DNA of 64,000 nt. Source: Anaerolineae bacterium. Lineage in GTDB: Bacteria > Chloroflexota > Anaerolineae > Aggregatilineales > J027. Made by a program: the position numbers and the translations under genes. The stretch's first letter is position 1. Each line of letters starts with the position of its first letter. The notes under the pieces were generated by a model, which did no database searches, was not told the origin of the DNA, and saw only the letters and a list, made by a program, of their open reading frames with translations. Shown one piece after another: positions 1 through 64,000 of this stretch. The stretch spans positions 1 to 64,000 of the forward strand of contig JAIOHL010000083.1 in the NCBI GenBank assembly GCA_019913005.1. The letters run 5' to 3'.

Positions 1-158
1 GGCACGATGGTTGGGGTGGGTGTCGGGGTAGCATCGCCCTGTGCTAAACTGCTGGGTGGGGCCATGAGTACCACGCCAACAAAACCGATAACAAGGCCAA
101 TGATGAGTATTACCCATCGCATAGGGGTTGAAAGCATGTGATTCACGCTAGGCATCAT
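1..158 (-). CDS. Exported protein, N-terminal fragment (cut by window edge)
   Basis: Only the first 52 or so codons lie in the window. They encode a basic start, a hydrophobic segment (WVILIIGLVIGFVGVVLM) and an Ala-Gln cleavage-like site (SSLAQG) followed by a Thr-Pro repeat (TPTPTPT). This reads as a signal peptide with a low-complexity extracellular linker. The start could be ATG at 158, 155 or 137. The first lies 3 bases past the stop of the upstream kinase gene, so the two are probably co-transcribed and translationally coupled. The function cannot be told from this fragment. Confidence 0.55.
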   Translation of the reverse strand, partial: MMPSVNHMLSTPMRWVILIIGLVIGFVGVVLMAPPSSLAQGDATPTPTPTIV

Positions 159-161
159 CCG

Positions 162-1937
162 TTATGATGGTGCTATAGTATCAGCAGCACAGCGAAAACC
201 ATAGGTTTCCCCGGCCACAAATGGGCTGTCGGAGGCACGTGCCGTCGTGCGAAAATCAGCCACAGTGGTAATCCCATCCGCCGATGGCCCTCCACCACGC
301 AGCACTCGCATATCACCCCGTCGTGGGCCAGTGGGGTTTTCTTCGGTGCTTTCCGAATAATAGGTATCGCTAAACCAATCCTGTACCCATTCACGGGCAT
401 TGCCAGCCATATCCAATAATCCAAAGGGGCTGACTCCGTTTGGATATGTTCCTACGGCGACCATGCTGCCCGCATTAATGTCATTCACATTGGCTGGGGT
501 CGTTCCCTCGACCACTAACTCATTGCCCCAAGGATATTGGCGACCATCTGTGCCACGCGCCGCAAATTCCCATTCGGCTTCGGTTGGCAGACGTTTGCCG
601 GCCCATTCGCAATAGGCCACTGCGCCTTCCCACGTCACACCCGTTACAGGAAATTGCTCCTCGCCTTCGGCAAAACGGGCCAATTCCGAGGCGGGGCGTT
701 GGATAATGGTCACATCATCAGAATACAAATTGAGCCAAGCGGGGGGTACTTCCGGTGCGACTTCGCCGGGGTTACTGTTCGGGCGACCATCATAGCCGCT
801 GCCTGAGCCTTGAAAGAGCAAAATCATAATTTCATAGCCATCAGGGTCAACATAGCCATCGGCGGGGTTTGCCAAAGAGTAGCAGCATGTCCCATCAGCT
901 TTTAAGATGCGGCCTTCAGCATCCCGCACCCGATGGGTCACCATGACATGTGCCCCAATATCGAAATAGAGCTGCTCGTCGCCGACGTAGACATCAGCCG
1001 ACCCCCATGTCGAAACGGGCGAGACAATCAATGGTAAAAAGCTACCTTCCTGTCCGCTGTCGCCGTGCATGAGTACATGGTCGCCAACCCCACCCTCTTG
1101 AAAGGACGAGGTTTCAAAAAAGACACGCTGCTCGATCCGAATATCCCCTTCAACCTCAAGACCACTTTCGGGCGTAATTTTGCCCGTAAACTCAGCAATA
1201 ACCTCCCCATCGTTGGTGTCGGCGTCCAAGTTAATGGTGATCTTGCCATCCGCATATGGCGTAATTTCCGCCCCGTCGTAGGACTGGCGATTATCAATAT
1301 TGCCGACGACATAGATATTGTTGCCTTCGACTTCCCACACCGAGGGTTCGTCACGTACCCATGTTGAGGGTTCGGGTGAGCCGGTTTCGACCACAAACTG
1401 CATATATTGTTCGTTGGTGACTTCGGTTAAGTCCATAAAATAGGGCGATAGGGTAACACGGTGCGAAGGGCTTTCTGCTTCCTCTCCACCACTTGATCCC
1501 ATGTTAAAGGTGCCGCCGGGGATATAGGCCATACCAGCAGGAGCAGGTGGGTTCGGCTCGTCTGTGTCAGCCTTGTCTTGATTATCGTCTCCCCCCAGAA
1601 ACATCCACAGGATTGCCAATACCGCGATCAAAACCACTGCCGCCGACACCCCCCCCAACAAAAATATATTACGCTGTTGGGGCTTGGTGATAATATTCGG
1701 GACAGAGGGACGAGACCCTTCTGGAATCACGATGGTGCTATGGGTCATATCTATTTGGGCAGTGGCGCGTGGCATAGCCGATTGGGTGATCTCTTGGGTG
1801 CTGACAAAAATGGTCTTGTCGGACAAATCACCGGAATTGGCATCCAGTTCTTTAATCATCTCCTCAACGGTGGCGTAACGCTGTTCGGGGTCTTTGGCAA
1901 GCGCCCGCAAAATGACGGCCTCGGTGCGAAAATCCAA
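162..1937 (-). CDS. Membrane Ser/Thr kinase, C-terminal part: TM helix and FGE-like (SUMF1) domain; separated from its kinase domain by a frameshift
   Basis: This frame starts with the end of a kinase domain ([17 protein letters not shown], typical of the PknB C-lobe), so it is the downstream half of the gene at 1856-2665. One transmembrane helix lies at about residues 91-114. A formylglycine-generating-enzyme-like fold starts at about 134 ([10 protein letters not shown], then TEVTNEQY) and resumes at 429-584 ([38 protein letters not shown]). About 230 residues of beta-rich sequence are inserted between the halves. The C-terminal cysteine pair used by true sulfatase-activating enzymes is not seen after VLRGGG, so a binding or sensing role outside the membrane is likelier than catalysis. 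The start shown (TTG, 1937) is only the first in-frame start codon after the shift. Confidence 0.8.
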
Positions 1938-2665
1938 CGACTCGACGGCTTTGCTGGGGCGGGGGGCTGGGCTTGGATATGCTGAATGAGTACATTGGCA
2001 AACGAATCACCTTTAAAGGGAACATCGCCTGTCACCATCTCATATAGCACAATCCCCAACGAATAAATATCGGTGCGCGGCGTGATTTCCTGTCCCGATG
2101 CTTGTTCAGGGGCCATATAAGCAGGTGTACCGGAGCTTGTGCCTGTCGCCGTCAACCGCACATGTCCAGCCAGTTTTGCCAAACCAAAATCGGTGAGGAC
2201 AGCCCGATCTCCCACCAGCACAATATTGGCGGGCTTGATGTCGCGGTGAATCACCCCATTTTTATGGGCATAGTCCACGGCCATGCCGATTTGTCGAAAG
2301 ATGCTCATGGCACGCGCGACAGGCATTCCGTTGGAGTGGTCGGAAATTAAATCTCGTAGGGTACTCCCTTCCAAGATTTCCATCACCATGTAATAAATAT
2401 TGCCCTGAACCTCAAAATCATAGACCCGCACGATGTTGGGATGCGATAATCGTCCGGCAGCTTGGGCTTCCTGCCGAAATCGAACCGACCCATCTTTGCT
2501 ATCCACAATTGCGGGGTGCAGCACTTTGATGGCGACATCTTGGCCTATGTCGGGATTATGCGCCCGGTAGACTTCCGCCATGCCGCCGCGCCCTAATAGC
2601 CCTTTAATCTCATATTTGCCCAGCTTAAAACCGGGCTTCAAATAACTTAGTGGCGCTTCAGTCAT
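1856..2665 (-). CDS. Ser/Thr protein kinase (PknB type), N-terminal kinase domain; frameshifted near 1960
   Basis: This is a Hanks-type kinase with all key elements: glycine loop GRGGMAEVY (residues 25-33), Lys47 in VAIKVL, catalytic loop HRDIKPAN (140-147), DFG (159-161) and APE (185-187). It should phosphorylate Ser/Thr on cytoplasmic proteins. After residue 238 (QPPAPA) the frame runs into unrelated sequence, while the expected kinase end continues in the next frame (162-1937). Adding one C in the C-rich stretch at about 1957-1970 would join them into one protein of about 830 residues: kinase, TM helix, FGE-like domain. The ATG at 2665 follows a weak purine-rich stretch. A TPR membrane protein is divergently transcribed upstream. 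Confidence 0.88.
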
Positions 2666-2888
2666 CTCACTCTATATCCCGTCACTTGATCAGCAGTTGC
2701 AAGTAACCACTCCCTGCTGAACATCCTCAACTATATAGCGAATTAGCTCTACTATGCAAAGGACATTGTGGACAAATCGGTTTGGCGTTATGCTTAGGTT
2801 ATAAGCCGTGCAGCAGGCGTCAAGTATCGCCGCGCTGTGTACAGCTATGATAGATTATGTTTATTATCTTTTTATTTCGAGACCCGTC

Positions 2889-4118
2889 ATGTATCCCACC
2901 TCCAAAACTCAGATGGGCATCCAGTTGGCGCAACAGGGACGCCGCCAAGAGGCTTTAGCTTACCTTCGTCAGGCTGTCCAAAGTGAGCCGCCGAATGCTG
3001 AAGTGTGGCTGTGGTTGGCGCATGTCTCGCCCGACATTAATGAATATCGTAACTGTGTCTATCAGGCCCTGCTATTAGATGCCAATCACCCGGTTGCCCG
3101 CCAGATGCAAACGGCCCTCAATCAACCCACTGGACAACCTAACCCGGCCTCTTCCGGCTATTCTGCTTATCCCACCTATCCGACCTCCCAACCCGCCACT
3201 ATGTCTGTCGCGCAGCCTGCCTATGGGACATATTCGCTTGGGTCATCGCAGCCCCTCTATGCCGATAATGCCCTCATCAATAATTTGGAGCGTAAACGCA
3301 ATCGAGGACGACGGGTGCGACGATGGATAGCGCTTCTCTTCTTTTTTGGTATGTTAATTGCTTGTGGGGTCGGCCTGCGATTTTTGTTTCTCTCGGATGC
3401 CTTTGAAGATTGGTTTTACAACCTTAGCTGGTTTGATAGCAGCCGAACCGTCCATTTCACTGTCAATGCCGCCGATAATGTTACCCAATGGGAAGTCGAA
3501 GTGGATGTGCCGGAGACATGGCTGTTGGCCGATGAACGGGTTGAAAGCTGGCGCAGCACCCGTGACCGCCTTAAATCCGATTATCCATTGGCTGATGGCT
3601 CGCCAACCATTTGGGAAAGTGTGGAGGCGGATATATCCCAAATTGTGGTTGACCCCACCAATGGCGTAGTACAGCCGCCCGTGACTCTAATCGAAACCGG
3701 TGGGGATGCCATTGACCGCGATGGGCAAAATGTCGCCCGCCTGCAATTAACGCAAATCAAAACCTATCCTCCCGGCATCCAAGGAGATGACTGCCAAAAG
3801 ATGAATGCCATGACGCAGGTTGACCAAGCCACCTTGCAACCTCAAGCAGACAGTCAGGTGAGTTATAAAGTCCAAAATCAGGCGAATGGGCGCTGTATTT
3901 ACGTCTTGTACTATCGCAACGAAAATGGGCCTTCCCAATTGGCCGAAACCGTCTATGTTTTGAAAGTGCCAGTGGATGATCTCACCTATGCGGAATGGCA
4001 GTTAAGTGTCCTTGAGCAAAGCCGGACTGATTATGAAAGTGCCATCAATAAAATCATTGATACGCTCCAAGTAAGGGCTTCTGTCAACCCGATTCCGACG
4101 CCTGAAATTGTCAATTAA
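2889..4118 (+). CDS. TPR-containing single-pass membrane protein of unknown function
   Basis: The N-terminal 70 or so residues form TPR-like helices (QLAQQGRRQEALAYLRQAV, then AEVWLWLAHV). A Pro/Tyr/Ser-rich linker follows, then a basic stretch (ERKRNRGRRVRRW) before one transmembrane helix (IALLFFFGMLIACGVGLRFL) and an extracellular domain of about 230 residues that I do not recognise. In-frame starts also exist upstream (GTG 2808, ATG 2847). I chose ATG 2889 because the TPR begins just after it, but no start has a strong ribosome binding site. It is divergent from the kinase gene and could be a scaffold in the same signalling path; that is inference. Confidence 0.72.
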   Translation: MYPTSKTQMGIQLAQQGRRQEALAYLRQAVQSEPPNAEVWLWLAHVSPDINEYRNCVYQALLLDANHPVARQMQTALNQPTGQPNPASSGYSAYPTYPTSQPATMSVAQPAYGTYSLGSSQPLYADNALINNLERKRNRGRRVRRWIALLFFFGMLIACGVGLRFLFLSDAFEDWFYNLSWFDSSRTVHFTVNAADNVTQWEVEVDVPETWLLADERVESWRSTRDRLKSDYPLADGSPTIWESVEADISQIVVDPTNGVVQPPVTLIETGGDAIDRDGQNVARLQLTQIKTYPPGIQGDDCQKMNAMTQVDQATLQPQADSQVSYKVQNQANGRCIYVLYYRNENGPSQLAETVYVLKVPVDDLTYAEWQLSVLEQSRTDYESAINKIIDTLQVRASVNPIPTPEIVN

Positions 4119-4365
4119 TAACTCTAACCATTTCCCTATCAAACCATAACGGTTTACCCTCTCGGTTTAATCCAACTAAGCGACGTATAATCTGTTTAAA
4201 GAGCCTAAATTCTGAGGTTTGGTCTGTTCAAATATATTTATAACCATATTCAGTACCCCAGTAGTGTACGCCGTTCGGACTAGAACCCGTATGCTGAGGG
4301 CAAGGTTTGAAACATACCCCGCAAGAGGCAATTATTTTTTTGAAGCACCAGAGGGATGTTAGGTT

Positions 4366-4725
4366 ATGTATACTGCAAATGAACTAATGTTTCCACGACA
4401 GGCAATCCCAGAATTAAGGGCGATGCGCGGCCCGGAATGGCGCGGGTTGGTAGATCGGATTTCGGCACTGCCCGAAACGCATGAAGAAACCCTTGCGTTT
4501 ATGTTGATGATGATTCGTTTGAATGGTTGCCTTGAATGTGAAACGGATAGTTACCGGGCGATGAAGGGATGTGATGCCTGTGCAATTCAAACCCTACGCC
4601 GCTATAAGGGGCCAGATAGTGACCTCATGAAACTTTTCCAACAGGCCCTTGCAGAAATACGCGATCAGCTTGACGTAATGCCGCCTGTGCGAATACCAAC
4701 CGCCAATTTAGTAGCTGTTTTTTGA
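4366..4725 (+). CDS. Small conserved-looking protein with two CxxC pairs
   Basis: The protein has 119 residues, is mainly helical and has no membrane segment. Cys55/Cys58 (CLEC) and Cys69/Cys72 (CDAC) make a CX2C-X10-CX2C arrangement suited to binding zinc or an iron-sulfur cluster. It contains no enzyme motif that I recognise. ATG 4366 follows an AGGGATG stretch about 13 bases upstream. It is separated by 155 bp, including a strong stem-loop, from the pseudo-histidine-kinase pair downstream. A perfect TATAAT at 4186-4191 lies in the 247 bp gap upstream, but no clear -35 accompanies it. Confidence 0.7.
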   Translation: MYTANELMFPRQAIPELRAMRGPEWRGLVDRISALPETHEETLAFMLMMIRLNGCLECETDSYRAMKGCDACAIQTLRRYKGPDSDLMKLFQQALAEIRDQLDVMPPVRIPTANLVAVF

Positions 4726-4770
4726 GGATGATCGAAACAAAATCTGCGTTCTCGTTTGGGATATTTTTCG

Positions 4771-4800
4771 GATGCAAGTTTCTTATAGGGGACTTGCATC
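4771..4800. promoter_or_regulatory. Perfect 9 bp inverted repeat (stem-loop) between two genes
   Basis: The arms GATGCAAGT (4771-4779) and ACTTGCATC (4792-4800) match perfectly around a 12-base loop. No U-run follows, so it is not a standard terminator. It sits 81 bp before the start of the first pseudo-histidine kinase and may be an operator or an RNA processing or attenuation structure. Confidence 0.45.
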
Positions 4801-4880
4801 TGTGCTTTATAGGCTAGAGATAAACCCAAACTAGACGATGGTCTAACCGGATTCAATCGCATCAAAAAGGACAAGCATCG

Positions 4881-6185
4881 TTGTATCGTGAACCAGATTG
4901 GGAAGCCTTAAATGACCTAAACTTCCTGCTGCACAATCGGCTGGTGAGTCCCTTGAATGGCGCATTGTCGGCGATTGAAAAAGCTGCCCCGACAACTGAG
5001 GCGGATTGGTGGCGTAACCGTGCAACCAGTCAGGTCGCCAATGCCATTAATTTGGTCAACGCTTGGTCGTGGCTTATCCAATATAAAGCACAGGGGCAAG
5101 TCCCCGAACGCAGCATCCAATCGTTCCCCATCCAAAATTTGGCGGATTGGTTGACGATGCAACTTCAACTGGTTCCGCCGCTGCTTATCGCCAAAAATTT
5201 CCTTATCCGAGCCAATCAACCCGCCCTCCAAGAAGCTCTGTATCTGCTGTACGATGTGGCCGCCAGTCAGGGCACCACTACCAAACTGATCTTGGATACA
5301 GGGTCGAATGGCGTGCTGTTCCGCATCCGTTTTACCCGCCTGCATGACACTAAACCGTTTACATCATTAGAGGAAATGGAAACCTCACTGGGTCAACATT
5401 GGCGGGGCAAGATTATCACCTTTGAACTGCGCATGGCCCGAGAATTCTTACGGATGAACGCCAGCGAACTGCAACTGCGGGATAATGGGTCAAAGGTCGA
5501 ATTTGTTTTTGTCATCCACCGCAAATCTAAAGCCGAAAATGGCGAAACGGACAGCAGCCTATTGATTCCATCGCATGACAGTCAAGCCGTCATCAATATC
5601 GCTGAAGCCACTTTGCCAATGCCCCATACCTTAGAACAAGGACCCATTACCAGCGAATCCACCACTGCCCATCTTAAAGCCATCTCTACCCCGGAAGAAA
5701 CATGGGTCTTAAAACCGACCACCATCCGGGCCTCTGCCGAAATCCCGACAGCCGCCTCATCAATACGGGCAATGGTTCCCGATACCCCCTTCCGCCCCGG
5801 TGGTTGGTATCGTCCCAAACGCGCCTCAACACCGCCTGTACTACCTTCAGCCACTCCCACGCCAGAGGCTGCCTCGGTCATTGTTAAAGTCGAATTACCA
5901 CCGCCCGCCGAACCGGGAGATTTTAAGGTGAAATCTCGCCGCCTCGCTTCCAAAACTACCAGCCAATCTCTGCCTCAAGTGACGATTACGACGGAAGCAC
6001 CCTCGGTTTCGGCCACTGGGCCGCAAGAAATTTTAGCCGAAGCGCCTTCGGAAAAAGCCAAAGATTCGCCTGCACCAACCCAAACGCAGGAAGCCGAACC
6101 ATCTGTTGATACTCGATTGCAAGCCAGCAGCCCCGATTCTAGCGGGCAAGAAAGCTTAGAGAGGAATTATGCCAATGGATTATAA
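4881..6185 (+). CDS. Degenerate histidine-kinase-like protein A, with Pro-rich tail
   Basis: Residues 1-75 look like a dimerisation helical hairpin, with LLHNRLVSPLNGALSAIE resembling a histidine kinase H-box. Residues 85-215 resemble a GHKL ATPase domain in layout, with a helix (ALQEALYLLYDVAAS) where the N-box should be and a final FELRMAREFL...VEFVFVI strand-helix-strand unit. The Asn of the N-box and the glycine-rich G1/G2 boxes are missing, so ATP binding is doubtful. Residues 220-434 are Pro/Ser/Thr/Ala-rich and probably disordered. TTG 4881 is the likely start, with AAAAGG 10 bases upstream. It overlaps the next gene, a paralogue, by 17 bp. The histidine-kinase relationship is inferred from pattern only. 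Confidence 0.7.
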   Translation: MYREPDWEALNDLNFLLHNRLVSPLNGALSAIEKAAPTTEADWWRNRATSQVANAINLVNAWSWLIQYKAQGQVPERSIQSFPIQNLADWLTMQLQLVPPLLIAKNFLIRANQPALQEALYLLYDVAASQGTTTKLILDTGSNGVLFRIRFTRLHDTKPFTSLEEMETSLGQHWRGKIITFELRMAREFLRMNASELQLRDNGSKVEFVFVIHRKSKAENGETDSSLLIPSHDSQAVINIAEATLPMPHTLEQGPITSESTTAHLKAISTPEETWVLKPTTIRASAEIPTAASSIRAMVPDTPFRPGGWYRPKRASTPPVLPSATPTPEAASVIVKVELPPPAEPGDFKVKSRRLASKTTSQSLPQVTITTEAPSVSATGPQEILAEAPSEKAKDSPAPTQTQEAEPSVDTRLQASSPDSSGQESLERNYANGL

Positions 6186-7491
6186 AAGTCTGCACTGGGA
6201 ATCAATTGCTTTCTTGCAAGAGCATCTGTACCAGCAGCTTACCGACCCGTTAAGCAAGGCGATGGGTTACTTAGAATTAGCGGTGGGAAAAGAGTTAACC
6301 TTTAGCAGTCCCAAATTCATCGGGGACGCAAGCCGCAATCTTGAAATTCTAATGATGCTGGTCAAAAGCTGGTCCATCCTGACGGAGTGGAAATTTAAGG
6401 GCAGTGTGGCTGAAGCCGAATTTCAGCCGCTGGCCCAAGAGAAATTCCCGGAATGGCTGCTCAATGAAATTGGTGAACAGGCCGTTCTGCGCTTGGAACA
6501 TACCCGTACTCTAAAAGTTCAGCGTGACACCTTTTTTGAGGGACTTATTTTGCTGGTCAGCATTGCCAAGACCGTTGGTGAAATCAGCCATGTCATGTCA
6601 AACGATGCCGAGGAGCCTCACACTGGGGTTTGGCTGCGGGTTGTATTTAAACCGCCTAAAGCCGAAGGGTTTCAAAGTCGTGCAGCCGTCTTGGAATATT
6701 TGAGCACCACAGATTCCTCCACAGAGACCGTCATCCAATATGCGGTTGCGGATGATTTGTTTGCCATCAATAATGCACGCTTTAGCCTCCAGAAAAATAC
6801 ACGCACAGGTCATCAAGCCTTTGCCATGCTGCTGCCCGTTGTAGGTCGGCCTGCGTCTAGCCCGCCCAAATTAGCGGATATAACCCCCATGCTGACCCTA
6901 TCACAAACGGGGACGCTGGTGATACCCTCATATACTCCCGAAACTTATGCACCTGCGGTATCCACTGTTGAGGTAGTTGAAGCGCCGCCTGTTGTACCCA
7001 CGCCTGAGCCAGAAGCGCCCCCGGTGCCTGCGGTTGATCCACTAGCGACAATTACCCTCGAACCCCCGGCGGTTTTGATCCCAGTTGCCGAAGATGACGT
7101 TACGGCGACCCCGCCTGCCAAACGCCTGACGCTGTTGGAAATTGTCAAACGCACCGAAACCAGCGAGGGGATGGAGGGTGATAAGTCTGAAACTCTGATT
7201 ATCAACCCGTTTAAAACAACAGGCATCAATATGACACCCCCTGAACCGCTGACGCTGCCACCCCAAAGCGAAAACATTCCAGCGGAAAGTGTACCGCTGA
7301 ATCTGCCCAATGCCGCTGGCATGGGAGCACTGTCGAAGGCCCTGTTGCAAATGCACGCCGAAGCCAACCTGTCCGCCAGCGACGCGACAGAATCACCCTC
7401 CGAAAATCGTGATGATGCCGCTAATACGTCCCTATCGGGAGGTGAACAACCGAACGACACCACCAATTCGGGTTCATCCGCCTCCGCTTAA
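6169..7491 (+). CDS. Degenerate histidine-kinase-like protein B, paralogue of the upstream gene
   Basis: It aligns along its length with the preceding gene: FLQEHLYQQLTDPLSKAMGY matches the H-box-like helix, KSWSILTEWKFKGSV matches NAWSWLIQYKAQGQV, and TGVWLRVVFKPP matches NGVLFRIRFTRL. No phospho-acceptor His-Glu pair and no N, G1 or G2 ATP-binding boxes are seen. The last 200 residues are Pro/Ala/Thr-rich. ATG 6169 has GAGG 5-8 bases upstream and lies inside the previous gene, so the two are translationally coupled and may form a heterodimer. A strong terminator follows at 7524, ending the unit. Confidence 0.7.
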   Translation: MPMDYKSLHWESIAFLQEHLYQQLTDPLSKAMGYLELAVGKELTFSSPKFIGDASRNLEILMMLVKSWSILTEWKFKGSVAEAEFQPLAQEKFPEWLLNEIGEQAVLRLEHTRTLKVQRDTFFEGLILLVSIAKTVGEISHVMSNDAEEPHTGVWLRVVFKPPKAEGFQSRAAVLEYLSTTDSSTETVIQYAVADDLFAINNARFSLQKNTRTGHQAFAMLLPVVGRPASSPPKLADITPMLTLSQTGTLVIPSYTPETYAPAVSTVEVVEAPPVVPTPEPEAPPVPAVDPLATITLEPPAVLIPVAEDDVTATPPAKRLTLLEIVKRTETSEGMEGDKSETLIINPFKTTGINMTPPEPLTLPPQSENIPAESVPLNLPNAAGMGALSKALLQMHAEANLSASDATESPSENRDDAANTSLSGGEQPNDTTNSGSSASA

Positions 7492-7523
7492 TTCCAGCCT
7501 ACACGCTTAAAGAAGTCTATCTA

Positions 7524-7556
7524 TTCCGAGAGGCACACCATCTCTCGGAATTTTTT
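7524..7556 (+). terminator. Intrinsic terminator of the pseudo-kinase pair
   Basis: A perfect 9 bp stem, TTCCGAGAG / CTCTCGGAA, has a 9-base loop and is followed by TTTTTT. It lies 33 bp past the stop codon at 7491. Confidence 0.85.
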
Positions 7557-7562
7557 GCCTGC

Positions 7563-7591
7563 TTGACAAAAACGTTGACTCATGCCACAAT
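7563..7591 (+). promoter_or_regulatory. Sigma-70 type promoter for the TetR operon
   Basis: A perfect -35 TTGACA (7563-7568) is followed after 17 bases by CACAAT (7586-7591), which matches four of six -10 positions. It lies directly after the upstream terminator and about 70 bp before the TetR start codon. Confidence 0.6.
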
Positions 7592-7619
7592 AATTTACAG
7601 TGTTCACAGGAATATACAA

Positions 7620-7637
7620 TGTAATTTATAGATTACA
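7620..7637. promoter_or_regulatory. Candidate TetR operator (18 bp dyad)
   Basis: TGTAAT (7620-7625) and ATTACA (7632-7637) are perfect inverted arms around six bases. The dyad lies between the predicted promoter and the regulator start, the usual place for an autoregulatory TetR site. The assignment is inferred from position and symmetry. Confidence 0.5.
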
Positions 7638-7661
7638 CCGCAATCAAGAAGGGGTTTCAAC

Positions 7662-8363
7662 ATGACACTTTCTCGGCGGGAACGACTGCGCGAAAACACC
7701 CGCGAAGAAATCAAAACCATTGCCCGCAAGCATATGCAGGAGCAGGGTACAACGGCAATTTCGCTCCGTGCCATTGCCCGTGACATGGGCCTGACCGTGA
7801 CCGCGCTCTATCGTTACTTTCCCAGTCATGACGAATTGGTAACGGCTTTGATTGTAGATGCTTTTAACGCTTTGGCCGATGCGATGGAACAAGCCGACAG
7901 CAGTCAGCCCCGCGAAGAGTATGCCGAACGTTTGATGGCGGTCATGTTGGCCTATCGGGAATGGGCCATACAAAATTCAGCCGACTTTCAGTTGATTTAT
8001 GGCAATCCCATCCCCGGTTATCATGCCCCGCGTGAAATCACCGTCCCAGCAGCTACACGGGGTTTCCGGGTCGTGGTCGGCATACTGGCGGAGGCGATGG
8101 CGAACGGTAAATTGCGGTCAAGCACCGACTATCAGCAGTTGCCACCGCACGTCTCGGCCTACATGATCGAAATGATTGAACGCGATGGCTATAACATTCC
8201 CCTTCAACCGATGTATTTTGGGGTATCGGGCTGGGTCAAGATGCACGGCATGATTATGCTGGAACTCTTTCAACACACCCCACCTGTTGTCGGCGACCCT
8301 GAAGAATTCTATCGTTTTGAAATCACCAACATCCTAAAAACCGCAGGCCTTGTTCTCAAATAA
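7662..8363 (+). CDS. TetR/AcrR family transcriptional regulator
   Basis: The N-terminal helix-turn-helix is clear (ISLRAIARDMGLTVTALYRYFPSHDELVTAL, about residues 33-63). The C-terminal part is a ligand-binding and dimerisation domain of the WHG-like type often seen with this N-terminus. Length (233 residues) is normal. ATG 7662 has AAGGGG about 8 bases upstream. It is followed after 11 bp by an epimerase-like gene, presumably its regulated partner. A dyad upstream suggests autoregulation. The inducer is unknown. Confidence 0.92.
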   Translation: MTLSRRERLRENTREEIKTIARKHMQEQGTTAISLRAIARDMGLTVTALYRYFPSHDELVTALIVDAFNALADAMEQADSSQPREEYAERLMAVMLAYREWAIQNSADFQLIYGNPIPGYHAPREITVPAATRGFRVVVGILAEAMANGKLRSSTDYQQLPPHVSAYMIEMIERDGYNIPLQPMYFGVSGWVKMHGMIMLELFQHTPPVVGDPEEFYRFEITNILKTAGLVLK

Positions 8364-8374
8364 GGAATCGAACC

Positions 8375-9328
8375 ATGTCTATCGAACTGAATGTTGTGTT
8401 TGGCACTGGCCCAGTTGGTCGTGCTGTTACCCAAGAACTGGTCAATCGCGGCAAAGGAGTGCGCGTCGTCAATCGCAGTGGCAAAGCCGATGTACCCGCC
8501 GGGGTCGAAATCATAAAAGGGGATGTCACCGACCATGCTTTTGCGCGGGAAGCCTCTAAAGGAGCCAGTGTCGTCTATCAATGCACCAATCCCCCCTATA
8601 CTCAGTGGGCCGAGTTATTCCCGGCGCTGCAAGCTGGCGTGTTGGAAGGAGCGGCTTCAGCAGAAGCAAAATTGATTGTGATGGACAATCTTTATATGTA
8701 CGGCCCAACGGCTGGCAAACCCCTGACCGAAAATTTGCCAAACAAGGCCACCAGTCGCAAAGGGATGACCCGTGCCAAGATGGCCCAAGACATTATGGCG
8801 GCGCATCGCAGTGGCAAAGTGCGGGCCGCGATTGGTCGAGCCTCCGACTATTTCGGGCCGGGAGCAATGGATTCGGCAGCGGGGGATCGTTTATTTTTGG
8901 CGGCACTGGCGGGCAAGGCGGCACAGGTAATTGGCAATCCCGATTTACCGCACACCTATAGCTACGTCCCCGATATGGGCAAGGCGCTGGTGACATTGGG
9001 CGAGCGCGAAGAGGCGTTGGGTCAAATCTGGCATCTACCCGCGCCGGAAACCGTGACCACGCGCGAATTTGTGAATAGGATCTATCAGGAAACGGGCCAT
9101 ACGCCGCGTTTGCAAGTTGCCAATAAATTCATCCTGCGAGCGATGGGTTTGTTTGTGCCTGTCATGCGAGAATTTGTCGAGATGTACTATGAATTCAACG
9201 AGCCGTTCATTATGAGCCACAACCAATTTGCCAAAGCCTTTGGCGCGGATGTCACCCCACTGCAAGAGGCCATCCGCACCACCGTCGCATGGTTTCGTGA
9301 CCATGCCGAACATAGCAAAGCGGCCTAA
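8375..9328 (+). CDS. NAD(P)-dependent epimerase/dehydratase-like protein (extended or atypical SDR)
   Basis: A Rossmann nucleotide-binding motif is present at the N-terminus (VFGTGPVGRAV, about residues 8-18), followed by an Asp near residue 51 (GDVTDHAF). The region around 105-110 (NLYMYGP) resembles the active-site strand of extended SDRs, but the lysine of the usual YxxxK motif is not at its standard spacing, so catalysis on a sugar nucleotide is uncertain. The C-terminal half (HTYSYVPDMGKAL) matches the substrate-side region of epimerase-like proteins. It forms an operon with the TetR gene and ends at a terminator at 9351. Confidence 0.85.
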   Translation: MSIELNVVFGTGPVGRAVTQELVNRGKGVRVVNRSGKADVPAGVEIIKGDVTDHAFAREASKGASVVYQCTNPPYTQWAELFPALQAGVLEGAASAEAKLIVMDNLYMYGPTAGKPLTENLPNKATSRKGMTRAKMAQDIMAAHRSGKVRAAIGRASDYFGPGAMDSAAGDRLFLAALAGKAAQVIGNPDLPHTYSYVPDMGKALVTLGEREEALGQIWHLPAPETVTTREFVNRIYQETGHTPRLQVANKFILRAMGLFVPVMREFVEMYYEFNEPFIMSHNQFAKAFGADVTPLQEAIRTTVAWFRDHAEHSKAA

Positions 9329-9350
9329 TATCAACCCATTCCACTTGTTG

Positions 9351-9381
9351 TCCCTCCCAAGATTTTGAGGAGGGATTTTTT
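9351..9381 (+). terminator. Intrinsic terminator after the epimerase-like gene
   Basis: A perfect 7 bp stem, TCCCTCC / GGAGGGA, is followed by TTTTTT. Confidence 0.85.
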
Positions 9382-9485
9382 GTCAATATTCCCCCACGAT
9401 TCGGCACATTTCGCTATTTTGGACTACACTCATGGATGAATTTCTCATCATCCATTAAAAGCAAACATTGGGTAGGCAAAAAAGA

Positions 9486-11063
9486 ATGCGCCGCGATTTC
9501 GTGTGGATGTTTGGGCTGGCTCTGGTGGTCGGCTGTCTATTGATTGTTCTGTTGGATGAACCCGGCTACACCGACGCCTATTATTATTACAATGCAGGTC
9601 AACGCTTGGCACAGGGCGAGGGCCTAACCGACCCATATGTATGGATTTATCTCAACCCACCCGACAAAATTCCTGCCCCCAGTCACACCTATTGGATGCC
9701 ACTGGCTTCGATTCTCAGCGCGGGCAGTATGGCGATTTTTGGCGCGAATTTTAATGCCGCCCAAATCCCCTCCGTTTTGGCGCTGGCGGGGTTGGTCGTG
9801 ATGGGAGGTTGGCTCGGTTATACGCTGGGGGGTACGCGCCGCTATAGTTGGATGACGGCCTTAATCGTCCTCTTTGGTGGATTTTTCTTCCCCTTTTGGG
9901 TTAACACTGATACATTTGCCCTCTATGGCTTGGTTGGGGCCGGGGCACTGATTACAATGGGGCTTGGCTATCAAAAACACAATTGGCGGTGGTTCGCATT
10001 CAGTGGGGCACTCAGCGGCCTTGCCCATTTGACCCGCGCCGATGGCCTGCTGCTCTTATTGGTCGCCCTCTTGCTGACCCTGTGGCCTCGCCCCAATTGG
10101 AAAGCCGCTACCGGCACAGTTGCCGCTTATCTTGTGGTAATGCTGGCATGGTTTATTCGCAATCTGGATGTTATCAACTCGCCCATCCCCAGCGGCGGAA
10201 TTAAGACGGCCTTCTTGCGCGGCTATAATGAATTATTCGCCTATCCGGTGGACTGGTCATTCTCCAATTTTGTGGATTGGGGTGCAGCCAATATTTTGGA
10301 GTCACGCTGGAACGCCCTGCTTTCTAATTTTGGGACATGGTTGGCCGTCGAAACATGGATTTTGATTGGCCCATTTGCACTGGCGACCCTGTGGAAACAC
10401 CGCAAAAATCCACTGCTCACCGGATTCTGGATTTATGCGTTGGGCCTGCATCTCGCCATGACCTTTGTCTTTGCTTTTCCGGGTTATCGCGGCGGATTGT
10501 TCCATTCCTCATCGGCCCTTTTGCCGTTTTGGGCGATCTTGGGGATTATGGGCCTTGATGACGCCATCAACTGGGCGGCCCAACGGCGCAAATGGCATCC
10601 CCCACAGGCTCGGATGGTCTTTGGCACAGCGGCATTGGTTTTGGTCATCATCTTGAGTGGTTTTGCATGGTCAGCCCAAGCGCAAAACCGCGAAGAAGCC
10701 CCCGACTATGACGAGATCAAAGCCTATTTACCATCCGATGCCGTTTTGATGGTGAATGACCCACCCGCGTGGTATTTTCATACAGGGTTGATGAGTGTCA
10801 ATCTACCGGATGCACCGCTTGACCGGCTGCCAGAAATCGCCAGTCGCTATTGTGTGACCCATCTGGTGATTGATAAAAACGTTACCGATGCGTTTGCCCC
10901 GTTGATTGATAAAGGCGCCCCGCCACCGCCCTTTTTAGAGCCAATTGCCCATTTAGATAGCAATACAGAAGGAACCGGAGACGATGTCCGTATCTATCGC
11001 TTCATTGAAGAAGCCATTCCCTATGCCAGCCGCTGCTACCCGATTGGGAATCCGCCCAGTTGA
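9486..11063 (+). CDS. GT-C fold membrane glycosyltransferase (ArnT/PMT-like), first of a pair
   Basis: This polytopic protein has about ten hydrophobic helices. An acidic residue lies in the first extracytoplasmic loop (GYTDAYYYYNAGQRLAQGEGL), where GT39/GT83-type enzymes keep their catalytic Asp, and a soluble C-terminal domain of about 110 residues follows (from about residue 410). Such enzymes move sugars from polyprenyl-phosphate donors to lipids or proteins on the outer face of the membrane. ATG 9486 is preceded by GGTAGG 9 bases upstream; a TTG at 9468 is possible. The C-terminus overlaps the next gene, of the same type, by 80 bp. The substrate is unknown. Confidence 0.8.
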   Translation: MRRDFVWMFGLALVVGCLLIVLLDEPGYTDAYYYYNAGQRLAQGEGLTDPYVWIYLNPPDKIPAPSHTYWMPLASILSAGSMAIFGANFNAAQIPSVLALAGLVVMGGWLGYTLGGTRRYSWMTALIVLFGGFFFPFWVNTDTFALYGLVGAGALITMGLGYQKHNWRWFAFSGALSGLAHLTRADGLLLLLVALLLTLWPRPNWKAATGTVAAYLVVMLAWFIRNLDVINSPIPSGGIKTAFLRGYNELFAYPVDWSFSNFVDWGAANILESRWNALLSNFGTWLAVETWILIGPFALATLWKHRKNPLLTGFWIYALGLHLAMTFVFAFPGYRGGLFHSSSALLPFWAILGIMGLDDAINWAAQRRKWHPPQARMVFGTAALVLVIILSGFAWSAQAQNREEAPDYDEIKAYLPSDAVLMVNDPPAWYFHTGLMSVNLPDAPLDRLPEIASRYCVTHLVIDKNVTDAFAPLIDKGAPPPPFLEPIAHLDSNTEGTGDDVRIYRFIEEAIPYASRCYPIGNPPS

Positions 11064-12582
11064 CCTTTTGCTGCTGCTGATCTCGGCCCTCAGCGTCATC
11101 GGCTATACCATTTTTGCGGCGGTCTATGATCGGGCAGGATTTCCGCTGGACGATTCTTGGATTCATCAGGTCTATGCCCGCAATCTGGCACGGCACGGCG
11201 AATGGGCCTATATCCCCGGTCAACCTTCGGCGGCTTCGAGTGGGCCATTGTACACCGCCGCGCTTGCCATTGGGCAGTTGTTGGGTCTCTCGCCTGTTTT
11301 GTGGGCGCATCTATTAGGGACACTCGCGCTGACGGTGGCAGGGTCAGTCAGTGTGCGTCTGGCCGAACAACTCTTTCCAAATCTTAAATGGGTTGGGCCG
11401 GGCACAGGATTATTGATTATTCTGTCGTGGCATTTGATTTGGGCCGCTGCGTCGGGCATGGAGACGATGTGGTTTATCACCTTCAGCCTCATTTTGATCT
11501 GGCGCTTCTGGCAAGAACCCGGTCTGCCCAAAACCACCCGTCAAGAGGTGTTAAAAAATGGCATGGTGATTGGTTTAATCAGCGGCCTGTGTTATCTCAA
11601 TCGGCCTGAAGGATTGCTATTATTGGGTCTCGGGGGGCTAATTGTTTGGGCCTGCCGCGTCTATCCCGACTTCAAAACGTTTGTGACATGGGGCATCGGG
11701 GTGGCAATTGGGGCAGCGATCATCATGATTCCCTACATTGCTATCAATCTATCGCTGATTGGCGAACCCCTGCCCTCCACTGTTCGTGCCAAAATCGCCT
11801 ATAACGCAGGCTTCCGCGAGGAATTTATCGGCACGCGCATTTGGAAGATGGGCATTACGATGTTAGCCGGGGCGCAGTTGATGTGGGTACCTGCTGTCAT
11901 TGTAGGAGTAGCCGCCACCGCCCGCCAAAAAACCGCTTTGAAATGGTTATACCTTCTGCCCATTCTGTGGGGTCTTGCTCATTTCACCGTCTATCTGATT
12001 GTCATGCCCGTTTATTTTCATCATGGGCGTTACGTCATACCTGTTTTGCCGACCCTGCTGCTCTATGGCGTGGGGGGCACATGGATCATCGTGGAATGGG
12101 GAAAAAATTCCGCCCCCAAGCGTGTCCTAACTCGCACCCTCGCCCTAAGCGCGATTCTAGCTGTCCCCGGTTTTTGGTGGATTGGTGGCAAGGTCTATGG
12201 GGAAGATGTCAAACTCATCAACACCGAGATGGTCAAGGCATCTAAGTGGGTCGAGCTTAATGTCCCCGAAGAGGATGTTTTTGCAGTGCATGACATTGGG
12301 GCACTCGGCTATTTTGCCCCACGTGAGCATGTGTTCGATATTGCGGGTCTAGTCAGCCCGGAGGTTGTGCCGATCATCACTGACCGCGAAAAAACGATGG
12401 AATTGATGTGTAAGGAGGGGGCGAAGTGGATGATGGTTTTGACCACCCAGAACCCTGCGGAAGATGATGACCCGCGCACAGAGTTAGTTTATATTACCGA
12501 TTCGCCCTATCTCAAAGAAATAGCAGGCGACAACATGAAAGTCTATCGCCTGCATTTTGAAAATGGCTGTGGGGAGGATTAA
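10984..12582 (+). CDS. GT-C fold membrane glycosyltransferase-like protein, second of a pair
   Basis: It has the same layout as the preceding gene: N-terminal TM helix, first outer loop with an Asp-Asp pair (GFPLDDSWIHQVYARNLA), about ten helices, and a soluble C-terminal domain that starts near residue 405. ATG 10984 is inside the previous gene with GGAG 4-7 bases upstream; an internal ATG at 11023 would still overlap by 41 bp. The overlap suggests coupled translation and joint function in glycan assembly. Its stop codon overlaps that of the convergent lipoprotein gene by four bases. Confidence 0.8.
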   Translation: MSVSIASLKKPFPMPAAATRLGIRPVDLLLLLISALSVIGYTIFAAVYDRAGFPLDDSWIHQVYARNLARHGEWAYIPGQPSAASSGPLYTAALAIGQLLGLSPVLWAHLLGTLALTVAGSVSVRLAEQLFPNLKWVGPGTGLLIILSWHLIWAAASGMETMWFITFSLILIWRFWQEPGLPKTTRQEVLKNGMVIGLISGLCYLNRPEGLLLLGLGGLIVWACRVYPDFKTFVTWGIGVAIGAAIIMIPYIAINLSLIGEPLPSTVRAKIAYNAGFREEFIGTRIWKMGITMLAGAQLMWVPAVIVGVAATARQKTALKWLYLLPILWGLAHFTVYLIVMPVYFHHGRYVIPVLPTLLLYGVGGTWIIVEWGKNSAPKRVLTRTLALSAILAVPGFWWIGGKVYGEDVKLINTEMVKASKWVELNVPEEDVFAVHDIGALGYFAPREHVFDIAGLVSPEVVPIITDREKTMELMCKEGAKWMMVLTTQNPAEDDDPRTELVYITDSPYLKEIAGDNMKVYRLHFENGCGED

Positions 12583-13403
12583 CCCTCACTTGGCGCGGGT
12601 GGGGCATCACGGGAAATGCCGGGAACCTGCAAACTCACCAGATAGGATTTACTGCCCTCACGCACCTGCACTATCCCCAGTTCGCGGGTGATATTTGTCC
12701 AGACAAATTCGGCCCAAGGGCTTTCAATCCAGCGTGGTGTGCCACTGCTGGCAAGTTCCTCTAGGGAAAAAGGAGCGGTGCGGGGCCAAGGAATGATTTT
12801 GGCACTGGAGTCTGCTTCAACCTCATAGGCCTTCATCCACCCCCCGGTAGGGATGACCAGTGCGCGGGATTCGACCAAATCGGCACAGGTCTGACGCAGG
12901 GTCGCAAATCCATTGGCGGGCCATGGCGAATAACGTTCGACAGTGCGGTTGGAGTCATACAGATTGAGGGTCAGGCTTTCCAATACAGGGCTATCGGTGC
13001 TTGGTGGCACAATATCATTTTGCCAATCGTAGAAGCCTGTACGAATAATCGTCTCAATCAAACTACGGATTTGGTCATCGGTGAGGCGGGCCTCTAATAT
13101 TTCATTCCGGCCTGACAGTGTATTGACCCACACGAGCCGTCCATCGCCCCATAAGGTACATAAGGGAACATCGTTATCAAAATAGGCTTGGGGTTCATAA
13201 TTCGCCTGATCGTCCATCCGCAAAATGATCGTGTCTGGGGAACGATCCCATTCAAACAATCCTAAGTTATCCGTATTGGACGAATTTCCATCACTTTTAT
13301 TCCCATTGTCATCCCCGTTACAGGCTGCCAGCAATAACAGGCTAATGAACAACAGACTGATAAAACGCCGATTCATTGGGTTAGGGAGTAAACCCTTTAA
13401 CAT
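12579..13403 (-). CDS. Predicted lipoprotein of unknown function
   Basis: A type II signal peptide is clear: basic start, hydrophobic core (FISLLFISLLLL), then a lipobox LAAC, with an Asn/Asp/Gly/Ser-rich linker after the Cys. The remaining 220 residues show no motif I recognise. ATG 13403 is chosen because AAGGAG lies 9-14 bases upstream, which is better than upstream starts or the internal ATG 13376. The stop codon overlaps the convergent glycosyltransferase stop. Confidence 0.75.
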   Translation of the reverse strand: MLKGLLPNPMNRRFISLLFISLLLLAACNGDDNGNKSDGNSSNTDNLGLFEWDRSPDTIILRMDDQANYEPQAYFDNDVPLCTLWGDGRLVWVNTLSGRNEILEARLTDDQIRSLIETIIRTGFYDWQNDIVPPSTDSPVLESLTLNLYDSNRTVERYSPWPANGFATLRQTCADLVESRALVIPTGGWMKAYEVEADSSAKIIPWPRTAPFSLEELASSGTPRWIESPWAEFVWTNITRELGIVQVREGSKSYLVSLQVPGISRDAPPAPSEG

Positions 13404-13484
13404 GCGCTGCGCTCCTTGAACTACCGCGTACAAGCTAGTACGTACAGAGCATTGTAGCGCCGCCGCCGTTACATGCCAAATGCA

Positions 13485-13517
13485 AACGGGCAGCGGAGTA
13501 TCATTCCGCCGCCCGTT
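13485..13517 (-). terminator. Intrinsic terminator-like hairpin after the VIT-VWA gene
   Basis: Two 13-base arms (13485-13497 and 13505-13517) pair with one mismatch around a 7-base loop. Read on the minus strand the hairpin is followed by a weak T-rich stretch (TTTGCATTT). It lies 31 bp past the VIT-VWA stop. Confidence 0.65.
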
Positions 13518-13547
13518 CGGTGTACAAAATTTGTCAGAATCTAGTGA

Positions 13548-15755
13548 CTATTCTGGCACAATCTCATAGGCTTGGTCGTCCAGAACAAAGATGATGTGAT
13601 CGCCAACCGCATAAAACTCGGCCACTCGTTCATCGGCATCGAGTAGTTCAAAGTAGGCATCGCTTAGGAACACAATTTGTTCCGGTTCCATCGTGTCAGC
13701 GTCGTAGGTGGTATCAATCCACCCCCCCTCGCGCCAGACAAAGGTGCGGTCTCCCACAATTTGGATCGGCTGTTGCGGCGCATAGTAGCCTTCAGTCTGT
13801 CCAGCTTCGCCGCCACCGAAATCTCCCGGTGTTCCAGCAGCAGTCATAGTGGGTAAGGGCATTGCAGCAGGCGCATTCGCCATTTCATTGGCATCATCAG
13901 CCGCTTGGACTCCCGTTGAACCAGTGAATGTCCCCGCAGATTGACCAGCTTGCGATTGAGCCTCGCGCAGTACATCATCGCGCCCTGTCTGGGTGAAAAT
14001 GTCGTCCTCGGTGATTAGGAAGGAGGTGTAGGGCGTGATAATCCCATAGCGGATGCTTAGGCGCACAATGCTGTCCACCAATTCAGAATTTTCGCCATTG
14101 AGCCGAATTTGATTGAGTAAATCCCCAATCCGCCGGGTCGCCCACAAGCGCGGAATTAGTTCTTCGCCGCCTGCATTGGCCCGGAAATCAAGTTCACTAT
14201 AGGTAAAGGTCTGGGTTTCATTTTCGACCTTACCACTTAACTTCAAACTGGCATTATCGGCATCGCCACGATAGCGTCCGGCGATAATCAACTGTGACCC
14301 CACAAATAAATCTGGCAAGTTATTGATGGCGGGATACACGTCATAGACATTGACCCCCTCAATTTCCAATTCCAAATCAGTCAGCACGGGCGAATTGATC
14401 TTGTTATACAGATTGCTGACTTCTTCATCTACCCGTTCGGTTGGGCGCACATAGGCCGACGTCCCGCCATAGTTCTGGCTGAGTTGGTCGAGCAGCACGG
14501 TATCTACATCATCACCGACGCCAAAGGTAAAGAAACGCACATTTTCGGGGGCATTGGCTTTCACATTCGCCAAAATATTTGCCCCAACCGTCTCGCCTTC
14601 AGTGGGTAGACCATCGGTCAAAAATAGGATGACCGTCTGGCGTTCACGCCCATTCATATCCAATGCCGCCTTCAAAGCGCCATCAATATTCGTGCCGCCA
14701 ATCGCCTCTAGGCCACTGATCCAATCTTTGGCATCCTCCACCGCGTCTAAGCCTTGCATGTCGTTGGCATAAACATTGACCCCGGTGCTAAACACCACCA
14801 GATTAAAGCGGTCTTCGCTGTTGAGGTTATCCAACACATATTTGGTCGCGGCACGGGCTTGATCCCATTTTTCGCCGAACATGGAGCCGGATTGATCGAG
14901 CACGACAATCACATCTTTGGGGATAACACGGCTCTCATCCACTTCAACGGGTGGCGAGACCAGCACGACAAAAAAGCCGTCTTCGCCTGCGCTTTCCCGA
15001 TAGGTCAGCAGGTTGAGGTTGATGTCCTCGCTCGACACCCCATAGTACAAACTAAAGTCGGTGGGTTCCTGTGTATTGGTTGTCTCAAAACCTGCCACAA
15101 ACGAGGTGTCGCTCTTGCGGTCAATTGCAATCGGGTGGGTTGGCGAATAGACATTGCTGATGGGGTCGTTAGATTCCACACTGACGCGAATACTCAATTC
15201 ACCAACTGGCAGGGGTGAGACATGACGGGTACGAAGCGGGTAAACATAGTGGACAAGGCCGCTTTCAACTGGCAGCAGTTGGGTGTATTCAATTTGCAGG
15301 GTACGCTGACCACCTGCCGGAATAGGGAACACATTCGCTTGGATGGCATCTGTTCCAACATACTCTAACAATGCAGGGTCACGCATTTGGCGTACAATCT
15401 GGTCATAAATGGCGCGGGCCTCATCTTTTTCCAAAATTTGGGCTTGGATGGGCACGCCATCAATAATCATCTTCAGGTCGGAAATGGTGACGCCGCGTGG
15501 CAGGGGGAAAACGTAAGTCCCTTCGGCCTGCACCGTGCCTTCGTTGACAAAAACTTGATCAATGGTCGTGCGGGCGATTTGATCGGTAATCTCAACCGAA
15601 ACCCGATGTGATTTAATGAATACGGGGGAGGTAGATTGTTGGGCGGTTCCAGTGGTGGGTGTGGTGTCTTGTTGGGCCATCACCGGAAGTACACTCGCAA
15701 TTACCATGACCAACCCCAAGGTCAGGGCTATAATCAGGGATGCTTTGGCTCTCAT
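13548..15755 (-). CDS. VIT and von Willebrand factor A domain protein, exported
   Basis: After a signal peptide (residues 1-27 of the chosen start, ending VMAQQ) comes a VIT domain (SHRVSVEITDQIARTTIDQVFVNEG onward), then a VWA domain with an intact metal-ion adhesion motif (DQSGSMFG, later LFLTDGLPTEGE). The C-terminal 200 residues include an Ala/Gly/Pro-rich stretch and a short beta-rich tail. The layout matches inter-alpha-trypsin-inhibitor heavy-chain-like bacterial proteins, which are thought to act in adhesion or complex assembly at the surface. ATG 15755 starts the signal peptide; a TTG at 15764 sits at better spacing from AAGGAG and is a real alternative. Confidence 0.88.
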   Translation of the reverse strand: MRAKASLIIALTLGLVMVIASVLPVMAQQDTTPTTGTAQQSTSPVFIKSHRVSVEITDQIARTTIDQVFVNEGTVQAEGTYVFPLPRGVTISDLKMIIDGVPIQAQILEKDEARAIYDQIVRQMRDPALLEYVGTDAIQANVFPIPAGGQRTLQIEYTQLLPVESGLVHYVYPLRTRHVSPLPVGELSIRVSVESNDPISNVYSPTHPIAIDRKSDTSFVAGFETTNTQEPTDFSLYYGVSSEDINLNLLTYRESAGEDGFFVVLVSPPVEVDESRVIPKDVIVVLDQSGSMFGEKWDQARAATKYVLDNLNSEDRFNLVVFSTGVNVYANDMQGLDAVEDAKDWISGLEAIGGTNIDGALKAALDMNGRERQTVILFLTDGLPTEGETVGANILANVKANAPENVRFFTFGVGDDVDTVLLDQLSQNYGGTSAYVRPTERVDEEVSNLYNKINSPVLTDLELEIEGVNVYDVYPAINNLPDLFVGSQLIIAGRYRGDADNASLKLSGKVENETQTFTYSELDFRANAGGEELIPRLWATRRIGDLLNQIRLNGENSELVDSIVRLSIRYGIITPYTSFLITEDDIFTQTGRDDVLREAQSQAGQSAGTFTGSTGVQAADDANEMANAPAAMPLPTMTAAGTPGDFGGGEAGQTEGYYAPQQPIQIVGDRTFVWREGGWIDTTYDADTMEPEQIVFLSDAYFELLDADERVAEFYAVGDHIIFVLDDQAYEIVPE

Positions 15756-15855
15756 GGGTAGCAATATTCTCCTTAAAAGACTAATGGTCTTTTGTGGGCA
15801 GGACGTTAACCAAAGCAAAAAAGTTCCCATTTATTTTTGAAACGAGTTATTTCGT

Positions 15856-17034
15856 ATGGAAAAAGTACGAACTGATATTCACTATTTGGCAGAGACCATC
15901 GGTGTCCGTCCGCCTCTATCGCAAGAAGAATATGAAGCGGGGCAGTATGTCCTCTCCCGTTTGCGTGACATGGGCTTGACTGACCTGCAAGAACAGCCTT
16001 TTTACAGCATCCGGCGGGTGGGTGAACGGCTCGGTTTTATCACGCTTGTCGCTAACTTCGGGATGTTGATTGGCACATTGGGCAGCGGCAAATCACGTCT
16101 TCTACGCTTGTTGGGCGTGACGCTGACACTGTTGGCCCATCACAACTTCCGCCGTGCTTTGACGGGTCGTGCAGCGCTTGGGGAGTGGTTTTGGCCGCAG
16201 CGCCGTTCCCAAAACATCATCGCCCGTCTGCCTGCCCAAGCGAGCGAACCCAAAACACGGGTGGTGCTGTTGGCCCATCTGGATACCGACGTTGTCCGTT
16301 TTTCAGCCCAACCCCGAATGCGTCCCTACAGCCCCTATCTATTCAGCAGTTTGCCCGTGTTGGCGTTTGCGGGGGCATTATTCACCGCGCTAAATGCCCC
16401 GGTCTGGATGCGGCGTTTAATCGGGGCATTGATGATCGGGCAGGCAGGGCTGGTCATTGCCGATGAGATTGGCCCGGACAGCCCCGGTGCGAATGATAAT
16501 GCCTCAGGGGTAGCCCTCTTGCTGACCCTTGCTGAAGCATTGACCCGTCACCCACTGAAAAACACTGAGGTGGTCTTGGCTTTTACGGGCTGCGAAACGG
16601 CTGGCTGTAATGGGGCGGCTGAATTGGCTGCCAAATATGGTAAAGAATGGCAGTCAGCGTGGTGGTTGGCAATTGACAGCATTGGCGCGGGCGAATTGTG
16701 TTGGGTTACAGAGCACGGTTGGGGCGCGGATTTTGGCTCACGCTATCATTCCAATCCCGACTTGATGTGCATTTTAGAGCAGGTTGCCGCTGCTAATCCA
16801 GCCCTCGGCATTATGGGTCGCCCATTGATGACCGTCAATGCGGTGGGGCCGCTGGTTGGTGCTGGTTGCAAGGCCGCCGCAATTATGGGGTATGAACGTG
16901 CCTCAAATACCCCTGTTGAATGGCGACAAACCGAGGATACGGCCGATATTTTGAATACGGATACTCAACAACGGGCCTATGAATTTATACAGGCCATCTT
17001 AACCAAAATAGATGAGGACACAGCCAAAAAATGA
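15856..17034 (+). CDS. M28-family metallopeptidase with internal membrane segments
   Basis: Zinc-ligand motifs of M28 aminopeptidases are present: AHLDTD (His141, Asp143), GANDNASGVA (Asp214), and the catalytic-type Glu in FTGCETAGCNG (Glu247). Hydrophobic stretches at about 57-97 and 163-202 fall between these motifs, so the peptidase is probably held at the membrane. It overlaps the ABC ATPase gene by 4 bp (ATGA), which places it at the head of the Gld-like transporter operon. The substrate is unknown. No strong ribosome binding site precedes ATG 15856. Confidence 0.82.
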   Translation: MEKVRTDIHYLAETIGVRPPLSQEEYEAGQYVLSRLRDMGLTDLQEQPFYSIRRVGERLGFITLVANFGMLIGTLGSGKSRLLRLLGVTLTLLAHHNFRRALTGRAALGEWFWPQRRSQNIIARLPAQASEPKTRVVLLAHLDTDVVRFSAQPRMRPYSPYLFSSLPVLAFAGALFTALNAPVWMRRLIGALMIGQAGLVIADEIGPDSPGANDNASGVALLLTLAEALTRHPLKNTEVVLAFTGCETAGCNGAAELAAKYGKEWQSAWWLAIDSIGAGELCWVTEHGWGADFGSRYHSNPDLMCILEQVAAANPALGIMGRPLMTVNAVGPLVGAGCKAAAIMGYERASNTPVEWRQTEDTADILNTDTQQRAYEFIQAILTKIDEDTAKK

Positions 17035-17966
17035 TCGAAGTCCAAAATCTGGTGAAAAAATATGGGGATTTCACAGCCCTGCATGGCATCTCTTTTAAGG
17101 CCAGAGAAGGCGAAATTCTCGGCTTTTTGGGGCCAAATGGCGCGGGCAAAACCACTACCATGCGGATTTTAACGGGGTTCATGCCGCCAACCTCCGGTGT
17201 CGCCAAAGTCGCGGGCCACGATATTTTTGACGAATCGCTGGCGGCCCGTGAAAAAATCGGCTATCTGCCGGAAACCGTGCCACTGTATCCCGACATGACG
17301 GTGCAGGGCTATCTTGAATTTATGGCGGAACTGCGGCATGTGCCAGAGCGCAAAAAACGCACCCAAGAAGTGCTGGCCTTAGTCGGCATGGAACATCGTG
17401 CCAAAAGCCTGATTCGCAGCATTTCGAAAGGGATGCGCCAGCGGGTCGGCCTCGCTCAATCGCTCATTCATAATCCACCCGTGTTGATTTTGGACGAACC
17501 GACCATCGGTCTCGACCCCGCCCAAGTAGCCGATTTACGGAGTTTTATCCGCGACCTCCGCACTCAGCACACGGTCATGTTCAGCACCCATATCCTATCC
17601 GAAGCGGAGCAAATTTGTGATCGGGTGGTGATTATCAATCGCGGTCAAATTGTGGCACAGGGCGCTCCCCGTGAACTCCGCTCCAAATTGAATCTAGGCA
17701 GTCGGATTTATGTCGAAGCACGCGGACGGGCTGACCAAAAATCTCTAGCCAATACCCTGTCTAAAATACAGGGTGTCAAATTTGCCGAACCCTATCAAAA
17801 CGGTGTAGTGGTCAATGTCAAAGACAACAAAGACGTTCGTCCAGCATTGGCAGCGGTAGTCTTGGAGAACGGCCTTGAACTGCTGGAACTGCGCCCTGTC
17901 GCCATTACCCTTGAAGAAATTTTCCTCGAAGTCACAACCGCGCTAGGAGCAGAGGAAGATGCGTAA
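17031..17966 (+). CDS. ABC transporter ATP-binding protein (GldA/CcmA type)
   Basis: Walker A (GPNGAGKTTT), signature motif in degenerate form (SISKGMRQRVGLAQ), Walker B (VLILDEPTIGLDP) and the switch His (STHILSE) are all present. A C-terminal extension of about 90 residues is typical of GldA-type subunits. It energises the permease encoded next, with which it overlaps by 8 bp. It also overlaps the M28 gene upstream by 4 bp. Confidence 0.95.
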   Translation: MIEVQNLVKKYGDFTALHGISFKAREGEILGFLGPNGAGKTTTMRILTGFMPPTSGVAKVAGHDIFDESLAAREKIGYLPETVPLYPDMTVQGYLEFMAELRHVPERKKRTQEVLALVGMEHRAKSLIRSISKGMRQRVGLAQSLIHNPPVLILDEPTIGLDPAQVADLRSFIRDLRTQHTVMFSTHILSEAEQICDRVVIINRGQIVAQGAPRELRSKLNLGSRIYVEARGRADQKSLANTLSKIQGVKFAEPYQNGVVVNVKDNKDVRPALAAVVLENGLELLELRPVAITLEEIFLEVTTALGAEEDA

Positions 17967-18726
17967 TATTTGGACTGTTTTTAAGCGGGAACTCCGCCAA
18001 TATTTTGTTTCACCCATCGCCTATCTGGTGATGTTTGCCGTGCTGATGCTGATTGGTCTCAATTTCAACACCGACCTACAAGATCGCGCCAATTTTGAAC
18101 CCGCCGATGGCACAGTGGTACTCAGCACCTTCGCCTTTTTGATGGTGTTTTTTGCACCGCTGCTGACTATGCGTCTCTTTGCTGAAGAAACCCGTGAAGG
18201 CACACTTGAATTGATGCTCACCATGCCCATCCGCGATCACGAGTTGGTGATTGGTAAATTTTTGGGGGCGTGGGCTTTCTATAGCATCATGTTGGTAGTT
18301 ACGTTGTTCTATCAGGGGATATTGCTATCCCTAACCAATTTCGACCCCAGTCCCGCCCCGCTGCAATCTGAACTCGATCTTGGCCCAATTATTGGCGGCT
18401 ATATCGGCATCTGGCTGTTCAGTGGGGCAACCATCGCCATTGGCATGTTTTTCTCGGCCATGACCGAAAATCAGATCATTGCCGGATTTCTCAGCATGGC
18501 GGTGCTATTTATTCTGTGGGTCGGAGATTTGGCCGGATTACTGCCAGCCTCCATCGTCAGTACCCGCGTCGCTGAGGCCCTGCGTGTCATCAGCCTCCAA
18601 TCCCACTATTCGACCTCATTTCTTGAAGGGGTCATCCGGCCCGAAGATGTCTATTTTTATGCAGGGGTGATGTTTATTATGCTGTTTGTGACCACCCGTC
18701 TGGTTGAATCGCGGAGGTGGCGGTAA
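17959..18726 (+). CDS. ABC-2 type permease (GldF-like)
   Basis: Six hydrophobic segments and the start FKRELRQYFVSPIAYLVM are typical of the GldF/ABC-2 subfamily, as is RLFAEETREGTLELMLTMP after the second helix. Length (255 residues) fits the family. GAGGAAG directly precedes ATG 17959. The stop TAA shares its last base with the next start codon, so translation is coupled through the cluster. Confidence 0.93.
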   Translation: MRNIWTVFKRELRQYFVSPIAYLVMFAVLMLIGLNFNTDLQDRANFEPADGTVVLSTFAFLMVFFAPLLTMRLFAEETREGTLELMLTMPIRDHELVIGKFLGAWAFYSIMLVVTLFYQGILLSLTNFDPSPAPLQSELDLGPIIGGYIGIWLFSGATIAIGMFFSAMTENQIIAGFLSMAVLFILWVGDLAGLLPASIVSTRVAEALRVISLQSHYSTSFLEGVIRPEDVYFYAGVMFIMLFVTTRLVESRRWR

Positions 18727-20507
18727 TGAATTTCCGACAAGTTATCCAATCTCTCGATTTACCCAAATTGTCACGCTGGGGGGCGATGGTTGGGGCGATT
18801 TCGCTGCTGGTTGCCCTTATCATCTTCCTCGTCGAAGAAAAACTGACCAATGAGGCGTTTGCGGCCTTGATTATCGGCGTGGTCGGCTTAGGGGCATGGT
18901 TCTTAATCGCCCCGGATGAACTACGTGGCTGGCTGAGTGGCCGTCAGATTTATTATGGCACGGGGACTGTTGTCGTTACGGTGATTTTTGTCGGCCTCGT
19001 CTCGTCTGGCTATGCGGTCATTCAGCACCAGCAGATTACGGGTGACTTGACCACTTACCAAAAATTTACCCTCGATCAAGTCTCACTGGATGCCGTCAAT
19101 CGTCTTACAGAGCGCATCAATCAAGCCGAACAAGCTGCTCTAGCCGCTGAGGGGCGCAATCTGGAAATCACTGCCAAAATTGTTGCTTTCTATCCACGTA
19201 GTCAACTTCGGGAGCGCGAAGCCGCCGACATCATCTTGCGCCAATTTGTCAATGAGGGCAAGGGCAATATTGAAGTCGAATATATTGATCCTGATGAAAA
19301 CCCCCTATTGGCGACTCGCTACGGCTACGGGCTTTCCAGTTCGGATGGCTCGCTTATCGGGCCATTGTTCTTGGCAATCGTAGACCAAGACAACAACTTT
19401 TATGGCTTTCAACCGCAGCCTATTGGTGAACCAAACGAGCGTGATATTGCCACGACCATGCTGCAATTTTTGGTCGCTGACCAATTTACGATCTATTTTG
19501 TGACCGGGCATATTGAGAACCAAGTGACTTCCGAGGCCGGACTTGGACTGTCCTATGCTGGTAATGCCCTTAATGGACTTGGCATCACCTTCCAAGAATT
19601 AGATTTGGCGCAGGTAGAAGCTATTCCCGATGATGCCAGTGCGATTGTGATTTCCAGCCCTCAGACCGACTATTCGGAAAGCGACATCGCCAAAATTGAC
19701 GCCTATATTCAGCGCGGCGGGAGTATGTTAATTACTGCCGACCCACCCTATGTGGATTCGACGCTGGCATCGGGTAACAACCTATCTTTTCTGAAGGATG
19801 GTTTGTTTAACCAATATCTATGGAATGAATTGGGGGTGCGTTTCCGCGAGGATTTGATTTCAGACACTTTTCAGTCGGCCACAGGTAGTGAATTTAACCT
19901 CTTGATACAGCTATTTAGTGGTCATGCCGCCGTCGCTAATTTCCCCAATACGTCCCCTGTTCTTAGCCTTGTTCGCTCCATCGAGACGCTAGAAGAAGTT
20001 ACAGGGGGTGTACCGGAATCCGACACCAATCAAGCCAATTATGTTCGTAGCCCTTTGCTTTTTTCCAGCGATCAATCATTTGCTGAACAGGGTCTGCCGG
20101 ATGCGGATGGCAATTACAGCCTATCTCGTCTGAATTTGGATAATCCTGCCGACTATACCGATGGGGTAGATATTCGCGGCCCACTGCCAGTAGCTGTCGC
20201 TATCCAAGTGCCACTCGAAGATCAAGCCGTCGTTACACCGCGCATCATTTTGGTAGGGGATTCAGATTGGATGACCAACACCCTGATTCCACAAGCCGCC
20301 AATAGTTATTTATGGCAGAGTTTCATTGATTGGCTGATTGGTTATGCCGAAGTTGCCGCGCCACCCGCCGCCACCCGGCCCGACCTGCTGCCTGTTACCG
20401 TTAGTGACCAAGAACGCAGTCGGATTCAACTAATTACACTCGTTTTGCTCCCCGGCCTTGTGCTTGCTGCCGGAGTGATGGTTTGGGGGACACGCCGTCG
20501 GAATTAG
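18726..20507 (+). CDS. GldG-like auxiliary component of an ABC-2 transporter
   Basis: Three N-terminal membrane helices (about residues 18-38, 48-63, 77-100) precede a large extracytoplasmic domain of the ABC_transp_aux/GldG type, with the typical early ...EITAKIVAFYPRSQLREREAADIILRQF part, and a single C-terminal helix near the end. The reading frame opens at GTG 18717, but ATG 18726 is preferred because GGAGG lies 8 bases upstream. In Bacteroidetes GldA/F/G serve gliding; in other phyla the role of this complex is unsettled. A terminator hairpin follows at 20567. Confidence 0.88.
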   Translation: MNFRQVIQSLDLPKLSRWGAMVGAISLLVALIIFLVEEKLTNEAFAALIIGVVGLGAWFLIAPDELRGWLSGRQIYYGTGTVVVTVIFVGLVSSGYAVIQHQQITGDLTTYQKFTLDQVSLDAVNRLTERINQAEQAALAAEGRNLEITAKIVAFYPRSQLREREAADIILRQFVNEGKGNIEVEYIDPDENPLLATRYGYGLSSSDGSLIGPLFLAIVDQDNNFYGFQPQPIGEPNERDIATTMLQFLVADQFTIYFVTGHIENQVTSEAGLGLSYAGNALNGLGITFQELDLAQVEAIPDDASAIVISSPQTDYSESDIAKIDAYIQRGGSMLITADPPYVDSTLASGNNLSFLKDGLFNQYLWNELGVRFREDLISDTFQSATGSEFNLLIQLFSGHAAVANFPNTSPVLSLVRSIETLEEVTGGVPESDTNQANYVRSPLLFSSDQSFAEQGLPDADGNYSLSRLNLDNPADYTDGVDIRGPLPVAVAIQVPLEDQAVVTPRIILVGDSDWMTNTLIPQAANSYLWQSFIDWLIGYAEVAAPPAATRPDLLPVTVSDQERSRIQLITLVLLPGLVLAAGVMVWGTRRRN

Positions 20508-20566
20508 CCGCAACTGATGATTGTCCCTAAAATTTAGGCAAAAATTTATACGCCGATCCAATAGTT

Positions 20567-20612
20567 AAGGTGTAGTATATATAGACGGCACGCGCTACAC
20601 CTTTTGGTTTTT
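20567..20612 (+). terminator. Intrinsic terminator or attenuator between gldG-like and DUF4340 genes
   Basis: A perfect 9 bp stem, AAGGTGTAG (20567-20575) / CTACACCTT (20595-20603), is followed by TTGGTTTTT. The 19-base loop is long for a terminator. It may lower transcription into the DUF4340 gene that follows. Confidence 0.65.
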
Positions 20613-20658
20613 AAAGGCCGTACTAGTGGACATTGAATTTTTCAATGTTTTTGTACAT

Positions 20659-21330
20659 ATGAACCAAAAACGTGTAAGAAAATCAAATTTGCCGTATACT
20701 GTGATGTTGCTACTGTTTGCGGGTGTCATGGTTGGTCTGTTAATTGCTAACGGCCCACCCTTTCAACCCAGCACCGACAGGGCAACCCCAGCCGCGAGTA
20801 TCAGACCCATTTTTGGCGCAGAGGAATCCCTCGACGATATTATCGGTATTCGTCTCGTTAATCGCCTGTCAGATGAGTCTATTTTGTTGGTACGTAGTCC
20901 AGATAACTCGTGGGTACGCGGAGATGTGGCAAACACCGCTCCCGACCCTACGGCGGCTGAATTGGCGACTGAGGTAATTTACAACCTGTGGCTGACTGAA
21001 CTCGTAAAGTTTGATGAGACCACTGACTTCAGCCAGTATGGTCTCAATCCGCAGCCCCAATTTGTGGTAAGTTTTGGGGTGATTGCGTACAATCAAAGTA
21101 ACGGTAATGAGGTAAAGGATACCACCTTGCAAATTGGCTCACTGAATCCCACACAAACCGCCTATTACGCGGTTTTTGTTGACGGCATCACCAATGATCG
21201 CCTTGGGGAATGGGTCTATCTGATTGACACAGGCAGTATCAACACCCTCATGTATTTGTTGGCGACAGATTTTGCGCCATTAGACGCCACACCACCGGCG
21301 GATGAAAGTCAGATGCCGCCGACATCGTAG
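20659..21330 (+). CDS. DUF4340-like membrane-anchored protein
   Basis: A basic N-terminus (NQKRVRK) and one membrane helix (VMLLLFAGVMVGLLIANG) precede an extracytoplasmic domain of about 190 residues with the pattern of DUF4340 (IIGIRLVNRLSDESILLVRS, then LQIGSLNPTQTAYYAVFVDG). Such proteins commonly follow GldG-like genes and are thought to belong to the same envelope complex. The start is uncertain: GTG 20626 has AAAGG at good spacing, ATG 20659 gives a tidier N-terminus. Terminators lie on both sides. Confidence 0.75.
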   Translation: MNQKRVRKSNLPYTVMLLLFAGVMVGLLIANGPPFQPSTDRATPAASIRPIFGAEESLDDIIGIRLVNRLSDESILLVRSPDNSWVRGDVANTAPDPTAAELATEVIYNLWLTELVKFDETTDFSQYGLNPQPQFVVSFGVIAYNQSNGNEVKDTTLQIGSLNPTQTAYYAVFVDGITNDRLGEWVYLIDTGSINTLMYLLATDFAPLDATPPADESQMPPTS

Positions 21331-21364
21331 CACCAATCTGGGGACAGCCAGTTAGCAGAACATG

Positions 21365-21392
21365 GCCCTACCCTGTGCGGTAGGGCTTTCTT
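21365..21392 (+). terminator. Intrinsic terminator after the DUF4340 gene
   Basis: A perfect 8 bp stem, GCCCTACC / GGTAGGGC, has a 6-base loop and is followed by TTTCTT. Confidence 0.85.
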
Positions 21393-21448
21393 GTCGTAGG
21401 GACTTGCATAAACAAACGTAAAGCGGGAAACTTTGAAGGTAATAACGC

Positions 21449-22702
21449 ATGACGATGACACTGACCATGCCCACCACAATTGAGGTAAACAAACAGTTGA
21501 CCATGCAGGAGCAACTGACCATTTTAGCCCAGAAAAAAGGCTACATCACCTATGATGATATGCTCAGAACCCTGCCGCCTGAAGATAAAGAGAATGTGCC
21601 GCTGATCGAAAAGCTCTTCGATGAGCTAACCGAGGCGGGCATTGCCGTTTTGGAAGCACCACCGGAAGAAGACGAAGAACCCGATCTGGATTCGCTAGAA
21701 GAATTTGTCCTCGATGAAGAAGATGCTCTCAGCGAGATCGAACTGCTGACACCTGATCTGTCGAAGGATGCGGGTTATCAACAGGCCATTGAAACCGATG
21801 ATGTCGTAGGGCTTTATCTCAAAGAAGCTGGTCATATTCCGTTGCTCACGGCGGAAGAAGAAGTTTCGCTTGCCAAACGTATGGAAGCGGCTGAGTTTGC
21901 CCAAGCCCAAATGGACGAACTGGGCGATATGATGGATTACGACATGCGTGAACGTCTGCAAGCCATTATTGAAGATGGCGGTTTGGCACGCGAACATCTT
22001 ATCCGGGCCAATTCGCGTCTGGTCATCAGCGTCGCCAAAAAGTTTGTCGGGCGGGGTGTCCCCTTCCTTGATCTGATTCAAGAAGGCAACATCGGCCTGA
22101 TTCGTGCCGTCCGCAAATTTGAATATCAGCGTAAGCACAAATTTAGCACTTATGCGACATGGTGGATTCGCCAAGCCGTCAGCCGTGCGGTTGCCGATCA
22201 AGGCCGTACCATTCGTGTCCCGGTGCATATGGGCGACCAACTGAATAAAATGCGCCGCACCAGTCTGGAACTACAGCAATCGCTGGGGCGTGACCCCAAT
22301 CCGGACGAAATTGCTGACCGGATGGAAACGACCTCCGACAAAATCCATACCCTGATGGAGATTTCGCGCCGTCCCATGAGCCTTGACACGCCCATTGATG
22401 ACGAGGGCGACACCAACCTAGGGGATTTTATCGAGGACACCAGCAGCCCTGCTCCCGATGAACTGACCATGCAGAACTTGCTGCGTGAACAGTTGGAATT
22501 GGTGTTGACACGCCTGCCCGAACGTGAAGCCCATATCCTGCGCCTGCGTTATGGCTTGCTGGATGGCGAAACCCACACGCTCGAAGAAGTGGGACGGCAA
22601 ATCGGCGTTACCCGTGAGCGCGTGCGTCAATTGGAGGCCCAAGCCCTTAATCGTCTGCGTCGTTCATCGGCTCACACCCTGTTGGTAGATTATTTGCGCT
22701 AA
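21449..22702 (+). CDS. RNA polymerase sigma factor, RpoD/SigA family (paralogue 1)
   Basis: Regions appear in order: a region 1.1-like N-terminus (ILAQKKGYITYDDML), an acidic linker, region 1.2 (VVGLYLKEAGHIPLL), region 2 ([39 protein letters not shown]), region 3 and region 4.2 (LEEVGRQIGVTRERVRQLEAQAL). It recognises -10/-35 promoters with core polymerase. A second full RpoD-type factor lies at 60491, and that one has the more canonical C-terminus, so this one is probably the alternative, group 2-like factor. GAAGG precedes ATG 21449. A LiaF-like gene follows 13 bp downstream. Confidence 0.93.
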   Translation: MTMTLTMPTTIEVNKQLTMQEQLTILAQKKGYITYDDMLRTLPPEDKENVPLIEKLFDELTEAGIAVLEAPPEEDEEPDLDSLEEFVLDEEDALSEIELLTPDLSKDAGYQQAIETDDVVGLYLKEAGHIPLLTAEEEVSLAKRMEAAEFAQAQMDELGDMMDYDMRERLQAIIEDGGLAREHLIRANSRLVISVAKKFVGRGVPFLDLIQEGNIGLIRAVRKFEYQRKHKFSTYATWWIRQAVSRAVADQGRTIRVPVHMGDQLNKMRRTSLELQQSLGRDPNPDEIADRMETTSDKIHTLMEISRRPMSLDTPIDDEGDTNLGDFIEDTSSPAPDELTMQNLLREQLELVLTRLPEREAHILRLRYGLLDGETHTLEEVGRQIGVTRERVRQLEAQALNRLRRSSAHTLLVDYLR

Positions 22703-22715
22703 TAGGGGATAGACG

Positions 22716-23567
22716 ATGGGCCAACGCTCTCAACTACGCCAAACACCCTTTCTCTGGCCCGTCCTCATTGTGGTGATTGGCGTACTGCTGCTGCTCGATA
22801 ACTATTTACTGCTGTCGCTGGATGTGCTGAATTTTTGGCCCGTCCTGCTGATTTTTCTGGGTCTACAACTGCTGTGGCGCGGCGATTTTGCACTCAGTTG
22901 GCAGGCCCAGACCTTTGGTATCACACGCGGCAGTGTGCAAAGCGGCCTGATCGAAATCAGCAGTGGTGAGATAGATGTTAAGCTCAAAGCCCTGACCAGA
23001 CCGGGCCGTTTAGCCGCCGGACAATATACTGCCCGTTCTCGCCCCAACTTAAATGTGCGGAATAATCGGGCCTCACTCACCTTGCGGCGTGGCAATACAT
23101 GGCTGTTTTCACTAGCGGATTGGGATGTCAATCTTGCCCCCGACCTGCCTTGGGCATTGCTGGCAAGTTCCCACCTCGGTCAGTTGGAGATGGATTTGCG
23201 CGGTCTTGATCTCAGCCGGGTATATATGGCTTCGGGTTTTGGCGATTTACGTATCGTCGCACCGGATCGTCCATCTGGCCCCATTTTGGCGCGTTCGACC
23301 TTTGGGGATGTACGCCTTGCCGTCCCAGAGCATGTGCCCGCCATTATTCATGTGCAAAGTGGGCCGTTTTGCCGCATTATACGCCATTCCCGCCAGTTTC
23401 GTCAGCGCCCTGACCAAACCATTGTCACCGCTGCCTATGAGCCAGATCACCCCGCCATAGAAATTACCCTAACCAGTACCTTTGGCAATATCCACCTCAT
23501 GAGCACCCCGGCCCGCATGTTGGGACAGGCTGAGGAAGAAGCTTCAGCCCTCGATTCTGACGAATAA
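22716..23567 (+). CDS. LiaF-like membrane protein
   Basis: Two N-terminal helices (PFLWPVLIVVIGVLLLLDNY and LDVLNFWPVLLIFLGLQLLW) match the DUF5668/LiaF N-terminal domain, which is followed by a beta-rich domain with repeated short strands (SGEIDVKL, FGDLRIVAP, FGDVRLAVP, FGNIHLMS) like the cell-wall-active antibiotic response domain. It is probably an envelope stress component. Its start is 13 bp after the sigma factor stop, with GGGGAT upstream, so the two share an operon. Confidence 0.8.
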   Translation: MGQRSQLRQTPFLWPVLIVVIGVLLLLDNYLLLSLDVLNFWPVLLIFLGLQLLWRGDFALSWQAQTFGITRGSVQSGLIEISSGEIDVKLKALTRPGRLAAGQYTARSRPNLNVRNNRASLTLRRGNTWLFSLADWDVNLAPDLPWALLASSHLGQLEMDLRGLDLSRVYMASGFGDLRIVAPDRPSGPILARSTFGDVRLAVPEHVPAIIHVQSGPFCRIIRHSRQFRQRPDQTIVTAAYEPDHPAIEITLTSTFGNIHLMSTPARMLGQAEEEASALDSDE

Positions 23568-23704
23568 TCACCCTTGCCCTTTTTTCTTGGAGAGGGTGTT
23601 GTCAAAATTCCCCCACTAATGCTCAACGGTTCAATCTCACCAATCGTTGAAAGCCAATTCTGCGCTACAATACGGCGCACATAGGACAAAACGCTTATAA
23701 AATC

Positions 23705-25006
23705 ATGACCACTCCCGAACAATCAACCACCAGCAATGGGCAGACCCTAGCGACGAGTATCAATCCCGAAACCTTTAGGGCCATCGGGCGGAATCGTTCG
23801 TTTCTTGCCCTGTTGATTGGGCAATGGGCTTCCTTTTTTGGCGACCAATTTACCATCATTGCAGCCCTACCTGTGATTCATCACCTCAGCGGGGGTAATG
23901 CGCTTGCGACTGCCGCGATGCCAATTTGCTTGGCCCTGCCGCGCATCTTTTTTGGTTTGGTCGGGGGTGTTCTGGTAGATCGTTTTGACCGCAAAACGCT
24001 GATGTTAACCAGTGAGGCCATTCGCGGCTCTTTAATGATGATGCTCGTATTTGCCAGCCGCGATGCTGCCTATCTGTGGATGTTTTATTTCGTCGCACTG
24101 GGGCAGGGGACAGTTGCCACGCTTTTTTACCCGGCCCGCTCTGCCATATTGCCCATTATTCTCACTCGGCAAGAACTTGCCGTTGCCAACGCTCTCCTCA
24201 ATATGGGGGTGGTGATGGCGCTGTTATTTGGCAGTCTGATGGCGGGGGTGACAGTCGAACTCATTGGCCCCCAGTGGGCTTTTGCGATTGATGCCAGCAG
24301 CTATTATATTTCTGGCCTCACCATTTTGTTGATAACCCTCCCCAAGCGCACTATCGCACCTAGTGCATCTGCCCAACAGGTCTGGCATGAACTCAAAGAA
24401 GGCCTCATCTATGTGTGGCAGACCCGTTCCGTGCGGTATATTATGGCGCTGTCTGTGGCAGTTGCATTGGGATTGGGCGGTACGCTCATTCTGACCCTCG
24501 ACTATCTGCAAAATGAACTCGAAGTCGGTACTAGTCAATTTGGCCTAGTGATTGCGGTACTAGGAATTGGCATTATATTAGGAGGAGCAATCCTAAAAAA
24601 ACTGTCCGGGGCGTTGCCGACCAATCGCCTTGTCGCGCTGGCGATCACCGTCAATGGGTTGGCCCTCACCTTTTTTGTGATTCAACCGCCGCTGGGTATT
24701 GTTTTGGGATTGGCTGCCATCATTGGGTTTAGTTTTGTGGTCTCGCGGGCCGTTTTGGGCACCTTAACACAGGCCATCCCGCCGGATTCTTTGCAGGGAC
24801 GGGTACAAGGCGCATTTGACCTTGTATTCCAAGCGCCATTTGTACTTTCGATTGGGCTTGCAGGGGCGATGCTGGGTGTCCTCCCTGTACAAACCGTATT
24901 TTTTTGTTATGGTATGATGTTGATATTCACCGCCTATCTTGCACTCCGCTTGTTGCAAGGCATTGATGAAGTAGTCTATGCAGATCGCACGACGGTTGAA
25001 CTTTGA
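23705..25006 (+). CDS. Major facilitator superfamily transporter (EntS-like)
   Basis: The protein has 433 residues and about 12 helices. The first part (FLALLIGQWASFFGDQFTIIAALPVIHHLSGG) and the A-motif-like loop (GLVGGVLVDRFDRKTLML) are typical of the MFS_3/EntS-like exporters of small molecules. The substrate is not predictable. Two receiver-domain genes follow; the nearer starts 42 bp after this stop. Confidence 0.9.
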   Translation: MTTPEQSTTSNGQTLATSINPETFRAIGRNRSFLALLIGQWASFFGDQFTIIAALPVIHHLSGGNALATAAMPICLALPRIFFGLVGGVLVDRFDRKTLMLTSEAIRGSLMMMLVFASRDAAYLWMFYFVALGQGTVATLFYPARSAILPIILTRQELAVANALLNMGVVMALLFGSLMAGVTVELIGPQWAFAIDASSYYISGLTILLITLPKRTIAPSASAQQVWHELKEGLIYVWQTRSVRYIMALSVAVALGLGGTLILTLDYLQNELEVGTSQFGLVIAVLGIGIILGGAILKKLSGALPTNRLVALAITVNGLALTFFVIQPPLGIVLGLAAIIGFSFVVSRAVLGTLTQAIPPDSLQGRVQGAFDLVFQAPFVLSIGLAGAMLGVLPVQTVFFCYGMMLIFTAYLALRLLQGIDEVVYADRTTVEL

Positions 25007-25048
25007 TCTGCGGAAAAGATTGAGACGATGAGGAAGGCAGAAAACCCT

Positions 25049-25435
25049 ATGCCCAGATTATTGATTGTGGATGACGAAGTCGCCACTGTAGACATGCTCT
25101 CCACCTATCTCAAATTGCTCGGTCACGAACCGCTTGGGGCGTACAACGGCACTGATGGCTTAGTCTTGGTCGAAGTCGAAAAACCCGATCTGCTGATCCT
25201 TGACCTCATGATGCCCGATATTGACGGTTTTGAAGTTTGCAAACGAGTCCGCGCACATGCCGAATTTGCCAAATTGCCTGTTGTGATAATCTCCGCCCGC
25301 ACCGACAAGGACGCCATCGAGAAGGCTTTAGGACTTGGGGCCAATGCCTACCTAACCAAGCCAATCGAACTGGGTAAGCTATCACGTGAGATCAAACAAC
25401 TGCTGCAAAAGAAAACCGATGAGCCGATGGTTTGA
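25049..25435 (+). CDS. Stand-alone response regulator receiver protein 1
   Basis: It is a single CheY-like receiver domain: acidic pair in LLIVDDE, phospho-acceptor Asp in LLILDLMMPDIDGFEVCK, Thr/Ser in VIISARTD and Lys in YLTKPIELGKL. There is no output domain, so it must act by protein contact. ATG 25049 gives the standard MPRLLIVDD start with AGGAAGG 11 bases upstream; ATG 25028 would add seven residues. No histidine kinase lies next to it. Confidence 0.9.
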   Translation: MPRLLIVDDEVATVDMLSTYLKLLGHEPLGAYNGTDGLVLVEVEKPDLLILDLMMPDIDGFEVCKRVRAHAEFAKLPVVIISARTDKDAIEKALGLGANAYLTKPIELGKLSREIKQLLQKKTDEPMV

Positions 25436-25468
25436 TAAATTTCGTTTCCTTGAATTTTTCATTAAATT

Positions 25469-25519
25469 GAATACGAAGTATTCCTAAGATTACGGCACCC
25501 CATGTTATAATAAAACATG
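25469..25519 (+). promoter_or_regulatory. Promoter region with two dyads upstream of receiver gene 2
   Basis: GAATAC-GAA-GTATTC (25469-25483) is a perfect 6+3+6 dyad. A second perfect repeat, CATGTT (25501-25506) / AACATG (25514-25519), encloses an exact TATAAT (25506-25511). No good -35 element is seen at 17 bp, so the promoter may need an activator bound at the upstream dyad. Confidence 0.45.
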
Positions 25520-25597
25520 CATTGTAGGGATATACTGCCAATTTATGGGATTTATTTATTTGCTGTCGCTTGGCAGAACTCTTAAAGGGGTGGTTTT

Positions 25598-25981
25598 ATG
25601 GCAGTAACAATTCTTATTGTAGATGATTTGTCGGACATGCGGACACTGATGAGTTTGACTCTCAAGCGCAGCGGATGGAATATTTTGGAAGCGCGGGATG
25701 GACAAGAAGCCGTTGATATTGCCCGACAACACCAACCAGCCTTAGTGGTCATGGATTATGATATGCCCACCAAGAATGGAGCAGAAGCCTGTCGAGAAAT
25801 TACCACTGACCCTACAACCTCTCATATCCCCGTGATTGTCTATACCGGGCACGCCTCGATCCATATCAAAGAGGAATCCTATAAGGCGGGTGCGAAGCAG
25901 TTTTTGGTCAAACCGATCACACCCACCCAACTGCGCCAAGAAATCCAAAATCTGTTGACTGTCTCCAATTTAGATCATTAA
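25598..25981 (+). CDS. Stand-alone response regulator receiver protein 2
   Basis: It is a single receiver domain of 127 residues with ILIVDDLSDM, phospho-acceptor Asp in LVVMDYDMPTKNG, VIVYTGHA and the Lys of FLVKPITPTQL. AAAGGGGTGG lies just upstream of ATG 25598. It has its own promoter-like region rather than joining the upstream receiver gene. The stop overlaps that of the convergent PBP gene by four bases. Confidence 0.92.
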   Translation: MAVTILIVDDLSDMRTLMSLTLKRSGWNILEARDGQEAVDIARQHQPALVVMDYDMPTKNGAEACREITTDPTTSHIPVIVYTGHASIHIKEESYKAGAKQFLVKPITPTQLRQEIQNLLTVSNLDH

Positions 25982-28900
25982 GGCACCAGCCGCACCGTAA
26001 GGCGCTCACTTTCGGCCTGATTGCCTGCTGCGTCCTTCGCCACTACCCAAAACGTTGCTTCGCCTGTCGTGGTGATTTCCCAGCGATAGAGATAGGGGGC
26101 ATCGGTGATGGTAGTAATCAATTCTCCATTTACATAAAATTCCACCGTCTCCACCTGATTCGCGTCAGACGGTTCGGCTTGCAACTCCACAAAAACATCG
26201 CGTTGAGCGCTATATTCCTTACCCGCCTCCAAAGACACCAATCGGGCAACTGGCGGCGTGTTATCTACAATCACTTCGCGGTTTGCCACTTCAATACTGG
26301 TGTCCTTGCGAACAAGTGTCAAGCGCAACGTATATAAGCCATCCGGTACACTGCGGGAATCCCATGTGCCCAGAACAATACCCGTCCCGCCCTCGGGTTG
26401 GCTGTCCCCAATTTGCTGCCAAGACTGCGGCGGCGACCCACTGCCAAAATCCAATTGGTAGTAGGTCATGGCTTGGTCACTTGTCTCCCGTTGGGCAGGC
26501 AATAGACCATCGTCCGCATTCCCGCGCACTTCGACTGTACCGCTGACATAATCAAATTGGGCAGGTTCGGTAATCACCACTGGCCCGATGACTACCGAGG
26601 TCGAAGTGTCATAAACAGTGGGGGGCAGTTCAATATTGGGATTGCTTTCTGCCCATGCCTTGAGTTCTCGCGGGAAATTAAAATAGACTTTTTCCGCTAC
26701 ACATTCCTGCGGGGAATAAACAGTGGCAAGTGTATTGTTGCAAAAATTCACTTCGACAGTGGTGTAGTAGGTATCCACTTGATAGGGGCTGTAATCAATA
26801 CCCGATGCCGGATTAGAATAGAAAATCTCGCTATAGGCTGGACAATTTTGATTCGGCAGCATCCCCGACCAGCGGCACACCATTTTTTCAATAACCGTCT
26901 CCGGCTTGATCCATATTTCGGTGGGTAGCTGCTCACCACGCGCATGGACATATTCCATAATGGCGTGCCAAATGGGGGCGGCCCCCAGATGCCCGGTCAC
27001 ATCTCCCATGCTGCCATTATCGTTATTCCCGACCCAAATTCCGGTGGTATATTGCGGGGTATAACCAATTGTCCAGCTATCCCGGAAATTGTCACTCGTT
27101 CCGGTTTTAACCGCAGCAGGCCGATTCAATTCCATCGCATTGCCGCGACCAAACGCAGGCCAGCGAGCCTCATTATCCGCCAAAATATCCGTCATCATGT
27201 AGGCCATGCCCGGTTCCAAAATGGCCCGACGGTCAAATGTCCCTTCTTCCTCACTGTACTGCCACAAAATGTTGCCGTCGCGGTCTTCAATCCGCAAAAT
27301 CGAAACGGGATTCAACTGGCGATACCCAATGCGGGCATCTTCGGGTGGCACAGGCGACCCCACCATCGTGCCCAAATTATCGAGAACACTATAGGCATAG
27401 GTCATATCCAACAGGCTCGCTTCGGCGGTTCCCAATGCTAGGGAGAGGCCGTAACTGCTTAACCCATCCGTCATCGAATTGATGCCCATGCTGTGGGCAG
27501 TGGTCAATACGCGGCTCATGCCCACCCAATTCATAATTTCCACTGCCGGGATGTTATACGAATTGGCGAGTGCCTCCCGCACACTGACTGGCCCATGATA
27601 TTGCAGGTCAATATTTTCCGGGATATAGGGGTCTAATCCACCTGAATCAAACTCGGTGCGAACATCATAGAGCATAGTGGCGGGGGTCACGACGGTATTG
27701 TTATCAATCGGGTTAAAAAACGCTGTCAAATAGACAAAGGGTTTAAAGGTTGAGGCAGGTTGACGCTGGGCGAGGGTCGCATTGTAATTCCCGTCAATGC
27801 CCTCATTCCAATAATCCAAGCTGCCCAACATCGCCACAATTTCGCCCGTCTTGGCGTTGAGAATCACGCCCGCCGCGTTGGTCACGGCACGGGGTTTTAA
27901 GGCATCTTCTGGTGATAACGGCGGCAGATATTGGGCGCTGATACACTCGCCACCCACATTCGTGTTATGCACAAAATTGGGATCACCCCCTGCCAGCCGA
28001 CTGACATGGGTACGGGCCGCGCATTCCAACTGGCGCTGCAAATCTAAATCCAACGTGGTATAGATACGCAGGCCATCGCGGGAGACCATGCGTGAGCCAT
28101 CCAAACCCATATTATTCAAGATAGATTCGGCTTCACGGCGGGCATAGAGGGCAAAATGCGGCGCGGCGACATTAAAACGTTGGGCAAATGATTTGATGAC
28201 GACGGGTTGGGCCAGTGCTTCATCCGCTTGGGGACGGGTGATATATCCCTCAAAAACCATTGTATCCAATACGACCTTTTGGCGTTCGCGGGCGGCTTCG
28301 GGGCTGTCAATTGGATTCAGAAGTGGGAATTGGGGAATTGCCGCCAAGAGAGCCGCCTCTGCCAGCGTAAGATTACGGGCAGGTTTATCAAAATAGACCC
28401 GTGACGCCGCCTCGACCCCATACGCCAAATTACCATAAAAATTGGTATTAATATACCACTCTAAAATTTGATCTTTGCTGTATAGGCGCGAAATTTCCGA
28501 CGCCAAGATAATTTCTTTGAGCTTGCGGTCAAACGAGACATCATCGCGCTCATCTGGCGGGATCAGCACATTTTTGACCAACTGCTGCGTGATAGTGCTG
28601 CCCCCCTGCAATTGGTCGCTGGTCGCATTGGACCATACCGCCCGAAGCATCCCTTGTAAATCGAAGCCGGGGTTTTCATAAAAACTAGCATCTTCGATGG
28701 CGACTGTCGCCTTTAAAAAATAATCGGGCACTTCATCAATCGTGATATACTGCCGATCTCCACCCAGCGGGTCAATCACTTCATAAATCGAAAAGTTACC
28801 GGTGCGATCATATAAAATCGTGGTGTGAAAAGTATCGGCTTGGGCATCCACAATCGAATCGGCAGGGGGTAGTTGTCGCGCATAGACCGCATAGACCCCA

Positions 28901-29058
28901 ACCCCTGTGCCAGCCGTGCCAACCGCCAACACGATGACCAAAATCAATAGGACAATGCTGGTCAACCCAATATAGCGGCCTAGTTTAGCAGCGCTTCCTG
29001 ACCGCTGCTGGCGACGTTTGCGGCGTTGACGAATAATCTGGGCAGTTCGACGACTCAT
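25978..29058 (-). CDS. Class A penicillin-binding protein (transglycosylase/transpeptidase) with Ig-like C-terminus
   Basis: The order is: basic cytoplasmic tail, TM helix (about 31-60), GT51 transglycosylase with catalytic Glu122 in IEDASFY and QGGSTITQQLVKN (151-163), then a transpeptidase with Ser436 in ASTFKPF, SYN (500-502) and KTGTS (651-655). It polymerises and cross-links peptidoglycan outside the membrane. Residues from about 770 to 1026 are an extension with two Ig-like domains (VVITEPAQFDYVSGTVEVRG and VEFYVNGELITTITDAPY). AGGGAAA lies upstream of ATG 29058. It is divergent from the slipin gene. Confidence 0.95.
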   Translation of the reverse strand: MSRRTAQIIRQRRKRRQQRSGSAAKLGRYIGLTSIVLLILVIVLAVGTAGTGVGVYAVYARQLPPADSIVDAQADTFHTTILYDRTGNFSIYEVIDPLGGDRQYITIDEVPDYFLKATVAIEDASFYENPGFDLQGMLRAVWSNATSDQLQGGSTITQQLVKNVLIPPDERDDVSFDRKLKEIILASEISRLYSKDQILEWYINTNFYGNLAYGVEAASRVYFDKPARNLTLAEAALLAAIPQFPLLNPIDSPEAARERQKVVLDTMVFEGYITRPQADEALAQPVVIKSFAQRFNVAAPHFALYARREAESILNNMGLDGSRMVSRDGLRIYTTLDLDLQRQLECAARTHVSRLAGGDPNFVHNTNVGGECISAQYLPPLSPEDALKPRAVTNAAGVILNAKTGEIVAMLGSLDYWNEGIDGNYNATLAQRQPASTFKPFVYLTAFFNPIDNNTVVTPATMLYDVRTEFDSGGLDPYIPENIDLQYHGPVSVREALANSYNIPAVEIMNWVGMSRVLTTAHSMGINSMTDGLSSYGLSLALGTAEASLLDMTYAYSVLDNLGTMVGSPVPPEDARIGYRQLNPVSILRIEDRDGNILWQYSEEEGTFDRRAILEPGMAYMMTDILADNEARWPAFGRGNAMELNRPAAVKTGTSDNFRDSWTIGYTPQYTTGIWVGNNDNGSMGDVTGHLGAAPIWHAIMEYVHARGEQLPTEIWIKPETVIEKMVCRWSGMLPNQNCPAYSEIFYSNPASGIDYSPYQVDTYYTTVEVNFCNNTLATVYSPQECVAEKVYFNFPRELKAWAESNPNIELPPTVYDTSTSVVIGPVVITEPAQFDYVSGTVEVRGNADDGLLPAQRETSDQAMTYYQLDFGSGSPPQSWQQIGDSQPEGGTGIVLGTWDSRSVPDGLYTLRLTLVRKDTSIEVANREVIVDNTPPVARLVSLEAGKEYSAQRDVFVELQAEPSDANQVETVEFYVNGELITTITDAPYLYRWEITTTGEATFWVVAKDAAGNQAESERLTVRLVP

Positions 29059-29187
29059 CGCAAAATTTCCCTGCTATCCCAATACTTGATTGCACATGGC
29101 GATGATACACGGGCCAGAGTCCATTCGCAAACCACCTCACATTTTTGGGCAGGCCCATCATGCTAAAACCCCCCAATTTGAGGGCGG

Positions 29188-29215
29188 TTGGCGTGCATGT
29201 AAATAGGGGTATACT
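29188..29215 (+). promoter_or_regulatory. Candidate sigma-70 promoter for the slipin gene
   Basis: TTGGCG (29188-29193) and TATACT (29210-29215) are spaced by 16 bases, about 45 bp upstream of the start codon. Confidence 0.45.
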
Positions 29216-29260
29216 AATAAATGAACTAAAAATTAACCTCCAAACAGGGAGAGATATTTT

Positions 29261-30061
29261 ATGGAAATTCTGGCGGTCTGTTTAGGGTCTGCCATTGTCG
29301 CGGGCCTGTTGTATCTCATTTCGGGTTTTCGCATCGTCAATGAATACGAACGTGGTGTCGTTTTTCGTTTGGGGCGTATCACCAAAGGCGCACGTGGACC
29401 GGGTTGGTTTTTCATTCTTCCCGGTTTGGAAAGGATGTTAGTGGTGGATTTACGTGTGATTACGCTAGATGTTCCATCACAGGAATGTATCAGCCGTGAT
29501 AATGTGACCCTGCGTGTGAACGCCGTCGTTTATTACCGTGTTCTAGACCCCATCAAGGCTGTCATCACGATCAAGAATTTTAATGTAGCAACCCTGCAAA
29601 TCGCTCAAACAACGTTGCGGAGCATCATCGGTCAGCATGAACTTGACCAATTGCTTTCGCAGCGTGAAAGAATCAATGAAGAATTACAAAAGGTTATTGA
29701 TGAGCAAACCGAACCGTGGGGAATCAAGGTGAGTGTTGTAGAAATCAAGGATGTGGAACTACCCCAATCCATGCAGCGTGTCATGGCTCGACAAGCCGAA
29801 GCTGACCGCGAACGTCGCGCCAAAATTATCCATGCAGAGGGTGAATTCCAAGCGGCTATTCAACTACGACAGGCGGCCCAAGAAATGTCAAATGAGCCGA
29901 TTTCTCTACAACTACGCTATCTGCAAACACTGACGGAAATTGCAGTTGAGAAAAATTCGACGATTCTTTTCCCAATTCCGATTGACATCTTGGAGGCATT
30001 TATCGGTCGGGGTATCAGCAAAGACCAACCCGCACCGCCGGAGGAGCCAATCCAACCATAG
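29261..30061 (+). CDS. Slipin/stomatin-like SPFH (band 7) protein
   Basis: One N-terminal membrane helix (residues 4-24) is followed by the SPFH domain: RIVNEYERGVVFRLGRI, GPGWFFILPGLE, then LDVPSQECISRDNVTLRVNAVVYYRV, and a helical region rich in Gln/Glu/Arg (MARQAEADRERRAKIIHAEGE). The 266 residues match prokaryotic slipins. Such proteins oligomerise on the membrane in ordered domains. GGGAGAGA precedes ATG 29261. No NfeD partner gene is next to it. A bidirectional terminator follows. Confidence 0.93.
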   Translation: MEILAVCLGSAIVAGLLYLISGFRIVNEYERGVVFRLGRITKGARGPGWFFILPGLERMLVVDLRVITLDVPSQECISRDNVTLRVNAVVYYRVLDPIKAVITIKNFNVATLQIAQTTLRSIIGQHELDQLLSQRERINEELQKVIDEQTEPWGIKVSVVEIKDVELPQSMQRVMARQAEADRERRAKIIHAEGEFQAAIQLRQAAQEMSNEPISLQLRYLQTLTEIAVEKNSTILFPIPIDILEAFIGRGISKDQPAPPEEPIQP

Positions 30062-30110
30062 CCAGATGCTTTGATCATTGGTAGAGGCCCAATAAACGCC
30101 TATAATCACA

Positions 30111-30134
30111 AAGGGCGGCACATCAACCGCCCTT
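30111..30134. terminator. Shared hairpin between convergent slipin and HEAT-repeat genes
   Basis: A perfect 8 bp stem, AAGGGCGG / CCGCCCTT, has an 8-base loop and lies between two convergent stops (30061 and 30154). The U-runs are poor on both strands. Confidence 0.6.
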
Positions 30135-30153
30135 GTAATTCTAGCAATTTTGC

Positions 30154-31221
30154 TTATTCCAGTGGAATGTCATCATCGGCTTCGGGGTCAATAACCGAGC
30201 CATCTTCACTATCTTCGTCATCATATAAAGAAGAACCACTGGGTGCGGTCTCCATCGACAATTGATTGAGGGCGGCTTCGGCAGCAGCTAGGGCTGGTGA
30301 GAAACCTTCCTCATCCCTATCCGCTTTGTCCCCAATATTGCTTTGCAGGCTCTCTAGTTTGATGACCGGCATTCTGACCACTGTATCGTCTTTTTCGCTG
30401 GCGCTCCCCACCATAGCCGATTTTGCTAACAAACTCGACGGGGATTCTGTTGCATCCAGAATCGCTTCGACGGTGGACATCGCTGGGACGGTTTCTTCCA
30501 CACCCTCTTCTAGTTTGCCTTCGGGCAGTGGAGTGGTTTTGCCTTGCTCTTGTTTGATGCGATGCTCCGTGACCGCTTTTAAGGCACGCGGGTTATTAAA
30601 ACGGCCCAATGAATCTGCCGCCGTACTTCGCACCCACGCATGTTCATCTTCTAGGCATTTAATCAATGGCCCGGTAGCCCACGTCGCGTTTAGCTGTCCC
30701 AATACTGCCGCCGCGTTATGCCGTACCCGCCAATTGTTCTTGCGCAACGCCGCCAAAAGGGTCACGACGGCGGGAGCACTTTTGAGTTCCAACAGCGCTT
30801 CGGCTGCGGCAAGGCGCACCTCATCGGCCACAACGGGGTTACGAAATAGTGTAACCAATGGTTCGGTTGCACGCTGGTCATTGATTTGCCCCAACGCACG
30901 AGCAGCACGGATGACATCTTCAATGCGGGGACTTGCCAGCATTTCGATCAGGCCGGGTACGTTTTGATTTTCGATCAGGCTTTCGACGAGGGTATCTTGA
31001 TCCAAATACTCAATGGCTGCCGCCAAATGATCTCGTACATCGGAATTACGTTCGCGTTCCAGTGCCCGCGCCAGCGCAAACACCGCTTCAGGATTACCCA
31101 AAACGCGCAGGGCCGCCGCCGAACGTTTGCGAATGTCCGGGTCAAGATGCTGCAATGCTGCAATAAGACCTTTGATGTCTTTTTCCGCTTGGAGTTTCCA
31201 AATATTGGGACGCCGATTCAC
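30154..31221 (-). CDS. HEAT-repeat protein
   Basis: At least six tandem HEAT/PBS-lyase-like repeats cover residues 12-225 (for example ALQHLDPDIRKRSAAALRVLG, LLAALRKNNWRVRHNAAAVLG, CLEDEHAWVRSTAADSLG). The rest is Ser/Thr/Glu-rich and ends in a very acidic tail (DDEDSEDGSVIDPEADDD). It is probably a cytoplasmic protein-binding scaffold. The start is GTG 31221, with AAAGG about 9 bases upstream. Partners are not evident from the neighbours. Confidence 0.88.
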   Translation of the reverse strand: MNRRPNIWKLQAEKDIKGLIAALQHLDPDIRKRSAAALRVLGNPEAVFALARALERERNSDVRDHLAAAIEYLDQDTLVESLIENQNVPGLIEMLASPRIEDVIRAARALGQINDQRATEPLVTLFRNPVVADEVRLAAAEALLELKSAPAVVTLLAALRKNNWRVRHNAAAVLGQLNATWATGPLIKCLEDEHAWVRSTAADSLGRFNNPRALKAVTEHRIKQEQGKTTPLPEGKLEEGVEETVPAMSTVEAILDATESPSSLLAKSAMVGSASEKDDTVVRMPVIKLESLQSNIGDKADRDEEGFSPALAAAEAALNQLSMETAPSGSSLYDDEDSEDGSVIDPEADDDIPLE

Positions 31222-31384
31222 GGATGCCGCCTTTTATAGTGGGCCACCTAGAGGCTTTGTTTTTGGCGATTATACACAGATGGCAGGGTTGTTGTCTAGC
31301 AACCCACCCCTCGAATGTGTTATCCTGTATGTTGCCAGCCCACTTCCAGTAAAATTAACCAAGGGTAAGTCAGGGAGAGGGACG

Positions 31385-31882
31385 ATGATGATTCATAGTG
31401 GAACGAGCTTAATAGCGATTTTTAAATCACGCCAAGACGTGATGCACGCGGTTGATCAACTCACCGAAACCGACTTGGTAGCCATCAGCCGTACCGCAGT
31501 CGTGGCCCGTGACAAAAATGGTTCAACCATTGTCGTTGGCAGTCATCTCACCCCCGAAGAAGCTGGTTTGATCGGGGGTATCGCTGGGGCACTCATTTTG
31601 GCCTTTTGGACCAACCAAGTGGGCTTTTTTGATTCCGCCCATCTTTTCACGTTTGTCATTTTATTGGCAACCACGATTTTGGGGGCTTTGATGGGTCGGC
31701 TTATTGCCCGCTCCATTGCCAGCGCCATGACCTTTGGCTCACGTCATCCCGAAGTTGAAACCGCCGCCGAGCATCTGAAACTGGGTGAAGTTGCCCTGAT
31801 TGTCGAGGTCGAGTCGCCCGAAGCCCTCACACAACTCCGCCGCGAACTTGAACATTTTGATGCTGAGGTCTTGGAACATTAG
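31385..31882 (+). CDS. Small membrane protein, DUF1269/general-stress-like
   Basis: A cytoplasmic N-terminal domain (FKSRQDVMHAVDQLTETDLVAISRTAVVARDKNGS) is followed by two hydrophobic segments (EEAGLIGGIAGALILAFW and FTFVILLATTILGALMGRLIARSI) and a C-terminal EVALIVEVESPEAL domain. The pattern fits DUF1269-type membrane proteins. Upstream in-frame starts exist, but ATG 31385 has GGGAGAGGG directly upstream and gives 165 residues. A terminator follows at 31917. Confidence 0.75.
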   Translation: MMIHSGTSLIAIFKSRQDVMHAVDQLTETDLVAISRTAVVARDKNGSTIVVGSHLTPEEAGLIGGIAGALILAFWTNQVGFFDSAHLFTFVILLATTILGALMGRLIARSIASAMTFGSRHPEVETAAEHLKLGEVALIVEVESPEALTQLRRELEHFDAEVLEH

Positions 31883-31916
31883 TCCTTATATGAGCAAAAT
31901 TTGAATAATACGGATC

Positions 31917-31952
31917 GGCCCGTTAATAGTTGTTAGCGGGCCTATTTGCTTC
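31917..31952 (+). terminator. Intrinsic terminator after the DUF1269-like gene
   Basis: A 10 bp stem, GGCCCGTTAA / TTAGCGGGCC (one G-U pair), with a 6-base loop is followed by TATTTGCTTC. Confidence 0.7.
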
Positions 31953-32029
31953 TAAGCTCATTTCCCTGTAAAACAATACGCAGCGGTGGGAAAACATCTT
32001 TTTTTCATGTTTCAAGGAGATTTTAATTT

Positions 32030-32749
32030 ATGCCCAAATTATCGAAACCCATACAGGGTCTCATTGTGCTGGTACTAGCCTGTTTGGTCGGCGCGGTTGT
32101 ATTTACAATGGTACGCAACAACGAGGACGAGGGCTTTCTTGGCCTAGTCGAACTCGAAACGACAGATGGAGCCTTGCTTAGTCCAACTGAAGAACCCGTC
32201 GAGACTACTCAAGAGCCGGCTCCCATCGCCACTGAGGAACCCCTTGCCACCGCCGAACCATCTGATGGAACCGGTGGGGAACCGACAACAGGAAGCAGTC
32301 CATCAGGGGGTACGACCCAAACCGTGAGTCACCCCACTCCCTTTGGCGCAGATTTTAATATCGTCTTTCAGTGGTTTATGGTATTGGCCTTGCTGTTTGG
32401 CGCATCTTTCGCCGTCCGCAAGGATTTCACCACTCATCGCAACATCATGACCTTTTTGGTGCTGGTCAATGTGTTTTCCATTCTAGGTCGTATGAGTCCC
32501 AATGTAGACGGTTATCTGGATACCCCCGACCCGGCTGGCTTTGAAAAAATCGCCATTTGGATTCATGCCATCGGCGGCGGCATCATTGCCATTTCCGGCA
32601 TCTATCTACTGATTCGCATGTGGTTTGAGAAGAAATTACCCGCGTGGTTTTTGGTCAAAAACTTCAAACTGCAAATGCGGGCGACGTTGCTGCTGTGGCT
32701 TATCCTGATTGCGCTTGGCACATTTATGTATTTTGACATCTACGGCTGA
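32030..32749 (+). CDS. Multi-pass membrane protein, DUF420-like, with acidic Pro/Thr-rich linker
   Basis: One N-terminal helix (GLIVLVLACLVGAVVFTMV) is followed by a Thr/Pro/Glu-rich extracellular linker (about residues 45-105) and four helices. His residues sit at the second and third helices (TTHRNIM, WIHAIGG), as in DUF420 membrane proteins linked to respiratory or cytochrome oxidase functions. The family call rests on this pattern alone. AAGGAG lies 10 bases before ATG 32030. The transcript ends at a hairpin shared with mfd. Confidence 0.6.
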   Translation: MPKLSKPIQGLIVLVLACLVGAVVFTMVRNNEDEGFLGLVELETTDGALLSPTEEPVETTQEPAPIATEEPLATAEPSDGTGGEPTTGSSPSGGTTQTVSHPTPFGADFNIVFQWFMVLALLFGASFAVRKDFTTHRNIMTFLVLVNVFSILGRMSPNVDGYLDTPDPAGFEKIAIWIHAIGGGIIAISGIYLLIRMWFEKKLPAWFLVKNFKLQMRATLLLWLILIALGTFMYFDIYG

Positions 32750-32767
32750 TCTGCCGATTAAACAAAA

Positions 32768-32808
32768 CCCCTCCTCAATAGATTTCTTGGGGAGGGGATG
32801 CATTTTTT
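32768..32808. terminator. Intrinsic terminator between convergent DUF420-like gene and mfd
   Basis: CCCCTCC (32768-32774) / GGAGGGG (32791-32797) is followed on the plus strand by ATGCATTTTTTAG. On the minus strand the hairpin is followed by TTTTGTTTAA, so it may act both ways. Confidence 0.75.
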
Positions 32809-35800
32809 AGTCACCTTCGATTGCAAACACGTCTTGCACTTGCTCTCGATTCAAGCGCCGCAGGATGTCCACCAGCAAAGGCCGCCATTCTTGTTCAGGC
32901 ATATTCTGGGGGAACCAAATAGCGGTTCGGCTGACCCGCACCACTTCGCCGACATAGTTTTGCAGCGCCACGCGGTCAATACTCCCCAAATACGGCAGTT
33001 TGATATGCAATCGGCCATTTTCCGTTGCTACTGCTGTCGCCCCAGCCTGCTGTGCCAACAATTTGATGCGAAGCTGGGTCAACAACCCCTCCACAGGCTT
33101 GGGCATGGCGCCAAAACGATCCTGCAACTCGGCCTGCATCGCGTCAAGTTCGGTCTCGTTTTCGATATTCGCCAGTCGCCGATAGAGTTGAATCCGTAAC
33201 TGCATATCGGGCACATAATCCATCGGCAAAAATCCCGGTAGCGCCAAATCAATCGTTACCATAGCCCGCGCTTGCAGCAGTTGGGCTGCCTGATCCGCCG
33301 CTTGATCCGCGATTTCCTCCGTCGTCAACGTGGAGGCGCCATTATCCTGCCGAACACGCTGCACGGCATCCGACAGCATTTGCGTATACAGATGAAACCC
33401 GACAGCATCAATATGACCACTTTGCCGTGTCCCCAACAAATCGCCAATGCCGCGAATTTCGAGGTCACGAATAGCAATCGAAAGCCCCATGCCTAGATCG
33501 GTGTATTCGCCAATCGTTTCCAGCCGTTCGCGGGCTTCGGGGGTCATGCGATGGTCGCGGTCATGGAAGAAATAGACAAAGGCTTGATTGGCACTGCGTC
33601 CCACCCGTCCGCGTAGTTGATACAACTGAGCCAAACCGAAACGATCCGCCCGATCAATGATAATCGTGTTGGCGTTGGGGATGTCCAAACCGCTTTCGAT
33701 AATGGTGGTTGAAACTAGCACATCATATTCCCCAGCGGCAAAATCCCCCATAATCGCTTCCAATTCGCGCTCCTCCATCTGCCCATGCCCCACCACAAAA
33801 CTAGCTTCCGGGACAAGACGGCGCAGGCGATCCGCCATCATATCAATAGACTGCACGCGGTTATGCACAAAAAACACCTGACCACCCCGGTCAAGTTCGC
33901 GCAAAATGGACTGACGCACCAGTTTATCGTCATAGATGCCGACATGTGTCACAACAGGCAGGCGTTCTTCCGGCGGGGTCTGAATGACACTGATGTCCCG
34001 CACCCCAGTCAGGCCCATGTATAACGTGCGTGGGATGGGCGTGGCGGTCATCGTCAGCACATCCACTTCCGTGCGCATCCGTTTGAGCAGTTCTTTGTGT
34101 GTCACTCCGAAGCGCTGTTCTTCGTCAATCACCAGCAGGCCGAGGTCTTTAAAACCCACATCCTCTTGTAACAGGCGGTGTGTGCCGATGATGATGTCAA
34201 TTTTGCCGTCTTTCAAATCCTGCAAAATGGATTCTTGCTGCGGACGGGTGCGGAAACGCGACAACATCTCCACACGCATCGGGAACGAAATCACCCGATT
34301 ACTAAAGGTGGCGTAATGCTGTTGAGCGAGTACGGTGGTTGGCACAAGCAAGGCCACCTGCTTGCCATCCATCACTGCCTTAAATGCCGCTCGCAGAGCT
34401 ACCTCGGTTTTACCATAGCCGACATCACCGCACAGCAGCCGATCCATTGGGCGATTGCGTTCCATATCAGCCTTAACTTCGCCAATGGCCCGTAATTGGT
34501 CTTCGGTTTCCACATACGGGAACGAGGCTTCCATTTCATGCTGCCACGGCGTATCGGGGCTGAAGGCATGACCACGCACCACACTCCGTGCCGCATACAA
34601 TTGCAGCAAATCCTCGGCGACTTCTTCCACCGCTTTCTGGGTGCGTTCTTTCGTGCGTGCCCATTCGGGTGTCCCCAGCCGATTAATGGTGGGTGCGCCG
34701 CCATCACTGCCGACATATTTCGAGAGGCGATCTGCTTGGTGAATCGGGACATACAGCATATCCCCACCCGCGTATTCGACCAACAGATATTCGCGTTCGC
34801 TGCCGTCTAATTTGCGTTTATGGATGCCCTTAAATTTCCCGACCCCATAATCCACATGCACCACATAGTCGCCTTCGACCATATCGGCAAAATAGGCTTC
34901 GGGTGTCATGGGACGGGGCTGAATGCGGCGGCGGGGTTCGGGCCGATTCCACCCAAAAATTTCGGCGTCGGTCAGCAGATACAGACTGGATGTATCGTCA
35001 TAATGCAGCGTCCACCCCTCGGCCAGCGCCCCCTCGACAAACGTAATGGGTCGCAAGTCTGCTGCCGATTCTATTTTTGTCACAGGCGTCAAATGGTCGG
35101 TACGTTCGCCCCATAATTCCGCCACACGTTGGGCTTGCCGGGTCACAATCACCGAAAGTGTGTCGGGACGTTGGCTTTCCTGTAACTCATCCAAAAACAG
35201 GCGTAGTTGACCTGCATAACGTGGGCCGGGGGAAAATAACTCGCCCAAAATCGGCCCTTTGATATGCTCCACATCGTCGGGTTGTCCCAGATGCAAAACG
35301 GAGCGCGTGGAAAGTTCGTCAGAAATTTCATCCCATGTGTGATAGGGCAACGGGGCATTCGGTGGTAGGGCGTTCATGCCCTCTTTTTCATCCCGCAGGC
35401 CCAATGCCTGATCTTCTAACTCGCCTATCGTATCGCGCAGACCTGCCCAATCCTCGACCACAATCAAGGTATGGTCGGGTAGATAATCGAGCAGACTGGT
35501 CGGGGTATCATACAGATAGGGCAGATAACTTTCGGCCAGCGGGAAGGACGTGCCATTTTCCAAATGCCGCCAATCCGGGGCAGGCGACGCCAAATCTTCG
35601 TCTTGGTCGGGCAACCCTTCAAACCACTGGGCCAAACGTGCCGCCGCGACGGGCAGTTGACCGGGTAGGGCTTCCCGCGCTGGGGTGGTCACAAAACTTT
35701 TCAGCGTTTCGACGGAGCGCTGACTCGCCGGGTCAAATGTGCGTAGGCTGTCAATTTCATCGCCAAAAAATTCAATGCGTACCGGGAAATCCATTGCGGG

Positions 35801-36391
35801 TGGGAACACATCCACAATGCCACCTCGTCGGCTGAATGTCCCCGGTTGAATGACTACCGTCGCAGCTTGATAACCAACCCCGACCCACTGTTTAATCAGT
35901 TGGTCAATATCAATGCGCTGCCCCACACGAAATTGGCGCGACGCGGCCCGAAAATCCCGTACTGGAAGCGTCACTTGCATCAAGGCATAGGCTGATGTCA
36001 CCAGAATCGGCGGTGTAATGGGTTCACTGGTAGCTTGATTCCCCGGCACAATTGGCGGGGCAAGCGCGGCGAGGGTTTGCAGTCGGGCGCGTGTCGCCAC
36101 CTCTGTCCAAGGCGCACGTTCATAAAACATCGCGGTGGGTTCTTGGAAGCGTAAAATAGGCGTGTTGGGCAGCCACGCCGGAAGCTGTTCGGCAATATCA
36201 TATGCACGTTCAACCCGTGCCGTCACCACCAGCACGGGCCGAGCCAATTCACGCGCCAACGCCGCCACCACATAGGGCCGCGCTGACCGTACCACCATCT
36301 GGTCGGGATATGCCTGCGTGTTCAGTGCCTTGACCAGCGACTGAAACGCCTCGGTTCCTGCCAGTACATCAAGCAAGCCGTTCAACTGCAT
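32807..36391 (-). CDS. mfd: Transcription-repair coupling factor Mfd
   Basis: At about 1194 residues it has the full Mfd layout: UvrB-like N-terminal modules, RNA polymerase interaction domain ([16 protein letters not shown]...[28 protein letters not shown]), a superfamily 2 translocase with Walker A ([19 protein letters not shown]), DEEQRF motif and SAT-like TATPIPRTL, and a C-terminal TRCF domain. It removes RNA polymerase stalled at lesions and recruits UvrA. ATG 36391 is chosen; GTG 36409 or TTG 36412 would begin just after the pth stop. It forms an operon with pth, which ends 25 bp upstream. Confidence 0.97.
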   Translation of the reverse strand: [1194 protein letters not shown]

Positions 36392-36415
36392 ATTGGGTTC
36401 TTTTGCCACCAAGTG

Positions 36416-37120
36416 TTATGAATTGGGTTGGTCAGGAGAAGGAACAGCGTCGCGTTTTACAAAACGGGCGGCGGCTTCCTCGGCGGTTCCATTTTGGCGA
36501 TTCATCGCCGTGTCAATTCCATCTACAAGCCATAATTCAATCGCCTTAATCGCACGACTGAGCGTTTCTTGCAGCAGCACCTCATCTTGTTTCAAAAATG
36601 GCTGCAACACATACGCAGCAGGGTCCATTCTCCCCGGTGGCCGACCAATGCCGACGCGCATCCGGGCAAAATCTTCACCCCCTGTCTGAGCAATGATATT
36701 CCGCAGACCCTTTTGTCCACCTGCGCCACCTTTAGGGCGAATCCGCAGCGTCCCCAGTGGAATATCCAGATCATCCGACACGACCATGAGATGTGTCAAG
36801 GGAATTTTGTAGAAATCCATCAGGCCACGCACCGCAAAACCGCTTTCGTTCATATAGGTCTGGGGTTTGGCGATAATGACCCGCTTGCCCGCAACCGTAC
36901 CGTCCGCAAAATAGGCTTTGGACTTGTTGCCATCAAATTTTAGGTCATAGGCTTTGGCGAGGGCATCAATCACCATAAAGCCAATATTGTGCCGTGTGTC
37001 CACATACTGACGGCCCGGATTGCCTAATCCCACGATCAGGTAACGCTCAATACTCACGTCTGGGGTGTCCTCATCCTCTGTTGTAACGTTACGCCTAAAA
37101 AATCCTGCAATCCTCTGCAT
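36416..37120 (-). CDS. pth: Peptidyl-tRNA hydrolase
   Basis: Family motifs are intact: LIVGLGNPGRQY, catalytic His in DTRHNIGF, KPQTYMNESG, and DDLDIPLGTLRIRPKGGAGGQKGLRNI. It frees tRNA from peptidyl-tRNA dropped by ribosomes. It carries about 25 extra N-terminal residues (FFRRNVTTEDEDTPDVS) and a short C-terminal tail not usual in the family, so the start could lie further in. It is directly upstream of mfd, a pairing common in many bacteria. Confidence 0.96.
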   Translation of the reverse strand: MQRIAGFFRRNVTTEDEDTPDVSIERYLIVGLGNPGRQYVDTRHNIGFMVIDALAKAYDLKFDGNKSKAYFADGTVAGKRVIIAKPQTYMNESGFAVRGLMDFYKIPLTHLMVVSDDLDIPLGTLRIRPKGGAGGQKGLRNIIAQTGGEDFARMRVGIGRPPGRMDPAAYVLQPFLKQDEVLLQETLSRAIKAIELWLVDGIDTAMNRQNGTAEEAAARFVKRDAVPSPDQPNS

Positions 37121-37138
37121 AGCTTGTTAAGCATTTCT

Positions 37139-37164
37139 CCCCTCCCTAAATCGTTAGGGAGGGG
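37139..37164. repeat. Perfect 11 bp inverted repeat upstream of pth
   Basis: CCCCTCCCTAA (37139-37149) and TTAGGGAGGGG (37154-37164) pair perfectly around ATCG. No T-run follows on either strand. It lies between the pth start and the stop of the exported protein upstream, so it could slow transcription or stabilise the pth mRNA. Confidence 0.6.
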
Positions 37165-37188
37165 TAGGAGGTGGGGATAATGGTTGAA

Positions 37189-37929
37189 TCATCCCCGCCG
37201 ATCATCATCCATTTCACTGCGAATTTGCCACATAATTTGACGTGCCATCGGACGTAATCTTGCCCTTAAGGCCAAATACCCAGCGAAAAATGCAAAAAAC
37301 ACCCCAGCGATAATCACCCCATTGCAGAACGCTCCTTGCAGCCGATCAAAATTTAGCGACGACTCCCCGCCAGATGAACTGCTCTGATTGCTGGTATCAA
37401 TCAAGGTTTCAACCGTCGGGCGCGGTGTATTGGTCGGCGGCTGCTGAATTGGGGCGGTAGGCGCAGGTGGCCCCGCAGTGGAGGTTGCAGGCGGCGGTAG
37501 GGGGGTTGGTAGAGGTGTCGGTACGGAATTTAAGACGGTTACATTCCGTACCACAAACTCGACAGGTGGTTCATCGGGTAAATTCAAAAATACACGGAGG
37601 CGGATTTGATACACCCCATCCGCCACGTTATTTGCAACTGTATCCCAAATTTGCAGCGTGCCTTCTGTAATCGGCTGCGAGACGCGCGTTCCAATTGGCA
37701 GCCAGATCTCGTTGGCGTCGGCCATGTTGTCAAATTCGACTTCATAGCCCACAAACACGCTTGGATGGCTAGCGCTACCCGTAATGACCACTTGCCCGGA
37801 GACTGTTGCTCCTTCGGCAGGGGAGGTGATAATGGCAATCGCTGCTTCACGCCCTTGTGCTAACGCTGACGAAGGCGTAATGCTCATAGCGATTAAGAGC
37901 AGAAGTAGTACCGTCGTCGTTTTTGCCAT
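37189..37929 (-). CDS. Exported, C-terminally membrane-anchored protein with Ig-like domain
   Basis: A signal peptide (VLLLLLIAMSITPSSALAQG) precedes an Ig-like beta domain (AIAIITSPAEGATVSGQVVITGSASHP...VGYEVEFD, then DGVYQIRLRVFL), a Pro/Thr linker, and a C-terminal helix (VIIAGVFFAFFAGYLAL) with a basic cytoplasmic tail. The Ig-like part resembles the C-terminal repeats of the class A PBP at 25978. ATG 37929 has GGAG about 10 bases upstream. The function is unknown; a cell-wall role is inference. Confidence 0.75.
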   Translation of the reverse strand: MAKTTTVLLLLLIAMSITPSSALAQGREAAIAIITSPAEGATVSGQVVITGSASHPSVFVGYEVEFDNMADANEIWLPIGTRVSQPITEGTLQIWDTVANNVADGVYQIRLRVFLNLPDEPPVEFVVRNVTVLNSVPTPLPTPLPPPATSTAGPPAPTAPIQQPPTNTPRPTVETLIDTSNQSSSSGGESSLNFDRLQGAFCNGVIIAGVFFAFFAGYLALRARLRPMARQIMWQIRSEMDDDRRG

Positions 37930-37998
37930 TTGCACAAGCTCCATAAAACGATGCAAGCGTTCTAGTTTACAGATTTTTGGGAGCAGATGCAAGGTCAA

Positions 37999-38898
37999 CT
38001 AACCCTTGATTGATCCTGCCAGCAAGCCACGAATGAACCAGCGCCCCATAATGATGTAAACCAGTAGGGTCGGCAGAGCAGCTAAAATCGCCCCCGCCAT
38101 CGGCTCATTCCAATCCACCGAAATACCGCCTGCGGTGTCGGCCAGCGGCACGGTAATCGGCTGCCATTTATCTTTGACCAGTGTCACGGCAAACAAAAAT
38201 TCATTCCAAATTTGCGTAAACTGCCAAATGACCACTACCACAAAGCCCGGCAGTGAGAGTGGGAATACAATCTTGGTATAGATACCAAAAAATCCCGCTC
38301 CGTCAATTGCCCCGGCTTCTAATAACTCATTCGGAATATCCACATAAAAGTTACGGAAAATTAGGGTGGTGATCGGAATCCCATACACCACATGCACCAA
38401 CACCAGTCCCGGCAGACCACCATACAAATTGACGTTATCCATGAATTTGAACAGCGGAATTAAAATCGCTTGATAGGGGATAAACATCCCAAACAACATC
38501 AGTGGAAAAAAGACCGAGGCCCCCGGCACACGCCACTTAGCCAATACATACCCATTCATCGAACCAACCAACGCTGAAATAGCGGTGGCCGCCGTCACTA
38601 GTAAGAAACTATTCCGTAAATTGGGCGACAAATCATTCCAGACAATCTCAAAACTCTCAAAATTTAACTTAGAGGGCAAATCCCATGCTGTGACCTCACG
38701 TCCGGCCTCAGAAGCCTCTTTCAAAGCCGTGATAATCACCATATAGACGGGAATCAGGAAAAATGCGGCGAGCAGAATTAACAGCGCATGGGCCGCGACA
38801 CTTCGCAATGATTTATTTCCCAAAATCCGTGCCACTGTCGCTCTAAGTGGCTTCGTCATTTGTATTAGCGTGCGTGGGAAAATAGTTAAGCTGTTCAT
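37999..38898 (-). CDS. ABC sugar transporter permease (MalG type)
   Basis: Six helices are predicted, with the permease EAA loop ([28 protein letters not shown]). It is the second permease of a CUT1-type importer and probably brings in glucose or mannose, judging by the binding protein. ATG 38898 has GGAGAA 9 bases upstream and follows the previous permease stop by two bases. Confidence 0.95.
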
Positions 38899-38900
38899 GG

Positions 38901-40040
38901 TTATTGCTTCTCCGTCCGTAGATTCGTCCACAGGTAGGGGATAACCACCAACGAAATAGCAAACAGCATCACCATTGCCACTGCGCTACTTCGCGCCCAT
39001 TCATTGCTGCGAAAACCCTTAATCATTAAAATACCGGGCACGGTCACATCCGTGTTATCAATCCCTGCCATCGCGTATACAAGGTCAAAGATTTTGAGCG
39101 AAATATGCCCCAAAATGATAATGGCACTCAACGCAATGGGCCGTAACTGCGGTAGGATGATATAAAGATACACCTGCAATTCCGTACAGCCGTCTACCCG
39201 TGCGGCCTCGCGTAGCTCTTCGGAAATCCCACGAATCCCGGCAAGGAACAACGCCATTACATAGCCTGCCATTTGCCATGTCGCCGCGATGATAATGCCA
39301 GAAAGAGCCGCGTGATAGCCATAGCCATTATATGTCCCGATGTCTAAATTCGGTTTATCAATCGGCAACCAAATGTTGTTCCAAAAACCCGCCGATGAAA
39401 TCAGCCACAGCACTACGCCTGCCACTGCCACCCACATCCAACTGAGATGGCGCTTTTGGGCTGTATAGGTAAACAATGCAAAAGCAAACAGGGCGATGGC
39501 AAGATAGAACAAATCACCACCCTGCATCCACTCAAATTTGAACAAGATGGAGTCGCTGTTGATCCATTTATATTCCAATGGGTCGGCCCCAAATAATTTT
39601 CGCGGCAGAACATTCAGGCCGCCTCTCGGTTTAAGCAGCCAATTCCATATCGTCCCTGTCACCACAAACGATAGCGACATTGGAAACAAAAAGATGGTTC
39701 TAAAGACCCCCTCACCTTTGACCCGCTGGTCAAGCAAAAACGCGAGGAAAAACCCTAGTGTCAAACAAGCCCCTAAAAAGAAAATAGTGAAGAACAGAGT
39801 ATTGGTAAATGCGACGCGGAATTCATAATCACTCGCACTGGACATGAGCGTATGATAGTTATCAAGGCCAACATAATTCTTTTCGACGCCTTTTTTCAAG
39901 GCTGTCCCCGGATCAGTTCCCCAGTCTGAGACCGAGTACCATGCCGTTTGCCCAATGAAATAATAGACAAAAATCGCCAGCAAAATAAGCGAGGGCAAGA
40001 TCATCAAAAAGGCAATGGCTTTATCTTTTCGGTTATACAT
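38901..40040 (-). CDS. ABC sugar transporter permease (MalF type)
   Basis: Its 380 residues hold about eight hydrophobic segments and the EAA loop ([27 protein letters not shown]). The long insertion between helices is typical of the larger CUT1 permease. ATG 40040 has GGGAGG upstream at normal spacing. No ATP-binding gene lies in the cluster, so a shared MsmX/UgpC-type ATPase elsewhere is likely. Confidence 0.95.
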
Positions 40041-40053
40041 CAACCTACCTCCC

Positions 40054-40088
40054 AAAAATTAAAAGAAAACCCTGCTTTTGGGCAGGGC
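40054..40088 (-). terminator. Terminator or attenuator between binding-protein and permease genes
   Basis: On the minus strand GCCCTGC-CCAAAA-GCAGGG is followed by TTTTCTTTTAATTTTT. It lies between the solute-binding gene (stop 40117) and the first permease, where partial termination often keeps the binding protein in excess. Confidence 0.75.
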
Positions 40089-40116
40089 TTTCTCAATTAA
40101 CTACCGTCTATTCAGA

Positions 40117-41406
40117 TCAGCCACCGCACGCACCGGAGGTTGAGCATAGCTCGACAAAGGCGGCTGCAGCCGCTTCGGGCGCACCACTGGCGGTGAACAA
40201 ATCCACAACGCCGCCAAAGTTACCGGTAAATTGTTCATTGGCCGCGGCACCATGCCACAGGCTACCCACAATCGTGTCAGTCGCCCAGTCAGCGGCTGCC
40301 GATTGCAGATAGGCATTATACAGTTCGGGGTTGGTCACGTCAGCATCAGTACGGGCAGGAATTGAACCCTTAAGAGGATTGAAGGCATCCTGACCCTCTT
40401 TGGAACCCAATACAGTCAGCCACGCAATCGCATTATCGCGGTTGGGCGCACCCAATGGCAGACCAAAGCTGTCAGACAGCATAATGAAGGTGCCATCCGT
40501 GCCGGGAGCGGGAGCATAACCAAAACCTTCACCGGGGACGAGTTCACGGGTGGTGGTCAAATAACCAGCAGCCCAGTCACCCATCACGTTGAACGCAGCG
40601 GTGCCGTCTACTACGCGGTCAATCGCCTTGTCCCATTCCATCGTTTCGTTATCTTCACCGAAGTTGGAGCATTCCAGAACCTTGCCGAAAGTGTCCCATA
40701 CCTTGAGAAAATCTTCGCCCATTAGGTCGGTCTCGCCTGTCCAGATGCCGTTCCAGCCTTCTGGCCCAAGCACGCCAACAGCGATGTTTTCCCAAAGATG
40801 ATAAACCGTCCACGCAAATCCAAGCACCAGCGGCGTCACGCCCGCTTCTTGTATGGTGGGGCACACAGCAAGGAAGTCGTCCCATGTCGCAGGCACTTCT
40901 ACGCCCCATGTTTCCAAATTCGCCGGAACATACCACAGCACGTTGGAGCGGTGAATATTGACCGGAACGCTCCAAATGCCCTCATCGGTGGAGATCAGGT
41001 CAACCAAGCCTTCGGGGAAGACATCCAGCCAACCCTGCTCTTCAAATAGGAACGTCAAATCTTCCATACGGTCAGCAGCAACCCATGTACCAATCAGTTC
41101 TTGACCAGCATGGGCTTGGAAGGCATCTGGTGGCTCGCCACCTTCCATACGAGTCTTCAACACTGCTTTAGCAGCAGTGCCGGAACCACCTGCAACCGTC
41201 GCATTAATGACTTCGACATTCGGATATTGTTCATTAAACAGGGCAATCAACGCTTCTAGTGCGGGGCCTTCACTGCCTGCCCACCACGAGAAAATCTCAA
41301 CTTCTCCGGAGAGGTCTTCTTGGGCGCGGGCAGCAGGCGCAAATGACCCCACGACTACCGCAATAACCATGACTAAACTGCATAAACTCAGCAACCGCTT
41401 AGACAT
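40117..41406 (-). CDS. Sugar ABC transporter solute-binding protein (glucose/mannose type, GtsA-like)
   Basis: A signal peptide (to FAPAARAQ) precedes a CUT1 family 1 binding protein. GGEPPDAFQAHAGQEL near residue 90 and FNPLKGSIPARTDAD near the C-terminus match the pattern of the glucose/mannose binding proteins of the GtsA group. No lipobox Cys is seen, so the protein is secreted or held by another anchor. ATG 41406 has AAAGGAG about 9 bases upstream. It heads a three-gene importer cluster. Confidence 0.93.
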   Translation of the reverse strand: MSKRLLSLCSLVMVIAVVVGSFAPAARAQEDLSGEVEIFSWWAGSEGPALEALIALFNEQYPNVEVINATVAGGSGTAAKAVLKTRMEGGEPPDAFQAHAGQELIGTWVAADRMEDLTFLFEEQGWLDVFPEGLVDLISTDEGIWSVPVNIHRSNVLWYVPANLETWGVEVPATWDDFLAVCPTIQEAGVTPLVLGFAWTVYHLWENIAVGVLGPEGWNGIWTGETDLMGEDFLKVWDTFGKVLECSNFGEDNETMEWDKAIDRVVDGTAAFNVMGDWAAGYLTTTRELVPGEGFGYAPAPGTDGTFIMLSDSFGLPLGAPNRDNAIAWLTVLGSKEGQDAFNPLKGSIPARTDADVTNPELYNAYLQSAAADWATDTIVGSLWHGAAANEQFTGNFGGVVDLFTASGAPEAAAAAFVELCSTSGACGG

Positions 41407-41583
41407 ACGCAAAAACTCCTTTAAGTAGAATCCATGTCGAATTCAAGCGAGTGTAGATTTTATCCAATCCATGTCATCTCAGCAAACTCTCGTGTCATGC
41501 GATTTAACTGACATTTGTCGCCATTAATTGCATTTCCCAAGATATAATTCAGCTTCAAAAAGCATGTTCGAGACTTGAAAAAT

Positions 41584-43371
41584 ATGGCATCTAAATCAGA
41601 AATTACCCTTGCCCAAATCCGTGCCCGTGCCAATAGCCAGAGTTTCACTCGTGGTGAGCAGTATTTTCGCCAAAATGCCATCTCGAGTACGGTCAAACGC
41701 GGGAACACCATTGAAGCTGATTGTACAGGATCAAGATCGCGGCCCTATCACGTCAAAGCGACCATAGATGAAACTGGCATTTTAAGTACCTCCTGCACAT
41801 GCCAGTATAGTTATGAGGGAGATTGTAAACACATCGTCGCACTCCTCCTCAGCTATCTAAAACGTCCCGACGACTTTGAGAAACGGTCATCCATTGAAGA
41901 TGTCTTGCAAAAACGCACCAAAGAGGAGTTGATTAAATTGATCCAGACGATGGTGCGGCACTATCCCGACCTCCAAACCCTTGTGGATCGCCCCGTCCCC
42001 GGCACGGATAGCCGCCTTACCCCCGTGAACACGACTCAGTTTCGCAAAGAACTGCGCCACGCATTTGAAAATCTCAACAATTACGATTATTATGACAGCG
42101 ACGTGACCCCTGCCAGTGCAGTCTTTTCCGTCATCCAATCTGCCGAAGATTTTATTGATTTCGCCGATTGGCGCTGCGCCAGTGCCATCTATCAAGCCAT
42201 CTTTGAGGAATTTTTGGATGGAGACTATGAATATTTGTTGGATGATGAGGGCGAATTCATTGAGGCTTTAAATGTCGTCGTGGAAAAACTGGCAACGTGT
42301 CTAGAGAAATCCGAAATTCTGGATTCTGATACCGAGCGACGTGCTATCTTCACCACGCTCATGCGGGTTTTCATATGGGATACGGATTTTGGCGGGATTG
42401 GTTTGGCGGACGATGCCCCGGATATTGTTTTTAAATATGCCAAATCAGTGGACATACCAATCATTCGTGACCAACTGCTTGCTGCCCAAGCCAATCATGC
42501 CAAGCGTCCTTATTATAGGAAATGGGGACAAGAGGTCTATGACCATGTGTTGATGGAACTTGACACGCTTGACCATGTTGATCCCGAAGTTATTTTGGAA
42601 CGCCTCCGTGAAAATGGGCAATATTATCTGCTGGTGACAAAACTCCTTGATCTAAAGCGTTTAGATGAGGCCGTTGAGATTATTAAATCGCACATCTCAA
42701 GCAGGACAGATCAACCTAGAGTGTTGAGCGATTTACAGCAAAGGGGGTATACGGATATTGCCATTCAACAAGCTGAAACATGGCTCAATGCCAACTATGA
42801 CGACTTTATCATCGGTTGGTTGCTAGAACATTTGAAAACCACTCAAGACCACGAGCGCAGTTTTAAATGGCAGTGGATTCGCATCAATAAAACACCGGAC
42901 ATCCGCTTTTATCCTGAAATAAAGGCAACATCTCAAGCACTCGGCAACTGGGAAATCGTGCGATCTGATTTGCTTAAAAAATTAGAGCAGGCCGGACGCT
43001 ATGATATATTGACCCGTATTTACTTGGATGACCAAGATTGGGATAAAGCATGGGATACGCTCTCAAAAATGCAATCCGAATCATCTATTCATAGCTATAT
43101 GGGAGTATCACTTGATCTTGAGGTTGCTAACCAGTCCCGCATGGCCCGGCCCGAAAAAGCTCTGCCCGTCTATCAAAGATACGTTCGCATCCGTATCGGT
43201 GAAGGCAATAGGCAAAGCTATGCCGAAGCCGCCGAATTATTAAAGACTGTGCGAGAGATATTCAACCTACTCGATAATGTGGCGGAATGGCAACAGTATA
43301 TCAATGATCTCCGCAACGAGTTTAAAAAACGACCCACCTTCCAAGACCAGCTTAATAAAGCCAAACTTTGA
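41584..43371 (+). CDS. SWIM zinc-finger protein with helical-repeat C-terminus
   Basis: A SWIM motif is complete near residues 70-85 (CTCQYSYEGDCKH: CxC-x7-CxH). The following 500 residues are helical with TPR/HEAT-like character (LLDLKRLDEAVEIIKSHI, DQDWDKAWDTLSKM). SWIM proteins bind DNA or other proteins; this subgroup has no settled function. ATG 41584 is preferred over the in-frame TTG 41575. A TATAAT at 41543-41548 may be its -10 box. Confidence 0.88.
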   Translation: MASKSEITLAQIRARANSQSFTRGEQYFRQNAISSTVKRGNTIEADCTGSRSRPYHVKATIDETGILSTSCTCQYSYEGDCKHIVALLLSYLKRPDDFEKRSSIEDVLQKRTKEELIKLIQTMVRHYPDLQTLVDRPVPGTDSRLTPVNTTQFRKELRHAFENLNNYDYYDSDVTPASAVFSVIQSAEDFIDFADWRCASAIYQAIFEEFLDGDYEYLLDDEGEFIEALNVVVEKLATCLEKSEILDSDTERRAIFTTLMRVFIWDTDFGGIGLADDAPDIVFKYAKSVDIPIIRDQLLAAQANHAKRPYYRKWGQEVYDHVLMELDTLDHVDPEVILERLRENGQYYLLVTKLLDLKRLDEAVEIIKSHISSRTDQPRVLSDLQQRGYTDIAIQQAETWLNANYDDFIIGWLLEHLKTTQDHERSFKWQWIRINKTPDIRFYPEIKATSQALGNWEIVRSDLLKKLEQAGRYDILTRIYLDDQDWDKAWDTLSKMQSESSIHSYMGVSLDLEVANQSRMARPEKALPVYQRYVRIRIGEGNRQSYAEAAELLKTVREIFNLLDNVAEWQQYINDLRNEFKKRPTFQDQLNKAKL

Positions 43372-43380
43372 CCAAAACAA

Positions 43381-43410
43381 AAAACCAGCCGCTTGGACTG
43401 GTTTCTTGTT
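43381..43410 (+). terminator. Intrinsic terminator of the SWIM gene
   Basis: A 7 bp stem, AAACCAG / CTGGTTT, with a 9-base loop is followed by CTTGTT. It lies 9 bp past the stop codon and ahead of the convergent tRNA genes. Confidence 0.65.
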
Positions 43411-43419
43411 GATAAATTG

Positions 43420-43511
43420 GCGGGGAGAACAGGATTCGAACCTGCGATGCAGCTTTTCAACCGCATAACCGCTTAGCAGGCGGCCCCAATCGACCACTCT
43501 GGCATCTCCCC
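43420..43511 (-). tRNA. tRNA-Ser (anticodon GCT)
   Basis: The acceptor stem GGGGAGA/TCTCCCC closes a 92-nt type II tRNA with a long variable arm. The anticodon loop reads CTGCTAA (anticodon GCT), and the T loop GTTCGAATC is normal. The 3' CCA is encoded (43417-43419). Confidence 0.95.
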
Positions 43512-43527
43512 GATTGGGATGTATCTG

Positions 43528-43615
43528 CGGAAGGAGAGGGATTCGAACCCCCGGTGACGTATAACGCCACAACGGTTTTCAAGACCGCCGCTTTAAACCG
43601 CTCAGCCATCCTTCC
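43528..43615 (-). tRNA. tRNA-Ser (anticodon TGA)
   Basis: The acceptor stem GGAAGGA/TCCTTCC, anticodon loop CTTGAAA (anticodon TGA), long variable arm and GTTCGAATC T loop are all clear. The 3' CCA is not encoded (the sequence continues CAG), so CCA must be added; a CCA-type enzyme gene lies at 45277. Confidence 0.95.
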
Positions 43616-43690
43616 TAAGATGTTTTGCCAGTATAGCAGGGCTAGAGGGGCATGTCAACGCCCATTCCCCCGCTTGTTGCTGCCCTAAAT

Positions 43691-45181
43691 TTACGCCCAT
43701 CCGCGTGATTTTTCGACGGCTTTTCGCCACCCGGCTAGCATCGTTTGTCGTTGGTCGTCGCCGATGGTCGGTTCAAATGTGCGGTCAATTTTCCACTGCT
43801 TGGATAACTCATCGGTAGATTTCCATACACCAACCGCTAACCCTGCCAGATATGCTGCGCCGAGTGCAGTGGTTTCTGTCACCGCCGGACGCTCCACCGC
43901 CGCCCCCAAAATATCGGCTTGAATTTGCAGCAGCAGATCATTTTTCGTCGCCCCCCCATCTACCCGCAATGTATCAATCGTTAATTGGGAATCCTGAAGC
44001 ATGGCAGTAATCACATCAAGGCTTTGGAACGCAATTGCTTCTAAAGTCGCCCGTGCGATGTGGCATTTATTGGCCCCGCGTGTTAATCCGACAATCGTGC
44101 CACGTGCCGACGAATCCCAATACGGCGCACCCAAGCCGACAAATGCCGGAACCACATACACCCCATTGGAATCGTTGACCGTCGCCGCGAGGGTTTCAAT
44201 CTCCCCTGCTGACGAAATCATGCCCAATTCATCACGCAGCCATTGCACCGCCGCCCCCGCGATAAATACGCTGCCTTCCAGCGCATAGATCATGGGTTGA
44301 TTTTTGCCCAACCGCCATGCCACCGTTGTCAATAATCCCGCGTTCGAGGGCACAGGTTTTTCGCCCGTGTTCATGAGCAAAAAGCAGCCCGTCCCATAGG
44401 TATTTTTGGCGAGGCCGGGTTGATAACACACTTGCCCAAATGTCGCGGCCTGTTGATCGCCAGCGTCGCCAGCTAATGGAATTGGCTTCGCACCAAACAG
44501 CACCGACTCGCCATACACCTCACTCGATGACCGCACCTCTGGCAGTAGACTACGTGGGATGCGTAATTTCGCCAAAATTTCGTCATCCCAATCACCCGTA
44601 TGGATATTAAAAATCAGCGTCCGCGCTGCATTGCTGACATCCGTGATATGCAGCGACCCACCTGATAAATTCCACAACAGCCATGTATCCACGGTGCCGA
44701 ATGCCAATTCACCGGCCTCTGATTTGGCCCACGCTCCCGCCACGTTTTCCAGCAACCACGCAATTTTTGTTCCCGAAAAATAGGCATCGGTGACAAGACC
44801 AGTCTTTTCGCGGATAACCTGATCAAACCCCTCGGCTTTCAACTGTTCACACATCGGCGCGGTACGGCGGCACTGCCACACAATCGCGTTGTAAATGGGT
44901 TCACCCGTTTTTCTGTCCCAAATAATCGTCGTTTCGCGTTGATTGGTCACCCCAATCGCGGCAATACTTTCGGAGTGCAGCTTGGCATTATTCATGACCT
45001 CTGCCGCCACCTCAAACTGCGTTTCCCAAATATCAGCGGGGTTATGCTCCACCCAACCCGCCTTTGGATAATATTGGGGGAATTCGCGTTGGGCCGTCCC
45101 TAAAATTTGCCCTCCCGCATCAAACAAAATAGCACGTGAACTGGTCGTCCCCTGATCCATCGCCAAAACAATTTCAGCCAT
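43691..45181 (-). CDS. glpK: Glycerol kinase
   Basis: The FGGY-family fold is complete, with [14 protein letters not shown] at the N-terminus, AGWVEHNP, the GVTNQRETT and [10 protein letters not shown] motifs, and [20 protein letters not shown] near the C-terminus. The 496 residues match bacterial GlpK. It phosphorylates glycerol to sn-glycerol-3-phosphate. GAGAGGA lies 5 bases before ATG 45181. No glpF or glpD gene is adjacent. Confidence 0.97.
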
Positions 45182-45212
45182 TATGATCCTCTCAACAAGC
45201 TCCAGTTAGACA

Positions 45213-45246
45213 ACAAAAAAGGGCGGTTCATAGTTTCCGCCCTTCA
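45213..45246 (-). terminator. Intrinsic terminator after the CCA-type nucleotidyltransferase gene
   Basis: On the minus strand AAGGGCGG / CCGCCCTT is followed by TTTTTTG. It lies 30 bp beyond the stop at 45277 and ahead of glpK. Confidence 0.85.
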
Positions 45247-45276
45247 AGATTACCACTTTTCTGCCGACTCAAAATA

Positions 45277-46782
45277 TCAATTCTTGTGAGCGGCCAGCCA
45301 ATTTTCGACCCATCGCAGCGCCTCATCTTGGGTCTGCACCTCTTGAACAGCCTGTGCTTCGCGGAGGCCCTCCAAAATTTCCCCGATGATTGGCCCCGGT
45401 TTCAGATCAAAATGGTTCATAATCATCCACCCATCCAACAGCATCGGAAAGTTAACCAATTCCTCGCGCTGCCGATAGTACGCCTCCAACAGCGTCTTGA
45501 TAATCGGGACAAAACGCAGCCACTCATCTTGATTAAGCGTCGTGCCATAAGTCGCCAGATAATCGGCACAGCTTAAGAGACAGACATCTACCCCAGCCTC
45601 ACCTAAATCCCGCCAAAAACGATAAATCGCCCGTCGGGTCAATTTGCCACTATTATAAAGCATCAGGGGGCGCATATGATGATAGACTACTAGATACAGC
45701 CGTTCGATTTCATCATTGCTGAGACGCATCGCTGTCCCCCACTGCGTCACAATCTCCGCCCCTCGTTCAGGGTGGCCGAAAAAGTGTGTGTTGCCGTCGG
45801 GGTCAACCGTGTGCGTCATTGGTTTAGCAATGTCGTGAGCCAGTGCCACCACCATCAACAATGCGATATGTGAACGTTCGGCGGGCCACAGATGTTGAAC
45901 GTGCGCCACGATCTCATTCCGCAAATGAGCCAGACTAAACACCACCATCCCCAGTCCAAAATTCGCCGCTGATTCATCACTGCGCCGGGGGCTAAACGCC
46001 GTAAGCAGGGCCTCTAAGTTATCCATGACATGGAGAGTATGCCGCCAAACATCCAGTGTATGGGGCGGACTTTGGGTGACACCCTGCATCATCCGCGCTT
46101 CAGGAAACAAGAGGGGCAGCAAGTCCAAACCATCCAGCAGAGCCAAAGCTGAGGAGGGCTTGGTCGTGCCCAATAATTTAAAGATCTCATCCCGCACCCG
46201 TTCAGGCGAGACGCGGCTGAGTTGTGGCCCATCCTGTCGAATAGCGGCTTTGGTTTCGGGGGATAAGCGATATTTTAAGACCAAGCTCATCCGAATAGCC
46301 CGCAGTGCCCGCACCGGGTCACGCTTGATAGCATCCTCGGCGCAAATCACCACCTCCTTGCTTTCCATCGCCCCGACCCCATCCGTCGGGTCAAGCAGAT
46401 GGTCAAGATCATGCAGGCTGACCGCGATGGCATTGATCGAAAAATCCCGATCTCGCAAATCCTGTTCAAGCGTCGGCGCACGCAGTTGGGCTACATCAAT
46501 GACCCATGCCTGCTCCTGATATTGAATGAGTGCGCGTCCCATCTTACGCTCATCATCCAACGGATAATAAGCACCATCAAACGCATTAGCAATCAACCGG
46601 GCAATCGGGCGGCCATCTTCTGGGGTTACAAAATCCAGATCATGCACCGGACGGCGCAAATAGACATCCCGCACTGTTCCCCCCACAATATAAATCTCAC
46701 GATTTGGCAGGTGGGATTGCAGTTCATAAATCAATTCAGGCCAAAAGAGAGGGCGATTTGAGGGAATCGGGGTAAGGGTCAT
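45277..46782 (-). CDS. tRNA nucleotidyltransferase/poly(A) polymerase family protein with HD domain
   Basis: Class II nucleotidyltransferase motifs are present: GGTVRD with DLD (about residues 34-50), RDRDFSINAIA, and DPVRALRAIR. An HD domain follows (ALAHDIAKP, then FGHPERGAE and LVVYHHMRP), as in many CCA-adding enzymes. It probably adds or repairs CCA ends; a poly(A) polymerase or A-adding role cannot be excluded from sequence. GGAGGGAAA lies directly upstream of ATG 46782. hpt ends 57 bp upstream. Confidence 0.9.
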   Translation of the reverse strand: MTLTPIPSNRPLFWPELIYELQSHLPNREIYIVGGTVRDVYLRRPVHDLDFVTPEDGRPIARLIANAFDGAYYPLDDERKMGRALIQYQEQAWVIDVAQLRAPTLEQDLRDRDFSINAIAVSLHDLDHLLDPTDGVGAMESKEVVICAEDAIKRDPVRALRAIRMSLVLKYRLSPETKAAIRQDGPQLSRVSPERVRDEIFKLLGTTKPSSALALLDGLDLLPLLFPEARMMQGVTQSPPHTLDVWRHTLHVMDNLEALLTAFSPRRSDESAANFGLGMVVFSLAHLRNEIVAHVQHLWPAERSHIALLMVVALAHDIAKPMTHTVDPDGNTHFFGHPERGAEIVTQWGTAMRLSNDEIERLYLVVYHHMRPLMLYNSGKLTRRAIYRFWRDLGEAGVDVCLLSCADYLATYGTTLNQDEWLRFVPIIKTLLEAYYRQREELVNFPMLLDGWMIMNHFDLKPGPIIGEILEGLREAQAVQEVQTQDEALRWVENWLAAHKN

Positions 46783-46839
46783 CTGTTTCCCTCCTTAATG
46801 TTGGGTGGCCTTGCGGCGTTTAATGATTGGCCGAGAGCA

Positions 46840-47412
46840 CTATTCTTTGTCTTTCTTTTCCAATGCTGCCAAATCTACCACGCCGATAAATGGCAGATTG
46901 CGGAATTTCTCATCCAGATCAAGGCCGTAGCCAAAAACGAATTTGTCCGGGATTTCGAATCCCAAGAAATCAATTTGAATATCCACTTCACGGCGCGAGG
47001 GCTTACTCAACAAGCTGCAAACACGCAGGCTACGTGGATGGCGGGCTTTTAATTGCCCCATGATGTAATTCAGGGTATGTCCGCTGTCAATAATATCTTC
47101 AACCAGCAACACATCCATGCCAGAGATATCACGTTCCAAGTCCATCACAATCCGCACATATCCCGAACTGCGCCGTGCCCCTGCGCCATAACTGGATACT
47201 GCCATAAAATCAATCGCGTGGGGAACATCCACATGCCGCATCAAATCGGTAAGGAACATGACCCCACCTTTGAGAACGCATACCAGCAGCAAATTGGGTG
47301 AATCGGCATAAAACTGGGTGATTCTATCGCCTAACTCTTGAATACGGGCTTGAACCGTCTCGCTATCCAGCAAAATCTCGGCTAGATAGGGGCTATAGGG
47401 GTGCGTGGTCAT
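46840..47412 (-). CDS. hpt: Hypoxanthine phosphoribosyltransferase
   Basis: The PRPP-binding motif VLLVEDIIDSGHTL is intact, with VLKGGVMFLTDLMRH upstream and FVFGYGLDLDEKFRNLPFIGV near the C-terminus. It salvages hypoxanthine and guanine. The 190 residues are normal for the family. It lies 18 bp downstream of an unknown helical gene and may share its transcript. Confidence 0.97.
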   Translation of the reverse strand: MTTHPYSPYLAEILLDSETVQARIQELGDRITQFYADSPNLLLVCVLKGGVMFLTDLMRHVDVPHAIDFMAVSSYGAGARRSSGYVRIVMDLERDISGMDVLLVEDIIDSGHTLNYIMGQLKARHPRSLRVCSLLSKPSRREVDIQIDFLGFEIPDKFVFGYGLDLDEKFRNLPFIGVVDLAALEKKDKE

Positions 47413-47430
47413 AAATCCTTTTTCTACTGC

Positions 47431-48012
47431 CTAGTGAATATGTTTGGGGTCTGATTTCACAGACCACTCAAAAATCTGCCAACCTGCGCGGGCCGAATTG
47501 ACTGTCAGCGCGTAGATCCAATCCAAAATCATGTCGTGCAGTTTTTCGGTTAACAAAACATCCTCGTACAACCGTCCCGCCGTCTCACGTGATGCCCGCA
47601 GCAGTTCCAATAGCACCATCCGCTCGTCTTCTTCAATCGAGACCCCTTGTTCAATCACATACATCAACACACGTTCTGGTTGAAGCAGGTGATAATCATC
47701 CAGCCGATCAGCAGGCATCAAATGGGTGACATCGAGGCGATACATTTCTTCAAACATCACCACAATCTTTTGTCGAATATCAAAATGATAGGCCTTGAGG
47801 GTCAACAAACGCTGCTGCAAATCGTTGGCAATATCCGTCAGGAGTTGGATTTGTGGCGGATCATAGGCCAACTGCTGCTCGATAAATCGCTCCAGCGGCA
47901 AAAGATTACCCTCTGCCAAACAGCGGTCATAGAGGTTAATCGCCTCTAGTCGCAAATGATTGAGTTCGAGCATCGAGAGTAGATCGGTATGAGTTGTGGT
48001 TGTTTCAAACAT
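47431..48012 (-). CDS. Unknown helical protein upstream of hpt
   Basis: The 193 residues are almost wholly helical, rich in Leu, Glu and Asp, with no membrane segment and no known motif (for example LEAINLYDRCLAEGNLLPLERFIEQQL and ERMVLLELLRASRE). Its stop lies 18 bp before hpt and its start 18 bp after the DUF971 gene, so it is mid-operon. I do not recognise the family. Confidence 0.8.
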   Translation of the reverse strand: MFETTTTHTDLLSMLELNHLRLEAINLYDRCLAEGNLLPLERFIEQQLAYDPPQIQLLTDIANDLQQRLLTLKAYHFDIRQKIVVMFEEMYRLDVTHLMPADRLDDYHLLQPERVLMYVIEQGVSIEEDERMVLLELLRASRETAGRLYEDVLLTEKLHDMILDWIYALTVNSARAGWQIFEWSVKSDPKHIH

Positions 48013-48030
48013 AGTGTTTCGATACCTGTA

Positions 48031-48372
48031 TTATGAATTGTCAGTGGACGGGGCAGGGCAGAGATGGTAAAGGAGTTCCCATGTATAAATACCAGTATGA
48101 TGACCATCATCCCAAAAAAACTGTAAAGCATAATTGCCCACTAATTCCAAACGCTCGGCTTTATACGAACGGGCAGGTGTCAGGCTCAAAATATCTTTGG
48201 GGGCATTTTGCATTCCCATATTATGATGTCCACCCCGACACTCTACACATGGACAGGCTTCACGTAAATGGCTCAAGGGATACACACATGTCTTTCCGGT
48301 TGACCATTCAATGGTTAGGTGGCCCTGTGTACGATCTAGGGTGATATTGGTGGGGCGCAAATCATCTGCCAC
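48031..48372 (-). CDS. DUF971 (GBBH-like N-terminal domain) protein
   Basis: The sequence follows the DUF971 pattern: LTIEWSTGKTCVYPLSHLREACPCVECRGG, then LELVGNYALQFFWDDGHHTGIYTWELL. Cys residues (CPCVEC) may bind metal. Such small proteins are often next to Mrp/ApbC-type iron-sulfur genes, but no such neighbour is present here. It heads an operon with the unknown gene and hpt. Confidence 0.92.
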   Translation of the reverse strand: MADDLRPTNITLDRTQGHLTIEWSTGKTCVYPLSHLREACPCVECRGGHHNMGMQNAPKDILSLTPARSYKAERLELVGNYALQFFWDDGHHTGIYTWELLYHLCPAPSTDNS

Positions 48373-48453
48373 TACTCTTTAATCTCCTGATGATTCAGAT
48401 TATCTGTTGCTCACTTTGGACGACTATCGCTGCCCTATTGTTTCATCGCCGTT

Positions 48454-48888
48454 TCATGGCTTCATTTCTTTAGCAGCAGCAATCCATTCTTCAAGCTGTT
48501 CCACCGAGCCAATCCCGGCAGATTTCTCTCGTAGCTCATTTGCATCCGCCGCCGCTAACCCATTAAAGGTCGTAATCCCAACCGCGGCCAGAGCTTCTGC
48601 TTTCTTCGGCCCGATTCCCTTGATAACCGTCAGGTCATCCACACGGGCTTTAGATTTGACCTTGATTTCCGACTTCGCTTTAATTGCAGGTTCCGGCTCG
48701 GCAATCGCTTCAAATGCTTCCGGGGGCAGGGTAATGACTGGTTCAATCGCAGGTTCGTTCGGGGTCAAATTCGGGGTGGGGAGACTTCTTTTAGCATGTC
48801 TTTCCTGCTGTGACAACCACCACCCGACCACCAAACTGATACCTAATCCGGTAATGAATAATCCCAATCCTTTTAGTATTCGCATCAT
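48454..48888 (-). CDS. Membrane-anchored helix-hairpin-helix protein
   Basis: One N-terminal membrane helix (GLGLFITGLGISLVVGWWL) is followed by a Pro/Glu/Ala linker and a C-terminal HHH_5-like domain (LTVIKGIGPKKAEALAAVGITTFNGLAAADANELRE). The GIGPKKAEAL hairpin is typical of non-specific DNA binding. Tethering DNA at the membrane is possible but inferred. GAGGG precedes the double ATG at 48888/48885. Confidence 0.85.
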   Translation of the reverse strand: MMRILKGLGLFITGLGISLVVGWWLSQQERHAKRSLPTPNLTPNEPAIEPVITLPPEAFEAIAEPEPAIKAKSEIKVKSKARVDDLTVIKGIGPKKAEALAAVGITTFNGLAAADANELREKSAGIGSVEQLEEWIAAAKEMKP

Positions 48889-49082
48889 CCTACCCTCATG
48901 TTTTAGATTTTACACCAGAATGAAGAGAGTATTGATAGTCATAAGGCACTTAACTCAAAATTTCACGAAAGATTCAAAACTTGTATTGTATTCCCCCCAA
49001 AAGGGAATGTCAAAATACCCTTTTCAAAATGGTTCTGAAATATCCTAACTATGAAATTGTTGTCCAACAGTCTCGTTGGCAG

Positions 49083-49109
49083 TACGCTAGTAATCTTAAG
49101 ACTACGCTA
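49083..49109. repeat. Direct heptamer repeats upstream of the BTAD regulator
   Basis: TACGCTA occurs at 49083-49089 and 49103-49109, 20 bp apart start to start, just upstream of a candidate promoter. SARP regulators are known to bind direct heptamer repeats on one face of the helix. The link to this regulator is inferred. Confidence 0.4.
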
Positions 49110-49112
49110 CTA

Positions 49113-49142
49113 TTGCTTTTTCCACCCTAAATGATTTATACT
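49113..49142 (+). promoter_or_regulatory. Weak candidate promoter for the BTAD regulator
   Basis: TTGCTT (49113-49118) and TATACT (49137-49142) are 18 bases apart. The -35 matches only three positions, as expected if an activator binds the adjacent direct repeats. Confidence 0.3.
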
Positions 49143-49207
49143 ACTTACTATGCCAGTGGGTCGTGAAACCCCCTGTCATGCCTGTTAATATTCTAATTTC
49201 TAAGCAA

Positions 49208-49242
49208 AAGGCTAGATTTTTTGAGCCAAATAATCTAGCTTT
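49208..49242. promoter_or_regulatory. 11 bp inverted repeat in the leader of the BTAD gene
   Basis: AAGGCTAGATT (49208-49218) pairs with AATCTAGCTTT (49232-49242) with one G-U pair. It ends 13 bases before the GGGAGG ribosome binding site and could control translation or act as an operator. The rest of the 377 bp gap (48889-49265) holds only a weak AAAAGGG/CCCTTTT repeat at 48999-49024. Confidence 0.45.
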
Positions 49243-49265
49243 GTTATTGTGACCGGGAGGGAACA

Positions 49266-50543
49266 ATGGCATTACAAACGTTAGTTGCAGATACCTATGC
49301 AGCATTTCAGAAATATGCTGCGGAGGCCCAAATTATTCTTCTCCATCCCCAAAGCCGTCTTCGTTCGATGCTGGTCGCACACCTCTTGAACGAAGCACCA
49401 CTACCGACCTTCTATTATGCGATGGGTCCAGATGACATCAACCTAGATGCCTTTCTCGATGGCTTCTCCCACGACATGGCCGTACAACATCCTACTTTCG
49501 GGCGCCATCTATACCAGCTATGGCAAAATTCGCGTGACAATACACAGGCACGGATCAACGCCTTTGTCAACGATCTTGCCGAACTTCATGAAGGGCCATT
49601 CATCCTCATCCTCGATGAATTTGATGCCAGCAATGAAGCCGATGACATTCAGGTTTTTTGGGAGCGCGTCGTTCACTACCTGCCCAATCACTGCCAACTG
49701 GTCATCAACAGCCGCACGATTCCACGTATGCCTTGGATTTCCATGATAGCGCGTCGCCAAGCCGTGATTTTAAAGGATACCGAGATCATCGGGGAGAACT
49801 TTTATCGTATCCAAACCGATTCCCCGGTTGCCAAACTCGATGCGCTGGGGCTTGGGCCGGGTTTCGTCTATAAAGATGAGAACTCAATCGAAGAATGGGA
49901 AGGCCACCTGCCGCGCCTATTGTTCTTCTTTGTGCTAGATCGTCCTATCGTCACCCGTGCCGAAATCTGTGGGACGTTTTGGCCGGATTTGGACAGTGAC
50001 CAAGCGGTTAACGTTTTCCATGTCACCAAACGCCGTCTGCATAAGGCCCTCGGTTTTGATGTGCTGGTACACCAAGATGGTTACTATCAAATCAACCCCG
50101 AATCACGGGTGGAGTATGATGTAGAACGCTTTGTGACGGCGCTCGTCAAAGGCCGTCAATCCAGTTCTTATACCGAAGGGTTGCCCTATTGGCAAGAGGC
50201 TGCCGAGTTGTATCGTGGCCCATTCCTACAGGGACACACTGAGTCGTGGATTAAAGAACGCCGCGAGGATTTCCAAGCGGGGTATCTTGAAGCCATGACT
50301 AATATCGCCAAAGTGCGTCTGGAAGAAGGCCGCGAAGAACAAGCCCTTGCTTTACTCCTACGTGCCGCCAGCGAAAACGACACCTACGAACCCATCCATC
50401 GAGAAATCATGAAACTGTATGCCCGCTTGGGTCGCCGCAGTGAGGCCGCCGGACACTATCAACGCTTGATGGACACCCTGCGCAGCAATGGCCTCCAACC
50501 CTCCGCCCAGACTCAATCCGTCTATGCGGATATTATGTCCTAA
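49266..50543 (+). CDS. BTAD (SARP-like) transcriptional regulator with P-loop-less ATPase-like N-terminus
   Basis: Residues 1-180 look like a LuxR/MalT-type STAND ATPase: Walker B-like FILILDEFD (112-120) and the later INSR (147-150). The Walker A is gone, with LLHPQSRLRS at its place. A winged helix (about 212-280, EICGTFWPDLDSDQAVNVFHVTKRRLHKAL) and a BTAD helical-repeat domain (285-425) follow, as in SARP regulators. It should bind DNA, but not switch by ATP in the usual way. GGGAGGG lies 5-6 bases before ATG 49266. It is probably monocistronic, with a terminator after it. Confidence 0.88.
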   Translation: MALQTLVADTYAAFQKYAAEAQIILLHPQSRLRSMLVAHLLNEAPLPTFYYAMGPDDINLDAFLDGFSHDMAVQHPTFGRHLYQLWQNSRDNTQARINAFVNDLAELHEGPFILILDEFDASNEADDIQVFWERVVHYLPNHCQLVINSRTIPRMPWISMIARRQAVILKDTEIIGENFYRIQTDSPVAKLDALGLGPGFVYKDENSIEEWEGHLPRLLFFFVLDRPIVTRAEICGTFWPDLDSDQAVNVFHVTKRRLHKALGFDVLVHQDGYYQINPESRVEYDVERFVTALVKGRQSSSYTEGLPYWQEAAELYRGPFLQGHTESWIKERREDFQAGYLEAMTNIAKVRLEEGREEQALALLLRAASENDTYEPIHREIMKLYARLGRRSEAAGHYQRLMDTLRSNGLQPSAQTQSVYADIMS

Positions 50544-50552
50544 AAATCAAAT

Positions 50553-50585
50553 GGGGCATGTCATCATAAGAGATGCCCCCCTTTT
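50553..50585 (+). terminator. Intrinsic terminator of the BTAD regulator gene
   Basis: A perfect 7 bp stem, GGGGCAT / ATGCCCC, is followed by CCTTTT, 13 bp past the stop codon. Confidence 0.75.
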
Positions 50586-50689
50586 CCATTTCTCAACACC
50601 TATCCCCTTCACCAACTGACTTGCCGCAAATGGGGTTGTCCACTACACTCAACAGCACTTTTATCTTCTAATGCAGACGGATATGGGTC

Positions 50690-51358
50690 ATGACTCTACC
50701 ATTTGAACTTACCACCATGCCAGAACAGGCGCTTGATATTCTTCGCTATATGGGGCGTATCCAAGTAGACAACATCCACGCCGATGCCCTCATGAATGGT
50801 CTAGGCATGTCCGAGCGGTCATTTAGTAAGGGCATCAAACGCCTTGTCACCAAAAGTTATATGGCAATGGATGAAGCCCGCTACTACCGCATCACCCAAA
50901 AGGGCTATCAGGCCATTGAAGACATTAATGCCTATGATGCCACTGCCCCAGCGGATGCCGGAAAACATTACGCCGTCCTTGCCTATGATCTTTGTGCTGT
51001 CGTCCCCCTGCCTAGAGCCATTAATCAATCCACTCGTTGGCTGCTCGGCCTAGAACCCGACCCGATGGAAATGGAAACCATCAGCGAACCGACGCCGATT
51101 TTGCTGCGGGTGACTGCCAATGGGGGCGAGGTCTCGCCCGCCGAATTGACCATGACCCTTACCCCTGAAGCGCCCTCGCAATTTGCGGAATTGAATCTAA
51201 CGGCCTATCAAACGCCGATGCGATTGCGGGTTGAGGTTTTCCAATTGATGGAGATGAATGAACCCTACGTTTCAGGCGGGATGTATTTTGACGTGGAAGT
51301 GAACACCTCGTCGCAGCAGCGTGCCCTGCATACCACGATCTCGGTGGCCCAAATTTAG
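50690..51358 (+). CDS. Winged-helix domain protein of unknown function
   Basis: Residues 9-80 fit a winged-helix DNA-binding domain (QALDILRYMGRIQ...NGLGMSERSFSKGIKRLVTKSYMAMDEARYYRITQKGYQAIED). The C-terminal 130 residues are beta-rich (PILLRVTANGGEVSPAELTMTL, LRVEVFQLMEM) and could be a sensor domain. No family name comes to mind. It converges on the ECF anti-sigma-like gene, 4 bp apart. Confidence 0.75.
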   Translation: MTLPFELTTMPEQALDILRYMGRIQVDNIHADALMNGLGMSERSFSKGIKRLVTKSYMAMDEARYYRITQKGYQAIEDINAYDATAPADAGKHYAVLAYDLCAVVPLPRAINQSTRWLLGLEPDPMEMETISEPTPILLRVTANGGEVSPAELTMTLTPEAPSQFAELNLTAYQTPMRLRVEVFQLMEMNEPYVSGGMYFDVEVNTSSQQRALHTTISVAQI

Positions 51359-51362
51359 CAGA

Positions 51363-51950
51363 CTAGGCTTGTTCGGATGATGCGCCAGCTTTGGCAAGGC
51401 CATTGAAGAACCAGAATAAATACCCCGAAAGGGCTGTAAAGGGCAAAATCGCTATGACCATCAGCAAAGCAATCGGCAGGCTAACACTAGGATTTTGTAC
51501 CCAGACGGCTACTGTCTCAATTGCACGGCTGACCTCCCGAATCAGCGTGACCCGCAGGCTTTGATTGACAATCGCCTGTGTCGTCAAAAATAGAATCGTT
51601 CCCAAAATCGGAATCGTCACCAACGCAGCGGCAGTCAGTCCCAAAACGATGCCAGTACCCTCGGAATAGGTGGGGTACAGTTGGGCCTGTTTTTTTATCA
51701 ACGCCAGCACCCGATCTGCAAACCCACGCGGGGAAGCTACCACCGGGGCAGTCTTCAACAAATGATCCACCTGTTGAAATGCGGCATCTGAGGCCTGTTT
51801 AGCGTTATCTTGAATATTTTCCTGCGTGTTCTCGGCTGGTGCTGCCAAACGCTGACCTGCTTGCAAGCGGGTCTCCTCTGGCTCATGCACCGCCTCATCT
51901 TCAAGATGATCGAACTTCTTCCGCATTGGATCTTGTTCTAAACGCGACAT
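51363..51950 (-). CDS. Membrane protein next to an ECF sigma factor, possible anti-sigma partner
   Basis: A charged cytoplasmic N-terminus of about 95 residues is followed by two hydrophobic regions (GIVLGLTAAALVTIPILGTILFLTTQAI and PIALLMVIAILPFTALSGYLFWFF). The stretch TAPVVASPRGFADRVLALI resembles the linker found after the zinc-finger domain in many anti-sigma factors, but no HxxxCxxC motif is present. It lies 39 bp downstream of the ECF sigma gene on the same strand, which is the main reason for the call. Confidence 0.65.
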   Translation of the reverse strand: MSRLEQDPMRKKFDHLEDEAVHEPEETRLQAGQRLAAPAENTQENIQDNAKQASDAAFQQVDHLLKTAPVVASPRGFADRVLALIKKQAQLYPTYSEGTGIVLGLTAAALVTIPILGTILFLTTQAIVNQSLRVTLIREVSRAIETVAVWVQNPSVSLPIALLMVIAILPFTALSGYLFWFFNGLAKAGASSEQA

Positions 51951-51989
51951 TGGGTGTAATCCTACTTTTCTCAGCTATTCCAACACGTC

Positions 51990-52592
51990 TCAACTTGCCA
52001 ACAGCGGCTGCAAAATCATCTGGGCTTCTGAATCTTCTAACAACTCGACCAGTGCTTGCCGGGCGCGAAACAGACGGCTTTTCACCGCACTCTCGGTGGT
52101 TTCCAACATCTCCGACATTTCTTGATACGAAAGGTCATACCAATAGCGCAGCACCACCGCCACCCGATAATCAGGGGCGAGTTGATTTAGCAGTTTCTGT
52201 ATAAGGGCGCTGCGTTCTTCTTCTAACATTTGTTGTTCAGGGTCTGGTTGGTCACTAACAAGGGCGGGATGCGGCGGCAGCGGTTCGTCAATAGATAACA
52301 AGGTCAGACGGCGTTTCCGCAGCCGATCAATGCAGTGGTTGGAGGCAATGGAAAACAACCATGTCTTAAAAGATCGCCCCCGGTCATAGGATGCCAAATT
52401 GCTATATGCGCGGATAAACGCTTCTTGGGCGGCATCTTCAGCCTCAGCGCCGTCCCCCAACATACGATAGCATAAATTGAAGATAGGCCGTTCGTACAGC
52501 CGAATCAGTTCACCAAACGCCTCAACATCGTCATGTAGGGTCTTTTCTAAAAGGGCGTTTTCTTGTTCAACTAACATCTCGGGCAAAATCAT
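51990..52592 (-). CDS. ECF-type RNA polymerase sigma factor (RpoE/SigW-like)
   Basis: Sigma region 2 (RPIFNLCYRMLGDGAEAEDAAQEAFIRAYSNL...FKTWLFSIASNHCIDRLRKRR) and region 4 (LAPDYRVAVVLRYWYDLSYQEMSEMLETTESAVKSRLFRARQAL) are present and no region 3. Starts at 52640, 52592 or 52577 are possible; ATG 52592 is chosen. It lies between dnaA and a membrane protein that may hold it inactive. Confidence 0.95.
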   Translation of the reverse strand: MILPEMLVEQENALLEKTLHDDVEAFGELIRLYERPIFNLCYRMLGDGAEAEDAAQEAFIRAYSNLASYDRGRSFKTWLFSIASNHCIDRLRKRRLTLLSIDEPLPPHPALVSDQPDPEQQMLEEERSALIQKLLNQLAPDYRVAVVLRYWYDLSYQEMSEMLETTESAVKSRLFRARQALVELLEDSEAQMILQPLLAS

Positions 52593-52723
52593 TGCTTGGA
52601 TTCCCGCCGTCAATTTCAAGTTAGGGGGATGGCATCCCATCTATATTTTATACGGGATGCCTATTAAAAGGTTGCACCATTTTCATTCTCGGCAACCTTC
52701 TTGTGCAAATTGTGAGGTTTGGC

Positions 52724-54145
52724 CTAAACAGCAGCTTGGTGGATGTGTTTTCGTAGGTCTTCGACTTCGCGGCGCATATCGGTATTGGTTTCAATTTCTT
52801 CGGCGACCTTCTTATATCCATGTACCATTGTGCTGTGGTTGCGTCCACCAAAGGCATCACCAATTTCCGGCCATGAGGCTTGGGTTTCCTCACGTGCCAG
52901 ATAAATTGCCAACTGCCGGATATAGCTGACATCTTTGGTACGCCGTTTGCTCAGGATGTCATCCAGCGACAATTGATAAAAACGCGCCGTCGCCTGCAAA
53001 ACATCGCTCAGGCTGATCTGGCGCTTCACGGCAAACATATCACGGCGCGGCAACGCATTGGGCACGGGGATGCTGCCTTGTTTTTCGGCCAATATCTGTT
53101 CCGCAATTTCGATAGTTAAATGATTGCCCATCAGTGTTTTATAGGCCAACACTTGGGTGAGCGTGCCTTCCAAATCGCGGATACTGGCATAGGTATAGCT
53201 GGCAATTAGATGGGCGATTTCATGGGGCAGGGGGTGGCCCTTCATTTCCGACTTATCATTCAATATCGCCAAACGGGTTTCATAGGAAGGGGTTAAAATT
53301 TCGACCTGCAACCCCCATTCAAACCGCGAACGTAACCGATCATCCAGCCCTTTGATCGCCTGTGGTCGTCGGTCAGAGGCAATCACAACCTGTTTGCCTT
53401 GTTCACGCAGGGTATTAAACGTATGGAAGAATTCTTCCTGTGTGCTGTCTTTGCCCGCCATAAACTGCACATCATCAATCAGCAGTACATCCACCCCGCG
53501 ATAATAGTCACGGAAATCAGAGGTGGTCTTGCCCCGTATCGCCTCCACCAAATTGTTCATGAACTGCTCGGAGGTGGCATACAACACTCTGAGGCCACGC
53601 TGACGACACGCATTACCAATCGCGTGCAGCAAATGGGTTTTCCCAAGCCCTGAATTTCCATATATGTAGAGTGGGTTATAGACCTGCCCCGGGTTGATCG
53701 AAACGGCTTGGGCAGCAGCTTGGGCCATTTGATTGCTGGGGCCAACCACAAAATTCTCGAACGTATACGCCGAATTTAACTGGGGATTCCAGTCATCCGT
53801 CGGTGGCGCTTCCTCTACATAAATTGAACTGTAATGGAGTTCCGTCGAATCTTCCGATCCGCTGGACCGAGTATCATCGTCATAGAACTCGCGGCTTGGG
53901 CGATTCTGTACCACAAACTGAATCTCGACCTGCTCATGAAATACCGAACATAAGGTGTGTTTAACAGCCCGATAGAGCTTTTGCTCCAGCCAGTCTTTGG
54001 CATATCCATTCCGCACGCGAACCGTAAAGACCTTATCGTCATACGATAGGAATTTGGCATCGCGCAGCCATGTATCGTAGGTGCTGCGGTGGAGTTGTAG
54101 TTGGAGTTGGCCTAACGCTGCAAGCCAAGCATCTTCAGGTTTCAT
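52724..54145 (-). CDS. dnaA: Chromosomal replication initiator DnaA
   Basis: Domain I at the N-terminus is followed by a linker rich in Asp/Ser (DDDTRSSGSEDSTE), an AAA+ domain with Walker A (GNSGLGKTHLL) and Walker B (VLLIDDVQF), and domain IV with the DNA-binding signature (GGRNHSTMVHGYKK). It opens the origin. ATG 54145 (start of KPEDAWLAALGQL) is preferred over the longer frame from 54184. The large AT-rich gap upstream is the natural place for the origin. No dnaN gene follows. Confidence 0.98.
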   Translation of the reverse strand: MKPEDAWLAALGQLQLQLHRSTYDTWLRDAKFLSYDDKVFTVRVRNGYAKDWLEQKLYRAVKHTLCSVFHEQVEIQFVVQNRPSREFYDDDTRSSGSEDSTELHYSSIYVEEAPPTDDWNPQLNSAYTFENFVVGPSNQMAQAAAQAVSINPGQVYNPLYIYGNSGLGKTHLLHAIGNACRQRGLRVLYATSEQFMNNLVEAIRGKTTSDFRDYYRGVDVLLIDDVQFMAGKDSTQEEFFHTFNTLREQGKQVVIASDRRPQAIKGLDDRLRSRFEWGLQVEILTPSYETRLAILNDKSEMKGHPLPHEIAHLIASYTYASIRDLEGTLTQVLAYKTLMGNHLTIEIAEQILAEKQGSIPVPNALPRRDMFAVKRQISLSDVLQATARFYQLSLDDILSKRRTKDVSYIRQLAIYLAREETQASWPEIGDAFGGRNHSTMVHGYKKVAEEIETNTDMRREVEDLRKHIHQAAV

Positions 54146-54199
54146 CACACCGTACTCGATATTAGATAGCAAAAATATAAACAAGTCGTCTCAGCAGCA

Positions 54200-54840
54200 G
54201 GCAAATAGATAGATACCCACTCTTAATAAGGTGGTTAAGCAACTTATAGTTGGCGCTTGCCGAGTGCTTTTTTGACCGGATACAGGGAGTGAATGAGGCC
54301 AATATGTGGATTCTAGGCTCAAGAAGATTGGGAAAGTTGAGCCTTGGGGTTGCCTCTCATCGGTTCACTCCGAAAAGTTTAAATGATTTTACCATTCACA
54401 CTGAAAAGGGGCAACAGATTGGGGGGGCAGATTGCTAGATTTTTGAATTTTTTAAGGTAACAGCACTAGTCCTATAAAATGAATTCGTTCTTTTTTCACA
54501 ACAGACCAAATGTTCGCTATTCTAGCACAATAGCACCCCCCATATATGGTGGTATAGGGTAGGTCAACACCCACCTGTGGGAGTTAGGTTAAGTAAAATT
54601 TATATAACTCTCCACAACCTTAAATTTTTCACCTACCCCCAACTTCCCCCTTGACTAACATAGAAATGGTGTTCAAGCCCTAACTGCCCAGACCAAGAAT
54701 TTTGTCAAAATATCCATATCTATCTATGCTTTTAAGCATATTAAACAGATGACACACATCACTACTTAATTACCCTCTATTGGTCAGGGCTTTAAGTCGT
54801 TATATACTCACTTTGAACACTGTTTTAATCGTTGAATAAA
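54200..54840. other. Candidate replication origin region (dnaA-spoVS gap)
   Basis: This gene-free stretch is AT-rich and lies beside dnaA. It contains one match to the relaxed DnaA box TTWTNCACA (TTTTTCACA, 54492-54500) and near matches TTTTTCACC (54625-54633) and CTCTCCACA (54608-54616). Perfect dyads lie at 54570-54581 (CCCAC-CT-GTGGG) and 54725-54740 (TATGCTT-TT-AAGCATA). Genes mostly point away on both sides. The classic TTATCCACA box is absent, so the call is tentative. Confidence 0.4.
54780..54808 (+). promoter_or_regulatory. Candidate promoter for spoVS
   Basis: TTGGTC (54780-54785) and TATACT (54803-54808) are separated by 17 bases, about 55 bp before the spoVS start. The -35 is weak. 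Confidence 0.35.
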
Positions 54841-54861
54841 TAGAAGAAATCAGGCAAGCAC

Positions 54862-55185
54862 ATGGACGCGCTACATTCAACCCACCCATTTGAAGAACAT
54901 CTTACAGACGACCTTAGTCAATCCGGCCTGATTAAAGTCTCTGCCCACTCCCGCTCAACGGCTGTGGCGGGTGCAATTGCAGGGGTAATCCGGGAACACC
55001 ATCGTGCCGAAATTCAAGCGATTGGCGCAGGAGCGGTCTATCAAACCGTCAAAGCCATCGCCATCGCCCGCAACTACCTTGCTGAAGAATATACCATTAC
55101 TGGCATTCCGATCTTCACTGAGGTTATGATTAACGGTCAAGAGCGCACTGCTATCCGTTTCATCATGGAAGGCACAGCCTGCTAA
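54862..55185 (+). CDS. spoVS: SpoVS-family (Alba-like) protein
   Basis: The core (LIKVSAHSRSTAVAGAIAGVIREHHRAEIQAIGAGAVYQTVKAIAIAR and IPIFTEVMINGQERTAIRFI) is the SpoVS domain, whose fold resembles Alba nucleic-acid-binding proteins. It has about 20 extra N-terminal residues. SpoVS acts in Bacillus sporulation, but the family is widespread in non-sporulating phyla, where its role is open. It is coupled to a PHP phosphoesterase gene 5 bp downstream and lies beside the dnaA gap. Confidence 0.92.
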   Translation: MDALHSTHPFEEHLTDDLSQSGLIKVSAHSRSTAVAGAIAGVIREHHRAEIQAIGAGAVYQTVKAIAIARNYLAEEYTITGIPIFTEVMINGQERTAIRFIMEGTAC

Positions 55186-55190
55186 ATACA

Positions 55191-56048
55191 GTGGATAAGA
55201 CAACGACATCGCAGCTACTCATTGACCTACATATGCACAGTACAGCCTCCGACGGTATATTTTCGCCATCGGAGGTTGTTCATACCGCGATTACATGTGG
55301 CCTGCACGTCATCGCCCTAACCGACCACGACACCACCAACGGTGTGTTGACAGCACAGACCGCCGCCAGCCAAACCCCACTCCAAGTCATCCCCGGCATC
55401 GAAATAGGCTGTGAGGATGCCCTCCGCACTATTGATATTTTGGGCTACTTCATTGACCTTCAAAATGAAGATTTTCAGAACCAATTGATTGACATCCGCA
55501 CCTATCGAGAACGACGGGCCGAACTGATTGTTGAGAAATTGGCGCGGTTGGGCGTCAATATTTCATTGGAGCGCGTCCACGCGATTTCCGAAGGTGCGGC
55601 CATCACCCGCCCGCATATTGCCCGTGTTATGGTTGAGAAAGGCATCGTGCCCGATAACCAGACGGCTTTTAATCGCTATCTTGCGAATGATGCCCCGGCC
55701 TATGTGCCGCGTTTCCGACTGACCATCCCCGAAGCCATTACGATGATTCATCAGGCAGGTGGGGCAGCAGTCTTGGCGCACCCCGGACGTTATGCCAGCC
55801 CGACCAAAGTCATTGGCGAGGCAATCGTGGCAGGCGTGGACGGCCTCGAAGTCTATTATCCCGACCATGCCCCCGAATTCCGCCAGCAGATACTCAAGAT
55901 CGCCGCCGAAAACAGCTTGATTGCGACAGGCGGCAGCGATTTCCACCACCCCGAAAATGGCACGATTCGTATGGGCATCGAAGCAACCAACATGCCCACC
56001 GACACCCTATCGAAACTCCGCGAACGCGCTACCCGCTATTCGGCTTGA
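55191..56048 (+). CDS. PHP-domain phosphoesterase (TrpH/YciV-like)
   Basis: Metal-binding motifs of the PHP fold are complete: DLHMHSTASDG, LTDHDTT, PGIEIGCED, RPHIARVMVEKG, VLAHPGRY and GSDFHHP. Proteins of this type hydrolyse nucleoside bisphosphates or short RNA 5' ends. The start must be GTG 55191, since the first ATG falls inside the DLHMH motif. It is 5 bp after spoVS. Confidence 0.93.
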   Translation: MDKTTTSQLLIDLHMHSTASDGIFSPSEVVHTAITCGLHVIALTDHDTTNGVLTAQTAASQTPLQVIPGIEIGCEDALRTIDILGYFIDLQNEDFQNQLIDIRTYRERRAELIVEKLARLGVNISLERVHAISEGAAITRPHIARVMVEKGIVPDNQTAFNRYLANDAPAYVPRFRLTIPEAITMIHQAGGAAVLAHPGRYASPTKVIGEAIVAGVDGLEVYYPDHAPEFRQQILKIAAENSLIATGGSDFHHPENGTIRMGIEATNMPTDTLSKLRERATRYSA

Positions 56049-56080
56049 CATATTTTCGCCCACACGTTCTAATTGCCAAT

Positions 56081-56527
56081 TTACTCACTATCGCGCAATT
56101 GGCTTCGCACCGCCATTAAAATCTGCCCTAGTTTATTTTGCCCACTGCCATTCCGACCCGCCCCCCAATAGTAATCTGTCGGGGCGTTCTCGATTAACTC
56201 CTCATCGCCTGTTGCCAGCAGCTTTTCGCGCAGGCTGGCATGGGTCTGGAATTTTTTCAACACAGCCTGCCGCATGATTTCATCCTTCGCCGTATCCCAA
56301 TCGGCTCGAATCGGATGTTCACGGCTACGTCCCAATGTTTTGGCCTGTTTGGGGGTTTTCACTAACCGTATTTTTTCGGCATAAGGCGGATCGGTCTCCA
56401 CAAATTTCTGCGCTTGAAAATAATGCTCCACTGTCGGCCAATAGACCCTATCCAACTCAAAGCCATGCGCCGAAAAATTGGATAGATAAGCGTATTCATC
56501 CATATTGGAATAAAAATAGATGGGCAT
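56081..56527 (-). CDS. NADAR family protein (YbiA-like, DUF1768)
   Basis: The family pattern is clear: FYSNMDEYAYLSNFSAHGF, WPTVEHYFQAQKF, TPKQAKTLGRSREHPIRADWD, and YYWGAGRNGSGQNKLGQILMAVR. YbiA-type proteins are N-glycosidases acting on early riboflavin intermediates; related NADAR proteins remove ADP-ribose from nucleic acid. ATG 56527 has AAAGGGAG just upstream. It converges on the PHP gene with a 32 bp gap and stands alone on its strand. Confidence 0.92.
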   Translation of the reverse strand: MPIYFYSNMDEYAYLSNFSAHGFELDRVYWPTVEHYFQAQKFVETDPPYAEKIRLVKTPKQAKTLGRSREHPIRADWDTAKDEIMRQAVLKKFQTHASLREKLLATGDEELIENAPTDYYWGAGRNGSGQNKLGQILMAVRSQLRDSE

Positions 56528-56639
56528 CGTCTCCCTTTGTCCTTTTCCAAAATCTATCTTTCTGAAAGTTTTACCCCGCGTTATAGTATAAGTGTTTAGG
56601 TGTAAGCCGCTTCCCATTTTAAAAAGTTAAATAGGCCCT

Positions 56640-58391
56640 ATGTTGACTTCAGTTTCAGCCGATACCCAAGCCAATATTTTGAAGGCCCAAACGCTGCGAG
56701 GTCGTCCTGCCTCGAGCCATTTGGTGCCCTATCGTAATATCCGTCACGTGCTCGAAAATCGGGCAATGGAATCCCCCGCTAAGGTATTTCTCATTCATTA
56801 TGACAAAGACGGCCAGCGTGAGGAAATCACCTACGCCGAGTTGAATACCCGTATCAATCAGACCGCCAATGTCTTGCTGCGTTTGGGGGTCAAACGGGGG
56901 GATCGGGTGGCGACCATCGGATACAACCACAGCGACACCGTCATTATTTATTTTGCCTGTTGGAAGATTGGGGCTGCCGTCGCTCCACAAAATGTCGCCG
57001 AAGATGACCGACGCATTGCCTTTATTTTACGCAACAGCGAGGCCGTTGTCTGCCTAGTGCGCGAGGAATATTTAGAACGCGCCGAGGCCATTATTCACGG
57101 CACGGAGGAAGGGCTTGGGGCAACCAATGTGCGTCAGATCATTCAGGTCGGCGGCTCAAAACGACCTCAATATGACCGCCTGCAAGATTTATTCACCTCC
57201 CAGACCGACCTTGACGCCCCCGACGCGACCACATTGGATGATGAAAGCCTCTTGGTCTACACCAGCGGGACGACAGGTGCGCCCAAAGGTGTCGTACTGA
57301 CTCAATACCAGATGCTGGTAGATGCCTATGGAATTTCCGCTGCACAGGGTTTGACGGGCAATCAGCGTACAATGGCAGTGCTGCCCATTCATCATGTCAA
57401 CGGCACAATCGTCACCCTCATCACGCCCTTGTTTATCGGCGGCAGCACGGTGTTGAATCGGGCCTATAGTTCCCATCATTTCTGGGAGCGTATCGCCACA
57501 GAAAAGGTCAATATGGTCAGTGTCGTGCCAACCCTGCTGCAATTTTGCTGCGAATATGCCGACGAGCAGGCGGCGAAGGGCGAAAGCATCTTCGGGCCGA
57601 ATGTCGCCCGTGAGGATTTAAGTCATTTTCGACACCTGACCTGCGGTGCGGGCACGTTGGCAGTGCAGTTGGCAAAACGTTTTGAAAATCAATTTGGCTT
57701 CAAGATTTTGCATGGCTATGGCTTGAGCGAAACCACTTGCTATAGCTGCTTTTTGCCGATTGAATTGGATTGGCAGACCCATCAACATTGGATGCAGGAT
57801 TACGGCTATCCGAGCATCGGCGTGCCCATTTCTACCAACGAGATGGCGATTTTTGATGCCAGTGGTAATGGTCAAGAATTGGGGCCGGGGGAGCGCGGCG
57901 AAATCTGCATCCGGGGGCATAACGTCATGAAGTATTATTATCAGCGCTCTGATGCCAACACCGAAACGTTTAAATTCGGCTGGTTTCGCAGCGGAGATGA
58001 GGGGTTTTTTGAGGTAGATGACAAAGGCCGTCGTTTCTTTTTCATCACCGGACGCCTCAAGGAATTGATTAATCGGGGTGGGGTCAAGTTTAGCCCATTT
58101 GATATTGAAGAAATCTTGCTGCAAATCCCCGGTGTTAAGGTCGGCCTTGCGGTAGCCTTTGAAAATGATTATTACGGCGAGGAGGTCGGGGCCTATATCG
58201 TTTTGCAGGAGGGCGCAACCCTAACCGACGCCACTATTTTGAGCTACTGCCGCGAAAAGATGTCGTTTGAGAAAGGCCCGAAGGTGATAGTCTTTGGAAC
58301 AGAAATCCCAGTCACGACGACGGGTAAATATCAGCGGCTCAAACTGCGTGACCTATTTGCCCAATGGAAATCTGTCCAGTTTAAAAAATAA
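56640..58391 (+). CDS. AMP-dependent acyl-CoA ligase
   Basis: Adenylation motifs are intact: the P-loop-like VYTSGTTGAPKGVVLT, GYGLSETT, the SGDEGFFEVDD-type Asp, GRLKELINRGGVKFSPFDIE and the C-terminal catalytic Lys in TTTGKYQRL. It activates a carboxylic acid, probably a medium or long acyl chain, to the CoA thioester. An acyl-CoA dehydrogenase gene follows 44 bp downstream, so the two likely work in fatty acid breakdown. The ribosome binding site at ATG 56640 is weak. Confidence 0.93.
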   Translation: MLTSVSADTQANILKAQTLRGRPASSHLVPYRNIRHVLENRAMESPAKVFLIHYDKDGQREEITYAELNTRINQTANVLLRLGVKRGDRVATIGYNHSDTVIIYFACWKIGAAVAPQNVAEDDRRIAFILRNSEAVVCLVREEYLERAEAIIHGTEEGLGATNVRQIIQVGGSKRPQYDRLQDLFTSQTDLDAPDATTLDDESLLVYTSGTTGAPKGVVLTQYQMLVDAYGISAAQGLTGNQRTMAVLPIHHVNGTIVTLITPLFIGGSTVLNRAYSSHHFWERIATEKVNMVSVVPTLLQFCCEYADEQAAKGESIFGPNVAREDLSHFRHLTCGAGTLAVQLAKRFENQFGFKILHGYGLSETTCYSCFLPIELDWQTHQHWMQDYGYPSIGVPISTNEMAIFDASGNGQELGPGERGEICIRGHNVMKYYYQRSDANTETFKFGWFRSGDEGFFEVDDKGRRFFFITGRLKELINRGGVKFSPFDIEEILLQIPGVKVGLAVAFENDYYGEEVGAYIVLQEGATLTDATILSYCREKMSFEKGPKVIVFGTEIPVTTTGKYQRLKLRDLFAQWKSVQFKK

Positions 58392-58435
58392 CGGATTGGG
58401 CTGCCAGCTAAATATAAATAAGGAGAAACCCTTCC

Positions 58436-59596
58436 ATGTATTTTGAATTAACCGAAGAACAGCGCATGTATCAAGAGGCTGTGCGTGATTTTTGTGACCG
58501 CGAACTTGCTCCTTATGCGGCGCAGGTGGATCAGACAGGTGAAATGCGCTGGGAGGCCATCCGCAAAATGCCCCAATTGGGACTGACCGGCTTGCAAGTC
58601 CCTGAAGACTTTGGTGGCGCTGGCCTTGATTCGATTTCGGCGGCGATTGCAATTGAAGAAGTGGGGCGGGCCTGTGGGTCAACCGGGCTATCGCTGGCGG
58701 CGCACAACGGCCTATGCTGTTTCCCGATTAGTCGCTGGGGCACATCCGAGCAAAAATCAAAGTATCTGCCGCGCCTGACTTCCGGTGAAGTATTGGGGGC
58801 GTTGGCCTTAACTGAGCCAAATGCCGGATCGGATTTGGTTGGCGGGGTACGTACTTCGGCGGTCAAAGAGGGCGATTCGTGGATTATTGATGGGCATAAG
58901 GCATGGATTACCAACCCCAAATATGCCCCAGTCATCATTACCCTGACCCGCACTGATAAAAACGCCGGAGCAAAGGGCTTCTGTATGCTGCTGGTCGAAC
59001 CCCAGTATGAAGGCGTGACAGTGCATCATCCGGAAAAGAAAATGGGCCTCAAGGGGTCGCCGACGCAACAAATCACCTACGACAATGTGCGGGTACCGAT
59101 TGTCGAGGGTACATTGGGGGAGGAGGGTAAAGGTTTTCACCAAACAATGGAAACTTTGGACGGGGGCCGTATCAGCATCGGGGCATTGAGTGTGGGTTTG
59201 GCTCAGGCCGCTTTTGAAGCCGCCATGAAATATGCCGCCGAACGGGAGGCCTTTGGGAGCAAAATTACCCAGTTCCAAGCCATCCAATGGATGATCGCCG
59301 ACGCTGCTCTTGAAATTGAAGCGGCCCGTTTGATGGTCTATCGTGCAGCATGGCTCAAAGATCAGGGTAAAAATTTCACCAAAGAAGCGGCCATGGCTAA
59401 ATTGATGGCCTCGGAGGTGGCGGAAAAAGTCAGCTTCAACGCCATCCAAATTCACGGTTCGTATGGCTACAGCCAAGAATTTCCAGTCGAACGTATTTAT
59501 CGTGACCAGCGCCTCATGACGATTGGTGAAGGTACGAGCCAAATTCAACGTTTGGTCATTGCCCGCCGCGTCTTGCAAGAATACGGACTGGGTTAA
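58436..59596 (+). CDS. Acyl-CoA dehydrogenase
   Basis: It has the three-domain family layout with LGALALTEPNAGSDLVG, the DGHKAWITN motif, and the catalytic Glu in MTIGEGTSQIQRLVIARRVL near the C-terminus. The 386 residues are standard for short/medium-chain enzymes. It introduces the alpha-beta double bond in acyl-CoA using FAD. AAGGAG precedes ATG 58436. It pairs with the upstream acyl-CoA ligase. Confidence 0.96.
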   Translation: MYFELTEEQRMYQEAVRDFCDRELAPYAAQVDQTGEMRWEAIRKMPQLGLTGLQVPEDFGGAGLDSISAAIAIEEVGRACGSTGLSLAAHNGLCCFPISRWGTSEQKSKYLPRLTSGEVLGALALTEPNAGSDLVGGVRTSAVKEGDSWIIDGHKAWITNPKYAPVIITLTRTDKNAGAKGFCMLLVEPQYEGVTVHHPEKKMGLKGSPTQQITYDNVRVPIVEGTLGEEGKGFHQTMETLDGGRISIGALSVGLAQAAFEAAMKYAAEREAFGSKITQFQAIQWMIADAALEIEAARLMVYRAAWLKDQGKNFTKEAAMAKLMASEVAEKVSFNAIQIHGSYGYSQEFPVERIYRDQRLMTIGEGTSQIQRLVIARRVLQEYGLG

Positions 59597-59624
59597 TCTG
59601 AACAATTGTTGACATAATTCGATG

Positions 59625-59646
59625 GGGTGGGAAACATAACCCGCCC
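59625..59646 (+). terminator. Weak terminator-like hairpin after the acyl-CoA dehydrogenase gene
   Basis: GGGTGGG / CCCGCCC (one G-U pair) has an 8-base loop; a T-rich stretch comes only 16 bases later. This lies in the 301 bp gap 59597-59897, which also holds the promoter and leader described below. Confidence 0.35.
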
Positions 59647-59736
59647 TATCCCATTTACAAATTTTTGGCTTCAAAAGACACCTTCGCCAAAGTCATCAAT
59701 TCTTCGCCAACTGTTATGCCTCTCTATTAATATTTC

Positions 59737-59765
59737 TTGACATGCCATAGTCAAGCGAATACAAT
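59737..59765 (+). promoter_or_regulatory. Strong sigma-70 promoter of the DUF177-sigma operon, with overlapping dyad
   Basis: A perfect -35 TTGACA (59737-59742) and TACAAT (59760-59765) are spaced 17 bases apart. A perfect dyad CTTGAC-N8-GTCAAG (59736-59755) covers the -35 and spacer, so a repressor may bind there. Confidence 0.75.
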
Positions 59766-59842
59766 TAGGCTATACACTTTTCAGATGTTCGACACGCAGT
59801 ATCACTACGGGCGAAAATCTTTATTTTTTGTTCTACTCGTAA

Positions 59843-59876
59843 CCCCAAAATGGTTGTCGGCAACGTTCGTTTGGGG
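59843..59876 (+). promoter_or_regulatory. Nested stem-loop in the 5' leader of the DUF177-sigma operon
   Basis: CCCCAAA (59843-59849) pairs with TTTGGGG (59870-59876), enclosing a smaller hairpin GTTG-TCGG-CAAC (59853-59864). It ends about 11 bases before the ribosome binding site AGGAGG. It could control translation of the operon or set mRNA stability. Confidence 0.5.
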
Positions 59877-59897
59877 TGAATTACGCAGGAGGCTTGA

Positions 59898-60446
59898 GTG
59901 ACTCAGACACCCAATACCGGCTATGTGAGTGCCAAAGTCCTGCGTATGAATGTTGGGTTTATCCTCGCAGAGACCAGTGGCTTTAGCCGCGAAACGGAAT
60001 TTAATGTGCCCTCGCTTTTGAAGGTTTCAGATGATTTGATGTTGGGACACTTCTATGCAACGCTGCGTCTCTCCAAAACGCGGGATGGCTTGCTAATTCA
60101 AGGCAATGTGCAAACCAGTGTATTTGATGAATGCTCCCGCTGTACCGACGAAGTTTCCATCCCGATCGAGTTTGAGATTGAAGAACTCTTTGCTACCAAT
60201 GAAAATTTGGATACCCAGTACCGGGTAGATGAAACCGGGATTCTTGATCTCGCGCCGATTGTGCGGGAAGAAGCAATGCTGAATAAGCCCATGACCACCC
60301 CTACCAATGAGGCGGGACGCTGCCTTTTTTGTAACCGAACCATGCGCGATGTGATGCGTGACAATGGTTTGCTGGACGATATTGATCCGCGTTTTGAAGC
60401 CCTTAAAGCACTGCGCGATCAAATGCAAGAAGATGACGAAAATTAG
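59898..60446 (+). CDS. DUF177 (YceD-like) protein
   Basis: The pattern VFDECSRCTDEVSIPIEFEIEELF and the later CLFCNRTMRD give the two Cys pairs common in DUF177. In most bacteria the gene precedes rpmF (L32) and affects 23S rRNA processing. Here a primary-type sigma factor follows 44 bp downstream and no rpmF is seen. The start is GTG 59898, supported by GCAGGAGG 6 bases upstream. Confidence 0.9.
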   Translation: MTQTPNTGYVSAKVLRMNVGFILAETSGFSRETEFNVPSLLKVSDDLMLGHFYATLRLSKTRDGLLIQGNVQTSVFDECSRCTDEVSIPIEFEIEELFATNENLDTQYRVDETGILDLAPIVREEAMLNKPMTTPTNEAGRCLFCNRTMRDVMRDNGLLDDIDPRFEALKALRDQMQEDDEN

Positions 60447-60490
60447 CCAGTCATCATGAGTTCGTCGTAAAAAAACAATGAGGACTCCCT

Positions 60491-61645
60491 ATGTCTGACG
60501 ACCTGTTTGAAAATTTTGATACACAGGATCATGCTTCGCAGGAAGAAGAAGATATGCTGCCAGAGGTCGAGCAGGACGATGCCGAACCAATGGATGATGT
60601 TTTTTTTGCGATGGATGAAAATGGTGAATTAACCGACGACGATTTTGATGACCTTGATGATTTAGATGAGTTTGATTTAGATGACCTCGAAGAGGACGAT
60701 GAGTTTGAGGACGAAGAATTTGATCTCACCGAGGTGTCGTCCGATGATACCGTCGGCCTCTATCTCAAGGAAATGGCGCGGGTTCCACTGCTAAGTACCG
60801 AAGAAGAAATTTCATTGGCCCTACGCCTCGAAAAAGGCAAAGAGGCGAGTGATAAACTGGTCCGGTTGAATGGACACTGCCCTGAAGATGAACTGTTGAA
60901 GCTGACCGCGTTGGTAGATGATGGGCGCGAGGCCCGTGATCATTTGATTAAGGCCAATACGCGCTTGGTGGTCAGCATCGCCAAACGCTACATGGGGCGG
61001 GGTGTGCCATTTTTGGATCTGATCCAAGAGGGTAATCTTGGTTTAATGAAGGCCGTTGAAAAATTTGACTATAAACGCGGTTTCCGTTTTAGCACCTATG
61101 CGACATGGTGGATTCGCCAAACCATCACGCGGGCGATTGCCGATCAAGGCCGCACCATTCGCGTTCCGGTGCATATGTCTGACCGCATCCGCCATTTGTA
61201 TAAGACGGCCCGTGAGCTTGAACAGAAACATGGCCGTAAACCAACCCCTGAAGAAATTGCCCAAGAAATGGATTTGGAACCCCGCAAAGTCCAATGGATG
61301 TTAAAAGTATCATGGCGTCCTCTAAGCCTTGAGCGCCCAGTGGGGGAGGATGAAGAAAGCGAACTCGGCAACTTCATCGAAGATTACACCATGCCGACTC
61401 CGTTGCAAAGCGCCTATCAAAATCTGCTACGCGAAAAATTGGATGAGGTGCTGAGTACGCTGACCCCACGTGAGGCCCGGATATTGCGACTGCGATTCGG
61501 TCTACAAAATGGTCGTAGCTATACGCTAGAGGAAGTGGGGCAAAAATTTGGCTTGACCCGTGAACGGATTCGGCAGATTGAAGGTAAGGCCCTGCGCCGT
61601 CTGCGCCATCCACGCCGTTCACGCCAGCTTCGTGATTTTACATGA
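60491..61645 (+). CDS. rpoD: RNA polymerase primary-type sigma factor RpoD/SigA (paralogue 2)
   Basis: A very acidic N-terminus (runs of Asp/Glu to about residue 75) replaces region 1.1. Region 1.2 ([14 protein letters not shown]), region 2 ([39 protein letters not shown]), region 3 and region 4.2 ([23 protein letters not shown]) follow, ending [15 protein letters not shown], the standard end of primary sigma factors. This favours it over the factor at 21449 as the housekeeping sigma. GAGG lies 7 bases before ATG 60491. Confidence 0.95.
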
Positions 61646-61646
61646 T

Positions 61647-62384
61647 ATGCGTTTGGCGATCATCTCTGATATTCATGGCAATTTGACGGCCCTTGAAACG
61701 GCATTGGCAGATATTCGGGCTGCCTCGCCTGACCAGACACTTTTTTTGGGCGATATTGCGGATCGCGGCCCCCAACCGCACGAAGTTATCCAATGTGTGC
61801 AAAGCCTCAATTGTCCGGCGGTCATGGGCAACACCGATGACCTGCTGGTTGCTCCCCCTAGTGCTACTGAACTGAATAAACAGGTGGAAGTTCCGTTCTG
61901 GGGCATGATGCAATGGTGTCGTGCCCAATTAAGCGATGATGACCTTGTATTTATGCGGACATTCCAGCCGACACTAACGATCCCACTTGAAAATGGTCAA
62001 ACATTGCTGTGCTATCATGGGTCGCCGCGTTCCAATATGGATCGGATTTGGGCCAATACGCCGGATGACGACCTTCAAGCGATGTTGGGGCAACAAATCG
62101 CGCCGATTATGATTGGCGGGCATACCCATTTACCACTTTTTCGGCGACTGCATGACCAGATTATTTTGAATCCCGGTAGCATCGGTTTGGCATTTACCCC
62201 GACTCCTGATGGACGTGAACTCAATAATAATCGGGCCGAGTATTTACTATTGACGGCGGAACGGGGACGGTTGAGTGTCGAATTTCGCCAAGTGGTGTAC
62301 TCTTTAGATCACTACATCCAACTGGTGCAAAAGAATGGGATGCCCCATCAAGCGTGGTGGCTTCCTTTATGGCAAGAGGTATAA
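61647..62384 (+). CDS. Metallophosphoesterase (YfcE/MJ0936-like)
   Basis: Calcineurin-type motifs are complete: SDIHGNLTAL, GDIADRGP, GNTD, and GGHTHLP near residue 155. The 245 residues fit small cytoplasmic phosphodiesterases. ATG 61647 lies one base past the sigma factor stop, so the gene is co-translated with it. The longer open frame upstream overlaps the sigma gene and is not used. Confidence 0.9.
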   Translation: MRLAIISDIHGNLTALETALADIRAASPDQTLFLGDIADRGPQPHEVIQCVQSLNCPAVMGNTDDLLVAPPSATELNKQVEVPFWGMMQWCRAQLSDDDLVFMRTFQPTLTIPLENGQTLLCYHGSPRSNMDRIWANTPDDDLQAMLGQQIAPIMIGGHTHLPLFRRLHDQIILNPGSIGLAFTPTPDGRELNNNRAEYLLLTAERGRLSVEFRQVVYSLDHYIQLVQKNGMPHQAWWLPLWQEV

Positions 62385-62395
62385 AAAATAACCAG

Positions 62396-63619
62396 ATGAA
62401 ACGACTGCTGCGCCCGTTAAACATGATGATTATTTTGGTGATCCTTGTCGCGGCGTGTACCGACGATGATTCCACTGGGCCGCGCCCAACGCCAACACTT
62501 GGCGAAATTTTGTGGCAGCGCCCCGCCGAAGTCATCACCGCTGCGAACGCCGAAAAGCTGCAATTGATTGGGCACTTTGGCGGACATAAAAAAACGGTCT
62601 CGGCGATGGCTTTTTCAAGTGATAATTTACGTCTTGCCACATCCAGCACCGAAGACAAGCTGGTACAGGTGTGGAATCTGGCAAGTGGTCGGTTGGTACG
62701 GGCGATTACCGACCTGAATGCCCAGCATTTATTTTTCAGCGCCGATAACAACACGCTCTATACGATAGGTACGGACATGAAGCTGTATGCGTGGAGCCTG
62801 CTGGATGAGACGCAACGTTCGGAAGGTATTCAAGGTTCGACTAATATTGTCGGGCCGGTGGCGCAGTCGGCAGATTTAAAGCGATTGGCGGTGGGCAGTA
62901 TTGACGGACGGCTGTTGGTCTTTACGCTCGATCCGTTGGAAGAAGTCGCCCGTACTGACGCTCATTTTTTCCCGGTTCAAGATGTGCTGTTTTCGCCAGA
63001 CGGCAACACGGTGATTACACTGGGTCAGGAAGGCAATATTCGGCTGTGGAAATTTGATACCCTCGAACCTATCCACACCCTCGGTCAGTTTCAGCCCCCA
63101 CCCCAAGATATAACACTTTCGGGAGATGGTAGGTTGTTGGCCGCGTCATTTGCCGACAGTATCACCATTTGGCAGTTGGATAATGAATATCTGCCGCTAC
63201 GTGAATTCGCTATTCCAGAATTTTCGGCGGGCACACTCGCATTTTCGCCTGACCAGAACCTGCTCATTACGACAGGTGATGGGGAATTGGTCAATATCTG
63301 GGATGTCAATACAGGCGAGTTGGTAGCAGGCCTGCCCAATCACAACCTGCGGATTGGGGTGGCGACATTTTCACATGATAATCAATTGGTGCTGACAGGT
63401 ACCAATGGCCCCAATCTATTCTTATGGAATCTCGCCGCTGCTGAAACGATTCAGCAAGGCAATGCTGAACAACTGCGCGTGCCCAGTGCCCAAATCGCCC
63501 CTCAACAACTCAGCACCTTAGATGTGTACCGGGCGGCGTGGTCACCGGATAATAAGATTATTGCGATAAGTGATGCACGCGGAGCCGTTTACATTTTAGG
63601 CATCCCATCCGGCGAATAG
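62396..63619 (+). CDS. WD40-repeat lipoprotein
   Basis: A type II signal peptide (MMIILVILVAAC) is followed by a Pro/Thr linker and at least six WD40 blades (for example VSAMAFSSDNLRLATSSTEDKLVQVWNL, VQDVLFSPDGNTVITLGQEGNIRLWKF, GVATFSHDNQLVLTGTNGPNLFLWNL). It should form a beta-propeller on the outer face of the membrane. ATG 62396 gives a normal n-region; upstream in-frame starts at 62354 and 62369 would overlap the phosphoesterase gene. Confidence 0.88.
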   Translation: MKRLLRPLNMMIILVILVAACTDDDSTGPRPTPTLGEILWQRPAEVITAANAEKLQLIGHFGGHKKTVSAMAFSSDNLRLATSSTEDKLVQVWNLASGRLVRAITDLNAQHLFFSADNNTLYTIGTDMKLYAWSLLDETQRSEGIQGSTNIVGPVAQSADLKRLAVGSIDGRLLVFTLDPLEEVARTDAHFFPVQDVLFSPDGNTVITLGQEGNIRLWKFDTLEPIHTLGQFQPPPQDITLSGDGRLLAASFADSITIWQLDNEYLPLREFAIPEFSAGTLAFSPDQNLLITTGDGELVNIWDVNTGELVAGLPNHNLRIGVATFSHDNQLVLTGTNGPNLFLWNLAAAETIQQGNAEQLRVPSAQIAPQQLSTLDVYRAAWSPDNKIIAISDARGAVYILGIPSGE

Positions 63620-64000
63620 CCACTAGTGGTGGCTTTTAAGAGATCGCCTTGAAACCGAGAATGGTTGCCTAATCTCAGACGCGGGAATACCCATGCTGTC
63701 CAAATGCCCAAAACGATAGCAGACAGGGCAATCAACACGCCCGACAGCACCGCAAAATCGGCGAAGGTGTGGTCATATTTTAACAACCCCAAGCCGCAGG
63801 ATGTTCCACCAGTCGTGGTGGCTGCTGTCCATACCAAACAACAGGGGTAAATCACGACTGCGGGCATCCCGGATATAAACTGCCATATCCATAAAGCTGT
63901 GGCCCACAATCGTCCAGCAGAACAGGGCGCTGGTGAAATAGCGGCGAACCAGTAGGCCATAAATCGCAATCAACAACCAAAATAAGACCTGCCAGATCGA
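63589..64000 (-). CDS. Membrane protein, frameshifted and cut by the window edge
   Basis: Two adjacent frames together read as one polytopic protein. The upstream frame (from the window end to about 63780) gives YGLLVRRYFTSALFCWT, then GHSFMDMAVYIRDAR and HHDWWNIL. The downstream frame continues LGLLKYDHTFADFAVLSG with a further helix (VLIALSAIVLGIWTAWVF) to the stop at 63589. One added G in the CGGCTTGGGG stretch near 63795 would join them. GHSFMDMAV with nearby His and Asp residues recalls metal-binding membrane enzymes, but I cannot name the family. It overlaps the convergent WD40 gene by 31 bp. Confidence 0.65.

Follow-up and report, generated by a model that had tools for sequence, protein, structure and literature searches.

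Catalytically degenerate histidine-kinase cores in Aggregatilineales: a family of paired or single genes with a proposed scaffold role

Genes A and B of the window (the whole stretch of 64,000 nucleotides that was analysed) encode proteins that are histidine-kinase cores by predicted fold and are no longer kinases by their residues, the catalytic signature having been replaced, as judged from alignments, by one specific to each family. Both most likely act as a regulatory scaffold and not as enzymes. The reading favoured here, to which a probability of about one half is given, is that A and B are catalytically dead descendants of kinase cores that would provide a docking scaffold comparable to DivL and RetS, with C-terminal tails possibly tagged on Thr by Hanks-type kinases. 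The features on which this reading is based are listed in the table.

Table. Features of the A/B locus and its surroundings. Positions refer to the window, except for the YkgJ-type-related genes, which are given on the loci of relatives.
Feature	Position	Strand	Description	Basis
Hanks-type kinase	162-2665	-	FGE-sulfatase-type C-terminal domain; split into overlapping ORFs 162-1937 and 1856-2665 in different frames	
F2, conserved upstream neighbour	4366..4725	+	119 aa; invariant CxxC-ETDSYRAM-x-GCxxC; family unassigned	
Gene A	4881..6185	+	TTG start, 434 aa; pseudo-histidine-kinase core and Pro/Thr-rich tail	ORF, relatives, AF2 DHp-CA fold
A, DHp-like helical hairpin	4899..5093	+	aa 7-71	DSSP on model, hhalign register, column counts
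A, acceptor-His position	4935-4937	+	N19; next residue R20 invariant	
A, CA/GHKL-like domain	5118..5522	+	aa 80-214; without N, G1 and G2 boxes	Model, structural alignment, columns
A, C-terminal tail	5547..6182	+	212 aa; P/S/A/T rich; acidic-Thr-x-x-[ILV] sites, e.g. 5694-5711 (EETWVL)	
A stop/B start, translational-coupling overlap	6175..6185	+	11 bp from ATG 6175, 17 bp from ATG 6169	Junction sequences
Gene B	6169..7491	+	440 aa (438 aa from 6175); pseudo-histidine-kinase core and tail	ORF, paralogy to A, AF2 DHp-CA fold
B, DHp-like helical hairpin	6196..6399	+	aa 10-77	Model, hhalign, columns
B, acceptor-His position	6232-6234	+	Q22	
B, CA/GHKL-like domain	6424..6834	+	aa 86-222	Model, structural alignment, columns
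B, C-terminal tail	6847..7488	+	214 aa; conserved SETLII motif at 7186-7212	
Two consecutive single-domain receivers	25028-25435, 25598-25981	+	Genuine receivers; without adjacent kinase gene	
YkgJ-type-related genes	L034 2714-3013; L036 3133-3615; L035 10037-10552; L037 6685-7203			

Predicted fold and catalytic residues

AlphaFold models, built on alignments of natural relatives (20 of A type, 14 of B type), reached a pLDDT of 87.7 and a pTM of 0.85 for A, and 89.0 and 0.84, respectively, for B. Each model begins with two long helices (residues 7-35 and 41-71 in A, 10-40 and 47-77 in B) followed by an alpha/beta sandwich. When the models were compared with the PDB by Foldseek, the top ranks were all histidine-kinase DHp-CA cores, among them WalK and HK853 for A (E 7e-9) and EnvZ and HK853 for B (E 4e-8); ChpT, DivL and RetS, whose cores are degenerate or unusual, were also found among the matches. 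Alignment to WalK with VIA-align gave Z 14.4 and an rmsd of 3.6 over 198 residues for A, and Z 12.4 and an rmsd of 3.8 over 193 residues for B (4zki), values that are weak by themselves for helical proteins. The assignment of both predicted structures as complete DHp and CA cores is nevertheless firm, because both domains are covered in the right order and the match list is uniform. The helical hairpin and ATPase-like domain that an earlier note had read from the sequence are thus upheld by the models, neither of which showed a fold unrelated to DHp/GHKL.

The register of the phospho-acceptor His was derived from 15 true kinases aligned from the window's own genome. By hhalign, the B segment QLTDPL falls on ELRTPL of these kinases, which places the acceptor His at Q22 of B, and the gapless alignment between A and B carries the position to N19 of A. 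This position is occupied by N, R or S in the A family (n=20) and by Q, R, K or E in the B family (n=14), His being found there in none of these relatives, and the following residue, which is acidic in kinases, is in A the invariant Arg. Of the two N-box Asn positions of A (L122 and V126), the first is Leu in 20/20 sequences and the second Val, Ala, Cys or Gly; the Asp-x-Gly of G1 is absent and an invariant Glu-Leu (TFEL in the window A) stands at GLGL. B contains hydrophobic residues at nearly all N-box positions, with L128 and I132 at those of Asn. The lack of N and G boxes noted earlier was confirmed by hhalign and column counts, to which the loss of the acceptor His, previously unlisted, is added; intact ATP-binding residues were found in neither protein. 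A scaffold role, already suggested in the earlier note, would fit. Column counts define a signature of R20, W62, W90, E118, G131, W174-R175 and E182-L183 for the A family, and of Y21, W96, E124, G137, W155, R157 and F160 for the B family.

The search with HisKA and HATPase_c models (Pfam) that the earlier note had recommended returned no match in A, in B or in the relatives searched (20 of A, 15 of B). At E <= 10 no kinase model of Pfam was matched by any family member and none of NCBIfam by the window A or B, full-length A and B of the window contained no Pfam domain, and a PDB sequence search gave nothing relevant to either protein. Profile-profile similarity to the true kinases (hhalign) is weak (52% and E 1.5e-4 for A, 2.7% for B), so common ancestry with kinases rests mainly on the predicted structure. 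Values of dN/dS were 0.06-0.11 in the domains and about 0.16 in the tails; this strong purifying selection indicates that the genes are not decaying.

The earlier note had also proposed phosphotransfer, a role that the residue counts do not support. In this sense A and B could be cryptic phosphotransferases such as Spo0B, ChpT and PhyT, known degenerate kinases (PMC5898713 for PhyT), that employ another acceptor residue. ChpT structures are indeed among the matches, but the acceptor position holds the residues given above and column counts over 20 A and 14 B sequences revealed no invariant His in either family. His18 of A, present in the window's genus, lies one residue off the acceptor and is replaced elsewhere by Tyr, Met, Leu, Arg or Ser, and this possibility is regarded as most improbable. 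A phosphotransferase using another His was rejected on account of the lack of a conserved His in both families.

Distribution, pairing and descent

A and B are paralogues, as the earlier note had supposed: by BLASTP they share 23% identity over 156 aa (E 3e-10), and their family profiles align by hhalign with 99.7% probability (E 1.4e-26, 212 columns). The two reading frames and the 17-bp overlap described in that note were borne out at the ORF level. Since ATA occurs at the site of the first ATG of B in G002, an 84%-identical relative, and the second ATG (6175) has better Shine-Dalgarno spacing than the first (6169), the junction sequences suggest that the conserved start of B is 6175 and that the real overlap is probably 11 bp.

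The A/B family was detected in 31 of the 154 genomes of the order and spans at least four of its families. In a sample of 396 genomes of the class it was present in 7 (2/222 genera), all of them members of the order, and in the phylum sample in 1/400, the window's own. That genome is a metagenome-assembled one of Anaerolineae, and those relatives of the locus that bear a name are MAGs of Chloroflexi, Anaerolineae and Aggregatilineales. Gene A is 84-97% identical in four members of the genus, and the identity is 36-46% in the order's other families. Both genes occur in 12 of the 31 genomes, A only in 14 and B only in 5, one of the latter being just 69% complete. In two-gene genomes A and B are directly adjacent except at contig breaks, with overlaps of 4-11 bp in the junctions read (4-8 bp, mostly ATGA, in pairs other than that of the window). 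A single 572-aa ORF in G005 fuses A and B; this is a draft genome, in which a sequencing error is possible in principle. Another gene A (G505; L156, C210:3818-4474) is interrupted by a TGA within the first DHp helix, attributable to a sequencing error or to a decaying copy.

All B sequences fall in one supported branch of the tree (100/100) with A around it, a topology whose root is unsure given the very long outgroup branch. The topology is consistent with the duplication of an ancestral A and the subsequent loss of either copy. The coupled overlapping genes and the fused ORF render an A-B heterodimer plausible where both proteins are present, and to this extent the heterodimeric pair of the earlier note stands, but the genomes that carry only A or only B rule out an obligate one; the survey of paired orthologues called for in that note yielded pairs in 12/31 genomes.

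The existence of A-only and B-only genomes would also suit a mechanism in which A-B contact is unneeded and each pseudo-core swaps into the DHp dimers of active kinases, inhibiting or redirecting them in the style of RetS and GacS. RetS and DivL cores occur among the structural matches, and the 106 HisKA kinases of the genome are possible targets. This mechanism is considered unlikely, however, as the coupled genes and the A-B fusion suggest joint action where both partners exist, and no kinase gene is conserved beside A/B.

Gene neighbourhood and C-terminal tails

Neither a conserved kinase nor a conserved receiver or FHA gene was found in A/B gene neighbourhoods. The Hanks-type kinase encoded divergently upstream of A/B is conserved in the genus only; it is one intact ORF of 834-840 aa in four genus members, and its split in the window represents a frameshift or an assembly error. 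The proposal of the earlier note that A and B perhaps serve the lone receivers at 25 kb has no support: the A/B neighbourhoods of relatives contain only distant receiver matches (25-35% identity, 4/19 loci), so that the receivers are not conserved nearby, and HisKA kinases number 106 in the genome.

F2 is located directly upstream of A/B and in the same direction in 30 of the 31 A/B genomes, other flanking genes varying between families. It is highly conserved in Anaerolineae (59-68% identity across families), keeps four invariant Cys and has no Pfam or PDB relative in sequence searches. F2 is not specific to A/B, since 143 of the 154 genomes of the order carry it, mostly without A/B; in genomes lacking A/B it often precedes infC or an oxidoreductase gene, as read by eye. 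F2 is likely a metal-binding housekeeping protein. The sole A/B genome without this linkage (G465; L154, C352, 1-2214) has A next to genes of CRISPR type, by eye a Cmr-like pair, and F2 on a separate contig, which may reflect a rearrangement or a contig that is chimeric. Four genomes of the window's family encode, immediately behind B or no more than about 100 bp from it, a relative of the zinc/iron-chelating CxxCxxCC (YkgJ-type) proteins.

A complex of A/B with F2 as a metal or redox protein, in which A/B report the state of F2, with the pseudo-core as output of a metal or redox sensor, would account for a neighbour retained while the other flanks change, and for its four invariant Cys. On the other hand, the frequent occurrence of F2 without A/B implies that its main role is independent of them, and the adjacency, broken by separate contigs in one genome, may reflect transcription alone; such a complex is very unlikely.

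The tails of A and B are both rich in P, S, A and T and are alignable in short motifs only, e.g. [SD]-x-T-L-I-[IV]-P. The earlier note had described long disordered tails; the length was verified and the composition suggests disorder. A motif consisting of Thr preceded by an acidic residue (-1 to -3) and followed by I, L or V at +3, the general form of Hanks-kinase/FHA sites, was first seen and then tested in the same tails: it occurs 44 times in 18 A/B tails, which as related sequences are not independent samples, whereas shuffling gives 17.1 (at most 29 in 500 shuffles). The equivalent Ser and Ala motifs are at chance (15 vs 15.7 and 21 vs 23.2, respectively), as is the Thr motif in P/T/S-rich stretches from other proteins (205 stretches, 93 vs 88). 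A tails show, in addition, an enrichment of hydrophobics at +2 and +4. In Mycobacterium tuberculosis, phosphoproteomics showed that PknA-dependent Thr sites are acidic at -1 and -3 to -6 and have Leu/Val at +3 (PMC7164672). The window genome contains 51 Pkinase, 33 FHA and 106 HisKA matches, and the acidic-Thr-x-x-[ILV] sites are possibly targets of Hanks kinases, as predicted from their sequence.

The Thr-specific enrichment could also mean that the histidine-kinase fold is a relic and that A and B are phospho-Thr adaptors that serve Hanks-kinase/FHA signalling and are unconnected to two-component systems. The abundance of Hanks kinases and FHA domains in the genome, one of these kinases being divergently adjacent in the genus, agrees with such adaptors, but conservation is higher in the core than in the tails, and the tails of several A-only members measure just 76-121 aa. 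These two facts argue that the core carries the main function, and the adaptor reading is rather improbable.

Proposed mechanism and comparison with known systems

According to the favoured scaffold reading, an ancestral histidine-kinase core would have been stripped of its phospho-acceptor His and of its capacity to bind ATP while its fold was kept under strong selection. The cores would dimerise via the DHp bundle, A:A ancestrally and A:B where both are present, and would offer receivers or other kinases a non-enzymatic docking platform, much as DivL or RetS does. Hanks-type kinases may phosphorylate the tail Thr residues and FHA domains may read them, so that the platform is switched or localised. 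A more elaborate version, namely a heterodimer without catalysis that joins Hanks-phosphorylated tails read by FHA domains with a DHp bundle capturing two-component receivers or kinase cores, is speculative and rather improbable.

Spo0B and ChpT are degenerate kinases that keep a phosphorylatable His. PhyT is likewise a degenerate kinase that keeps its His (PMC5898713). All three are small dimeric proteins composed of DHp and a degenerate CA; A and B share the fold (ChpT structures 4fmt and 4fpp were matched) and the degenerate CA, but they do not keep the His. DivL of Caulobacter has the His replaced (Tyr550), keeps the N, G1, F and G2 boxes and bears PAS sensors, and it docks phosphorylated DivK without chemistry (PMC4211667). 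It resembles A/B as a DHp-CA core without kinase function (structural match 4q20); DivL itself has neither kinase nor phosphatase activity and binds a phosphorylated receiver. Retained boxes and PAS sensors are not features of A/B, which, unlike DivL, have lost all boxes, lack a sensor domain, bear long Thr/Pro-rich tails and occur as a coupled pair.

RetS, cited in PMC9491836 as acting on GacS, is similar to A/B in structure (matches 6dk7, 6dk8 and 7n0e) and regulates through kinase-core contacts by hetero-oligomerisation with GacS, but it is a membrane sensor whereas A and B consist of core and tail only. In ChrS-Ala245fs of Corynebacterium the loss of CA function generated a regulatory pseudokinase (PMC9491836); this is a laboratory-evolved frameshift with an intact DHp, in contrast to the conserved natural family of A/B.

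No such Chloroflexota family was found in the open-access literature on degenerate and pseudo-histidine kinases. Bacterial pseudo-histidine kinases known so far are single cases with most motifs kept, whereas A/B constitute a whole conserved family without any catalytic box. In A/B a complete kinase core was kept and gave rise by duplication to a coupled pair, of which the two members are sometimes fused and sometimes only one is left. The family represents a natural experiment on the DHp-CA fold without chemistry, and it offers a testable place in Chloroflexota to look for cross-talk of Hanks kinases with two-component systems.
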